Below are positions 1 to 37,633 of a stretch of DNA of 37,633 nucleotides, piece by piece. Made by a program: the position numbers and the translations under genes. This DNA is from a virus. Where the stretch lies: positions 1 to 37,633 of the IMG/VR virus record IMGVR_UViG_3300027861_000084; one strand, given 5' to 3'. Within the stretch, counting starts at the first letter, position 1, and each line of letters begins with the position of its first letter. The notes beneath the pieces are model-generated. The model was not told where the DNA came from. It saw only the letters and a list, made by a program, of their open reading frames with translations, and did no database searches.

Positions 1-149
1 AGGCGCGTGGTAAGCGCATGTCGCTGCGGACGATTGAGTCAACGATCGGGACGTTCATGTATGACGCGCAGTTGGCCTATTACGCGAGAGGGTTCCGTGC
101 CGCAGCCATTGAGTCTGGCCTTGGCGCGGACCCGTTCGATCTGCGAACG
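1..149. repeat. Terminal repeat, left copy
   Basis: Bases 1-149 match 37485-37633. Mismatches fall at 8, 11 and 23; bases 24-149 are identical. The repeat lies inside one open reading frame that continues across the join, so the sequence is a closed circle or a permuted linear genome with a unique length of about 37,484 bp. The overlap looks like an assembly overlap, but a physical terminal redundancy cannot be excluded. Confidence 0.93.
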
Positions 150-395
150 TTCATCTTCGCAGAGTCAGTGCCGCCCCACGATCTGGCGTGCGTGCAGTTG
201 GACGACGACGCGGTGCAGGAAGGCGACGCGGTGGCGGAGAAGGCGCTGCGGATGTATGCGCGGGCGCTGCATACCGACAGGTGGCCGGGCTGCGCTGATG
301 GCGTGGAGGTGGTGTCTTTGCCGCGGTGGCGGATGCCGCAGAACGATGACAACGACGTAGCCGGCGACCTTGGGTTGACCGGGCTGGAGGGCTAG
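3..395 (+). CDS. YqaJ/RecE-like exonuclease, C-terminal part
   Basis: This is the 3' part of the gene that begins at 36947; the frame is open from base 3. Joined across the repeat, the protein is 310 residues. This part carries the end of the nuclease core: a Gln-x2-Tyr-Tyr motif (joined residues 203-207) in a helix after the catalytic Asp-x-Lys, as in YqaJ-type PDDEXK exonucleases. The tail from about residue 290 is acidic and probably disordered. The stop at 393-395 is followed 3 bases later by the next start, whose Shine-Dalgarno (GGAGG, 386-390) lies inside this gene, so the two are translationally linked. Confidence 0.85.
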   Translation, partial: ARGKRMSLRTIESTIGTFMYDAQLAYYARGFRAAAIESGLGADPFDLRTFIFAESVPPHDLACVQLDDDAVQEGDAVAEKALRMYARALHTDRWPGCADGVEVVSLPRWRMPQNDDNDVAGDLGLTGLEG

Positions 396-398
396 ACG

Positions 399-773
399 AT
401 GGGCAGCAAAGAGCAAATGGACATTCTGGTGTCCGCCATTGGGGATGAGTGTGTGGGCTTCATTTCGGACAATCCCGGCCGCAGTTGGGTCGACCTGTGC
501 GACGAGACGATCGGCTTTAGTGCGGATAGAACTGGCGAGGGCGCCACTTCCGGCGTCGCGCTGAAGGTGTGGTTCCAAGATGAAAAGGGGATAGTTGTCT
601 GCCAGATGAGCGAGGAGCTTGGATATGCTGGCGTAAAGTCCGCGCCGCTAGTAGTTCGCGCAATGATGAAACACGCCGCACGTGTCGCGAGAAAACGAAT
701 CGCGATGTGGCAAAGCGCACTGACCCTTTTCGATTCGATCAAGTTCGACGGCAGCGATGGAGATGACCAATGA
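399..773 (+). CDS. Hypothetical protein, 124 aa
   Basis: I do not recognise this protein. It has a mixed alpha/beta composition, a central beta-rich stretch (about residues 45-75) and an acidic C-terminus ending in Gly-Ser-Asp-Gly-Asp-Asp-Gln. The start is set by GGAGG at 386-390 with an 8-base spacer. The stop overlaps the next start (ATGA, 770-773), so it belongs to the recombination operon between the exonuclease and a conserved recombination-cassette protein. Base composition looks somewhat less GC-rich than its neighbours. A helper role in recombination is only inferred from position. Confidence 0.8.
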   Translation: MGSKEQMDILVSAIGDECVGFISDNPGRSWVDLCDETIGFSADRTGEGATSGVALKVWFQDEKGIVVCQMSEELGYAGVKSAPLVVRAMMKHAARVARKRIAMWQSALTLFDSIKFDGSDGDDQ

Positions 774-1237
774 CAGCACCCAAGAACTTTGACGACCTGT
801 ACCCCGGCCGCTTCGTGAAAGCCGGCAACCTCGGCACCGGCAAGCACACCGTGACGATCGCCGATGTGCGCCACGAAGACCTCGAGGGCGAGCGCGGCGC
901 AGAGCAGAAGGTGATCGTCAGTTTCCGCGAGAGCAAGCGCGACCTCGTGCTGTGCAAGCTCAATGCGACCGCGATCGCCGCGATGTTCGGCAAGTCGATC
1001 CCTGACTGGATTGGCAAGCGGATCGTGCTGTACTCGACCAACGAGTTGATGCCGATGCCGGTGACGCGAGCGGAACGGCAGGCGGGCAAGTCGCAGCCGG
1101 ACGCGTGCATTCGGATCCACGGATCGCCTGACCTCGCCGCGGACATGCCCGTGCAGTTCAAGCCGGCCCGTCGGCGTCCGTTGACGATGACCATGCACGC
1201 CACCGGCAAAGCCCCCGCCGAAGACATGAACCCCTAG
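770..1237 (+). CDS. Conserved phage recombination-cassette protein
   Basis: A protein of 155 aa of a type often seen beside phage exonucleases. It opens with a Phe-Asp-Asp-Leu-Tyr-Pro-Gly-Arg motif (residues 6-13). A beta-rich body follows, with Met-Phe-Gly-Lys-x4-Trp-x-Gly-Lys-Arg at about 64-76, then a Gly-Ser-Pro-Asp-Leu-Ala-Ala-Asp-Met segment, and a basic end (Arg-Arg-Arg-Pro). The body could be an OB-like fold that binds single-stranded DNA or partners the nuclease, but this is inference. No RecT- or Red-beta-like gene was recognised nearby, so this is one candidate for that role. It overlaps the previous gene by 4 bases. Confidence 0.82.
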   Translation: MTAPKNFDDLYPGRFVKAGNLGTGKHTVTIADVRHEDLEGERGAEQKVIVSFRESKRDLVLCKLNATAIAAMFGKSIPDWIGKRIVLYSTNELMPMPVTRAERQAGKSQPDACIRIHGSPDLAADMPVQFKPARRRPLTMTMHATGKAPAEDMNP

Positions 1238-1256
1238 CAGACCGAACGGAGAAGAC

Positions 1257-2267
1257 ATGAACACGCAGATCGTCCAGACCATTCCAGCAGAACTTGAGAA
1301 ATACGTGTCCGAGACCGGCCTATCCGCCGACGGGCAAGCCAGCCTGCGAGACGGGTTCGCGCCGCACTTCGTCGAGTTCCACACGGTCGCAGAAGCGGCG
1401 CATCACATCGGCGACGACGAACCGCAGGCAGCGCGCAAGGTCCGGCTGCAACTACGCGCCATCAGGACCGGCGCCGAACGGACGCGCAAGGAAATGAAGG
1501 CCGACAGCCTGCGACGTGTTAAGGCGATCGACGGCATGAAGCACGTGCTTGACTACGCCCTTGTGCCGGTTGAGGACAAGATGCGCGCCATTGAGGAAGC
1601 CGAGCAGCGGCGGGAGCAGGCGCGCAAAGACGCCCTCGCCGAAGTCCGCCGCGAAGAGATCGCCCCGTTCATGGACGCCACGCACGTCAACTTGGCGGAC
1701 ATGCCTGAAGAGCAGTACCAGTTGATGCTGGCGGGGGCGAAGGCGGCACAGGCGGCGAAGGTCGAGGCGGAGAAGAAAGCGGAAGCGGATCGACTCGCAG
1801 CGGAGAAGGCGGCGAAAGAGAAGGCGATCGCCGACGAGGCTGAGCGCGTCCGGTTGCTGGCGGAGAACAAGCGCCTTGCCGATGAGCGGGCGGCGGCGGA
1901 CGCCAGGGCCAAAGCGGAGCGCAAGGCGGCCGAAGACGCGCGCCTGTTGGCGGAATCGAAGGCTGAAGCCGAGCGCCAACGCCTCGCCGACGAAGCCGCT
2001 GAGGCCCGTGCTATCGCTGACCGACTCGCAGCCAAAGAGGCGCAGGCGATCCGTGAGCAGGCGGAGCGCGACCGGGCAGAGAAGGCCGCAGCCCGTAAAG
2101 CCGCAGCCGCTCCCGACCGCGAGAAGTTGGCAGCGTTCGCCGCCGTGCTGCGCGCGCTCCCGGTGCCGGCGATGGAGACGGACCGCGGCAGGGCGCTGGG
2201 ACTGAAGATTGAGCAGGGGATCAACGATCTTGCACAGCGGGTTGATGCCGCCTCGGCGCAACTCTGA
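1257..2267 (+). CDS. Ala/Glu-rich coiled-coil recombination-operon protein
   Basis: A protein of 336 aa. Residues 1-95 form a globular-looking domain with Leu-Arg-Ala-Ile-Arg-Thr-Gly and Arg-Lys-Glu-Met-Lys-Ala-Asp-Ser-Leu motifs. Phage proteins with this head are common next to exonuclease/annealase genes (similar to DUF1351-type proteins). Residues about 100-285 are a long Ala/Glu/Lys/Arg coiled coil that database searches often mislabel as TolA. The C-terminal 50 residues are again compact. There is no signal peptide or membrane segment, so it should be cytoplasmic. Shine-Dalgarno GGAGA lies upstream, and the stop overlaps the next start (TGATG). Confidence 0.82.
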   Translation: MNTQIVQTIPAELEKYVSETGLSADGQASLRDGFAPHFVEFHTVAEAAHHIGDDEPQAARKVRLQLRAIRTGAERTRKEMKADSLRRVKAIDGMKHVLDYALVPVEDKMRAIEEAEQRREQARKDALAEVRREEIAPFMDATHVNLADMPEEQYQLMLAGAKAAQAAKVEAEKKAEADRLAAEKAAKEKAIADEAERVRLLAENKRLADERAAADARAKAERKAAEDARLLAESKAEAERQRLADEAAEARAIADRLAAKEAQAIREQAERDRAEKAAARKAAAAPDREKLAAFAAVLRALPVPAMETDRGRALGLKIEQGINDLAQRVDAASAQL

Positions 2268-2548
2268 TGCTAGACCCCAACAAAATCAAAGCCACCGCCG
2301 CCCGCCTCAACCGTCGAGTCGACCAAGCGATCGCAAAGAAGCGGATCACGGCGCACATGCTGCCAAGTGAGGTGAAGTCGCTGGCGAACATGCTAGACGA
2401 GGTGGCGGCGCACATCACCGCGAGCACGTACCTGGCCGAGTGCTGCAAGTGCGGGTCAAAGGTTTCGATGACGGTGACGGACAAGGCGCCGGAAGTGTTG
2501 GTATGCGGTTGTGGCTACTCGATGCGACTGCGCAAGGTGGAGGACTAG
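2267..2548 (+). CDS. Small zinc-ribbon-like protein
   Basis: A protein of 93 aa with a helical N-terminal half and a C-terminal Cys cluster (Cys-Cys-Lys-Cys, about 65-68, then Cys-Gly-Cys, about 83-85) typical of a zinc ribbon. Asp-Pro-Asn-Lys and basic residues mark the first 30 positions. It overlaps the previous stop by one base. The last codons (Val-Glu-Asp-stop) carry the GGAGG Shine-Dalgarno of the next gene. A nucleic-acid-binding role is plausible but unproven. Confidence 0.8.
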   Translation: MLDPNKIKATAARLNRRVDQAIAKKRITAHMLPSEVKSLANMLDEVAAHITASTYLAECCKCGSKVSMTVTDKAPEVLVCGCGYSMRLRKVED

Positions 2549-2551
2549 ACG

Positions 2552-2836
2552 GTGGGCTACTTCAGCAACGGCGACGAGGGTATGTTCTACGAGGCGGAAT
2601 GGTGCGACACATGCCTGCACAACACTGAGCGAGGCTGCCCGGTGCTTCGCTGCCACCTCTCCTACAACTACGAGCAGAAGGACGGCACTCCGCTCAAGTC
2701 GGTCCTGTCGACGCTGATCCCGCGCAGCCGAGACGGGTTGCGCAACCTCAAATGTCGCCTGCACATCACCGAGGCCGAACGCAGAGGGCCACGAACGGAC
2801 AAGCGGCAAGTTCCGCTGTTCAAGGCGGAGGACTAG
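2552..2836 (+). CDS. Cys-rich conserved phage protein, GTG start
   Basis: A protein of 94 aa. The N-terminus carries Cys-x2-Cys (18 and 21), Cys (29) and Cys (34), probably one metal site, with a Leu-Ser-Tyr-Asn-Tyr-Glu motif just after. Small phage proteins of this pattern are common but have no assigned function. The GTG start is chosen because GGAGG (2539-2543) sits 8 bases upstream, the same spacing as two other junctions in this operon. The C-terminus ends Lys-Ala-Glu-Asp. Confidence 0.78.
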   Translation: MGYFSNGDEGMFYEAEWCDTCLHNTERGCPVLRCHLSYNYEQKDGTPLKSVLSTLIPRSRDGLRNLKCRLHITEAERRGPRTDKRQVPLFKAED

Positions 2837-2839
2837 ACG

Positions 2840-3682
2840 ATGGCGGATCGGGAAGCGGTGTCGACTATTGCAATCGCCCCGCCGTCTAGCTCGGTCGACC
2901 AATCCGCTGCGCGCGGTGCGGTCGGTCGGGTGACTTGTGATTTGAGGTTGGGGGATTGGCACGAGGCGTTGGCGGATGTGGCGGAAGTTGGAGCGGTGAT
3001 TTGTGATCTGCCGTATTCTGCGCGAACGCATGAGGGCGTGCAATACGAAGGGGCCGGAAATCGAGCGGCAAGAATGAACGATCCCGGTAAACTGTCTCGC
3101 CCGCTTGGATACAGCGCCGTCACGAGCGACGACATCGCCGCCTTCGCCGGCCACTGGCACCAACGCTGCAAAGGATGGTTCGTCACCATCACAGACCACC
3201 AAAGCGCGCGGATCTGGGAAGCGGAATTAGAGCGAGCCGGCCGCTACGTGTTCGCCCCGATCCCGTGGGTCGCCATCGGCAGCAGGGTTAGGCTTGCAGG
3301 TGACGGCCCATCATCGTGGACGTGCTGGATCATCGTCGCCCGCCCACGCTGCGAACCGTGGAACAAGTGGGGCACGCTTCCCGGAGCGTACATCATGACA
3401 CAGGAAACCAATACTGGCGCTCCCATCACCGGCACCAAACCGCTCGCCCTGATGGAAGCCCTGATCCGCGACTACACGCGACCGGGCGATCTTGTCTGCG
3501 ATCCGTGTGCCGGCACCGGGACAACACTACTCGCCGCGCGCAACCTCGGGCGCAATTCCATCGGATCCGAGATGGACCCAAAGACCTACGCCTACGCCAA
3601 AGCACGCCTTGACCCGATCGCGCCGACGGTGGCGCTGGGAACGGACTTGCCGCAATCGGACCTGTTTGGGGTGAGCGGATGA
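2840..3682 (+). CDS. DNA methyltransferase (N6-adenine or N4-cytosine type)
   Basis: A protein of 280 aa. Catalytic motif IV is Asp-Leu-Pro-Tyr (56-59), a DPPY variant. The SAM-binding motif I comes later as Asp-Pro-Cys-Ala-Gly-Thr-Gly-Thr-Thr (221-229). The order IV, then target region, then I is that of beta-class amino-methyltransferases. Residues about 100-200 between the motifs should recognise DNA. No restriction enzyme is adjacent, so this is an orphan enzyme, likely protecting phage DNA from host restriction. Substrate base and target sequence cannot be read from the sequence. The start has GGAGG at 2827-2831; the stop overlaps the next start (ATGA). Confidence 0.92.
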   Translation: MADREAVSTIAIAPPSSSVDQSAARGAVGRVTCDLRLGDWHEALADVAEVGAVICDLPYSARTHEGVQYEGAGNRAARMNDPGKLSRPLGYSAVTSDDIAAFAGHWHQRCKGWFVTITDHQSARIWEAELERAGRYVFAPIPWVAIGSRVRLAGDGPSSWTCWIIVARPRCEPWNKWGTLPGAYIMTQETNTGAPITGTKPLALMEALIRDYTRPGDLVCDPCAGTGTTLLAARNLGRNSIGSEMDPKTYAYAKARLDPIAPTVALGTDLPQSDLFGVSG

Positions 3683-3945
3683 CCGCCTTGCAACGCCGCA
3701 TCAAGGCCACCATCGAAGCGGACCCGTCGCCAACCGGGCCGGCGTGGACCTTCTACTCAACCGTCGCGGCCCAAGTCCGGTGCAGCGCGCAGTCGGTCTA
3801 CCTGCAACATCGCCGCGACGGGTTCCGCCCGGCGATTGCAGAACCGACGATCTGCCGCGAGTGCGGGCGGGTGATGGGTTGGCATAACCTGGGCTACTGT
3901 AGACGATGCTGCGTCGCATTCGGGCGCTCATGGATGACACAATGA
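3679..3945 (+). CDS. Small Cys-rich helix-turn-helix-like protein
   Basis: A protein of 88 aa. Residues 1-50 look like a short helical DNA-binding domain (Ser-Ala-Gln-Ser-Val-Tyr-Leu-Gln-His-Arg-Arg-Asp-Gly-Phe). Residues 58-79 hold Cys-x2-Cys and Cys-x2-Cys-Cys, a zinc-finger-like pair. It overlaps the methyltransferase by 4 bases and the next gene by 4 bases. It may act with the methyltransferase or as a small regulator; no function is assigned. Confidence 0.78.
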   Translation: MTALQRRIKATIEADPSPTGPAWTFYSTVAAQVRCSAQSVYLQHRRDGFRPAIAEPTICRECGRVMGWHNLGYCRRCCVAFGRSWMTQ

Positions 3946-4115
3946 CCAACCGAAACAAAGACGCCAGCACAGACGAAGACGGCCGCGACAACGAAGCGGA
4001 CGGCAACGGCATCTGCGCGCACGAGGGCGAGATCGTCACCATCTTCGGCCAGTCGGATTACGGCACGTGTGTGCGGTGCCGCGAGGTCGTGCGGATTGAT
4101 TGGGAGGGGGAGTAG
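3942..4115 (+). CDS. Small acidic protein with CxxC
   Basis: A protein of 57 aa. The start is taken at 3942 because it overlaps the previous stop (ATGA), matching the coupling used throughout this operon; ATGs further upstream lie inside the previous gene. The first half is Asp/Asn/Glu-rich. The second half holds Cys, His and a Cys-x2-Cys (possible single zinc site) followed by a Val-Val-Arg-Ile-Asp-Trp strand. Function unknown. Confidence 0.7.
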   Translation: MTNRNKDASTDEDGRDNEADGNGICAHEGEIVTIFGQSDYGTCVRCREVVRIDWEGE

Positions 4116-4304
4116 ATGGCAAAGCGAAACGTCGAGATCGTGATGACCGCGGACACAACAGACGTTGACGCCGCGATCAAGCGCATCGCCGAGAAGTTGC
4201 AGGCGGCTCAGCGACCGTCGTGGCGTGGCAGGTGGATCTACTTCGGCGCAGGCGTCTGCGTCGGGTTCGGTGCCGGCGTTCTGGCTGCGCTGGGGGTGAT
4301 GTGA
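4116..4304 (+). CDS. Small single-pass membrane protein
   Basis: A protein of 62 aa. A charged, helical N-terminal part (Asp-Val-Asp-Ala-Ala-Ile-Lys-Arg-Ile-Ala-Glu-Lys) is followed by Trp-Arg-Gly-Arg-Trp and one Gly/Ala/Val-rich membrane segment (about 43-62) at the C-terminus. It starts directly after the previous stop (TAGATG) and overlaps the resolvase start (TGATG). Function unknown; a role at the inner membrane is inferred only from the hydrophobic tail. Confidence 0.72.
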   Translation: MAKRNVEIVMTADTTDVDAAIKRIAEKLQAAQRPSWRGRWIYFGAGVCVGFGAGVLAALGVM

Positions 4305-4795
4305 TGCGCATCCTGGCTATTGACCCTGGCACGCACGAATCAGGCTGGGTGGTGTATGACATCGACGGCGGCACAGTCCTGAACGGGGCGGTCACAGACA
4401 ACGACGCGCTGCTATGCGGGCTCGTCGACCAGGAACCGTTCGATACTGTCGATATGCACCTCGCCATCGAAATGATCGCCAGTTACGGGATGCCGGTCGG
4501 TCGCGAGGTTTTTGAAACATGCGTCTGGATCGGCCGGTTCATCCAGGCGGCGCAGATTGAACACACGTTCATCTATCGGCGCGACGTGAAGAGACACGTC
4601 TGCAACAACGCCCATGCCAAGGATTCCAACATTCGGCAGGCGTTGATCGATCGCTTCGGTGGCAGCAAAGAGGCTGCGATTGGCCTAAAGAAGACGCCCG
4701 GCCCTCTGTACGGGTTCAAGTCTCATATGTGGGCGGCGCTGGCGGTTGCGGTAACTCACGGAGACGCGCTGAATGATGCGAGTCTGCCGTGGTAG
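4304..4795 (+). CDS. RuvC-like Holliday junction resolvase
   Basis: A protein of 163 aa with the RNase H-fold pattern of RuvC-type resolvases: Ile-Asp-Pro-Gly-Thr at 6-10 (catalytic Asp7), Ala-Ile-Glu-Met at 54-57 (Glu56), an Asp near 107, and a C-terminal helix Ser-His-Met-Trp-Ala-Ala-Leu-Ala (140-147) with Asp154 following. Such phage enzymes cut branched DNA during recombination and before packaging. It lies at the distal end of the recombination operon. The start overlaps the previous stop by one base; longer upstream starts are rejected because Arg-Ile-Leu-Ala-Ile-Asp is the usual N-terminus. Confidence 0.88.
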   Translation: MRILAIDPGTHESGWVVYDIDGGTVLNGAVTDNDALLCGLVDQEPFDTVDMHLAIEMIASYGMPVGREVFETCVWIGRFIQAAQIEHTFIYRRDVKRHVCNNAHAKDSNIRQALIDRFGGSKEAAIGLKKTPGPLYGFKSHMWAALAVAVTHGDALNDASLPW

Positions 4796-4806
4796 TGGAG
4801 GACAGT

Positions 4807-5079
4807 ATGTATTTGATAACAGAAGAACTATCAACGAAGTGGCAGATCGCGATCAGGGATCGAACTGTCACAGAGATCGAAGAGGCGAAGTCGTCCGGCG
4901 ATCAGATTCGCGAAGCCGTCGTCAGCATCCGTGTCTCCGCGCTTGCCGGCATGTTCGCCGCTGCGTTGTCTGCACACGGATTCAGCGACGAAGCCATCAA
5001 CAGGATCGTCGACAGTTGCTTCTCTGAGGAAGCCATCGCACCGTGGAGAAAGACCATGCGCGACGAATATTCGCACTGA
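4807..5079 (+). CDS. Hypothetical protein, 90 aa
   Basis: An acidic, mostly helical protein that I do not recognise. The ATG at 4807 is preferred over the GTGs at 4789-4795 because GGAGG (4797-4801) lies 5 bases before it. It has no Cys cluster or membrane segment. It is the penultimate gene of the rightward operon. Confidence 0.75.
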   Translation: MYLITEELSTKWQIAIRDRTVTEIEEAKSSGDQIREAVVSIRVSALAGMFAAALSAHGFSDEAINRIVDSCFSEEAIAPWRKTMRDEYSH

Positions 5080-5093
5080 TCTAGGAGGCCGTG

Positions 5094-5414
5094 ATGTGTA
5101 GAGGCGGATTTACGTTGCCGGTCGTGCCGGCGGTGGAGGGTGAGATGGATGAATCAACCGCAGACGTTGGCAACCGTGAATGGCCAGACATTGGGCTGGG
5201 ATGGGCGCTGATGCCCAACGGCACAGCAATCAACGACGCTATGAACGAGGGATTCGGGATGATGGTCCTCCGCCCTGGCGGATGGCTGTCTGCCTGTTTC
5301 GGGGGCGTTTCGCTGTACGGGCAGATTAAAAACGTGCGGCGCTTGTGCGAGTCCCTACCGCCGCCAGACCCAGACAAGTCCCCCGCCGACGACAGCCCCG
5401 CCGGCAGCGAATAG
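5094..5414 (+). CDS. Hypothetical protein at the end of the rightward operon
   Basis: A protein of 106 aa with strong Shine-Dalgarno AGGAGG (5083-5088), 5 bases before ATG 5094; a GTG at 5091 is less well placed. The centre holds a Phe-Gly-Met-Met-Val-Leu-Arg-Pro-Gly-Gly-Trp-Leu motif and the C-terminus is a Pro/Asp/Ser tail. The last 60 bases overlap, on the opposite strand, the end of the leftward late operon (stop at 5355), so the two transcription units converge without spacer or a recognisable terminator. I do not know its function. Confidence 0.7.
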   Translation: MCRGGFTLPVVPAVEGEMDESTADVGNREWPDIGLGWALMPNGTAINDAMNEGFGMMVLRPGGWLSACFGGVSLYGQIKNVRRLCESLPPPDPDKSPADDSPAGSE

Positions 5415-5771
5415 CCATCTGCTTTCCCACCACGGCACCGGACGCGCAACGGCGGCACGGTCCAGCATCGCCCGTTGAGAAACGACCTGCCGATCGCAGG
5501 CATCCATCAGCGCCCGGTGATGCGTATCCGACGCCGTGCGCTTGGCCGTGCACGTCAGCAAGTCCGCGCGCAGATCCTTCAGGTCTAGGCGAAGTGACGC
5601 GGCGTTGACGGCACAGGCTCGGCTGACGCTGGCGCGACCGTCGGGGAGCTCTACCGTATCGGCGCACGGGTTGGCCGCGTAGGCAATCGTCGGCGTGCAC
5701 AGGATCAGCACGGCGCAGGCGATGACGATGAGCAGGATGAAGGCGACGGCGGTGAGTAGCAGACCTCGCAT
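5355..5771 (-). CDS. Membrane protein of the lysis cassette
   Basis: A protein of 138 aa. An N-terminal hydrophobic segment (about 4-30, possibly a cleaved signal ending near Ala-Tyr-Ala-Ala) is followed by a helical, Leu/Arg/Asp-rich middle with four Cys, and a second hydrophobic segment near the C-terminus (about 118-135, Gly-Gly-Ala-Val-Val-Gly-Gly-Gly). It is the last gene of the leftward late unit and starts by overlapping the stop of the previous gene (TGATG). It may take part in envelope disruption, but spanin identity is less clear than for its upstream neighbour. Confidence 0.72.
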   Translation of the reverse strand: MRGLLLTAVAFILLIVIACAVLILCTPTIAYAANPCADTVELPDGRASVSRACAVNAASLRLDLKDLRADLLTCTAKRTASDTHHRALMDACDRQVVSQRAMLDRAAVARPVPWWESRWLFAAGGAVVGGGLVWVWRR

Positions 5772-6086
5772 CAGTCCTCCCCTGATTCCCTCATCAGATC
5801 CGCAGTCGACAGCCCGGCCAGATCCTTACGCGACTGGACGATCGCCCTCTGCGTGGCAACCCGCTGCGCCTCGATTTCCTCGATCGCCTGCGCGTGAGTC
5901 TCGCCCGCCGCTTCTGCCTGTTCCCGGCGGTCGCGTTCGGTGACTATCCGTTTCCTGTCGGTCTTGGCCTGTCGCTCGGCCGTGTCTGCGCGTAGACGGG
6001 CGGCACGACCGCGATAGGTCTGTGCGACGGCGACGCCGATTGCCGCGAACAGAGCAGCCACCAGGACGGCGATGGTCTCAAGCATC
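5771..6086 (-). CDS. Inner-membrane spanin-like protein
   Basis: A protein of 104 aa from ATG 6086: one N-terminal membrane anchor (about 4-25, Ala/Val/Leu-rich), then an Arg/Glu/Gln-rich coiled coil (about 30-90). This is the layout of Rz-type i-spanins, which link inner and outer membranes at the last step of lysis. A longer in-frame start (6172) would add an Arg/Ser/Pro-rich extension that lies inside the previous gene in another frame and is rejected. The start overlaps the previous gene by 9 bases. Confidence 0.7.
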
Positions 6087-6245
6087 GGGACGCTTGAAGT
6101 GGGCCAGCGCGTCGACCACGGCCTGCCCGCCGATGTACGCGGCGGTGACGGCGAGCCAAGTCTGCTGGTCAATGTTGCCGGTGGCGAGCAGCACGCACGC
6201 GCCCGCCCATGCCCAGAGTTTGCGGCTGGTGAGTTTGGCGATCAT
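6078..6245 (-). CDS. Holin-like small membrane protein
   Basis: A protein of 55 aa starting at 6245, which overlaps the stop of the lipoprotein gene (ATGA). It has a hydrophobic segment at about 9-24 (Leu-Trp-Ala-Trp-Ala-Gly-Ala-Cys-Val-Leu-Leu) and a weaker one at about 32-47, with a charged C-terminus. Size, two possible membrane segments and position next to the endolysin fit a holin, but holins share little sequence. The rest of the open frame upstream (to 6563) is Arg-rich and not likely coding. Confidence 0.6.
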   Translation of the reverse strand: MIAKLTSRKLWAWAGACVLLATGNIDQQTWLAVTAAYIGGQAVVDALAHFKRPDA

Positions 6246-6403
6246 GGCGTCACCGCTTCCGATGGCGAAACAGCGTCGCTCAGCGTCACCTGATCGGCAA
6301 GGTCGACAGCATCGGCCGGCGGCTTGTCGTTGGCGCGGTCGGTCTTGCCGTCGTTGCAGGCGGTCAGGGCCAAGAAGATGAACATCAGTAGCAGCGCTTT
6401 CAT
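6242..6403 (-). CDS. Small lysis-cassette lipoprotein, o-spanin candidate
   Basis: A 53-residue gene. It begins Met-Lys, has a Leu/Phe/Ile-rich signal segment (3-12) and a lipobox Leu-Thr-Ala-Cys (13-16), so the mature protein is a 38-residue lipoprotein rich in Asp, Ala and Pro. Shine-Dalgarno GGAGG (complement of 6410-6414) lies 6 bases before the start. It lies between endolysin and holin-like genes. Together with the coiled-coil membrane protein two genes on, it could form a two-component spanin as the outer-membrane partner. Its own gene is separate from, not nested in, the i-spanin-like gene. Confidence 0.72.
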   Translation of the reverse strand: MKALLLMFIFLALTACNDGKTDRANDKPPADAVDLADQVTLSDAVSPSEAVTP

Positions 6404-6435
6404 TGGGAGCCTCCAGCGGGGCAGTATACACGCGG

Positions 6436-7056
6436 TCAGGGCAAGCGAACAATCGCGATGATCTTGTCGCTGTCCTTGTCGTGACTGCGGCGCCTGACCT
6501 TCGTTGGCGCCCGCCCTGCGTTGCCCTCGACCGTGTGGATGCGCTGACCATCGAACCGTTCAACGATGGTGAAGTGCGACGTACCGCCGGCAGCGCCCCG
6601 CTCGAGCAGCATCAGGTCACCGGGGGCGGGCGAGTCCACGGTACGCCCACGCTTGCGGCAACGGGCGAACATTGTGCGCGCCCAACTGGACGGTTTGATC
6701 GGGTCGACGCCAAGTTGCTCCGCGGCAGAGTTGATGCACCAAGCGCCGAACCCGCTGCACCATGCGCCAAGGTTGCCGCCATCGTCGACGACCCCTTGGT
6801 ACTTCGCCACGTCCGGCCCCATGTTGTCGCCGCCCTCTTCACCGTTGCCAATCTCGCCGATGGCAATGGCAAGCGTCGCGAGCCCCCACGTTGACGATGA
6901 CGTGTCGACGCCGGCCAGTTCGCGCATCCGGCCGCGCGTGTTCGTGCCGGGGTCGCGGTCGACGGTCAGCCCTTCGCCCGCCTGGAAGTAGCCGACGAGT
7001 TGAGCGACGGCGGACTGGTCAGCACAGAGAAGGTCAAGGCGCCGTTGTTTGCTCAT
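6436..7056 (-). CDS. CHAP/NlpC-type endolysin
   Basis: A protein of 206 aa. The catalytic region shows Trp-Cys-Ser-Gly-Phe (99-103, nucleophile Cys100), Pro-Ala-Pro-Gly-Asp-Leu-Met-Leu-Leu (143-151), Ser-His-Phe-Thr-Ile-Val-Glu (160-166, His161) and Val-Glu-Gly-Asn (176-179). This is the Cys-His pattern of peptidases that cut peptidoglycan peptide bonds. Residues 1-75 precede this domain and may help substrate binding. There is no clear signal peptide, so export would need the holin. It is the first enzyme of the lysis cassette. Shine-Dalgarno AGGGG lies 6-7 bases upstream. Confidence 0.88.
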   Translation of the reverse strand: MSKQRRLDLLCADQSAVAQLVGYFQAGEGLTVDRDPGTNTRGRMRELAGVDTSSSTWGLATLAIAIGEIGNGEEGGDNMGPDVAKYQGVVDDGGNLGAWCSGFGAWCINSAAEQLGVDPIKPSSWARTMFARCRKRGRTVDSPAPGDLMLLERGAAGGTSHFTIVERFDGQRIHTVEGNAGRAPTKVRRRSHDKDSDKIIAIVRLP

Positions 7057-7066
7057 CAGAGCCCCT

Positions 7067-7570
7067 TTAGCGGTCGCCCGCCATGGTCACGCGCAAGTTC
7101 CGCTGCGTCTCGGAAACGTCCGCAGCGATAGCCGCCACCGTCCGGTCCCGCTCAGCGTTGCTGGTCCTGATCTCGTCGACCTTGCCGCAGAGGGTGTCAA
7201 TGTTGGCGCCGAACGCGCGGACTCCGGCGGCCAGGTCGTGAAAGTCGGCGGTCATGGACTGCGTGTGCTTGAGCTGTTCGCGGCCAATCTCGTTGGCGTC
7301 GCGCAGCAGATCCGGCAGCATCAGCGTCGCCGCCTCGACCGACGGATCCGCCCATGTCAGCGGCGTCCCGTTCAACCGATGGGGCACGACGAGGGTTGAA
7401 TCCTGCGGGCTGGGTTTCGCCGACTTGGACCCCGCGTGCCACCAGTCGCGGATCTTGTCGCGCTGTAAGACCATCAGCAGTATGAGGCCGCCACCGCCGA
7501 CGCCGGCTCCAGGGCCGAGCAGACTGGTGATGGTGGCGACCGTGGGGTCTATCGCTGCGGGGTCCGACAT
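7067..7570 (-). CDS. Membrane-anchored late protein, unknown
   Basis: A protein of 167 aa from ATG 7570 (GAGG-type Shine-Dalgarno upstream). A Gly-rich hydrophobic stretch (about 19-34, Gly-Pro-Gly-Ala-Gly-Val-Gly-Gly-Gly-Gly-Leu-Ile-Leu-Leu) gives one membrane segment. The remainder is helical with a probable coiled coil at about 95-160. It sits between the LamG protein and the endolysin. It could be a holin-class or anti-holin protein, or a virion protein. A longer frame start inside the LamG gene was rejected. Confidence 0.65.
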   Translation of the reverse strand: MSDPAAIDPTVATITSLLGPGAGVGGGGLILLMVLQRDKIRDWWHAGSKSAKPSPQDSTLVVPHRLNGTPLTWADPSVEAATLMLPDLLRDANEIGREQLKHTQSMTADFHDLAAGVRAFGANIDTLCGKVDEIRTSNAERDRTVAAIAADVSETQRNLRVTMAGDR

Positions 7571-7578
7571 CTCTACCT

Positions 7579-8361
7579 CTACGGCGCGTCCAGTTTGTAG
7601 TCGGTCGACGCGGTGCCGACCCACGCTCCATTGCGCGGGATGGCGCCGCGGTCGATCATCTGCGGGTGATGTGGCTGATCCCAGTCGCCGCACATGAAGA
7701 CGTGATCGGCGCCGAGTCTGCGCGGGTCAGCGTTGGCCGCGATGGTCGCCGCCTCGGTTGGCGTGAGCGTGCGCGACCAGAGCGCGTTCTCGGCAATGCC
7801 GCCCTGGAAGAAGTCGGAAGGCGGCGCGCCGTCCCATTCTTGGCCAATCGTCACGCGGGCGTTGGCTGCGATGCCGAACCCGCCCGAGTTGGTGTGCGTC
7901 AACTCCAACGCGCCGTCCGTGTAAACCTTGAAGGTCAGGGTTGCGACTTCATACGTAAAAACGAAGTTGTGCCAGCCGCCGTCTTTGATGTCGACGCCGC
8001 CGGACAGGCCAGCGAACCATGCCGCGTCAGGGTTGGAGCGCACCAAAAACTTGACCGCAGGATCCGGCGACAGTCCGTAGTTGATCCCGATGATGACGTG
8101 ATTGCCGCCGGCCGCGGTATGGATCCCCCAGATCGACTCTTGGCTCGCCGTCGGCGATCCAGGCGTGACCTTGAACCACAGCGACATGGAAAAGTCGCCG
8201 ACCAGCCCGGACGCACAGTCGTCCATCGTGCCGTACTGGTCAACGCCGTTCAGCAGCATCGACTTCTGGCCCAACCGGCGGAACCGGCGGAACTGCTGCG
8301 TCTGTGGCTCTCGTCGGCGTAGGCGTCGATTGGCGCTACGGCTCGCTGCTGATGCGCGCAT
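7579..8361 (-). CDS. LamG/concanavalin-like virion protein
   Basis: A protein of 260 aa. From about residue 35 it has the beta-sandwich pattern of LamG/concanavalin-like domains: Phe-Ser-Met-Ser-Leu-Trp-Phe-Lys, Ser-Ile-Trp-Gly-Ile, Gly-Gly-Trp-His-Asn-Phe-Val-Phe-Thr-Tyr, Val-Tyr-Thr-Asp-Gly, and Phe-Phe-Gln-Gly-Gly-Ile-Ala-Glu-Asn-Ala-Leu-Trp-Ser-Arg. Such domains bind carbohydrate, so this is likely a tail protein that contacts the cell surface. The first 34 residues are Arg-rich and odd, but AGGAG lies 6 bases before ATG 8361. A start at the Met-Leu-Leu-Asn-Gly-Val (residue 35) would remove them. Confidence 0.82.
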   Translation of the reverse strand: MRASAASRSANRRLRRREPQTQQFRRFRRLGQKSMLLNGVDQYGTMDDCASGLVGDFSMSLWFKVTPGSPTASQESIWGIHTAAGGNHVIIGINYGLSPDPAVKFLVRSNPDAAWFAGLSGGVDIKDGGWHNFVFTYEVATLTFKVYTDGALELTHTNSGGFGIAANARVTIGQEWDGAPPSDFFQGGIAENALWSRTLTPTEAATIAANADPRRLGADHVFMCGDWDQPHHPQMIDRGAIPRNGAWVGTASTDYKLDAP

Positions 8362-8370
8362 AGCGGGCTC

Positions 8371-8763
8371 CTACATGGACAGAGTGATCCACGCGCTGGC
8401 ATCTTCGGCGGCGGCGCTGACCGCTTCCAACTCGACGTAGAACTCATCAACGCCGGTCAGGTCGAACCAATGGCGCTGGAGTCCGCCTTCAGTGGCGGTC
8501 AGGACTTGAATCGTGCCGGCAACGCCAAGCTGGTCGTCCCTCACGTACTTGCCGCTGTTGTAGTCGAAGGTCCACAGCGCAAAATCCGCGCTTACGTCAG
8601 TGGCAGACTGGAGGGTGATCTGTGCCCAGCGGAACCCGCTACACGCAACACCGTCGCCGACAACGGGCTCCCCGTTGAGCGTCGCAGTCGCGTTGATAAC
8701 GGCGCGTTGGGCCGCGGTATTGCTGACAAGACTGCCCTTGCCCGGTTTGCTCATGAGTGTCAT
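8371..8763 (-). CDS. Small structural protein, beta-rich
   Basis: A protein of 130 aa. ATG 8763 is chosen because GGAGG (complement of 8771-8775) lies 7 bases upstream; a GTG at 8769 is too close. It is beta-rich with alternating hydrophobic strands (Ser-Ala-Asp-Phe-Ala-Leu-Trp-Thr-Phe-Asp-Tyr) and no membrane segment. Position in the tail-tip block next to the LamG gene suggests a virion accessory protein; I do not recognise a family. Confidence 0.72.
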   Translation of the reverse strand: MTLMSKPGKGSLVSNTAAQRAVINATATLNGEPVVGDGVACSGFRWAQITLQSATDVSADFALWTFDYNSGKYVRDDQLGVAGTIQVLTATEGGLQRHWFDLTGVDEFYVELEAVSAAAEDASAWITLSM

Positions 8764-8808
8764 CGCCACACCTCCAGCGCGCAGATTATCATGACGCGCG
8801 ATTGTCTG

Positions 8809-9420
8809 CTACAGAGTCGAAAGGTCTCCGGTTCTGATGACGATCTGCATCCCAAAGCCGCACGACAGTTCGACGCTAAACTCTTCCACGTTGGAGTCCA
8901 GCGCCTCTTTGATTCTCAACATCCGATCCTGCGTCGTTGCGCTTGGCGTCGGCGTGTTGATGTCGCCAGACTTGACGATATGCACAGACGACGGGTTGGC
9001 GCCGAAGTCAAGGTACTGCTCGACGCCGTGTGCCTGCGATGGCGTGGTGATGATGTCGCCCGCCGCCGCCGTGCCGTCGCCGACTCCGTTTGGCGTCACT
9101 GACGTGGTGTTCTCAATCAGCGTCGCCGATTGATTGACGCCGCCAGTAGCGTCGCCGGACCGGGTGATCCACGCGCGCCCCGTGACCGCGCCGGGTTGCG
9201 CCATCATGCCGAAGTGCCGCACGGACATGTCGAATCCGCCAGCGTTGGTGTCGTTGCCCTCATAGCACAGGGCGGGCTCGCAGTAGGATGTGCCGACAAC
9301 GATCGGGAGCCAATTGGCGAGGATCAGAAAGTCGACTTTGGCCGGCGGCGTAGCCTCTTCGAGCATCGCTGCGGTGCTGATATTGCCGGTCCAGTCCTTG
9401 AGCGGTACGAGGTACGCCAT
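8809..9420 (-). CDS. Tail-region structural protein, 203 aa
   Basis: A beta-rich protein with many Gly/Thr/Ser turns (Gly-Asp-Ala-Thr-Gly-Gly-Val-Asn-Gln-Ser-Ala-Thr-Leu) and no membrane segment. Its ATG directly abuts the stop of the upstream gene (TAG-ATG), so the pair is cotranslated. It is likely a tail-tip or decoration component by position only. Confidence 0.75.
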   Translation of the reverse strand: MAYLVPLKDWTGNISTAAMLEEATPPAKVDFLILANWLPIVVGTSYCEPALCYEGNDTNAGGFDMSVRHFGMMAQPGAVTGRAWITRSGDATGGVNQSATLIENTTSVTPNGVGDGTAAAGDIITTPSQAHGVEQYLDFGANPSSVHIVKSGDINTPTPSATTQDRMLRIKEALDSNVEEFSVELSCGFGMQIVIRTGDLSTL

Positions 9421-10422
9421 CTAATCCCCCGGCAGCCAGAAGCCCTGAACGGCGTGCAGGTACGTGTTGTTGGCGGCAGCGGTCTTCACCCAGATTTGAA
9501 ACTCTGCGTGTGAGTCTGATCCGCCATCAGTGTGCAGTTGCAGAGTCGCCGTCTCCACGTTGCCGCTCGCATCGAATAGAGCCGAGTTTCCGTAGAGCGT
9601 GTTCTGCGTGATCTTGATTAGGTCGGCAGTGGCGCCAGCGTCGACGGTCGCTAGCACATCGACGTTGATCGTGGGGTCGCGCTGGCCGGGGAACGAGGCG
9701 ACCGCGTTGCCGATAAGTTGCCAGTCGTTGGCCGGCTGAGCGCCCTGCTGCGCGTCGTAGAGAACATAGGTGGCGTTGTCCTCCTGCACGAAAGACAGGC
9801 AGTTCTGCCAGCGGTCGCGCAGGATTGCGATGGACGAAACCTTTGTGCGGTTGACGTGTTCGGTTGTGATGGGTGCGCCGGCCGTGGACAGCAACCCGGT
9901 GTCATACGGAACAAAGCCGGATGCCTTGACGCCAGCGGTGACCGGGGACGCGGGCGTGGGCCAAATCAAGATCGACTCGACGTAAAAGTCATCGCCGGCA
10001 GCACGGGCAACGCCGACCCGCAATTCCGTAGACGTGGCGGAGATGACCGCCGACACGTCATGCTGGATCACCGTATTGGCGGGCGCGGCGATGGCGGCAA
10101 CGGTGCTCAGATTGTTCCATCCGGCGTCGTTCTCGTCGATGGTAACAGTCAGCGTGCCGGCGTTGGCGAACGTGCGGATCCAGACGCGGAAAGCGTAGGT
10201 GAGCCCGTCTGCGGATGGTCTGGTAGGCCACTGGAACCGCGACGTGCGCGCAGCGGTGACCGGCTGTGTGGTGAAGACGATGTTGTGCAGCGGCGGGCGG
10301 AAGTGGGCATAGATCGTGTTGCAGTTGAGCAGCGCCGTATCTAGCGGCGACTGGTCCGCCTCGGGCAGCACAAAGGCGCCGTCTTCTGGAATCGTCAGCA
10401 GCGCGTTGGTAGTGAATGCCAT
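9421..10422 (-). CDS. Tail-region structural protein, 333 aa
   Basis: A beta-rich protein. A central domain (about 60-155) reads like a jelly-roll or carbohydrate-binding fold (Tyr-Ala-Phe-Arg-Val-Trp-Ile-Arg, Gly-Thr-Leu-Thr-Val-Thr-Ile-Asp-Glu-Asn-Asp-Ala-Gly-Trp). The C-terminal third is similar in style (Glu-Phe-Gln-Ile-Trp-Val-Lys). This points to a receptor-facing tail protein, but no family is recognised. The start abuts the previous stop, with Shine-Dalgarno GAGGTGGGG inside the upstream gene end. Confidence 0.75.
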   Translation of the reverse strand: MAFTTNALLTIPEDGAFVLPEADQSPLDTALLNCNTIYAHFRPPLHNIVFTTQPVTAARTSRFQWPTRPSADGLTYAFRVWIRTFANAGTLTVTIDENDAGWNNLSTVAAIAAPANTVIQHDVSAVISATSTELRVGVARAAGDDFYVESILIWPTPASPVTAGVKASGFVPYDTGLLSTAGAPITTEHVNRTKVSSIAILRDRWQNCLSFVQEDNATYVLYDAQQGAQPANDWQLIGNAVASFPGQRDPTINVDVLATVDAGATADLIKITQNTLYGNSALFDASGNVETATLQLHTDGGSDSHAEFQIWVKTAAANNTYLHAVQGFWLPGD

Positions 10423-13400
10423 CTAGCCCCACCTCGATCCGTCGGCGTCGTTCATGAAGTTATCGGCCTGGTACGTGTTGATGATTGCTGTGTGCGGCGT
10501 GCACAGGCGCGATGAGCCGGCCACCAATGTCGGCGGGCCAACCGGGGCGCCGTTGACAGTCAGGCGGCAGACGGCGCCCGTGTCAACGACGGCATCAAAC
10601 GTGATCTGTTCGCCGGTCCCCTCAATCTGGCCTGGCCGGTAGTGGAGCAACACAAGCGTGCTGTCCTCAGCGAGCTGCTTGGCGAACGTCCAGAAGTGCT
10701 TGCGCTCCACGTCGATCGTGTCGTTGTTGACCGGCACCGCAGCGCCAGACCACGCGGACACCTCCGACGACGGGCAGAGGCTCGGGGATGATGTCAGCCC
10801 GTCGATCAGCAAGCCCAACGTGACCACCTTGGACTTGAGCCCGCGTGAGTGCCCAATCACCCTGCCCAGTCCAGTATAGCCCGGCGTCCCGGTAGACCAT
10901 TGCCAGACGGCATGGTGGGCGGTGGTGAACTTGATCAGGTCGCCCCGCTGAATGTCGAGCCACGGGACCACATCAATCTCGACCTCCTGCACAAGTTGAT
11001 CTTCAGCGAACCGGCGCAGCGCCCAACCTAGCGCGGCGTCTGCCACGTTCGGGCCGTCGGCAACGGGAACCTTGTATTCCAACTCAATCACGCCGTTCGC
11101 TTGTGCGCTTTGCCTGTCCTGCACCGCGATCCTAAATGTCTCCGCGCCGTCCTGTTCTCCGACGATCGACACGTAGTTGGCTGGCTTCTTTGACTTGCGC
11201 GGTCGGACGGGATCGTTGCCCTCGTATAGCAACTCGGCGTCGGTGACTTCGGCGGTCCACCCGCCGCCAACAGGGGATGTGTTCACGCCCATCAACTGCG
11301 CCCGTCGATTCGTCGCGTTCGCGTTCTGCCTCAAGACGACGGCGGTGGCGGTGGCGCCAAGCATCCCGCCGACCAGTTGGACGAGCGACTTGCGACCGTG
11401 GACCAGACAAGCATCGACCTCGCCCGCAAACCCAGCATCAAGGACCGACGCGATGCTGCCAAGGTTCGGCGCCGTCGCATCGTCTACGGCATCCGAATCG
11501 ATCGCGTATCCCTGCGAAACCGTGAGCGTGTCATACGTTCCGCGGAGGGCCGTCTCGCCGCTCGACTCAACACACCGCCTCACGACGTTGGAGAGCGTGC
11601 CGCAGTCGTTGAGCGTGATCGTGGCGGTCTCATCGGCCGGGTCGCCTGGGTCAGAAAGGCTGCCGTCCACGGGTTCAAGTCCGGTCAGGTAGAGGCGGTT
11701 TTCAAGCGCCTCGGCCGCGTCGTATGTGTACGTAACGTCGCCGACTTCGACCAGCCCCGAGTCCGGCACATCGGCCGGATCGCCCGAGTCGAGAACGATC
11801 GTTAGGTTGATCGTCTCCTGATTCGTCCCCTGATTGGTCAGCATCGGATTGGTGCCAGTGAACCAATCCGTGATCGCGCGGTCGCCTGCGACGACGCCTT
11901 TGGAGAACGAGGCGACGGACAATTGAATCTGCGCCCCGAACGCCTCGCCGTTGGTCTTGATATCGGTAGTCAATCCGTTCGCGGCGATGATCACGATCAT
12001 CTGAAACTGACCAGCCTTTGCACCGGGAGCGGCGGAAGATGTCTTGAGTTGCTGCCATTCAAAGGATGTGATGTCGCCGCCCGCACCCAGTGTCGTGATC
12101 TGTGTATTCAGGGCTGACACTATCTCCGCGCGCATCTCCGTCGCCGATAGCAGGTCGCCATCCGAATACGCCGCGAACGGGAACACCGTGAAGATGTGCG
12201 GACCCCAATTGCCGGGAACGGCGGCGGACAAGCCCTCAACTCGCAGCGTGCACGACGATCCTTTCTTGATCGCGACCTCCTCGGTGCTCGTGACCTTGCC
12301 GGTGAACTGAGCCCGCAGCGGATTGGCTAGCGTCCGCTCCAGCGACAACGCTTGGAATTGCCAACGCGCCCCGACGCGATCCGGCCCTTCGCTGATCCGA
12401 CCACGCCAGATCATCTCGGCATCGGTATCCAAATTGGTCCCCGGCATGTAGCCAGACGGGTCGATTGGCGACGCCCACAACTGGACCTCGCGATTGCCCC
12501 ACCACTTGAGCGCGTTTGTGACCAGCGCGCCATTTGCCGACTCCTGCTTGTGCGGGTAGGCGTACCCTGCAACCCCGCGCGTAACGCCAGTGAACGTGTC
12601 CGGCGCCACCGTCTTGCCGGTGTAGGTCGTGTGCTCATTGCCAATCGCGAGAGGCCCGGCCGCCGGCCATGCAGACGTGTCATCAACCGGGATGATGTTG
12701 ACCGCCGCTGTCACATCGCCGCTCAACTTCGCTGACAAGGTAAACCGCTTGAACGCGTCACGGATGGTGGATGTGTCGAGCAGCTGGAACGTCAGGGAGT
12801 AGCCGGTGCCGATCCCCTTGTCGCGATCGATAGCGCCGCCGATCTTCGCAGACTTGTCGATCACAAGCGAGGCGTCTTCAGTGACGAATCCCGTGGGCAA
12901 GGTCTTGCCGGTGACAGCGCCGTCCAACCCCTCACTGACCAGCGTGGTCCACCCCTCGACGACCAGCCAGTACATCACGCCCCACCCGAACTCTACCGGC
13001 GTCCAGACGGTCGGGTCAGTGTTGGCAACGGGCGCGACGCCATCAGACATCGGGCCGCGAATGTCCGCGCGCACAAGCCCCTCGTCCTTTCGGAACGATC
13101 CGAGCTGCGGCATCCCTGAGACGTACATGTCCAGATAGCCGGCGGCGTTCGTGCTGCTGATCGGGTTGGCGTTGCTGGACTGGTAGACCCTGACGCGGCC
13201 GGTGCATAAGTACGCATTGTTGAGCAGCAGATCCGACTTCTCGCGCGTGACCCAAAGGCCAGGACTCGCGATGGCGCGATTGGCAAAGTGCGTCGCCTCT
13301 GCGCGGCCGTGGCGGAACCCCTCAAGGTTGACCTTGGGATCGTAGGCCGGCACGTCGGTCTCAATGCCGAAAAGCTCCAGCCGGCCGGCAGGCGTCAGGT

Positions 13401-13746
13401 CGCCGAAGTGGTCAAGCGCGCCGCCGGGGTTGCCGCTGAATCCAAGGACGGCGCCAAGTTGCCCCGTGAAGTTGACCTGTATCGCTGTAACGCCGCCGCC
13501 GCTTGCGCTGATGGTGACCTGCTCAGTGGTCGCGCTATATGTGATCGTGTACGTGGCGTTGAGTCCGGTAGCGGGCGCGTTGAGCAGCGTTTGGAAGTCG
13601 GCGATGGCATCTGAGAAGACGGCGGACGCAGGCAAGCGGACGGTCGCGGATACGCCGCCGCCGCCAGTCTCGATCACGGCCAGTGTGTTGGTTGACGAAT
13701 GCACCGACGTGCCGTTGCTGTAGAGGTAGGCTTCAATGTAGCTCAT
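10423..13746 (-). CDS. Large tail hub/tip protein, 1107 aa
   Basis: The largest gene. By position after the tape measure it should be the central tail hub, tip or baseplate protein. Residues 1-105 form a small beta domain (Tyr-Thr-Ile-Thr-Tyr-Ser and Leu-Gly-Ala-Val-Leu-Gly-Phe-Ser) of a kind seen at the front of virion proteins. Later parts mix beta-rich segments (Val-Ala-Gly-Tyr-Ala-Tyr-Pro-His) with a C-terminal region rich in Asp/Thr/Trp. No protease or glycosidase motif is evident. The start overlaps the previous stop (ATGA). Confidence 0.8.
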   Translation of the reverse strand: MSYIEAYLYSNGTSVHSSTNTLAVIETGGGGVSATVRLPASAVFSDAIADFQTLLNAPATGLNATYTITYSATTEQVTISASGGGVTAIQVNFTGQLGAVLGFSGNPGGALDHFGDLTPAGRLELFGIETDVPAYDPKVNLEGFRHGRAEATHFANRAIASPGLWVTREKSDLLLNNAYLCTGRVRVYQSSNANPISSTNAAGYLDMYVSGMPQLGSFRKDEGLVRADIRGPMSDGVAPVANTDPTVWTPVEFGWGVMYWLVVEGWTTLVSEGLDGAVTGKTLPTGFVTEDASLVIDKSAKIGGAIDRDKGIGTGYSLTFQLLDTSTIRDAFKRFTLSAKLSGDVTAAVNIIPVDDTSAWPAAGPLAIGNEHTTYTGKTVAPDTFTGVTRGVAGYAYPHKQESANGALVTNALKWWGNREVQLWASPIDPSGYMPGTNLDTDAEMIWRGRISEGPDRVGARWQFQALSLERTLANPLRAQFTGKVTSTEEVAIKKGSSCTLRVEGLSAAVPGNWGPHIFTVFPFAAYSDGDLLSATEMRAEIVSALNTQITTLGAGGDITSFEWQQLKTSSAAPGAKAGQFQMIVIIAANGLTTDIKTNGEAFGAQIQLSVASFSKGVVAGDRAITDWFTGTNPMLTNQGTNQETINLTIVLDSGDPADVPDSGLVEVGDVTYTYDAAEALENRLYLTGLEPVDGSLSDPGDPADETATITLNDCGTLSNVVRRCVESSGETALRGTYDTLTVSQGYAIDSDAVDDATAPNLGSIASVLDAGFAGEVDACLVHGRKSLVQLVGGMLGATATAVVLRQNANATNRRAQLMGVNTSPVGGGWTAEVTDAELLYEGNDPVRPRKSKKPANYVSIVGEQDGAETFRIAVQDRQSAQANGVIELEYKVPVADGPNVADAALGWALRRFAEDQLVQEVEIDVVPWLDIQRGDLIKFTTAHHAVWQWSTGTPGYTGLGRVIGHSRGLKSKVVTLGLLIDGLTSSPSLCPSSEVSAWSGAAVPVNNDTIDVERKHFWTFAKQLAEDSTLVLLHYRPGQIEGTGEQITFDAVVDTGAVCRLTVNGAPVGPPTLVAGSSRLCTPHTAIINTYQADNFMNDADGSRWG

Positions 13747-14396
13747 GGCGAGGTCACCCCGATCACGTCAACATCAATCCGCCACATCGCGCCATCAACC
13801 CTCGGCCGCTGCATTGCGCCGACGTAGACGTACCTCCACGTCGACAAGTGCCGCTGCCAGATCCACGCGGTGGCCGGCAGGGCGATGTCTACCATCTGCT
13901 CTTTGACGTGCAACACGTCCTGCGCGGTGCCTATGCCCTGCACGGTCGGTTGACGATGCGATAGGCCGGGCACGCCGGGACGGACAGCCCCGACGCCGCT
14001 GGACACGCCGGGGGCGGCGAGGTGACGCAACCACCCGCCGACCTCAAAGTCAGCGACGGTCGGCCAAAGGGTGCCCTTCCACGTCGACAACATGGCTATG
14101 TAAGCGGCGGGGCCGGCAGGGATCCCCGTCAAAGTGACTGCCGCCGCATTGGCCGTGACGGTTGTCAGCGCGGAGAAGACGAACACAGACAGCATCCCCC
14201 CGGCGGCGTCTGACCCGTATGAGAGGGCGGCCGTGTTCGGCGCGAACGTCACGTTATACCAAGACTCGAAAGCCTCTGACGCCACCTTCGCGTTGTTCTC
14301 CGTGGCGGTTGGCGACCAGACTTGAGGACCGGTGCCGTCGTCCACGGTCAACTGCGCCGCAGTCCAATCGTCGTTGGTAAAGATCGCCATGCCCAT
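13743..14396 (-). CDS. Tail protein between tape measure and hub
   Basis: A protein of 217 aa, beta-rich, with Phe-Thr-Asn-Asp-Asp-Trp-Thr at the start and Phe-Glu-Ser-Trp-Tyr-Asn-Val-Thr-Phe-Ala-Pro-Asn later. In siphovirus order this is the place of a distal tail or minor tail protein, so that is the working call. The start overlaps the stop of the tape-measure gene (TGATG); a second ATG at 14390 is possible. Confidence 0.72.
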   Translation of the reverse strand: MGMAIFTNDDWTAAQLTVDDGTGPQVWSPTATENNAKVASEAFESWYNVTFAPNTAALSYGSDAAGGMLSVFVFSALTTVTANAAAVTLTGIPAGPAAYIAMLSTWKGTLWPTVADFEVGGWLRHLAAPGVSSGVGAVRPGVPGLSHRQPTVQGIGTAQDVLHVKEQMVDIALPATAWIWQRHLSTWRYVYVGAMQRPRVDGAMWRIDVDVIGVTSP

Positions 14397-16285
14397 CAGG
14401 CGGTCCCCCTCGCGAGCCCAGTTCCGTTGAGACTTGAGACGGCGCCTTGCACGAAGTTGCCCAACTCCTGCACGGTGCCGACCAGGACGCCGCCCTGTAG
14501 CACCACCGTGACGTTGGTGCCCGTGCCGCCGTTTGCGGCGGAAGGCGTCGCGGCTGAACCGGTAGAAGATGTGGCAGATCCCGAACTGCTCGGCACTTGC
14601 GGCGCAGACATCAAAGCGACTTTTGCATATTGAAGCGCCGCGAACGTGGCGGTTATGCCGCCTGGAATGTTCCCCGTGGAGTACGCGAGCGCGGCATCGG
14701 CGGCGGCAACGATCGCCATGACCCCGGCGCGGGCGCGTTCGCTTTGAATTGCCCCGGCAGCACCAACAGCGGCAGCCTTGGCTGAGCTAAACATTGTAGA
14801 ATTGAGCGCGCCGCGTGCGGCCTTCTCTTTGGCCAACATGTCCAGTCGGTCGAATCCTCGCGCGATCTCTTCGCCCTCAACCCGACGCAGCATGTTGAAG
14901 CGCTCCATCTTGGCGTTGAAGTCGGCCAACTCTTCGGCCTTGATCTCGTTCTGGATCTCCTGCCTCATCCGCCTGGCCTCGCGCTCTTTCTCAATGTCCG
15001 TGATCGCGGTGCTTTTCTTTCCGCCTCCGGGCAACTTGCCTCGCTTAGATGCGCCAGCCACTTTCGAGTCGATGAACGCGCTCGCGCCAGCAAACATGCC
15101 GCCGAACCCGTCACCGACCTTGAGCGACGCAGACGCCGCTTTCTTTTCCACGTTCTCAAACACGCCGACCACTGCTTCGCCAAGATTCAGAAACGACTTC
15201 AGGTTGTCGGTGACAACAACTCGCTCCATCTCACGGGCGCCACGCTTGGCCTCTTCCATCGCTCCGGTGAAGTCGCGGGCGATGACCTTTGACGCGACCA
15301 TGCCGAACGTTGCCATGCCGGTAGTCAGGCCCTCGATCCAAGTGACCAGCGGCCTAAATGAGAACTCGACCAGCCTGATCACGACGGTCGACAGCCTCTT
15401 CATCAGGTCGATCATTCCGGTCAGACCCTCGACGATGCTGACCATCGGGCCGTCTGCCGTGTCTGAAATGCGTACCTTGAAGGAAAGCCACGCATTCGAC
15501 AGGCGGGACAGTGCGCGATCTTGCCGATCGTGCGCTTCTGTCGTTTCGCCCGTTCGCTTGGCCAGATTCTTCTGGATCGCGTTGACGATGATCATCTGCT
15601 GTTCTTGGGCGGTCAGCGATGTAGTTGTCCTATCGTTCGCTCGCGCGTAGTCGTCCAAGACCTTGCTGCTGTTGATGAACGTGCCGGCAAGCTTGAGCGC
15701 CCGCGTGTTGCCCTTCTCCAGCGCAGACGCCAACGCCTCAAGCGCCTCATCGCCAGTCTTGCCCGCGACCGTCGCGCGCTTGGTCAGCTCGGTGAGTTGT
15801 TCGGCCGTGAACTCAGCATTGACGCCGGCCAACTTCAAGCGCGTTGCGACCTTGCCGATCGATTCCGCCGACACGCCCCCGAGCGCGTTGCTGATGGCGA
15901 TCGCTTTCTCCAACCCGTTCGGACCCAGCGCCGCATCAAGACCCGCCTTCATGCGGTTGATCTGCACAGACCATTCCGTGAACTTGACCGCAGCCACGCC
16001 CACCGCAGCGCCAAGGGCAACGACGCCGACAGTTGACGCGGCGGCAACGGCAGCAAGACCGCCAGCGCCGCCCATAGCAGACGTGAGGCCCTGCACCGCG
16101 CCGATCGCATCTCCGCTCGCCATGGCGCGCAACGATCCGGCAGCAGCAGCAGCCTTGGTCTGCACCTTCGTCAGCGACCGGCCCATGCGGTCAAGCGACC
16201 CCTTGGCCTTATTGATGCTACGACTCGCGGCGTCGCGGCCTTCCACCTTGATGATCGTCGTGACGTTTGCAACACCGGCAGCCAT
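14396..16285 (-). CDS. Tape measure protein
   Basis: A protein of 629 aa. A Lys/Arg/Ala-rich helical N-terminus (1-65) leads to a Gly/Ala/Val hydrophobic stretch (about 70-110), then long amphipathic helices with coiled-coil spacing. A second hydrophobic block lies near 275-340 and an Ala/Gly/Ser-rich C-terminus follows. No transglycosylase or peptidase domain is seen. By the usual 0.15 nm per residue, the tail would be about 95 nm. It follows the tail-chaperone frameshift gene, whose stop overlaps this start (TAATG). This is the normal siphovirus order. Confidence 0.92.
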   Translation of the reverse strand: MAAGVANVTTIIKVEGRDAASRSINKAKGSLDRMGRSLTKVQTKAAAAAGSLRAMASGDAIGAVQGLTSAMGGAGGLAAVAAASTVGVVALGAAVGVAAVKFTEWSVQINRMKAGLDAALGPNGLEKAIAISNALGGVSAESIGKVATRLKLAGVNAEFTAEQLTELTKRATVAGKTGDEALEALASALEKGNTRALKLAGTFINSSKVLDDYARANDRTTTSLTAQEQQMIIVNAIQKNLAKRTGETTEAHDRQDRALSRLSNAWLSFKVRISDTADGPMVSIVEGLTGMIDLMKRLSTVVIRLVEFSFRPLVTWIEGLTTGMATFGMVASKVIARDFTGAMEEAKRGAREMERVVVTDNLKSFLNLGEAVVGVFENVEKKAASASLKVGDGFGGMFAGASAFIDSKVAGASKRGKLPGGGKKSTAITDIEKEREARRMRQEIQNEIKAEELADFNAKMERFNMLRRVEGEEIARGFDRLDMLAKEKAARGALNSTMFSSAKAAAVGAAGAIQSERARAGVMAIVAAADAALAYSTGNIPGGITATFAALQYAKVALMSAPQVPSSSGSATSSTGSAATPSAANGGTGTNVTVVLQGGVLVGTVQELGNFVQGAVSSLNGTGLARGTA

Positions 16286-17039
16286 TACAAACCTCGCCTT
16301 GCTTTCTCAACCGCCTCTTCATGCTCGCGCGCGTACCGATCGGCAAGCGCCGACCGCAATCCTACCACACCCGCCTCAACCCACGCAGGGTAGGAATCTG
16401 GCCAGTTGGTGAGCGGGGTCTCGGGTGCCGCAGCGTTTGCGACGCGACAGATCGCGTGCCACTGTGGCGTCCGCAGTTCGCTGTACGGACAGGACGGCAA
16501 GTCCACGCCCTTGATGTCGTTGACCGGCGCTTTATCGCAGTCGTCGCTTGAACAGTCGCACTTGTGGACCCGGTGCCGCAAAAACTCTTCATCAGCAGCC
16601 ACCTTCGCGACCCAGCGCCACCTAGCGATCCCGGCGAACGCTACTTGCCGGATGGGTCCGATGATTTGTCGTCGGCGCTTCCGGTCGTAGACGTAGAGGC
16701 GCCGCGTGACAAAGGGTCCTCACCATTCGACAGGTCCGCGATCAGGTCGCCAAGGTCCGACGTGATCCAGTGCGGGAGCATGTCAATATCCGGCACGGGG
16801 CCGCCGTTCATCGCGGACCAACCGGACCGGCAGACCTTCGTGTGTGCCCCGACGATGCCGGACGAGAACGCGGCCGATAGTCGGTCGCTGTTGATGGCGT
16901 GAACAGTGAACACATCGGCGCCGTCTGGAGCATCGGTTGCCAGCGTCCACTTGTTCTCGGGGGCGTTGTCGCCCCACGCCTGATCCTTCCGGTGCACGAC
17001 ATCGATCGTCTGATCGCATCGGGTGAGCATGACCGCCAT
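16285..17039 (-). CDS. Tail assembly chaperone, frameshift fusion (gpGT-like)
   Basis: This is a product of -1 frameshifting: residues 1-110 from the zero frame, then 141 residues from the frame that is open from the -1 stop at 16720-16722 down to 16285, for 251 aa in total. The added domain reads as real protein (Arg-Leu-Tyr-Val-Tyr-Asp-Arg-Lys, Ala-Arg-Trp-Arg-Trp-Val, then Cys-Asp-Cys and further Cys). An independent start for this part (GTG 16602) is less likely because the open frame and protein-like sequence extend well upstream of it. The fusion form is expected at a small fraction of the short form. Confidence 0.85.
16641..17039 (-). CDS. Tail assembly chaperone, short form (gpG-like)
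   Basis: A protein of 132 aa. The first 110 residues form a compact domain. The last 22 residues (after Glu-Asp-Pro-Leu) are Ser/Thr/Gly/Asp-rich and low-complexity, typical of the dispensable tail of the non-shifted product. Start ATG 17039 has GGAG 6-7 bases upstream. It lies between the tail-tube and tape-measure genes, the standard place of this chaperone, which keeps the tape measure soluble and recruits tube subunits. A -1 slippery site is at 16710-16716. Confidence 0.85.
   Translation of the reverse strand: MAVMLTRCDQTIDVVHRKDQAWGDNAPENKWTLATDAPDGADVFTVHAINSDRLSAAFSSGIVGAHTKVCRSGWSAMNGGPVPDIDMLPHWITSDLGDLIADLSNGEDPLSRGASTSTTGSADDKSSDPSGK
16710..16716 (-). other. -1 ribosomal frameshift slippery heptamer C CCT TTG
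   Basis: On the minus strand the bases read CCCTTTG, in phase as C-CCT-TTG with the zero frame (Pro-Leu). After a -1 slip both tRNAs re-pair as CCC-TTT, the canonical X-XXY-YYZ form. A possible 6-bp stem, CGGCGC with GCGCCG (complement of 16699-16704 and 16673-16678, 20-base loop), begins 5 bases after the heptamer. The -1 frame has a stop immediately upstream (16720-16722), so the site sits at the earliest possible crossover. Confidence 0.85.
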
Positions 17040-17072
17040 GCCGTCTCCGTTGTTGTGGGCGACTGTTCGCCG

Positions 17073-17252
17073 TTACGCTTTGCCCTGATGTTTGCGGGCG
17101 ACTTCGTTCCACTCAACCCAGCCCGCCGGATCGTCCGGTTGCGGTCGGTTGCGCTTCAAGTGCATTTGCCATGAGCGAGGTTTGGGCGTGGGCTTGGCGA
17201 GCGTTGGCGCCTTTGCCTTCTTCGTCGACTTCGCCTTGCCTGACTTGGCCAT
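17073..17252 (-). CDS. Small basic late protein
   Basis: A protein of 59 aa. ATG 17252 lies 2 bases after the stop of the tail-tube gene; longer starts would overlap that gene. It is Lys/Arg/Pro-rich at the front (Lys-Ser-Gly-Lys-Ala-Lys-Ser-Thr-Lys-Lys) and ends with a Trp-Val-Glu-Trp-Asn-Glu-Val helix. Its place between the tube gene and the chaperone suggests a tail assembly or tube-associated role, but I cannot assign one. Confidence 0.65.
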   Translation of the reverse strand: MAKSGKAKSTKKAKAPTLAKPTPKPRSWQMHLKRNRPQPDDPAGWVEWNEVARKHQGKA

Positions 17253-17254
17253 GA

Positions 17255-18526
17255 CTAACCCCACGCAAGGGCAAGCGGCACGTTGGCCGGCGCGGTCGTG
17301 CCGTTGTCGCCCTCGTAGTAGTTGGGGATCAGCTTGACCGTGTTGTACTGCATCAGGTCGCCGTCTTCCAACTGCGTCTGCTCAGCGACAACCCATTGCG
17401 GCGCACGCATCGCAAAGAACCGGCCGAGCGTATCGCCGATCTCCATCTCAACGCTGACCTGAGTGCCGTTGACGAATCGAGTAGACCACGGGTTCTCGCC
17501 CAATGCGATCACGTCAGCAGCGATCCACCTGGAGCCGAACGTCATGCTGAACATGCGGTCGCCCACCTTGCGGTCGAAACCGTAGGGCATGTTGTGGTTT
17601 TGCTCTTTGTGCGCGGGGCTGTCCCACTCAAGGCGGAAGTCACGAAGCGCGGCAGAGACACCGTCGACCAGCAACCGGCCGGCATCCTTGCTACCCAGCG
17701 CCGGAACTTCAGCGAACAACGACGGCGCCTGAATCTCGCCACCAACGCCGGGGAAGTCGTATCCGCTGTACTCGTAGGTCAGGGAGACAGTCGGAACTTG
17801 GCCCGACTGGACATCGATGAACCCGCTGATGTTCTTGCAGCCCAGGAAGTCGACCGCGAACGATGCGCCCTCGCCCGTCCATCGCAGGGTGATCGGTGGG
17901 TGTTCACTGTTGTTGAGGTACGCCACGGCCGTGCCGTAGATGTCCTCGCCGGCAATGGCGGTGTTCTGCGCTGCGTTGTCCAGCGTAAGGACGTTTCCGG
18001 CGTCGAGGTACGGCCAGCCCGTCTGGTAGTCAGTCGCCGCGTCCCCCGCGATCACGTACTGACCCTCGGCCCACGTTCCACCCGTGTAGGGAATCGTGGT
18101 GGGAGCCGGGACGCCTGCAACGTCGCCGATGACTGAGGCGGTGAGCGACAGGCCGGCGCCGGCAATCATCGTCGCATGGTTGACGATCGACGCATTGCCG
18201 GACCCCGTGGCCATGCCAAGCAAAACCGGAACCGATCCGATCACGCCAGCGTCGCCGGGCTGATTGCCAGCGATAACCGGATCGTAGGTCTTGACGAATG
18301 CTTCCAGCGACATGTTGAACGTCACCGTCCCGCTTGAGTCCTTGCCGCCAACGATGGGCGGTTGATTGCCGCCGAACTGCTGGGCATAGCGGTTCATGTC
18401 TTGGGTGACACGCCCCAACTCGGGCTGCTCAAACTCGGCCGGAACGTACTGGAACGCAGCCGCGACCGTGGCATAACTGGCCTCCCACCCGAAACCGAGT
18501 GAGCCGTATTTCGTGCGGAACCCCAT
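17255..18526 (-). CDS. Major tail (tube) protein
   Basis: A protein of 423 aa, long for a tail-tube subunit (often 150-300). It is beta-rich throughout and begins Met-Gly-Phe-Arg-Thr-Lys-Tyr-Gly. The N-terminal half contains Val-Thr-Phe-Asn-Met-Ser-Leu-Glu-Ala-Phe-Val-Lys, a pattern common in tube proteins. The second half may be an added domain. The position (after the connector genes, before the chaperones and the tape measure) supports the call. There is no separate tube gene nearby, so the identity is fairly firm by synteny. Confidence 0.82.
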   Translation of the reverse strand: MGFRTKYGSLGFGWEASYATVAAAFQYVPAEFEQPELGRVTQDMNRYAQQFGGNQPPIVGGKDSSGTVTFNMSLEAFVKTYDPVIAGNQPGDAGVIGSVPVLLGMATGSGNASIVNHATMIAGAGLSLTASVIGDVAGVPAPTTIPYTGGTWAEGQYVIAGDAATDYQTGWPYLDAGNVLTLDNAAQNTAIAGEDIYGTAVAYLNNSEHPPITLRWTGEGASFAVDFLGCKNISGFIDVQSGQVPTVSLTYEYSGYDFPGVGGEIQAPSLFAEVPALGSKDAGRLLVDGVSAALRDFRLEWDSPAHKEQNHNMPYGFDRKVGDRMFSMTFGSRWIAADVIALGENPWSTRFVNGTQVSVEMEIGDTLGRFFAMRAPQWVVAEQTQLEDGDLMQYNTVKLIPNYYEGDNGTTAPANVPLALAWG

Positions 18527-18529
18527 GTT

Positions 18530-18823
18530 CTACCCCTTGAGCGCGTGCACGCCTTCGATGATGTTGATGATGGCAAGGCGCGTGCCCTGGCTGTCCTTGC
18601 AGTGGCGGGCGACTTCACGCAGCAGCGCGCGAGCGTGCGCCACGACGGTCGGCGGAACTGACGGCGGGATCTTGGGTCCGCGCATCTCGTCCAGCCCGAC
18701 AAGGGCAGCAACAGCGTCTGCCGCCGTGATGTACGGCAACTCTGGCGCGGGCGCCGGGGCGGCTTTCGCGGCCGCCTTCTTGGGCGCTGTCTTCTTGGTC
18801 TTCGTCGCTTTCTTGGTCGCCAT
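18530..18823 (-). CDS. Lys/Ala/Pro-rich late protein
   Basis: A protein of 97 aa. The first 35 residues are a histone H1-like Lys/Ala/Thr/Pro tail. The rest is a helical domain (Ala-Ala-Asp-Ala-Val-Ala-Ala-Leu-Val-Gly, Ala-Arg-Ala-Leu-Leu-Arg-Glu-Val-Ala-Arg-His). ATG 18823 has AGGAG about 7 bases upstream; an upstream Met (18841) is less well placed. It sits between the terminator-like and tube genes. It may be a head-tail assembly or DNA-associated virion protein; this is uncertain. Confidence 0.68.
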   Translation of the reverse strand: MATKKATKTKKTAPKKAAAKAAPAPAPELPYITAADAVAALVGLDEMRGPKIPPSVPPTVVAHARALLREVARHCKDSQGTRLAIINIIEGVHALKG

Positions 18824-18825
18824 GT

Positions 18826-19269
18826 CTATGCTCCTGTCCATTGCCAGATCACGTCAAACGTCATCTCGGCCCTAAGTGTATTGTCTTCGTCGCCCTCTTG
18901 TATAGACCCAACATTGGGCCGCACGTCGAGGATGTCAGCGTCGCCCGCCGGAATGTCGTGCAAGGTGTCGGCGATCAGAATGAAGTCGTTGGTGATGCGC
19001 TCGAACACGAACGGGGTCATGATGTACGTGACCTCGATCGCCATCGGGATCCGCATCTCGTCCATGTTGAGCACTTGCAGGTTTCGCACCGCCAGACCGG
19101 GGATCAACTTGAAGACGCGATCGGCGACCTCGAGCTGGCCGAACCCGAAGAAGCCGCGAAACACGTCGTTATCGTCGGCCATGCCCTCGGGCGTGTCCGT
19201 GGTCGGCAACGAGATGGCCTCGATCTCGGAGATGATCTGCGCGGCGAGTTGGCGGATTGATAGTGCCAT
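18826..19269 (-). CDS. Tail terminator candidate
   Basis: A protein of 147 aa from ATG 19269, overlapping the previous stop (TGATG). It is mixed alpha/beta with Ile-Arg-Gln-Leu-Ala-Ala-Gln-Ile at the front and Ala-Glu-Met-Thr-Phe-Asp-Val-Ile-Trp at the end. The size and place just before the tube gene and after the HK97-gp10-like gene fit a tail terminator. The call rests on synteny. Confidence 0.68.
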   Translation of the reverse strand: MALSIRQLAAQIISEIEAISLPTTDTPEGMADDNDVFRGFFGFGQLEVADRVFKLIPGLAVRNLQVLNMDEMRIPMAIEVTYIMTPFVFERITNDFILIADTLHDIPAGDADILDVRPNVGSIQEGDEDNTLRAEMTFDVIWQWTGA

Positions 19270-20069
19270 CAGCGTTTGACCCATCGGCGCATGAGAAGAT
19301 CGAAGAGGCGCGGATCGCCGGCAGCGACCCGAGATCCAGGCGGCTTTTCGCCCAGCGAGTCTTGAAGGATCAGGTGAGCCTGCGCAGCCACCGCCGCGGC
19401 CATGGCGATGTTTTCCGACTCGCTTGGCTGCACAACGTTGACGCGCATCAGCGAGAAGATTCGGCCCGCCTTCTTTTTGTTGGCGACGTTGAGGCGCGTC
19501 TTCTCTGAGCGCTTGACCTCTTTGGTGGTCACTAGCCCCGTCTTCTTGTCCTTGACCTTCTTTGTCTCGCGCGACGGCTTGCCCGTTCCGCCCACCGACG
19601 TGCCGCGGAAGTCAATCGCAACGGCGTCGTGACTGCGCTGGCGGACCTGCAACCCTTTCCACATGCCGCCGGTAACGTCGAACGTGTTGCGCTTGACGCC
19701 CGCCTGTTGATGCCACGCTGAACTTGTTGCGGCCGGCGAGCCGTCGCCTGACACCAGCGCAGCATAAGGCTCTGCGACTGCGTACCGATGCGGCTTTCCG
19801 TCGACCGTCGGGGGTCGCGGAGAGTAGGACTTGCCGGACGACGCAATCTTGCCCTCTTTGGCTACACGGTCGCGAATGCGCGCGGCGACGACGGTGCCGA
19901 GTCTTAGGATCGAAGTCATCTGGCGCTCGAAGTCGACTTCGTCCCGTGCGCGGGCGGTGCCTTTCTTAGTGAACCTGGCGAGGATGCCGCTGGACTCAAA
20001 CGCAATAACAGCACTCTTGCCGCGCCCGAGTCGGGCCGCCTCCGCTGCATTCGACAGGAACTTGGCCAC
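19269..20069 (-). CDS. HK97 gp10-like neck/tail-connector protein
   Basis: A protein of 266 aa with a GTG start at 20069, after the previous stop at 20072. It has a basic N-terminal helix region, a Tyr-Ala-Ala-Leu-Val-Ser-Gly-Asp-Gly motif (about 102-110), a Trp-Lys-Gly-Leu segment, a Lys/Arg-rich insert (about 165-205) and a C-terminal Met-Arg-Arg-Trp. The family name is inferred from position and the general alpha/beta pattern. The long basic insert is unusual for the family. Confidence 0.62.
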   Translation of the reverse strand: MAKFLSNAAEAARLGRGKSAVIAFESSGILARFTKKGTARARDEVDFERQMTSILRLGTVVAARIRDRVAKEGKIASSGKSYSPRPPTVDGKPHRYAVAEPYAALVSGDGSPAATSSAWHQQAGVKRNTFDVTGGMWKGLQVRQRSHDAVAIDFRGTSVGGTGKPSRETKKVKDKKTGLVTTKEVKRSEKTRLNVANKKKAGRIFSLMRVNVVQPSESENIAMAAAVAAQAHLILQDSLGEKPPGSRVAAGDPRLFDLLMRRWVKR

Positions 20070-20071
20070 AA

Positions 20072-20950
20072 CTACCTACTCAGGCTGATACTCCAGAAGG
20101 AGCCCGCCGCCTCTTCTGAGTCGATCTTGCCGTTGTCGTCTCGGTCGTACATCTCAAGGCTGCTCATCACCTTGTTGAACTCAAGCGCGTATGCCGATTC
20201 GCGGTCCTGCTCAAACAGACCGGGAGGCGCGCCAGCCGGGAGCATTCCGCTTTTCGCCAACTCCCACCGCATAGCCTCAGCGCCCGCGGCTTCAAACGCA
20301 TCCGAAGCGCCGAACAGATACGGCCGGCGGTTGTTCGTCTCGACATCGGCGCGGATGCGATCACACGCCTTGCGCGCGACCTCCATGTGAAACCAACCGT
20401 CGCGGGTGCGCGAGGACGAAGGGAACGCGCCGGCAATGTACTGACGGACCGTCGCGGCTGTAACTGGCGCATCCCACTTCCACCTGACGACGTTGACGAC
20501 GCTGCTGCCGAAACCCTCAAGCGTGCCGTCGCTGTATAGCCATTCCAGGCGGTAGTTCGGGCCGATCGCAGATTCGCCCGGCGCTGCGATTGATGCGGTG
20601 ACGCGGATTGCCTTGAACGTAGACCCCGCATCAGGTTGCGTCGGCAGGGCGGCGTTGATGTGCACGTTCGTGCCATCGATGCGAACGATGGTGACAACCG
20701 ACAGCACGCCATCCGAGACGACTTGATAGCGATTGCCGACAAGCAGCCCCGTCGCGCTGGCGACCACATAGGTTGTCCCGTTGGTGACACTGGAGATGGT
20801 GGTAGACACTGACGGCAGGGTAACCGCCAGTGTCTCCACCGTATCTCCAAGGCTATCGCGGAACACTGCGGACGCAGACGTGGGGACGATCCCGTTGGGG
20901 TCTTCCACGTACACGGGCAGTGCGGTCGCGTAATGGACCTCAAGCGCCAC
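20072..20950 (-). CDS. Head-tail connector with C-terminal EF-hand
   Basis: A protein of 292 aa. Residues 1-150 are beta-rich, like an Ig or decoration domain, and 150-260 are helical. Residues 269-280 read Asp-x-Asp-x-Asn-Gly-x-Ile-x-x-x-Glu, a complete EF-hand calcium-binding loop. Start GTG 20950 has GGAGG 6 bases upstream. Position after the capsid gene suggests a head-completion or connector protein; the Ca-binding loop in such a protein is unusual. Confidence 0.72.
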   Translation of the reverse strand: MALEVHYATALPVYVEDPNGIVPTSASAVFRDSLGDTVETLAVTLPSVSTTISSVTNGTTYVVASATGLLVGNRYQVVSDGVLSVVTIVRIDGTNVHINAALPTQPDAGSTFKAIRVTASIAAPGESAIGPNYRLEWLYSDGTLEGFGSSVVNVVRWKWDAPVTAATVRQYIAGAFPSSSRTRDGWFHMEVARKACDRIRADVETNNRRPYLFGASDAFEAAGAEAMRWELAKSGMLPAGAPPGLFEQDRESAYALEFNKVMSSLEMYDRDDNGKIDSEEAAGSFWSISLSR

Positions 20951-20968
20951 GATAGCCTCCGACGGACA

Positions 20969-21874
20969 CTAAGCGACGTTGCTACCAACGATGCCAGCAC
21001 CCTCGATGTCATACACGAAGTCAGCCTGCAACTGCGCGCTCAGCACAACGTCGAGACCGCCGCGGCTGGAGTCCTCCATCATCTTGAACGACGGCTGCTC
21101 GCGGATCCACATGCCGATCGGGCTGATGGTCTTGCTGACCACGAACCAGTCATTCGGGTCGGACAGCGGCGTGATGACCGGCTTGGCCCATCCCTGGAGG
21201 AAGTTGGCCTGAAGGTCGGCGTCGACGGTGCCGGAACGGAGCAGCTGGTGCGCCAGGTCTTCGTTGCGGGGGTCGCAGATCAGCACGAGGTCTTGCGGGA
21301 TCTCGCCGATGTTGAGCGACATGCCCGTCCCGACGCGCTTCCAGTTGCGCAGCGTCTCTTTGACGGTGACGAGCGCGGTGCGGCTGAGGCCCTGGGTCAG
21401 CAGGTTGGCCTGGGTGCCGCCGCTGTAGACCAGCCCGGTGTCAAGGTACATCTTGCCCGCGCCGACCTCGGCGACGCCAGCGCCCGCCAACGGGTGAGCG
21501 GTGGCGAAGAGGGCCGCGACGCCTGCGCGCCAGCGATCCCAGATGTGCGCCATGCCCTCATTGGCCATGGAGCGCGCACGGTGCATCGGCAACTCGGGGT
21601 TGTTCTTGATGTCGACCCAGCGCAGCCGCTCGATCTTGGCGAACGGGCTGGAACTGTGGGTCAGGTTGTGGCTCTCAATGTCCTGATCCACGGCGGTGCC
21701 GACCGCGGGATACGCGGTGAATCCGCCGGTCGACTGGTCAAGCATGAACTCGACCTGGGGCTTGTCGTCGGTGATCAGGAAGCCGGCCTGAGTGTACTGC
21801 TCGGTGCCGGCAGCAAGGGCCTCTTCAAACGAGACGAAGGACTTGCGGAACAATTGGGCGAGGTCGTTAGCCAT
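20969..21874 (-). CDS. Major capsid protein
   Basis: A protein of 301 aa, the first large gene after scaffold and the small head gene. It has an HK97-fold-like composition, with Ile-Pro-Gln-Asp-Leu-Val-Leu-Ile-Cys-Asp-Pro-Arg-Asn-Glu (about 190-203) and Asp-Trp-Phe-Val-Val-Ser in the C-terminal half. The sequence style recalls Mu-like gpT head proteins, but that link is tentative. No protease is adjacent and there is no obvious delta domain, consistent with a separate scaffold. GGAG lies about 9 bases upstream of the start. Confidence 0.85.
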   Translation of the reverse strand: MANDLAQLFRKSFVSFEEALAAGTEQYTQAGFLITDDKPQVEFMLDQSTGGFTAYPAVGTAVDQDIESHNLTHSSSPFAKIERLRWVDIKNNPELPMHRARSMANEGMAHIWDRWRAGVAALFATAHPLAGAGVAEVGAGKMYLDTGLVYSGGTQANLLTQGLSRTALVTVKETLRNWKRVGTGMSLNIGEIPQDLVLICDPRNEDLAHQLLRSGTVDADLQANFLQGWAKPVITPLSDPNDWFVVSKTISPIGMWIREQPSFKMMEDSSRGGLDVVLSAQLQADFVYDIEGAGIVGSNVA

Positions 21875-21880
21875 GGTCTG

Positions 21881-22297
21881 CTACTCCGTGTAGGGCTGCA
21901 CAAGCTGCGACTGTCGCCGCGATACGTGCCTTGGTTGTCGCTTCTCGTCCTCGGCCGCTCGGGCAAGTCGCGCATTGAATATATGGATCCTGTGCACAGA
22001 CCACGGGATCTCGTGGACGATCGGATTTGTGTAGCCAAGGACTTCCTTGTCGACACGCCTGTATCCGCTTGCGATCAACTCGGAGATCGGGAGGTTCAGG
22101 TACTTGGCCGGAAGGTCACCGTCGAGGATGGCATAGCGCATCCGCGGATCCCCGTTGACCACCGTGCCACGACCTGAGATGGCACCATCGGCGGCGGACT
22201 TCGCAGCCTTTGCCCGCGCCTCAGCCTCGAACCGCTCAAAGTCGTCTTCAACCTCAACCGGCTGAATGCCCGATCCGTTGCCTTTGTTGGTGGCCAT
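21881..22297 (-). CDS. Small head-module protein
   Basis: A protein of 138 aa between scaffold and capsid genes. It has an acidic, Lys/Ala-rich front, then Gly-Tyr-Arg-Arg-Val-Asp-Lys-Glu-Val-Leu-Gly-Tyr (about 78-90) and a basic, Arg/Gln-rich C-terminus. It starts by overlapping the scaffold stop (TAATG). A decoration, capsid-accessory or connector role is possible; not recognised. Confidence 0.65.
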   Translation of the reverse strand: MATNKGNGSGIQPVEVEDDFERFEAEARAKAAKSAADGAISGRGTVVNGDPRMRYAILDGDLPAKYLNLPISELIASGYRRVDKEVLGYTNPIVHEIPWSVHRIHIFNARLARAAEDEKRQPRHVSRRQSQLVQPYTE

Positions 22298-22833
22298 TAG
22301 CGACCCCCTGCAAGGCGGCGGCCTTCGATGTACGCAGCCCGGCGCTTCTCAGGCGAGGTGAAGGCGTTGCTGCCACCGCCGCCAAGGTGCGTGTCCAGGT
22401 TGGCCATCTCGACCTCCGGCGTCACCGGCAGGCGGGACTTGAAGATCGCGGAGAACTTGGGATCGGCCGACATCTCTTCGAACTTGACGCGAACAGCAGG
22501 ATCTTTCGGATCCCCGTCAGGCGCCAGCGCGTGGAACTGCTCGGGCAGCCCCATCGCGTTCAAGTGCGCGGCGCGTCGATCGGCGATGCCCTCGGCGGTG
22601 AGGCGTGCGACTTCTGCCTTTGCCTCTGTGCCGCCCAACTTGGCCGCTTCAATCTGTGCGCGCAGGGCCGCGATCTCCGCGTCCTTGTCGACGGGATCGG
22701 GCGTGGGCTCAGGATCGGGGGTCGGGTCCGGCGCTGGGTCAGGGACCGGCACAGGATCAGGCGTAGGGGTTGGCGTCGGATCCGGGACAGGATCGGGCGT
22801 CGGGTCAGGCTTGGGATCGACCGGATCCGGCAT
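22297..22833 (-). CDS. Head scaffolding protein with Pro-Asp repeat
   Basis: A protein of 178 aa. Residues 1-48 are a near-pure Pro-Asp/Thr/Val repeat, made of units such as Pro-Asp-Pro-Thr and Pro-Asp-Pro-Val. A coiled-coil segment follows (about 49-85, Ala-Glu-Ile-Ala-Ala-Leu-Arg-Ala-Gln-Ile), then a Gly-rich and basic C-terminal region. Acidic, coiled-coil, placed just before the capsid gene: this fits a scaffold. The stiff Pro-Asp arm is unusual. Shine-Dalgarno GAGGTG lies 5 bases upstream. Confidence 0.75.
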   Translation of the reverse strand: MPDPVDPKPDPTPDPVPDPTPTPTPDPVPVPDPAPDPTPDPEPTPDPVDKDAEIAALRAQIEAAKLGGTEAKAEVARLTAEGIADRRAAHLNAMGLPEQFHALAPDGDPKDPAVRVKFEEMSADPKFSAIFKSRLPVTPEVEMANLDTHLGGGGSNAFTSPEKRRAAYIEGRRLAGGR

Positions 22834-22855
22834 GGCGCACCTCGCTATGACAGCC

Positions 22856-22874
22856 TGTGTCTAGGGTAGACACA
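22856..22874. other. Perfect hairpin between portal and scaffold genes
   Basis: TGTGTCTA-GGG-TAGACACA is a perfect 8-bp stem with a 3-base loop in the 83-base gap between portal and scaffold. No T-run follows on the minus strand, so it is not a classical terminator. It may be an mRNA processing or stability element, or a protein site. Confidence 0.6.
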
Positions 22875-22916
22875 ACACGTCACACCCCGCGAGTATGCGG
22901 CGCACTCGGCAGCGGG

Positions 22917-24332
22917 TCAAGCGTCGTTGTTCGCGGGCGGTTGCGCGGGCTCGGGCTCAACAACGCCAGCCTTCGCCGCCGCCTCCATCTGGACGGCAAG
23001 CGTATCTGCTCGGTTCTCGACCACGATCGACTTGGCCAGCGACCGGCCGACGTTGCGCGCAATCGACACCCGCTCGACCGCAGAAGACTCGCCCGACTCA
23101 TCCTTGACCTTGTTCGCGTTCGCTTCCTGCGCCGGGTCAGGGATCATCTGTAGCGCGTTCCAGCGGACGGACGATAGGGTTGCCGTCTCGGGGATCGGCA
23201 CCGGGTCGCTGAACATGCGCGACATCTCGCCAATCAGCGCGAACACCTCCTGCTCTGCCTGCCTCCAAATGCGCTTCCAGACACGGCGGGACTCTTCGCG
23301 GTCCTCGCGGTCGGCTTGACGTGCCGCGCCGGTCTGCGCCGTGTTCGCCTTCATGAACCGATTGGGGCTCATGTCGCGCATCATGGCCAGCACCTTGAGG
23401 CTGTTTTCATCAAGGCGACCGTACTGGTCAAGGTCGGGGCGGTGGCCGACGACGGAGAACTTGGCGCCGGCAATCAGCGGGGCGAGCATCGTGTCCGGGC
23501 CCGTCTTCAAGTTCTCCACAAGCGCGTTGGTCGGCACGTCCTCGCCGGTAAACTCCAGCACCTTCTGCCCGTGCGCCTGGAAGTGAGCAATCAGGTTCCT
23601 GTCGCTGTCACCCAAGTTCATGGCGATGGCGAGCGACAGCAGCGGCTCGTCGACCGACCCAAAGAAGCGGCCGGACTTCGGCGTGTTCGTTCGCACGGTG
23701 ACCAACGGGATCCGGCCAAACGGGTTCCCGCCGCCGGGGAAGACGGGGATCTTGTCGCCGTTGCCCTGCACAAAGATCTCGTCTTGCGTCAGGGTCATCC
23801 ACCCATAGCACTGCGACCCGTTGACCGTGCCCAGTGGCCAGCGCAGACGAACCTCGCGCGCCTTGGTGATGTCCTGCACATCCATGCCGGATGCGGTGGA
23901 CACAGCCATCTCCCACGGCGCATAGGACCGAAGCGTGTACCTACGCGGGCCGTCTGGCAGGACAAGCATCACCATCGTCCGCTGCGGCACAAGCCGGCGG
24001 TGGGCGTGATTGAACTTCTCGTCGAGTTTGCTGTTCCGGTAGATGTCCAGCAGCTTTTTGTTCTGCTCAGAGTTGACGCCGCCAAACGTGCGGAAGGCGT
24101 CGACCGCGTACAAGGTCGCCTGCTCCTGCGCCATCCGCTCGACCAGCGGCACAAAGCGATCGATCATCTTGCGCCACGAGTTCGGGAACGCGGCTTGCAG
24201 CTCCGCCTCCATCGAAGAGAAGTCGCCCTCAAGGAACTCGTCCAACTGCCGGCTGTTCTCTTGGAACGCCTCCCAATCGATGTCATCCCAAGGCTCGTCG
24301 ATCCAGACCAACCCGCTGCCGATGCTGCCCAT
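22917..24332 (-). CDS. Portal protein
   Basis: A protein of 471 aa, directly downstream of the large terminase, which is the usual place for a portal. It has a helical N-terminus rich in acidic residues, a middle segment with beta structure (Leu-Arg-Trp-Pro-Leu-Gly, Pro-Gly-Gly-Gly-Asn-Pro-Phe-Gly-Arg-Ile-Pro-Leu-Val), then long basic helices (Arg-Arg-Val-Trp-Lys-Arg-Ile-Trp-Arg-Gln-Ala) and a disordered Pro/Asn C-terminus. Length and order match portal proteins; I saw no distinctive short motif. Confidence 0.85.
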   Translation of the reverse strand: MGSIGSGLVWIDEPWDDIDWEAFQENSRQLDEFLEGDFSSMEAELQAAFPNSWRKMIDRFVPLVERMAQEQATLYAVDAFRTFGGVNSEQNKKLLDIYRNSKLDEKFNHAHRRLVPQRTMVMLVLPDGPRRYTLRSYAPWEMAVSTASGMDVQDITKAREVRLRWPLGTVNGSQCYGWMTLTQDEIFVQGNGDKIPVFPGGGNPFGRIPLVTVRTNTPKSGRFFGSVDEPLLSLAIAMNLGDSDRNLIAHFQAHGQKVLEFTGEDVPTNALVENLKTGPDTMLAPLIAGAKFSVVGHRPDLDQYGRLDENSLKVLAMMRDMSPNRFMKANTAQTGAARQADREDREESRRVWKRIWRQAEQEVFALIGEMSRMFSDPVPIPETATLSSVRWNALQMIPDPAQEANANKVKDESGESSAVERVSIARNVGRSLAKSIVVENRADTLAVQMEAAAKAGVVEPEPAQPPANNDA

Positions 24333-24333
24333 C

Positions 24334-25863
24334 TTAGTACCTCGCGCGCGTAGATTTCGGGTGAAGATCGCGGGGATCTTCGTCGCCGACCGGCCCTAAC
24401 CCTACCATGGACAAAACCTGGCCACCATGCAATCGCGGCATGTTGCGGCTGGCGACAACCGTGTACCTTAAACTGTCAGCCGCGTGATCTGTCACATCAT
24501 CCTTTTTCACCAAACGCTTTGAATTGCCGTCGGAATCCATCTGGTATCGAAGGTTCCGCATGGAGTAGAGCAGCGGACCTGTATCATTTCCGGTTGGCGC
24601 CATCGTCTCAAGTGAGCGAGCAAAGACCATCATGGGCGGCGTTGGATTCCCGTCCATGTCGCACGGGTTCAGCAAGTCCCTGACCATCTCCATGCCGTTG
24701 GTGACCTTCTGCTCCTGCAACGATTCCATGCCAGCCACTTGCGTCGACTGTAGACAACCGCGGAGCCAGTTGTTCTCTTGCGGGCGGGCGCGGTCGCATC
24801 CGGCGAGTTCGGGTTGCTTGCCGAACGTCTTGAGCCATCCGATCAAGTGGCGCTTCCAGTGACCGATCGGCGTGCCGTCTAGCGTCGTCTCAGCGAACCA
24901 CACCCAGCGCCCCGAGTCCTCGACCTGTGCCAGCGCGGCATAGTGGTGCCCCTTGCTGCCGCTTCCCCAGTCGACGCCCAACACCAACGGCAACTCCGTG
25001 TGGTCCTGCCAGCGCCAATCAATAACGTGTTCGTCTGTGATCGTGTAGCACGTCGCCGACGACCGCAAGACGATGCCCAAGACCTCCTGCTTGTAGCGGT
25101 CGGCTGACATCGTCCCCAGCGCCTCCAGATAGGTATCCGGCAGATAGGGGTTGTCCATCGATGTCACGGTGACCACAAAGAACCGCTCCCACTTCGCCAT
25201 TTCAACCGCGTCGCCTTTGTTGGCCGCAACCTGATAGGTCTGCTGCGCATCGTGGAATATTTTTGTGATCCCGTGCAGACCGTTGGGGGAGCTGACAAAA
25301 TCTAGGCCGGGCCATGGGCAGCGGACACGGACGCGGGCCGTGAAGACTGAGAAGACCTCGTTCGGGTCTGCCTCGCTCCACTCGGTCTCATCTGCCATCG
25401 CCCACGCGAGGTTGAGCCCGCGCACCTTGGCGATCCGGTTGTACGGCCTGAACCAGCACTTGCCGCCGTTGATCAGGGTGATGCAGCCCTGCCCGCGGTT
25501 GTAGTCCTTGATCCAAGAAATGCCCGTCGCCGACTGTAGCGCGTCTAGGTGGCTGAAGAGGTGGGGGAGCAGGACGGTGGCCAGGTCAATGCCGGTTCTG
25601 CCGAGTAGCGCGCCCTCGACGCACGGGTTCCGCATCATTCGCAGGATGCACCGCCAGGCCAGCGCGTGAGACTTTCCGCTGCCCACGCCGCCGAGCATCA
25701 TCGAAAAGTGCGCGTCGTTGATCACCCATTGCAGTTGCCGTTCGTAGAGGCCAGACACGCTGGCGAGGTCGACGACCAGATCGGCATCTACAGCGCCAAG
25801 GTCTGACGGTTCCGGTAGCGCGCCGGGGTCGTACTCAAAGCCGATGTCAGGATCTTCTGCCAT
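24334..25863 (-). CDS. Terminase large subunit
   Basis: A protein of 509 aa from ATG 25863. The ATPase domain has Walker A Gly-Gly-Val-Gly-Ser-Gly-Lys-Ser (58-65) and Walker B Met-Ala-Asp-Glu-Thr-Glu (156-161). The RNase H-like nuclease has Leu-Gly-Val-Asp-Trp-Gly (295-300, Asp298), an Asp near 357 and Asp-His-Ala-Ala-Asp-Ser-Leu (459-465, Asp463). It packages DNA into the prohead with energy from ATP and cuts the concatemer. The start overlaps the small-subunit stop (TGATG). Confidence 0.95.
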   Translation of the reverse strand: MAEDPDIGFEYDPGALPEPSDLGAVDADLVVDLASVSGLYERQLQWVINDAHFSMMLGGVGSGKSHALAWRCILRMMRNPCVEGALLGRTGIDLATVLLPHLFSHLDALQSATGISWIKDYNRGQGCITLINGGKCWFRPYNRIAKVRGLNLAWAMADETEWSEADPNEVFSVFTARVRVRCPWPGLDFVSSPNGLHGITKIFHDAQQTYQVAANKGDAVEMAKWERFFVVTVTSMDNPYLPDTYLEALGTMSADRYKQEVLGIVLRSSATCYTITDEHVIDWRWQDHTELPLVLGVDWGSGSKGHHYAALAQVEDSGRWVWFAETTLDGTPIGHWKRHLIGWLKTFGKQPELAGCDRARPQENNWLRGCLQSTQVAGMESLQEQKVTNGMEMVRDLLNPCDMDGNPTPPMMVFARSLETMAPTGNDTGPLLYSMRNLRYQMDSDGNSKRLVKKDDVTDHAADSLRYTVVASRNMPRLHGGQVLSMVGLGPVGDEDPRDLHPKSTRARY

Positions 25864-26615
25864 CACTCGACCTTGATCAAGTCGCCGACGGGACCAATCC
25901 CGCCACGCTCGCGACCCTCTTTCACTGGCGTGTCTGGTCCACCGACGACCACGCGCACTTCGACCAACTTCGGCAACTTGGGCTCATCCGACGCCAACTG
26001 TCGCGCCGTCTCGATACGCTGGCATAGGCGGGAGTGCGCCATCAGCTGCTCAGCGGGGGACAGGTGCGGGAACTCAAGCGCGCCCGTGTCAGGATGCTCA
26101 ATCGGCCGGGACATGACCATCAAGCGCTCGCACCCCCACTGGAGAAACGCATGGTGCAGCGCGGCGGGAAAGCCCTCGTCAGCGGCGAGCATGATCCGCA
26201 GCTCTGCGCCGGCATCAAGGGAGCCGTCGGTCAGCAGCGGGTTGAGCATCGCTGAGCGGATCGCCTCTTCGCTAGACGGCATTGGGGCGGTCGACTCCGA
26301 AAGCGCGCGCGCTCTGACCCTTTGCATGTGCTCGTGCGCGTAGTCCCCCGCCCCTTCCTTTATGTTGTGGGCACGCCTGGAGATTTTCGTCTTGTCCGCT
26401 TTGTGTGGGCCGCGCTTCATCGCTTTGATTGGGCTGGCTGGTCCGCCCGCCTTCCTTAGCGCGTCGAGGTCAGACGACATTACGCGCTTGCTGATTTTCA
26501 GTTCCTGCGCCAGCGCCGACCGAGCGCCCTTCTCATTGATGTTGTACCCGTCGCGCAGACGTTCAAGGATCTTGGCGCGCCGCTTCCTTGTCGCCTTTGT
26601 GTTGCCTAGGTTCAT
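25863..26615 (-). CDS. Terminase small subunit candidate
   Basis: A protein of 250 aa next to the large terminase, overlapping its start by one base. Basic N-terminal helices (1-60; Leu-Lys-Ile-Ser-Lys-Arg-Val-Met-Ser-Ser-Asp-Leu) look like a helix-turn-helix, expected for DNA recognition. A central helical region and a C-terminal Val-Glu-Val-Arg-Val-Val-Val-Gly follow, which could contact the large subunit. No clear Shine-Dalgarno is seen before ATG 26615. The call is by position and DNA-binding look. Confidence 0.75.
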   Translation of the reverse strand: MNLGNTKATRKRRAKILERLRDGYNINEKGARSALAQELKISKRVMSSDLDALRKAGGPASPIKAMKRGPHKADKTKISRRAHNIKEGAGDYAHEHMQRVRARALSESTAPMPSSEEAIRSAMLNPLLTDGSLDAGAELRIMLAADEGFPAALHHAFLQWGCERLMVMSRPIEHPDTGALEFPHLSPAEQLMAHSRLCQRIETARQLASDEPKLPKLVEVRVVVGGPDTPVKEGRERGGIGPVGDLIKVE

Positions 26616-26693
26616 GTGCGCGCATGTTACGAGTTGAGTTACGTTCTGGGTCGACCAAAGGATTTTTTTTGCGGTGGAGGCCGGCCGGGGACC

Positions 26694-27239
26694 CTACCCA
26701 TCGGAAAAAACGACCCCCATCCCCTCAGACACTCTGCGCCACGTCTTGCCGTGCACGATGGCGCCTATCGTCCCCGGATCCACCCCCAGTGATCTCGCGA
26801 TGTCCGCTTGACGCACACCACCGCGATACGCGTGCCACACCACCACAATATCCTTGTTGCAAAGGACTGATTTGCCAGACATCTCGCCACTCGGCTGCCT
26901 GTTCCTTCCCCTGCTGTCCCTGTCCCTCGCGTTGTCTGCGTCAGTACCGGCAGACAGATGCTTGGGATTGCAGCATGATGGGTTGTCGCATGAGTGCATC
27001 ACCAACAGACCATCCACCGCAATGCCGGATAGCCACGCCGCTGCACGGTGGGCAGACAGCATCCTTCGCTTTCCACTACAGAAGCAGGTGATGCGCCCAT
27101 AGCCTCGCCGCTGTTCGCCCGTCCAAGGCCAGCACTCATCACGACCGCCCTTTGTGATGCGGGACATAAGGCGTGCAGTGAACTCAGGCAGCGTCTCGTT
27201 AGATGATTCGATGATGTCGGCAATGCGCGTGGCCTTCAT
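26694..27239 (-). CDS. HNH endonuclease with C-terminal helix-turn-helix
   Basis: A protein of 181 aa. The HNH core shows His64 in Ser-Ala-His-Arg and then Met-His-Ser-Cys-Asp-Asn-Pro-Ser-Cys-Cys-Asn-Pro-Lys-His-Leu (81-95), with further Cys at 36, 52 and 54. Residues about 140-165 (Gln-Ala-Asp-Ile-Ala-Arg-Ser-Leu-Gly-Val-Asp-Pro-Gly-Thr-Ile) form a helix-turn-helix. This domain mix is typical of phage homing-type HNH enzymes. Its place beside terminase also allows a role in DNA packaging, as known for HNH proteins of HK97-like phages. It may instead be a free-standing selfish gene. No clear Shine-Dalgarno was seen. Confidence 0.85.
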   Translation of the reverse strand: MKATRIADIIESSNETLPEFTARLMSRITKGGRDECWPWTGEQRRGYGRITCFCSGKRRMLSAHRAAAWLSGIAVDGLLVMHSCDNPSCCNPKHLSAGTDADNARDRDSRGRNRQPSGEMSGKSVLCNKDIVVVWHAYRGGVRQADIARSLGVDPGTIGAIVHGKTWRRVSEGMGVVFSDG

Positions 27240-27365
27240 GCGGACACCGTACTACACCATGTCCATATCAGCAACAGTAGGTGTAGGCGCATTAATCAGC
27301 GGACAGGCAGGCGACCAGACAGGCGGTCGAGACGCACCAACCTTGGCAAGCCCCAGGCTGGCCGC

Positions 27366-27608
27366 CTACCATCCAAGAGCCCTTGCGACCATCAGCACGC
27401 ACACACCACCAACGGCGCCACCAAGGCAGGCACACGCGGCAGTAGCCACGATGCCCGCGTCTCTTCGACCGATGCCGTCAATGACGCGCTCGAGTGCGTC
27501 ATCCAGTAGCCAGAGCTTGACCCTGACCCAACCGGGCGGCGAGCCGTCCTCGTCATTAGACGCATAGACGACTCGCCGTGATCCCCGTGTTGGGCTCGTG
27601 TTTCTCAT
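27366..27608 (-). CDS. Small membrane protein upstream of HNH
   Basis: A protein of 80 aa. A hydrophobic Ala/Gly/Cys/Val segment (about 52-77) near the C-terminus would span the membrane once; the N-terminal half is Arg/Asp-rich and soluble. The start is 2 bases after the previous stop, with weak Shine-Dalgarno. No function assigned. Confidence 0.6.
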   Translation of the reverse strand: MRNTSPTRGSRRVVYASNDEDGSPPGWVRVKLWLLDDALERVIDGIGRRDAGIVATAACACLGGAVGGVCVLMVARALGW

Positions 27609-27610
27609 GC

Positions 27611-28294
27611 CTAGTCGAAGGTGATCACGGTGCTGTTCGCATACGGCGTGATGCCGGCCACGCCAGTCTCATCCGTGCCCATGGTGGTCGCGGTGACGCA
27701 GACAGCGACGCCGGACGCGCTAGCCACGTCGGTGACGTCAAACGCGACGATGCCGTTGGCGTCGGTGACCATGCCCATGATGGGGTTGGCTGCGTTGGTG
27801 CCCAGCTGGGTGCCGATGGCGACGTTGCCAATCGTGTAGGCCGCAGCGAGCTCGCCGACGACCTCAGCCCGAATGCGGGTGGCCTCGGCAACGGCGACAC
27901 CGGACGCATCAAGCACCTGCACGGTGACGGTGATCACATCCGCGATCTCGGCGCCGGCCGACAGTTCAGGAACCCGCAGGCTGCCCAACTTCGCAGCGGT
28001 GACCGTGCCGTCGAGGATGTTGATGCCGGCAAACGGCGTCGACTTCAACTCGCCCTTAGCGTCGCTGACCTCAAAGACGTAGTCGCCAGTCCCGTTGATC
28101 GTGCCGGTCTTCCAGTTGAGCGGAAGGGTGCGCACGGTGTTGGCGGGCACAAGGTACGTGTTGCCGTCTACCGTCAGCGTGTACTCGTTGGTGGCGTGCT
28201 TGTTAGTCACCTGGATCGATCGTCCGGTGAACGTAGGGGTGATCGGGACGGGGGCGGCAGCAAGGGTGCCGTTGAAGCTTTGGACGCTGGCCAT
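27611..28294 (-). CDS. Ig-like virion protein (decoration or fibre candidate)
   Basis: A protein of 227 aa. The first 70 residues form a beta domain (Ile-Gln-Val-Thr-Asn-Lys-His-Ala-Thr-Asn-Glu-Tyr-Thr-Leu-Thr-Val). Residues about 115-227 resemble a bacterial Ig-like (Big) domain (Thr-Val-Gln-Val-Leu-Asp-Ala-Ser-Gly-Val-Ala-Val, Asp-Ala-Asn-Gly-Ile-Val-Ala-Phe-Asp-Val-Thr). Such domains decorate capsids and tails. It is the first gene of the leftward late unit, far from the other head genes and before HNH and terminase. AGGAG lies 7-8 bases upstream of the start. Confidence 0.75.
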   Translation of the reverse strand: MASVQSFNGTLAAAPVPITPTFTGRSIQVTNKHATNEYTLTVDGNTYLVPANTVRTLPLNWKTGTINGTGDYVFEVSDAKGELKSTPFAGINILDGTVTAAKLGSLRVPELSAGAEIADVITVTVQVLDASGVAVAEATRIRAEVVGELAAAYTIGNVAIGTQLGTNAANPIMGMVTDANGIVAFDVTDVASASGVAVCVTATTMGTDETGVAGITPYANSTVITFD

Positions 28295-28356
28295 GGTGTG
28301 GCTCCTACTCTGATCCTGAGAGTTACCCGACGACCGCGCCGGCAGGCGTGACTATG

Positions 28357-28385
28357 GCACAAGCGCCGCAAGCGTTGCAATGGCC
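28357..28385 (-). promoter_or_regulatory. Candidate late promoter (weak)
   Basis: On the minus strand, TTGCAA can serve as a -35 box, with CATAGT 18 bases downstream as -10 (4 of 6 consensus), pointing leftward into the Ig-like/late genes. The match is modest and many phage late promoters need an activator. Confidence 0.25.
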
Positions 28386-28430
28386 ACTTTTAGATCAAGG
28401 GAGCATTCAATGGGATTGGGCACTTAGTGG

Positions 28431-28453
28431 GGCATGACAGGTTGTGTCATGCC
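28431..28453. other. Perfect 9-bp inverted repeat
   Basis: GGCATGACA and TGTCATGCC flank a 5-base loop. It lies in the gap between the end of the repressor operon and the start of the late unit. It is a candidate operator or bidirectional hairpin; no T-run follows on either strand. Confidence 0.6.
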
Positions 28454-28458
28454 TCTCG

Positions 28459-28492
28459 GTGTCACATTGGGGAATCTTCCCCACCTTGACAC
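28459..28492. other. Two-step inverted repeat
   Basis: Outer arms GTGTCA/TGACAC enclose inner arms TGGGGAA/TTCCCCA with a 2-base loop; 3-base unpaired steps lie between. Its outer half-sites share the TGTCA core with the inverted repeat at 28431-28453, which suggests a common binding protein or tandem hairpins. Confidence 0.55.
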
Positions 28493-28538
28493 GCTTGACT
28501 CCGCTTCGGTTGCGTCTCACGGTCGCTTGGCCAGACAA

Positions 28539-28640
28539 TTATCTGCCGACGACAGGAGGCGCTGCCGTGTCTGCGGACACGTAGAAGCGCGACTCCCGAG
28601 GAGGCCGGTCCACGCAACCTCGGCCCTTCACGTCATCCAT
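28539..28640 (-). CDS. Possible 33-aa peptide ending the repressor operon
   Basis: ATG 28640 overlaps the end of the previous gene by 8 bases. The peptide is Arg/Pro-rich in the middle (Arg-Pro-Pro-Arg-Glu-Ser-Arg-Phe-Tyr-Val-Ser). It would fit the close packing of this operon, but it is too short for sequence-only support. A start at 28655 would give 38 residues. Confidence 0.3.
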   Translation of the reverse strand: MDDVKGRGCVDRPPRESRFYVSADTAAPPVVGR

Positions 28641-28872
28641 CTGGGTTCGCCTCATGCCTAGCGCGAACCGTCGAGAACTCCGACCAGATGTTGCGCTCCG
28701 TTTCGGGATAGGACGGCGCGACCAGTTGCCTCGGCTGGCGCATGGATTCGCGCACGCGGGCCTGGTCAAGATGGGCGGTGAATCCGGCGGCAGTGAGCCC
28801 CTTACTGCACTTAGCGCAGATGGTCGGGAAGTGGCAGGAGCAACCTAGTTCGGCACGTAGGTTGTCGGTCAT
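28633..28872 (-). CDS. Small Cys-rich protein
   Basis: A protein of 79 aa. Cys-x-Cys (11-13) and Cys-x2-Cys (19 and 22) with an adjacent His suggest one zinc site. The rest is helical and basic (Arg-Val-Arg-Glu-Ser-Met-Arg-Gln-Pro-Arg-Gln-Leu). Its start overlaps the previous stop (ATGA). Function unknown. Confidence 0.68.
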   Translation of the reverse strand: MTDNLRAELGCSCHFPTICAKCSKGLTAAGFTAHLDQARVRESMRQPRQLVAPSYPETERNIWSEFSTVRARHEANPDG

Positions 28873-29267
28873 TTGGGTTCCCCGGAGAGGGCGGCAAGCG
28901 CGGCATCAAGATCGACACGGGCCTTGCGCGCCTCTTCGACCAGAAACGGCACGGTTGTGCGATCGCCGCAGTGCCATGCCATGGTCTGCTTCCCCTCTGC
29001 TACCCTCATCCGCCTGGCCGCTGACTTGATTGGCTCCAACTCGGCGATCCTAGTCAACGCTGCGGCATGTAGCGCGAAGTTCTCCGCCACCTCCGCCTCA
29101 AGCTCGCGTATGCGGGCGGCGCAAGCATTCCGGCAGTTGGTGACGCCGCGCGCCGCCGCCTCCATGTCCTCGCGCCGCAGCACGTTCAAATGGGCGTACT
29201 GAGCGGGGCAGTCGGCGGATTGCCTGCCGCAGTATTCGCACTTCTCCGCCAGCGTCCTATCGCTCAT
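28869..29267 (-). CDS. Coiled-coil protein with N-terminal Cys site
   Basis: A protein of 132 aa from ATG 29267 (an upstream frame to 29354 lies inside the previous gene). The N-terminus has Cys-Glu-Tyr-Cys (10-13) and further Cys; a helical, Glu/Ala/Arg-rich coiled coil covers about 50-110. It overlaps the previous gene by 11 bases and the next by 4. Not recognised. Confidence 0.68.
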   Translation of the reverse strand: MSDRTLAEKCEYCGRQSADCPAQYAHLNVLRREDMEAAARGVTNCRNACAARIRELEAEVAENFALHAAALTRIAELEPIKSAARRMRVAEGKQTMAWHCGDRTTVPFLVEEARKARVDLDAALAALSGEPK

Positions 29268-29469
29268 CTGCGGCCCCCACATCATCACGCTGGGCCACCA
29301 GTACCGGATCTCTGTCGATGTGGGCGCGTGCTGCTTCTCGCGATTCAAACGCAATCATCATCCCCACTGCGCCGTCAGCAATCGAGGTCAGGTCGACCTT
29401 GCCGCCATCAACTATCGCGATGTCCTTTAGTATCGCTGGAGAAACGAAGTAGAGTTTAGGGCCTTTCAT
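29257..29469 (-). CDS. Small unknown protein, 70 aa
   Basis: Alpha/beta small protein, with Tyr-Phe-Val-Ser-Pro-Ala at the front, Gly-Met-Met-Ile-Ala-Phe-Glu-Ser-Arg-Glu-Ala-Ala-Arg-Ala-His in the middle and an acidic tail. It overlaps both neighbours, in keeping with a compact leftward operon. No function assigned. Confidence 0.68.
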   Translation of the reverse strand: MKGPKLYFVSPAILKDIAIVDGGKVDLTSIADGAVGMMIAFESREAARAHIDRDPVLVAQRDDVGAADER

Positions 29470-29878
29470 CTGCGGTCTCCATCATCGCCACGGCGGCGGA
29501 CTGCATGGCGGCGGCGGGTGTCCGCCCGTGCGGTTCCACCAAACACGGCGCGCACCCGGCTCTCCACGGCGTATCGGGGTCAAACGGCCACCGCGCCAGA
29601 TGTTCGCCGTACCGCCCCCACCAAGCCCGCATCGGAGCCGCTGGCCACCCGTCTGCCTCTGTCAGCATCAGGTCACACGCCCCGGCGTATCGAGGTCGAC
29701 CGCTGGCCAACCTCCCAATCTCCACCGGCCACCGTTTAGCAACTTCGTCCAACTTGGCGATCATGAGCGCCCCCTGCACCACGTCGTGTTGCGTCATGCA
29801 CATCGACAACCGCTCTGCCTTGATTGCCTCACCGATTGGCAGCGCAAGGCGTTCGGCATGAAGCTCTGGGGCAGTCAT
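29456..29878 (-). CDS. Hypothetical protein after the repressor
   Basis: A protein of 140 aa from ATG 29878, overlapping the regulator stop (ATGA). It is rich in Trp and Pro in the second half (Met-Arg-Ala-Trp-Trp-Gly-Arg-Tyr, Ala-Arg-Trp-Pro-Phe-Asp-Pro-Asp-Thr-Pro-Trp-Arg-Ala-Gly). The fixed coupling to the regulator suggests a related function such as immunity or anti-defence, but this is inference. Confidence 0.68.
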   Translation of the reverse strand: MTAPELHAERLALPIGEAIKAERLSMCMTQHDVVQGALMIAKLDEVAKRWPVEIGRLASGRPRYAGACDLMLTEADGWPAAPMRAWWGRYGEHLARWPFDPDTPWRAGCAPCLVEPHGRTPAAAMQSAAVAMMETADERP

Positions 29879-30099
29879 TTGGAAACCTTCAACCGCTGCC
29901 GGCAAGTCTCGCAACGCGGAACCGTCACCAGTCCGCCAGACATCAGCGCAACAGCATTTTCAGTCGCCCGTGGAGGCAGACAACGCCCGCTACGGTACGC
30001 GTGGACCAGTTGGTGTGAGATGGACAGCTCAGCAGCCAACCCGCGCACGCTACGGCCGCTTTCGGTCATCCACTGTTTGAGTCGTTCGCCGTACGTCAT
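29875..30099 (-). CDS. XRE/Cro-type helix-turn-helix regulator with zinc pair
   Basis: A protein of 74 aa. Helix-turn-helix at about 16-40 (Val-Arg-Gly-Leu-Ala-Ala-Glu-Leu-Ser-Ile-Ser-His-Gln-Leu-Val-His), as in Cro/CI-family repressors. The short C-terminus adds Cys-x2-Cys (63-66) with Cys40, unusual for a Cro-size protein and maybe a zinc site or dimer contact. It is divergent from the early operon and 113 bases from it, facing the operator palindrome at 30150-30169. It is the best candidate for the protein that binds there and at 36267-36286. Confidence 0.82.
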   Translation of the reverse strand: MTYGERLKQWMTESGRSVRGLAAELSISHQLVHAYRSGRCLPPRATENAVALMSGGLVTVPRCETCRQRLKVSK

Positions 30100-30126
30100 G
30101 CAGTCGCTCCCTGTGTCCTGAGGGTG

Positions 30127-30155
30127 ACGCTATGCGATTTGACGGCTGGCGTCAA
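30127..30155 (-). promoter_or_regulatory. Candidate leftward promoter
   Basis: On the minus strand TTGACG (30155-30150) is followed after 17 bases by TAGCGT (30132-30127, 3 of 6). The -35 box is one arm of the operator palindrome, so binding there could autoregulate the regulator. The -10 match is weak. Confidence 0.4.
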
Positions 30156-30169
30156 CAGAGTTGTTGACG
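30139..30169. promoter_or_regulatory. Operator cluster with three TTGACG half-sites
   Basis: TTGACG at 30139-30144, its inverse CGTCAA at 30150-30155 and TTGACG at 30164-30169 form two overlapping inverted repeats. The second, with 8 bases between arms (30150-30169), has the same geometry as 36267-36286. It lies between divergent operons and overlaps both predicted -35 boxes. Confidence 0.75.
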
Positions 30170-30192
30170 TGGGTTGTTAGGGGGTGTACAAG
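30164..30192 (+). promoter_or_regulatory. Rightward early promoter
   Basis: TTGACG (30164-30169), 17-base spacer, TACAAG (30187-30192). The expected start falls near 30199, at a TAGACA motif shared with the promoter at 36281-36309. It leads into the gene at 30212 after only about 13 bases of leader. Confidence 0.65.
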
Positions 30193-30211
30193 CGGGGGTA
30201 GACAACGGCCG

Positions 30212-30442
30212 ATGGCCACGGAGAAGCAAGTGGAAAATGTCCTTTGCGAGCACGGTTGGGATAGCGGAGACAACACCTACGGGGTCTACGCGTTCGACAG
30301 CCCGAGAAATCCGATCATGTACCAGTGCAGCGTGGGCCAGCGTGACATGCACCTGACCCAGTTTATGACCCGCGACGACGCAGAACGTATGCGCGACGCC
30401 CTGACCGCCTGCATCAAGGCGATCGACGAGGTGACCGAATGA
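30212..30442 (+). CDS. First early gene, 76 aa
   Basis: Acidic, alpha/beta small protein (Val-Glu-Asn-Val-Leu-Cys-Glu-His-Gly-Trp-Asp, then Met-Thr-Arg-Asp-Asp-Ala-Glu-Arg-Met-Arg-Asp-Ala-Leu). The ATG is only about 13 bases from the expected transcription start and no clear Shine-Dalgarno is seen, so translation may use a short or leaderless-type start. It is the immediate-early gene of the rightward unit. Function unknown; the C-terminal part resembles that of the next protein, so they may be distant paralogues. Confidence 0.75.
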   Translation: MATEKQVENVLCEHGWDSGDNTYGVYAFDSPRNPIMYQCSVGQRDMHLTQFMTRDDAERMRDALTACIKAIDEVTE

Positions 30443-30648
30443 AGATCCAATGCACCAAGGGCGACCGCGAGGTGTTCGACCTCAAGGCGGCGGACTATCC
30501 GAGGCCGACCGTGTTCGCCTACGTCCACGAATCGCAGCTGACCGTTGAGCAAGCGACAGAATTGCGCGACGGGTTGACCCTCTGCCTTGATTGGCTGGCC
30601 GACACCGAGTCAGCGCAGATCAATCGGGCGCTGGATGGTGGCCGATGA
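30439..30648 (+). CDS. Early unknown protein, 69 aa
   Basis: Alpha/beta small protein ending with a Leu-Thr-Val-Glu-Gln-Ala-Thr-Glu-Leu-Arg-Asp-Gly-Leu helix. It overlaps the previous gene by 4 bases (ATGA) and the next by 4. The two leading genes share an Asp/Arg-Asp-x-Leu-Thr-x-Cys style C-terminal helix. Not recognised. Confidence 0.72.
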   Translation: MKIQCTKGDREVFDLKAADYPRPTVFAYVHESQLTVEQATELRDGLTLCLDWLADTESAQINRALDGGR

Positions 30649-30902
30649 GCAAGCGACTTTCAGATAGGATGCTGGAGACCGAGAGCCAGATCGAACGCTA
30701 CCAAAGCGATGTCTACTACCATAACGGTGTCATCGCGGCTCGTCGTGCTGAGATGCACGGCGAGAACCCGGTGGTCGCCTTGATCGAGTATTTCGAGGCG
30801 GTCTGCGGCGCACGTAAGCGCGTTGAGGACGAGTTGATCAAGGTGATGAAGATCGGCCCGCAACCGATGATCATCGTCAAACAACCGGAGGCCGACCGAT
30901 GA
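30645..30902 (+). CDS. Early helical protein, 85 aa
   Basis: Start 30645 overlaps the previous stop (ATGA). Long amphipathic helices (Asp-Arg-Met-Leu-Glu-Thr-Glu-Ser-Gln-Ile-Glu-Arg-Tyr; Glu-Tyr-Phe-Glu-Ala-Val-Cys-Gly-Ala-Arg-Lys) suggest a small coiled-coil protein. The frame extends upstream but lies inside the previous gene. Not recognised. Confidence 0.72.
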   Translation: MSKRLSDRMLETESQIERYQSDVYYHNGVIAARRAEMHGENPVVALIEYFEAVCGARKRVEDELIKVMKIGPQPMIIVKQPEADR

Positions 30903-31078
30903 CCCGGCGCGAGGCGTACCGGCGCCACCGGGAGCAGGCGGAAGTGTGGGAGCGCAAGGGTTCGACCTGCGTTGCTCGTGAGCATCGGCGCGAGTGTCGC
31001 CGCATCATCATCTGTGCGGTTGCCCCTTGGGCGGGCACTGTCGGCGTCTTTGTGGCGCTCTATTGGGGCTTGGTATGA
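30899..31078 (+). CDS. Small early membrane protein, 59 aa
   Basis: A 59-residue gene coupled at both ends by ATGA overlaps. A strongly basic N-terminal half (Arg-Arg-Glu-Ala-Tyr-Arg-Arg-His-Arg) is followed by one membrane segment (about 36-58, Ile-Ile-Ile-Cys-Ala-Val-Ala-Pro-Trp-Ala). Positive-inside topology would place the N-terminus in the cytoplasm. Function unknown. Confidence 0.7.
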   Translation: MTRREAYRRHREQAEVWERKGSTCVAREHRRECRRIIICAVAPWAGTVGVFVALYWGLV

Positions 31079-31344
31079 CCGCGCAAGAACTGATTGACCG
31101 GCTCATCTACATCACCACCGCGCCGGAACCGCAGGACGTATACAACGACGAGTTGAACGAATGGCGCGGCGTTGTGCAGTCCCTCACCGCCGACCTGAAG
31201 CAGGCGCGGGACCTCGCCGCCGTCCACGAGAGCAACGCCCGCGCGATGCTGGACAAGATCGAGGGGTTGGAGGCTGAGGCCGACGCGCTGACCGAAGAAT
31301 GCGCCGCGGCGCAGGCAGACGCCGAACTGGAGAGTGGACGATGA
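31075..31344 (+). CDS. Early coiled-coil protein, 89 aa
   Basis: Start 31075 overlaps the previous stop (ATGA). Residues 30-85 form an Ala/Glu/Leu coiled coil (Leu-Thr-Ala-Asp-Leu-Lys-Gln-Ala-Arg-Asp-Leu). The stop overlaps the next start. Not recognised. Confidence 0.7.
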   Translation: MTAQELIDRLIYITTAPEPQDVYNDELNEWRGVVQSLTADLKQARDLAAVHESNARAMLDKIEGLEAEADALTEECAAAQADAELESGR

Positions 31345-31359
31345 CCATCAAGACGACAT
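31335..31359. repeat. 25-bp direct repeat, copy 1
   Basis: Identical to 31598-31622. It spans the start codon and first six codons (Met-Thr-Ile-Lys-Thr-Thr) of this gene plus 6 upstream bases. Confidence 0.85.
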
Positions 31360-31607
31360 TACTGCAATCAAACGCATGGCTCGGGCAGTACACTAGGATA
31401 ATTTTCAAGGTCTTCACGGACGGCCGTTCGGTCACCTCAATAGAGACGCTTGAATCGACAGACCTTGTTCCGAGCGCCCTGCTGATCTTGGCCGACTTGA
31501 CGGCGGATGAACTGCGCAGGCTTTCGTGGGCGGCCAAGGTTGCCGCAAGCGCAATCGAGCAAAGCGTGGCAAAAACGACATCACACGATAAGGAGGCTGG
31601 ACGATGA
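31341..31607 (+). CDS. Early unknown protein, 88 aa
   Basis: Begins Met-Thr-Ile-Lys-Thr-Thr, exactly like the next gene, within a 25-bp identical DNA repeat; the two then diverge. The body is alpha/beta with a Leu-Thr-Ala-Asp-Glu-Leu-Arg-Arg-Leu helix. Base composition looks less GC-rich than its neighbours, which fits recent exchange. Stop overlaps the next start (ATGA). Function unknown. Confidence 0.72.
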   Translation: MTIKTTLLQSNAWLGQYTRIIFKVFTDGRSVTSIETLESTDLVPSALLILADLTADELRRLSWAAKVAASAIEQSVAKTTSHDKEAGR

Positions 31608-31622
31608 CCATCAAGACGACAT
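31598..31622. repeat. 25-bp direct repeat, copy 2
   Basis: Second copy of 31335-31359, covering the start of the next gene. Confidence 0.85.
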
Positions 31623-31843
31623 GGGATCCGACGTGGGCTGAGGCTGAGATTGCGCGGCTGACTGCTGAGCTTGAGCGGGCGCGGGCGGCACTGTCGAAGA
31701 TCAGCGGCGAATGGAGTCACGAGCCCCACCGTGACCTCAACATGGAAGACCTGACCGAAGATCGGAGTGAGGATTATCCGTGCCGCCGCTGTGTCGCCGC
31801 CGCCGCCCTCTCGCCCCAACCCGACGACGAAGCCGACAAGTAG
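31604..31843 (+). CDS. Early coiled-coil protein with CxxC
   Basis: A protein of 79 aa. After the shared Met-Thr-Ile-Lys-Thr-Thr start comes a Leu-Thr-Ala-Glu-Leu-Glu-Arg-Ala-Arg-Ala helix, an acidic middle and a Cys-Arg-Arg-Cys near the C-terminus. Phage genes with this pattern often carry a terminal Cys pair, but no function is known to me. Confidence 0.7.
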   Translation: MTIKTTWDPTWAEAEIARLTAELERARAALSKISGEWSHEPHRDLNMEDLTEDRSEDYPCRRCVAAAALSPQPDDEADK

Positions 31844-31868
31844 CGCCCGCGTGGCGATGGAGGATGAT

Positions 31869-32150
31869 ATGGACATCAAAGAAGCATTGGATTCGATTAG
31901 CGACCACGACGACTGGACCCGCGCAGACGATGTGCCGGAATGGTCGTGCACCGGAGAGTGTGCAGACGGTGTGCCGGATTGGAGGATCTACAAGTCGGTC
32001 TGCGGCGGTTACGTCGTGACGCGCGAGATCGGCTGGTACAAGCAGATCGGCGACGCGCAAGACGAAGCGGACATCGTCAGGGTGGCGCGCGCCATGGACG
32101 CCGCCGACCGTGCGCTGTCCAAGTACCTGAGCGACCACCCTTCCGCCTGA
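31869..32150 (+). CDS. Early acidic protein, 93 aa
   Basis: Start 31869 is chosen for GGAGG (31859-31863) 5 bases upstream; frames from 31767 overlap the previous gene. Acidic, with Asp-His-Asp-Asp-Trp and two Cys (Cys-Thr-Gly-Glu-Cys) early and a helical C-terminus. Not recognised. Confidence 0.7.
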   Translation: MDIKEALDSISDHDDWTRADDVPEWSCTGECADGVPDWRIYKSVCGGYVVTREIGWYKQIGDAQDEADIVRVARAMDAADRALSKYLSDHPSA

Positions 32151-32170
32151 CCCCTTGACTTTGCGGCGGG
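32151..32170. repeat. Direct repeat flanking lipoprotein, left copy
   Basis: Matches 32464-32483 at 19 of 20 bases. It lies directly after the stop of the upstream gene. A 6-bp hairpin (CGGCGG/CCGCCG) follows in this copy. Confidence 0.75.
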
Positions 32171-32194
32171 ACTTGAACCGCCGATGGAGGATGA

Positions 32195-32471
32195 GATGCG
32201 AGCCTTGACGATCCTGCTGCTACTAGCGGCAACGGGCTGCACAACGGACTACGGCGCGGGCGGCGGACAGTCTGCTGCGCCAGTCTGCTACCGGACCTTC
32301 GCCTACCAGGACTGTGAGACGGTCGCGTGTGGACCCGGCATGTCGTGCCAGAAGTGCAAGCCTGCTACCAAGTGCGTCCCGTGTGGCAACGTGCAAGACG
32401 GGATTTGTTGGTGGTCGTCGACTGGTCAAGCGTTGCCTCGGCCTTGCGTTTGGGCCTGCCCTTCCCCTTGA
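32195..32471 (+). CDS. Cys-rich early lipoprotein (moron candidate)
   Basis: A protein of 91 aa with a signal peptide: Met-Arg then Ala/Leu/Ile-rich residues, ending Ala-Ala-Thr-Gly-Cys (11-15), a lipobox-like site with a slightly unusual -3 residue. The mature part is Cys-rich (10 or more Cys, with several Cys-x2-Cys pairs) and should be disulfide-bonded at the cell surface. GGAGG lies 4 bases before the ATG. A lipoprotein in the early region, bracketed by direct repeats, suggests a laterally acquired moron, for example one that blocks superinfection. That role is inference. Confidence 0.75.
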
Positions 32472-32483
32472 CTTTACGGCGGG
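32464..32483. repeat. Direct repeat flanking lipoprotein, right copy
   Basis: Second copy (19 of 20) of 32151-32170; it overlaps the last 8 coding bases of the lipoprotein gene. Confidence 0.75.
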
Positions 32484-32527
32484 CCTCGTGGTCTGCTGTG
32501 TTGCAAGACCTGTCTGGCGGCAGGTAA

Positions 32528-32631
32528 AGGACTTCGGATGATTCCAACCTTCCCAGACACACACGACGCGAGCGGCCGCCAGCCTTTCGCACCGCAGCAA
32601 CGAAGTCCTGTTGCGGGCGTCGTGTGTGTCT
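32528..32631. other. Interleaved inverted repeats (possible pseudoknot)
   Basis: Two inverted repeats interleave. Arms of 9 bp (AGGACTTCG 32528-32536 with CGAAGTCCT 32601-32609) alternate with arms of 15 bp (AGACACACACGACGC 32555-32569 with GCGTCGTGTGTGTCT 32617-32631). The order A-B-A'-B' is that of a pseudoknot in RNA. It fills most of the 178-base gap between the lipoprotein and the HNH gene. It could be a structured RNA, a control site or a protein-binding palindrome. No open frame of note is present. Confidence 0.7.
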
Positions 32632-32649
32632 CGGAGAGTTGGAGACATC

Positions 32650-33150
32650 ATGGTCGACCGTAAATACCCGAAGAACTGGCGGAAGTTGGCTGACGAGTGT
32701 AAGGCTGTGGCTGGCTACGTTTGCAAGCATTGCGGATCAAACAAAGGCCGGATGGAGGCCGCGCACCTCGATCACGACTACGACAATGATAATCCGCGCC
32801 TTGGGTGTCTGTGCCACAAGTGCCACTTCAGATACGACGAGATCCACCGGGCGTGGACCGCCATAGAGACCATCGCCGGGAGGCCGCACGACCTTAGCGC
32901 CTCAGCGCGCAGGATGCTGGTCGCGTACATGCTTCAACTGCGATCTGGTGGCTGCCAGATCGACGAGTCCGACGTGTCATCCGACGCATTCGTTGAGTTG
33001 GCGACGGCGGGGATTATCAGCCCGCGCCAGGTGGTCTGCGTTCAACACTACGCCGAGGTAGATGATTATGCGCGCGACCTGATCGTCACTTGCCTCTCAT
33101 CCAAACACGGGCTCGGAGTCTTGGACCTGTGGATGAAGGGGTTCTGCTGA
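32650..33150 (+). CDS. HNH-type endonuclease at the head of the replication module
   Basis: A protein of 166 aa. Cys-Lys-His-Cys (25-28), Ala-His-Leu-Asp-His-Asp (38-43) and Cys-Leu-Cys-His-Lys-Cys-His-Phe (53-60) form a zinc-bound HNH core. The C-terminal 90 residues are a helical region of unknown role. Start ATG 32650 is preceded by a GGAG site. Its stop overlaps the initiator start (TGATG), so it is cotranslated with the replication genes. It may be a nuclease for DNA degradation, a homing enzyme or a replication helper. Confidence 0.8.
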   Translation: MVDRKYPKNWRKLADECKAVAGYVCKHCGSNKGRMEAAHLDHDYDNDNPRLGCLCHKCHFRYDEIHRAWTAIETIAGRPHDLSASARRMLVAYMLQLRSGGCQIDESDVSSDAFVELATAGIISPRQVVCVQHYAEVDDYARDLIVTCLSSKHGLGVLDLWMKGFC

Positions 33151-33923
33151 TGGGCTGGGCACAAGTCTCCAAGGCGATGGCACTCGATCCGAAGGTGACC
33201 CCTTCGGAGATGCGTGTCTACGTGGCCATTGCCACCTACCGCGGCAACGGTGATAGGGCCTCGCCGGGCATGGGAAGGCTCGCCCGTGAGACAGGTTTGA
33301 GCGTCGCCACCATCAAGCGCAGCGTCGCCGGACTCATCGCCAAGAAATACCTGGCCATGGTTAGGTCTGGCGGCGGCCGGGTTCCAAACGTTTACAGGCT
33401 CTTGGGCTCTATTGGGCTCACTGGTGAACCGGGTGCACCCATGACCCCGGTCACCCATGACCCCGGTCACCCATGCACCCCCAGGGGGGTCACCCATGAC
33501 CCGGCAGGGGGGTCACCCATGACCTACGAAGAAGAACCAGTAACAAGAACCAATAAGAACAACCACACAGACGCGCCGCAAGCGCCGCTGGATTTCGCCG
33601 ACAAGCCATCGAAGCCCAAACGAACCCGCAAGGCCAAGCCACAGCCAGACACGCCCCCGACACTCGAAGAGGCAATCGCCTACCTCTGCGACGAATGGAA
33701 GGGCAAGGCAACGCCAGCAGAGGCCGAAGAGGCGTGGGTCTACTGGCAGGGTGAGAAGTGGCACAGCAAGCGCGGCCCGGTGATGGACTGGAAGGCGACG
33801 CTATGGCGGGCCGTGAACAATCAGCGGAAGTGGGCGAGGGAGCGGACGACGGACGACAACCGCCCGGCGAAAGGCTACGGCAGCAAGCCAGAGAACAGTG
33901 GCGGCGCTTGGAGGATGGATTGA
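33150..33923 (+). CDS. Replication initiator (gpO-like)
   Basis: A protein of 257 aa. The N-terminal region (about 1-90) is a winged helix (Thr-Pro-Ser-Glu-Met-Arg-Val-Tyr-Val-Ala-Ile-Ala; Thr-Ile-Lys-Arg-Ser-Val-Ala-Gly-Leu), as in lambda gpO and related initiators. A Pro/Gly/His segment encoded by iterons (about 95-125) separates it from a basic linker and a C-terminal helical domain (Trp-Lys-Ala-Thr-Leu-Trp-Arg-Ala-Val-Asn-Asn) that may load the helicase. It directly precedes the helicase and overlaps it by one base. Confidence 0.85.
   Translation: MGWAQVSKAMALDPKVTPSEMRVYVAIATYRGNGDRASPGMGRLARETGLSVATIKRSVAGLIAKKYLAMVRSGGGRVPNVYRLLGSIGLTGEPGAPMTPVTHDPGHPCTPRGVTHDPAGGSPMTYEEEPVTRTNKNNHTDAPQAPLDFADKPSKPKRTRKAKPQPDTPPTLEEAIAYLCDEWKGKATPAEAEEAWVYWQGEKWHSKRGPVMDWKATLWRAVNNQRKWARERTTDDNRPAKGYGSKPENSGGAWRMD
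33432..33575. other. Putative replication origin: iterons plus A-rich tract
   Basis: Five copies of CACCCATG start at 33436, 33452, 33468, 33491 and 33514, spaced 16, 16, 23 and 23 bases. Four share the longer core GGTCACCCATG. They lie inside the initiator gene and are followed by an A-rich, purine-heavy tract (about 33522-33575), the same order as in the lambda origin. Confidence 0.8.
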
Positions 33924-35206
33924 TGCTGACCGACCCGCAAACCGAACGCGCCCTGCTCAGCGCCTGCCTCTGGGAATACGAAGCCCTGGCCCTCGCCGCA
34001 GACGTTTCGCCGTCAGACTTTAGCAGCAAGTCGCACGAGCGCATCTTCGCCGCCATCCGCCGCGCCGTGGTCAAAGGCGAGGCAATCGACAAGATGATCG
34101 TCCGCGCCGACCTGATGGCGCACGGCCACGAGTCGGAAGCCGTCGAGATGTTCGGCCTGGAGGGCGGTACGACCGCGTCAACGCCGTGGTACGCCAAGCG
34201 GATCCTGACCCTCGCCAAGTCCCGCCGATTCAATTCCGCCATGCGCGCCGCCGTTAGCGATCTGGAATCAGACGGGTCGCTGCAAGACGTGACCGCGAAA
34301 GTCCAGGCGGCGATGATCGATGCCTGCGCCGAACGTGACGCCCACAGCGCCAGCATTGCGGACATTGCCCCGAAGGTGCTCAAGGACGCAATCGACCGCC
34401 GCGACCGCAAGGACCACACGCTGGGATACTCGACGGGACTGGCCGCACTGGACGCCAAGATCGACGGGTTGCAGGCGCCTGACCTCGTGATCCTCGCCGC
34501 CCGTCCCGCAATGGGCAAGTCAGCCCTCGCCGGTCAGATGGCGCTGTCAGTCGCGGAGCAGGGCGCGCACGTCATGATCTTTAGTCTGGAGATGGGCGAC
34601 GAGTCGATCGTTCAACGGATGCTGTCGCAGAAGTCTGGCGTCGGACTCCACGCGATCCGCAAGGGCCACATCAACGACGACATGGAACACGATCTGTGCA
34701 CGACCACCGGCATTCTGTCGGACCTTCCGATCACGATCGACGACCGCCCGGCGCTGACGGCTAGCCAGATTCAGATGGCGGTACAGCGGCAGGCGCTCAA
34801 GGGTCCGCTCGGGTTGGTGGTAGTGGACTACCTGCAACTGCTCAGCGGCGAGACGAAGGGTGGCAACCGGGAGCAGGACATCGCCGGGGTCTCGCGCGCC
34901 ATGAAAGCCATCGCCAAACGCCACTGCTGCTGTGTGCTGGCCTTGTCTCAACTCAACCGGGGGGTAGAGGCCCGTGCGGACAAAAGACCGCTCATGAGCG
35001 ACCTGCGCGAAAGCGGCGCCATTGAGCAGGACGCTGACGTGATCCTCTTCGTGTACCGCGAGGCCGTCTACAGCAAGCGGCCGGAAGACGACGGGCTGGC
35101 GGAGATAGGGATCGCCAAGCACCGGGCCGGCGAGTCTGGCCGCGGGGTTCAATGCGCCTGGGATGGTCCACGGGTGCGGTTTATGGATTCGATGGGGGTG
35201 AGGTGA
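33923..35206 (+). CDS. DnaB-family replicative helicase
   Basis: A protein of 427 aa. Residues 1-110 match the N-terminal DnaB helical domain (Glu-Arg-Ala-Leu-Leu-Ser-Ala-Cys-Leu). The RecA-like core has Walker A Ala-Arg-Pro-Ala-Met-Gly-Lys-Ser (193-200) and Walker B Val-Val-Val-Asp-Tyr-Leu-Gln-Leu-Leu (299-307). Downstream lie Gln-Leu-Asn-Arg-Gly-Val-Glu (sensor region) and Leu-Arg-Glu-Ser-Gly-Ala-Ile-Glu-Gln-Asp-Ala-Asp. It unwinds DNA at the fork. The start overlaps the initiator stop (TGATG). Confidence 0.95.
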   Translation: MLTDPQTERALLSACLWEYEALALAADVSPSDFSSKSHERIFAAIRRAVVKGEAIDKMIVRADLMAHGHESEAVEMFGLEGGTTASTPWYAKRILTLAKSRRFNSAMRAAVSDLESDGSLQDVTAKVQAAMIDACAERDAHSASIADIAPKVLKDAIDRRDRKDHTLGYSTGLAALDAKIDGLQAPDLVILAARPAMGKSALAGQMALSVAEQGAHVMIFSLEMGDESIVQRMLSQKSGVGLHAIRKGHINDDMEHDLCTTTGILSDLPITIDDRPALTASQIQMAVQRQALKGPLGLVVVDYLQLLSGETKGGNREQDIAGVSRAMKAIAKRHCCCVLALSQLNRGVEARADKRPLMSDLRESGAIEQDADVILFVYREAVYSKRPEDDGLAEIGIAKHRAGESGRGVQCAWDGPRVRFMDSMGVR

Positions 35207-35379
35207 TGGACGACAAGACGGCGAGTTACGAGGCTATGGACGCGTACCTTGCGGGGCTGATCGGCATCTTGGCCAGCGGAGAACCGTTGACGGAACAGCA
35301 GCGCAAGCAAGTGCAGGGCACGATCGCGATGTACCGCACGCACCTCCAGGTCGCCAAACGCCAGCAGGAGGGCAAGTAG
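35206..35379 (+). CDS. Small helical protein, 57 aa
   Basis: Acidic, helical protein coupled to the helicase (TGATG overlap) and followed directly by the next gene. It may interact with the replication complex; function unknown. Confidence 0.68.
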   Translation: MDDKTASYEAMDAYLAGLIGILASGEPLTEQQRKQVQGTIAMYRTHLQVAKRQQEGK

Positions 35380-35595
35380 ATGTGGATGCGACGACTGACC
35401 AACAAGGGGTGGGGCAAGTGGCACCCATTCGAGAACGGCGACGGCCAGGCGGCATGGTCACTCTGCGGCCGGGTCCATCACCAGGGCTGGGATCGCGATC
35501 TGTTCCAGTTTTCGAAAGTCAAGCCGACATGGGGCCTGTGCCAGAATCACAACTGCGGCGGACGGGTTCCACGGACGACGGAGATGGCCAGATGA
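35380..35595 (+). CDS. Small Trp/Cys protein, 71 aa
   Basis: Begins directly after the previous stop. Rich in Trp, His and Cys (Cys-Gly-Arg-Val-His-His, then Cys-Gln-Asn-His-Asn-Cys), which may form a metal site. Stop overlaps the next start (ATGA). Not recognised. Confidence 0.68.
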   Translation: MWMRRLTNKGWGKWHPFENGDGQAAWSLCGRVHHQGWDRDLFQFSKVKPTWGLCQNHNCGGRVPRTTEMAR

Positions 35596-35773
35596 TAGAC
35601 CTAGACCAACCGATCTGTGAGGGGTGCCGCAAGCCGCTGGCCGTGATTGACCACGCCGACGACGACGACACGATCGTGCCCGGCAAACTCAACCGCTGGC
35701 CGGACGGTACGGCGTGCCGATCTACTACAGCGACTCGGACACGTCCAAGCGCGAGGAGGCCGACCGTGGATAG
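35592..35773 (+). pseudogene. Small Cys-containing gene with a probable -1 shift
   Basis: From ATG 35592 the frame gives a real-looking front (Met-Ile-Asp-Leu-Asp-Gln-Pro, Cys-Glu-Gly-Cys at 9-12, then Gly-Lys-Leu-Asn-Arg-Trp-Pro-Asp-Gly-Thr). It then turns Arg/Thr/Pro-rich and implausible. From about 35700 the -1 frame reads Val-Pro-Ile-Tyr-Tyr-Ser-Asp-Ser-Asp-Thr-Ser-Lys-Arg-Glu-Glu-Ala-Asp-Arg-Gly and stops at 35771-35773, next to the following GTG start. One missing base near 35710-35715 (ACGGCG) would restore a normal gene. Either a real frameshift or a base error; a single long frame is less likely. Confidence 0.6.
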
Positions 35774-36284
35774 CGTCGAAGAACTGGCCCGCGAGTTGGC
35801 GGGGCGGGAGGGGTTTGGGTTCAAGGTTGGCATGGTGCTGGACGACGGCGCGGTCGTCTGTCGAGCGCGGGACGGAGGAATCACGATCGACAACGCGATC
35901 GCCAACGTGCACCCGTACATTCCGCCTGTCGCCCTGTCATCAAAGGCCGGGCACGCGCGCACGTTCGATGAGGTCTTCTCGTCCAGAGGCCGTCCACATC
36001 TTGAGCGGTGGTCAGCCGGGGATCTGCGGACAAACGACGTGTTGCCGGACATTCGCCACCCGTCGACGGCCGGCGCAATCGAAGGCGAGATCCGGCGCAT
36101 CTGCCACGAGCTGGAGTGGGAGGTGATATTCCGCGACGCGCCGGGCGAGGGCTGCATCATCAACCTCGACGACGGCCGCAGGGTCGTTCGTCGGTTCACG
36201 GTCATCGAAGAACCCGCGCGCGGCATCGTCGCCGCCAAGGCCCTGATATTCCTACTCGACCGGCATCGTCAAAAAAAGAGTTGA
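35766..36284 (+). CDS. Hypothetical protein, GTG start, 172 aa
   Basis: GTG 35766 has GGAGG 6 bases upstream, so this is taken as its start rather than the longer frame from 35592. Alpha/beta protein with Phe-Lys-Val-Gly-Met-Val-Leu-Asp-Asp-Gly, a Val-His-Pro-Tyr-Ile-Pro-Pro segment and a C-terminal helix ending Arg-Gln-Lys-Lys-Ser. Its stop overlaps the -35 box of the next promoter. Function unknown. Confidence 0.68.
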   Translation: MDSVEELARELAGREGFGFKVGMVLDDGAVVCRARDGGITIDNAIANVHPYIPPVALSSKAGHARTFDEVFSSRGRPHLERWSAGDLRTNDVLPDIRHPSTAGAIEGEIRRICHELEWEVIFRDAPGEGCIINLDDGRRVVRRFTVIEEPARGIVAAKALIFLLDRHRQKKS

Positions 36285-36286
36285 CG
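36267..36286. promoter_or_regulatory. Second operator palindrome
   Basis: CGTCAAAAAAAGAGTTGACG: 6-bp arms CGTCAA/TTGACG with 8 bases between, the same spacing as 30150-30169. The right arm is the -35 box of the promoter that follows, so a bound repressor would block it. Confidence 0.72.
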
Positions 36287-36309
36287 GGGGATGCTGGGGG
36301 GTGCATAAA
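36281..36309 (+). promoter_or_regulatory. Rightward promoter for the recombination operon
   Basis: TTGACG (36281-36286), 17-base spacer, CATAAA (36304-36309), then TAGACA at the expected start (36316-36321). It matches the promoter at 30164-30192 at 30 of 41 positions. It lies within the end of the previous gene and drives the genes from 36357 across the join. Confidence 0.65.
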
Positions 36310-36356
36310 CGTTCTTAGACACCGGGGACCAACAAACCACCCCAACGGAGCATGAC

Positions 36357-36587
36357 ATGAACACGCGGACCATCACCGACAGCCAGACAAACTACACGAT
36401 CCGCCAGCCCGGATGTACCAGTTGGGGCGCGTACAGCACGCTCGACGGAGCCTACGCCGACCTGCGCCGGGCCGACGACGTGGTGCCCGGCCACGTCATC
36501 TATCGGGACTGTGACTGCGGACAGTCGGCGCCTGCCATTGATTGGGGGGGCAACCCGACTGTCTGCGACTGCTGCGCCGACGACTAG
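36357..36587 (+). CDS. Small Cys-rich protein, 76 aa
   Basis: First gene after the second promoter. GGAG about 8 bases before ATG 36357. Beta-rich with Cys-Asp-Cys and Cys-Asp-Cys-Cys at the C-terminal half (possible zinc site) and an acidic end. Leader sequence resembles that of the gene at 1257. Function unknown. Confidence 0.72.
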   Translation: MNTRTITDSQTNYTIRQPGCTSWGAYSTLDGAYADLRRADDVVPGHVIYRDCDCGQSAPAIDWGGNPTVCDCCADD

Positions 36588-36607
36588 CCCGCCCCCACCC
36601 GCCAACA

Positions 36608-36633
36608 GCCGCCAATGCTTCGCGCATGGCGGC
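36608..36633. other. Hairpin in the gap after the Cys-rich gene
   Basis: GCCGCCA-A-TGC-TTCGC-GCA-TGGCGGC: a 10-bp stem with one bulged A. No T-run follows, so not a classical terminator; perhaps an RNA stability or attenuation element. Confidence 0.5.
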
Positions 36634-36670
36634 TCGCGGCGGTAGAGGCGCACGACGCCGGGAGGTTGAT

Positions 36671-36844
36671 GTGGGCAAGCGAACGAAAGAAGAACGACAG
36701 GAAATTGCGCGGCAGAACGCTGAAGCGCGCGAAGAGCGATCGCCCGCGCAGCAGTTGAAGGAGCTTGACCGCAAACTAGGCGCTGACGTTGGCGCCAAGA
36801 AAGAGCGGGCGGAGTTGTGGCGCCAGGTGCGGGCAGACGCCTAG
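36671..36844 (+). CDS. Small helical protein, GTG start, 57 aa
   Basis: GTG 36671 has GGAGG 5 bases upstream. It is strongly charged and helical (Lys-Glu-Glu-Arg-Gln-Glu-Ile-Ala-Arg-Gln-Asn-Ala). An overlapping ATG in another frame gives an Arg/Lys string and is rejected. Function unknown. Confidence 0.65.
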   Translation: MGKRTKEERQEIARQNAEAREERSPAQQLKELDRKLGADVGAKKERAELWRQVRADA

Positions 36845-36854
36845 ACAAAACACC

Positions 36855-36889
36855 GCGCGGCGTTCCGTGGATGAGTGTCTACGCCGCGC
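36855..36889. other. 9-bp inverted repeat before the exonuclease gene
   Basis: GCGCGGCGT and ACGCCGCGC flank a 17-base loop, between the helical gene and the exonuclease start. It could be an RNA hairpin that sets exonuclease expression; no T-run follows. Confidence 0.55.
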
Positions 36890-36946
36890 AATCCAGCGTC
36901 CGGCCGAGCGAGTGCCGGCCGTGGCGCTGGGTGAAGGGAGATGGGA

Positions 36947-37633
36947 ATGGAAACCGGAATCTACAAGGACATGAGCGACAGTGACTACAACGCGATCGAC
37001 GCGATCAGATGGTCATCGCTCAAGCACATCCTCGACAGCCCGCTGGCGTACAAGTTCGAGGCCGAGAAGCTACGAGAGGACAAGGATTGCTTTCGCTTCG
37101 GCCGCGCCTTTCACGCCGCCCTGCTGCGGCCGGACGTGTTCGCGGACAAGCACATCGTCGCGCCGCCCGAGTACGTCACCAAGACGGGTTGGTCAAAGAA
37201 GCCGGCGGCGCAGGCGTGGCTCGCGGACATGGGCGAGGATGACTTGCCTGTGACCGAACACGAACTCGGCAAACTGGAGCACATGTCCAATCGCATCGCC
37301 GTCAACCCTGACGCGCCCGAGTGGATCCGGCTGTGCGATGTAGACCAAGACGGAGGGATCGAGGTGGTCGCGGTGTGGATCGAGACGATCAGGGTTGACG
37401 GCGTCGAGGTGACCATCAAGTGCAAGGCGAAGGCAGACGGTGTCTCGTTCCGTGCCGGAATGCTGATGGACGCCAAGACGCATCAGGCGCGCGGCAAGCG
37501 CATGTCTCTGCGGACGATTGAGTCAACGATCGGGACGTTCATGTATGACGCGCAGTTGGCCTATTACGCGAGAGGGTTCCGTGCCGCAGCCATTGAGTCT
37601 GGCCTTGGCGCGGACCCGTTCGATCTGCGAACG
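36947..37633 (+). CDS. YqaJ/RecE-like exonuclease, N-terminal part
   Basis: The gene continues across the join to base 395; total 310 aa. PDDEXK-type alkaline exonuclease motifs: Phe-Gly-Arg-Ala-Phe-His (51-56), Lys-Ala-Lys-Ala-Asp (160-164), Met-Asp-Ala-Lys-Thr (174-178, Asp175 and Lys177) and Gln-x2-Tyr-Tyr (203-207). Such enzymes resect DNA 5' ends for annealing-based recombination. ATG 36947 is preferred over 36941 because an AGGGAG site lies 6 bases before it. Its downstream partners are the proteins at 770-1237 and 1257-2267; no clear annealase was seen. Confidence 0.87.
   Translation, partial: METGIYKDMSDSDYNAIDAIRWSSLKHILDSPLAYKFEAEKLREDKDCFRFGRAFHAALLRPDVFADKHIVAPPEYVTKTGWSKKPAAQAWLADMGEDDLPVTEHELGKLEHMSNRIAVNPDAPEWIRLCDVDQDGGIEVVAVWIETIRVDGVEVTIKCKAKADGVSFRAGMLMDAKTHQARGKRMSLRTIESTIGTFMYDAQLAYYARGFRAAAIESGLGADPFDLRT
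37485..37633. repeat. Terminal repeat, right copy
   Basis: This is the second copy of bases 1-149. The three differences (C/T at 37492, C/T at 37495, T/G at 37507) are all third-codon-position changes that leave Arg, Gly and Ser unchanged in the exonuclease gene. Confidence 0.93.

Follow-up and report, generated by a model that had tools for sequence, protein, structure and literature searches.

Chaperone frameshifts in long-tailed phages

In phage lambda, the tape measure protein is bound by gpG and by the minor product gpGT, which arises through a -1 slip and recruits the tail tube subunit by way of its T part (PMC5009743). This G/G-T arrangement is kept across long-tailed phages although their sequences are little alike (PMC5009743), and the lambda G/G-T frameshift and its wide conservation were described by Xu, Hendrix and Duda in 2004, as summarised in PMC5009743. 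For the slippery sequences, the authors of PRFect report all four nucleotides at each position of the XXXYYYZ heptamers in joined phage genes (PMC10885494).

We here describe a similar locus in a record of 37,633 nucleotides from an uncultivated phage of a divergent lineage (IMG/VR record IMGVR_UViG_3300027861_000084, positions 1 to 37,633), analysed as a whole and referred to as the window; all of its features discussed here are on the minus strand. As in lambda, a short ORF is placed between the genes for the putative major tail protein, the counterpart of the tail tube gene, and the tape measure protein, and is overlapped near its 3' end by an ORF in the -1 frame that lacks a good start, with an X XXY YYZ heptamer in phase with the short ORF. 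We interpret the locus as very probably subject to a programmed -1 ribosomal frameshift of the lambda gpG/gpGT type, by which both a G protein and a G-T fusion would be made. It differs from lambda in the heptamer itself, which is CCCTTTG instead of the GGGAAAG of lambda, and from the known G and T families in the lack of any detectable sequence similarity of its G and T.

The G gene, the slippery heptamer and the -1 frame

The G-like ORF, a short tail assembly chaperone candidate of 132 amino acids, extends from the ATG at 17039 to the TAG at 16641, is preceded by the Shine-Dalgarno sequence GGAG and has positive codon log-odds in its own frame only. The heptamer (16710-16716) is read in the phase of G as GAC CCT TTG TCA, 66 nt upstream of the G stop, and the last stop of the -1 frame, a TGA at 16722-16720, ends 3 nt upstream of it. 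From this TGA to the G stop the two frames overlap in a zone of 79 nt (26 codons), in which CCCTTTG is the only XXXYYYZ sequence in any phase and homopolymer runs of at least four bases are absent. The -1 frame is open back past the heptamer and on to a TAA at 16287-16285, the last base of which is the first base of the tape measure ATG (16285). The T-like extension (16285-16710) that would be reached by the frameshift begins with VTRRL and comprises 141 residues, which together with residues 1-110 of G gives a predicted fusion of 251 amino acids with the junction GEDPL-VTRRLYVYD. The position and phase of the heptamer, the open frame down to the tape measure start and the product sizes of 132 and 251 residues thus agree with a preliminary description made from the letters of this sequence, and its comparison with the gpG/gpGT arrangement is supported by the gene order, the T domain in the -1 frame and the in-phase heptamers of the two relatives discussed below.

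An in-phase heptamer is rare in this genome. Sixteen other minus-strand ORFs, with 5,698 codons in total, contain only 2 of them, from which the chance of finding one within the 26-codon zone is P ~0.009; shuffling G among synonymous codons, with codon usage as in the window, yields 0.017. By its length alone, the open -1 frame would be unconvincing, because the genome has a GC content of 63% and non-coding frames within other ORFs often run for 130 codons, and once for 260. In the T frame, GC at the three codon positions (0.65, 0.52 and 0.72) shows the same pattern as in the other genes (0.61, 0.48 and 0.79), and codon usage is in favour of this frame over the two others, though less strongly than in the neighbouring genes. 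Together with the T homologues, these compositional patterns indicate that the -1 frame beyond the heptamer is protein-coding.

Under the proposed mechanism, most ribosomes would complete the 132-residue G protein, while a minority, whose P and A sites hold CCU and UUG, respectively, would slip back by one base, so that CCU is exchanged for CCC and UUG for UUU, and would read the 141 further residues of the fusion in the -1 frame. If the roles are those known from lambda, G would cover the tape measure protein, around which the major tail protein, recruited by the T part of the fusion, would polymerise. We infer the slip itself and its efficiency, any stimulation by a hairpin, and the chaperone function of the products.

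The preliminary description had also pointed to a GC stem five bases behind the heptamer. This stem is present, though it carries little weight; RNA structures that stimulate the slip are not a universal part of lambda-type frameshifts. The predicted hairpin (16670-16706) has a 6-bp core of CGGCGC (16704-16699) and GCGCCG (16678-16673), is separated from the heptamer by a spacer of 5 nt, and may stimulate the slip. Its folding z-score is -2.8 for 47 nt and -1.4 to -1.8 for 70 nt, and equally stable folding is found in about 10% of the 47-nt stretches in the surrounding, GC-rich 19 kb. As such stability is unremarkable for this genome, we dropped the hairpin from the evidence for the frameshift.

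Conservation in two distant relatives

Two IMG/VR records from samples other than that of the window, IMGVR_UViG_3300013126_000135 (L002) and IMGVR_UViG_3300011114_000838 (L007), share the locus. Both are distant kin, with a homologous terminase about 40% identical to that of the window and a homologous putative major tail protein 26-28% identical. The order putative major tail protein, G, T and tape measure is common to all three viruses, and T is in the -1 frame of G in each of them. The T of the window matches that of L002 with 36% identity over 83 residues (E 1e-12), a profile built from these two sequences retrieves the same domain in L007 (E 1.9e-44), and T identity between the window and the two relatives is 34-36%. 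The motifs CxC....C, CP and WP[DE]xYPAW are found in T of all three.

By contrast, G of L002 and L007 (158 and 159 amino acids, 50% identical to each other) has no homology to G of the window that is detectable by sequence, and the slippery site is likewise a different one. In both relatives G ends in ACC TGG GGA AAC TGA, with the canonical heptamer G GGA AAC in phase and abutting the stop codon, and T would continue in the -1 frame as GGG AAA CTG (G-K-L). A strong 12-bp stem stands behind the heptamer in both, as a stem also follows the heptamer in the window, but in the relatives it starts at the G stop codon itself, leaving no spacer (L002 4923-4972; L007 10146-10195). The stem includes one compensatory pair (C-G to U-A), and sliding its partners breaks the pairing; its pair count is reached by 275 of 500 shuffles and, with two sequences only, is not significant.

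The comparison with relatives that the preliminary description had proposed, in search of a conserved heptamer, thus speaks for the frameshift: judged from these sequences, the -1 arrangement with an in-phase slippery heptamer is conserved, although the sequence of the heptamer and its position are not (CCCTTTG versus GGGAAAC). This suggests that a frameshift can persist through the replacement of its slippery heptamer. We regard it as rather probable, though with clearly less confidence than the frameshift as such, that the three viruses represent an undescribed family of G-T chaperones, recognisable by the T motifs given above, in which the slippery site changed between lineages. If so, the frameshift would have been maintained while its signal was exchanged: two members have GGGAAAC at the stop and a 12-bp stem behind it, whereas the third has CCCTTTG, 66 nt ahead of its G stop.

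Alternative explanations

T might instead be a separate protein of 105 amino acids, made without any frameshift by ribosomes that terminate at the G stop (16641) and reinitiate at the GTG at 16602; the heptamer would then be a product of chance. The preliminary description had held that independently started frames would speak against a frameshift; when a good start for T was sought in the window, this GTG, 38 nt past the G stop and about 107 nt past the slip site, was the only start in the T frame behind the slip. The strongest T homology, from RHRVHKCDC onward, indeed lies downstream of it, and in L002 and L007, too, a GTG in the T frame stands within a few bases of the G stop, from which, on sequence alone, reinitiation may take place in these relatives. 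Shuffling gives no significance to the conservation of the residues from the heptamer to GTG 16602 (P 0.25 and 0.84), which could be read in favour of a separate T; we use this result for neither side. However, GTG 16602 is without a properly spaced Shine-Dalgarno sequence: the strongest anti-Shine-Dalgarno pairing available to it, at a distance of 12 nt, has -4.9 kcal/mol, compared to -6 to -10 at 4-8 nt for G, the tape measure gene, the major tail protein gene and most others. A separate T likewise leaves to coincidence both that the -1 frame is open back past the heptamer and that an in-phase slippery heptamer is found in the short overlap zone of three out of three viruses, for which the chance in the window alone is P ~0.01-0.02. 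We therefore consider a separately initiated T improbable.

A fusion could also be made by another route, through transcriptional slippage or through a slip elsewhere in the overlap, and other slip motifs have been found in chaperone genes of phages (PRFect, PMC10885494). The overlap zone, however, offers neither a homopolymer of at least four bases nor any XXXYYYZ candidate besides CCCTTTG. Transcriptional slippage as a rule requires long runs of A or T, and we judge such routes very unlikely. The same applies with still greater force to a sequencing or assembly error that would have broken one continuous gene: the window is a single metagenomic record, but G and T have the same -1 arrangement in L002 and L007, which come from other samples. 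The programmed ribosomal frameshift at CCCTTTG is accordingly the reading that we prefer. CCCTTTG itself is acceptable as a phage site because all four nucleotides have been reported for each heptamer position (PMC10885494), although no phage paper naming it as a slip site was found in the open-access literature; the sole match was a West Nile virus paper, in which it is a proposed site (PMC3574045).

Known families, lineage and neighbouring genes

Scans of G and T against Pfam and PHROGs, and a search of the INPHARED phages with both, gave no matches and no significant match, respectively. T and terminase profiles found no matches in GTDB genomes, and searches of the PDB by sequence retrieved nothing relevant. 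AlphaFold2 models were too poor for a test of the fold (pLDDT 44 for G and 42 for T), and the fold search with G gave no usable match. DUF1799 (PF08809), which we had considered on account of its WPENWPAV-like motif, was rejected, as its profile matched neither the window nor the L002 record.

The frameshift at this locus, if correctly read, would add to the G/G-T arrangement a phage lineage with chaperone genes that match no family library, and it names a two-frame gene of a kind that automatic pipelines would overlook or divide in two. The understanding of the frameshift mechanism is unchanged; the arrangement is already known from many long-tailed phages.

The terminase large subunit (24334-25866) has annotated phage matches only at 22-25% identity, to Halorubrum tailed virus 29 and a Rhodobacteraceae phage, and because of these low values we regard the lineage as one without a close named relative. 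The tape measure protein (14396-16285, 629 amino acids) is identified by a match to phrog_1272 (tape measure, E 3.6e-6); a further match to TMP_N (E 0.003) is below the cut-off. The gene at 17255-18526 (423 amino acids) has homologues immediately upstream of G in both L002 and L007 and is named as putative major tail protein from its position, size and shared gene order.

Downstream of the tape measure gene, a protein of 1107 amino acids is encoded (10423-13746), of which the region around residues 340-393 has short, weak matches to phrog_22827 and phrog_708, the latter a baseplate wedge family. In the window, a small Lys/Pro-rich ORF (17073-17252, inside a 63-aa ORF at 17073-17264) separates G from the gene for the putative major tail protein; the corresponding gap in L002 and L007 measures only about 40-45 nt.
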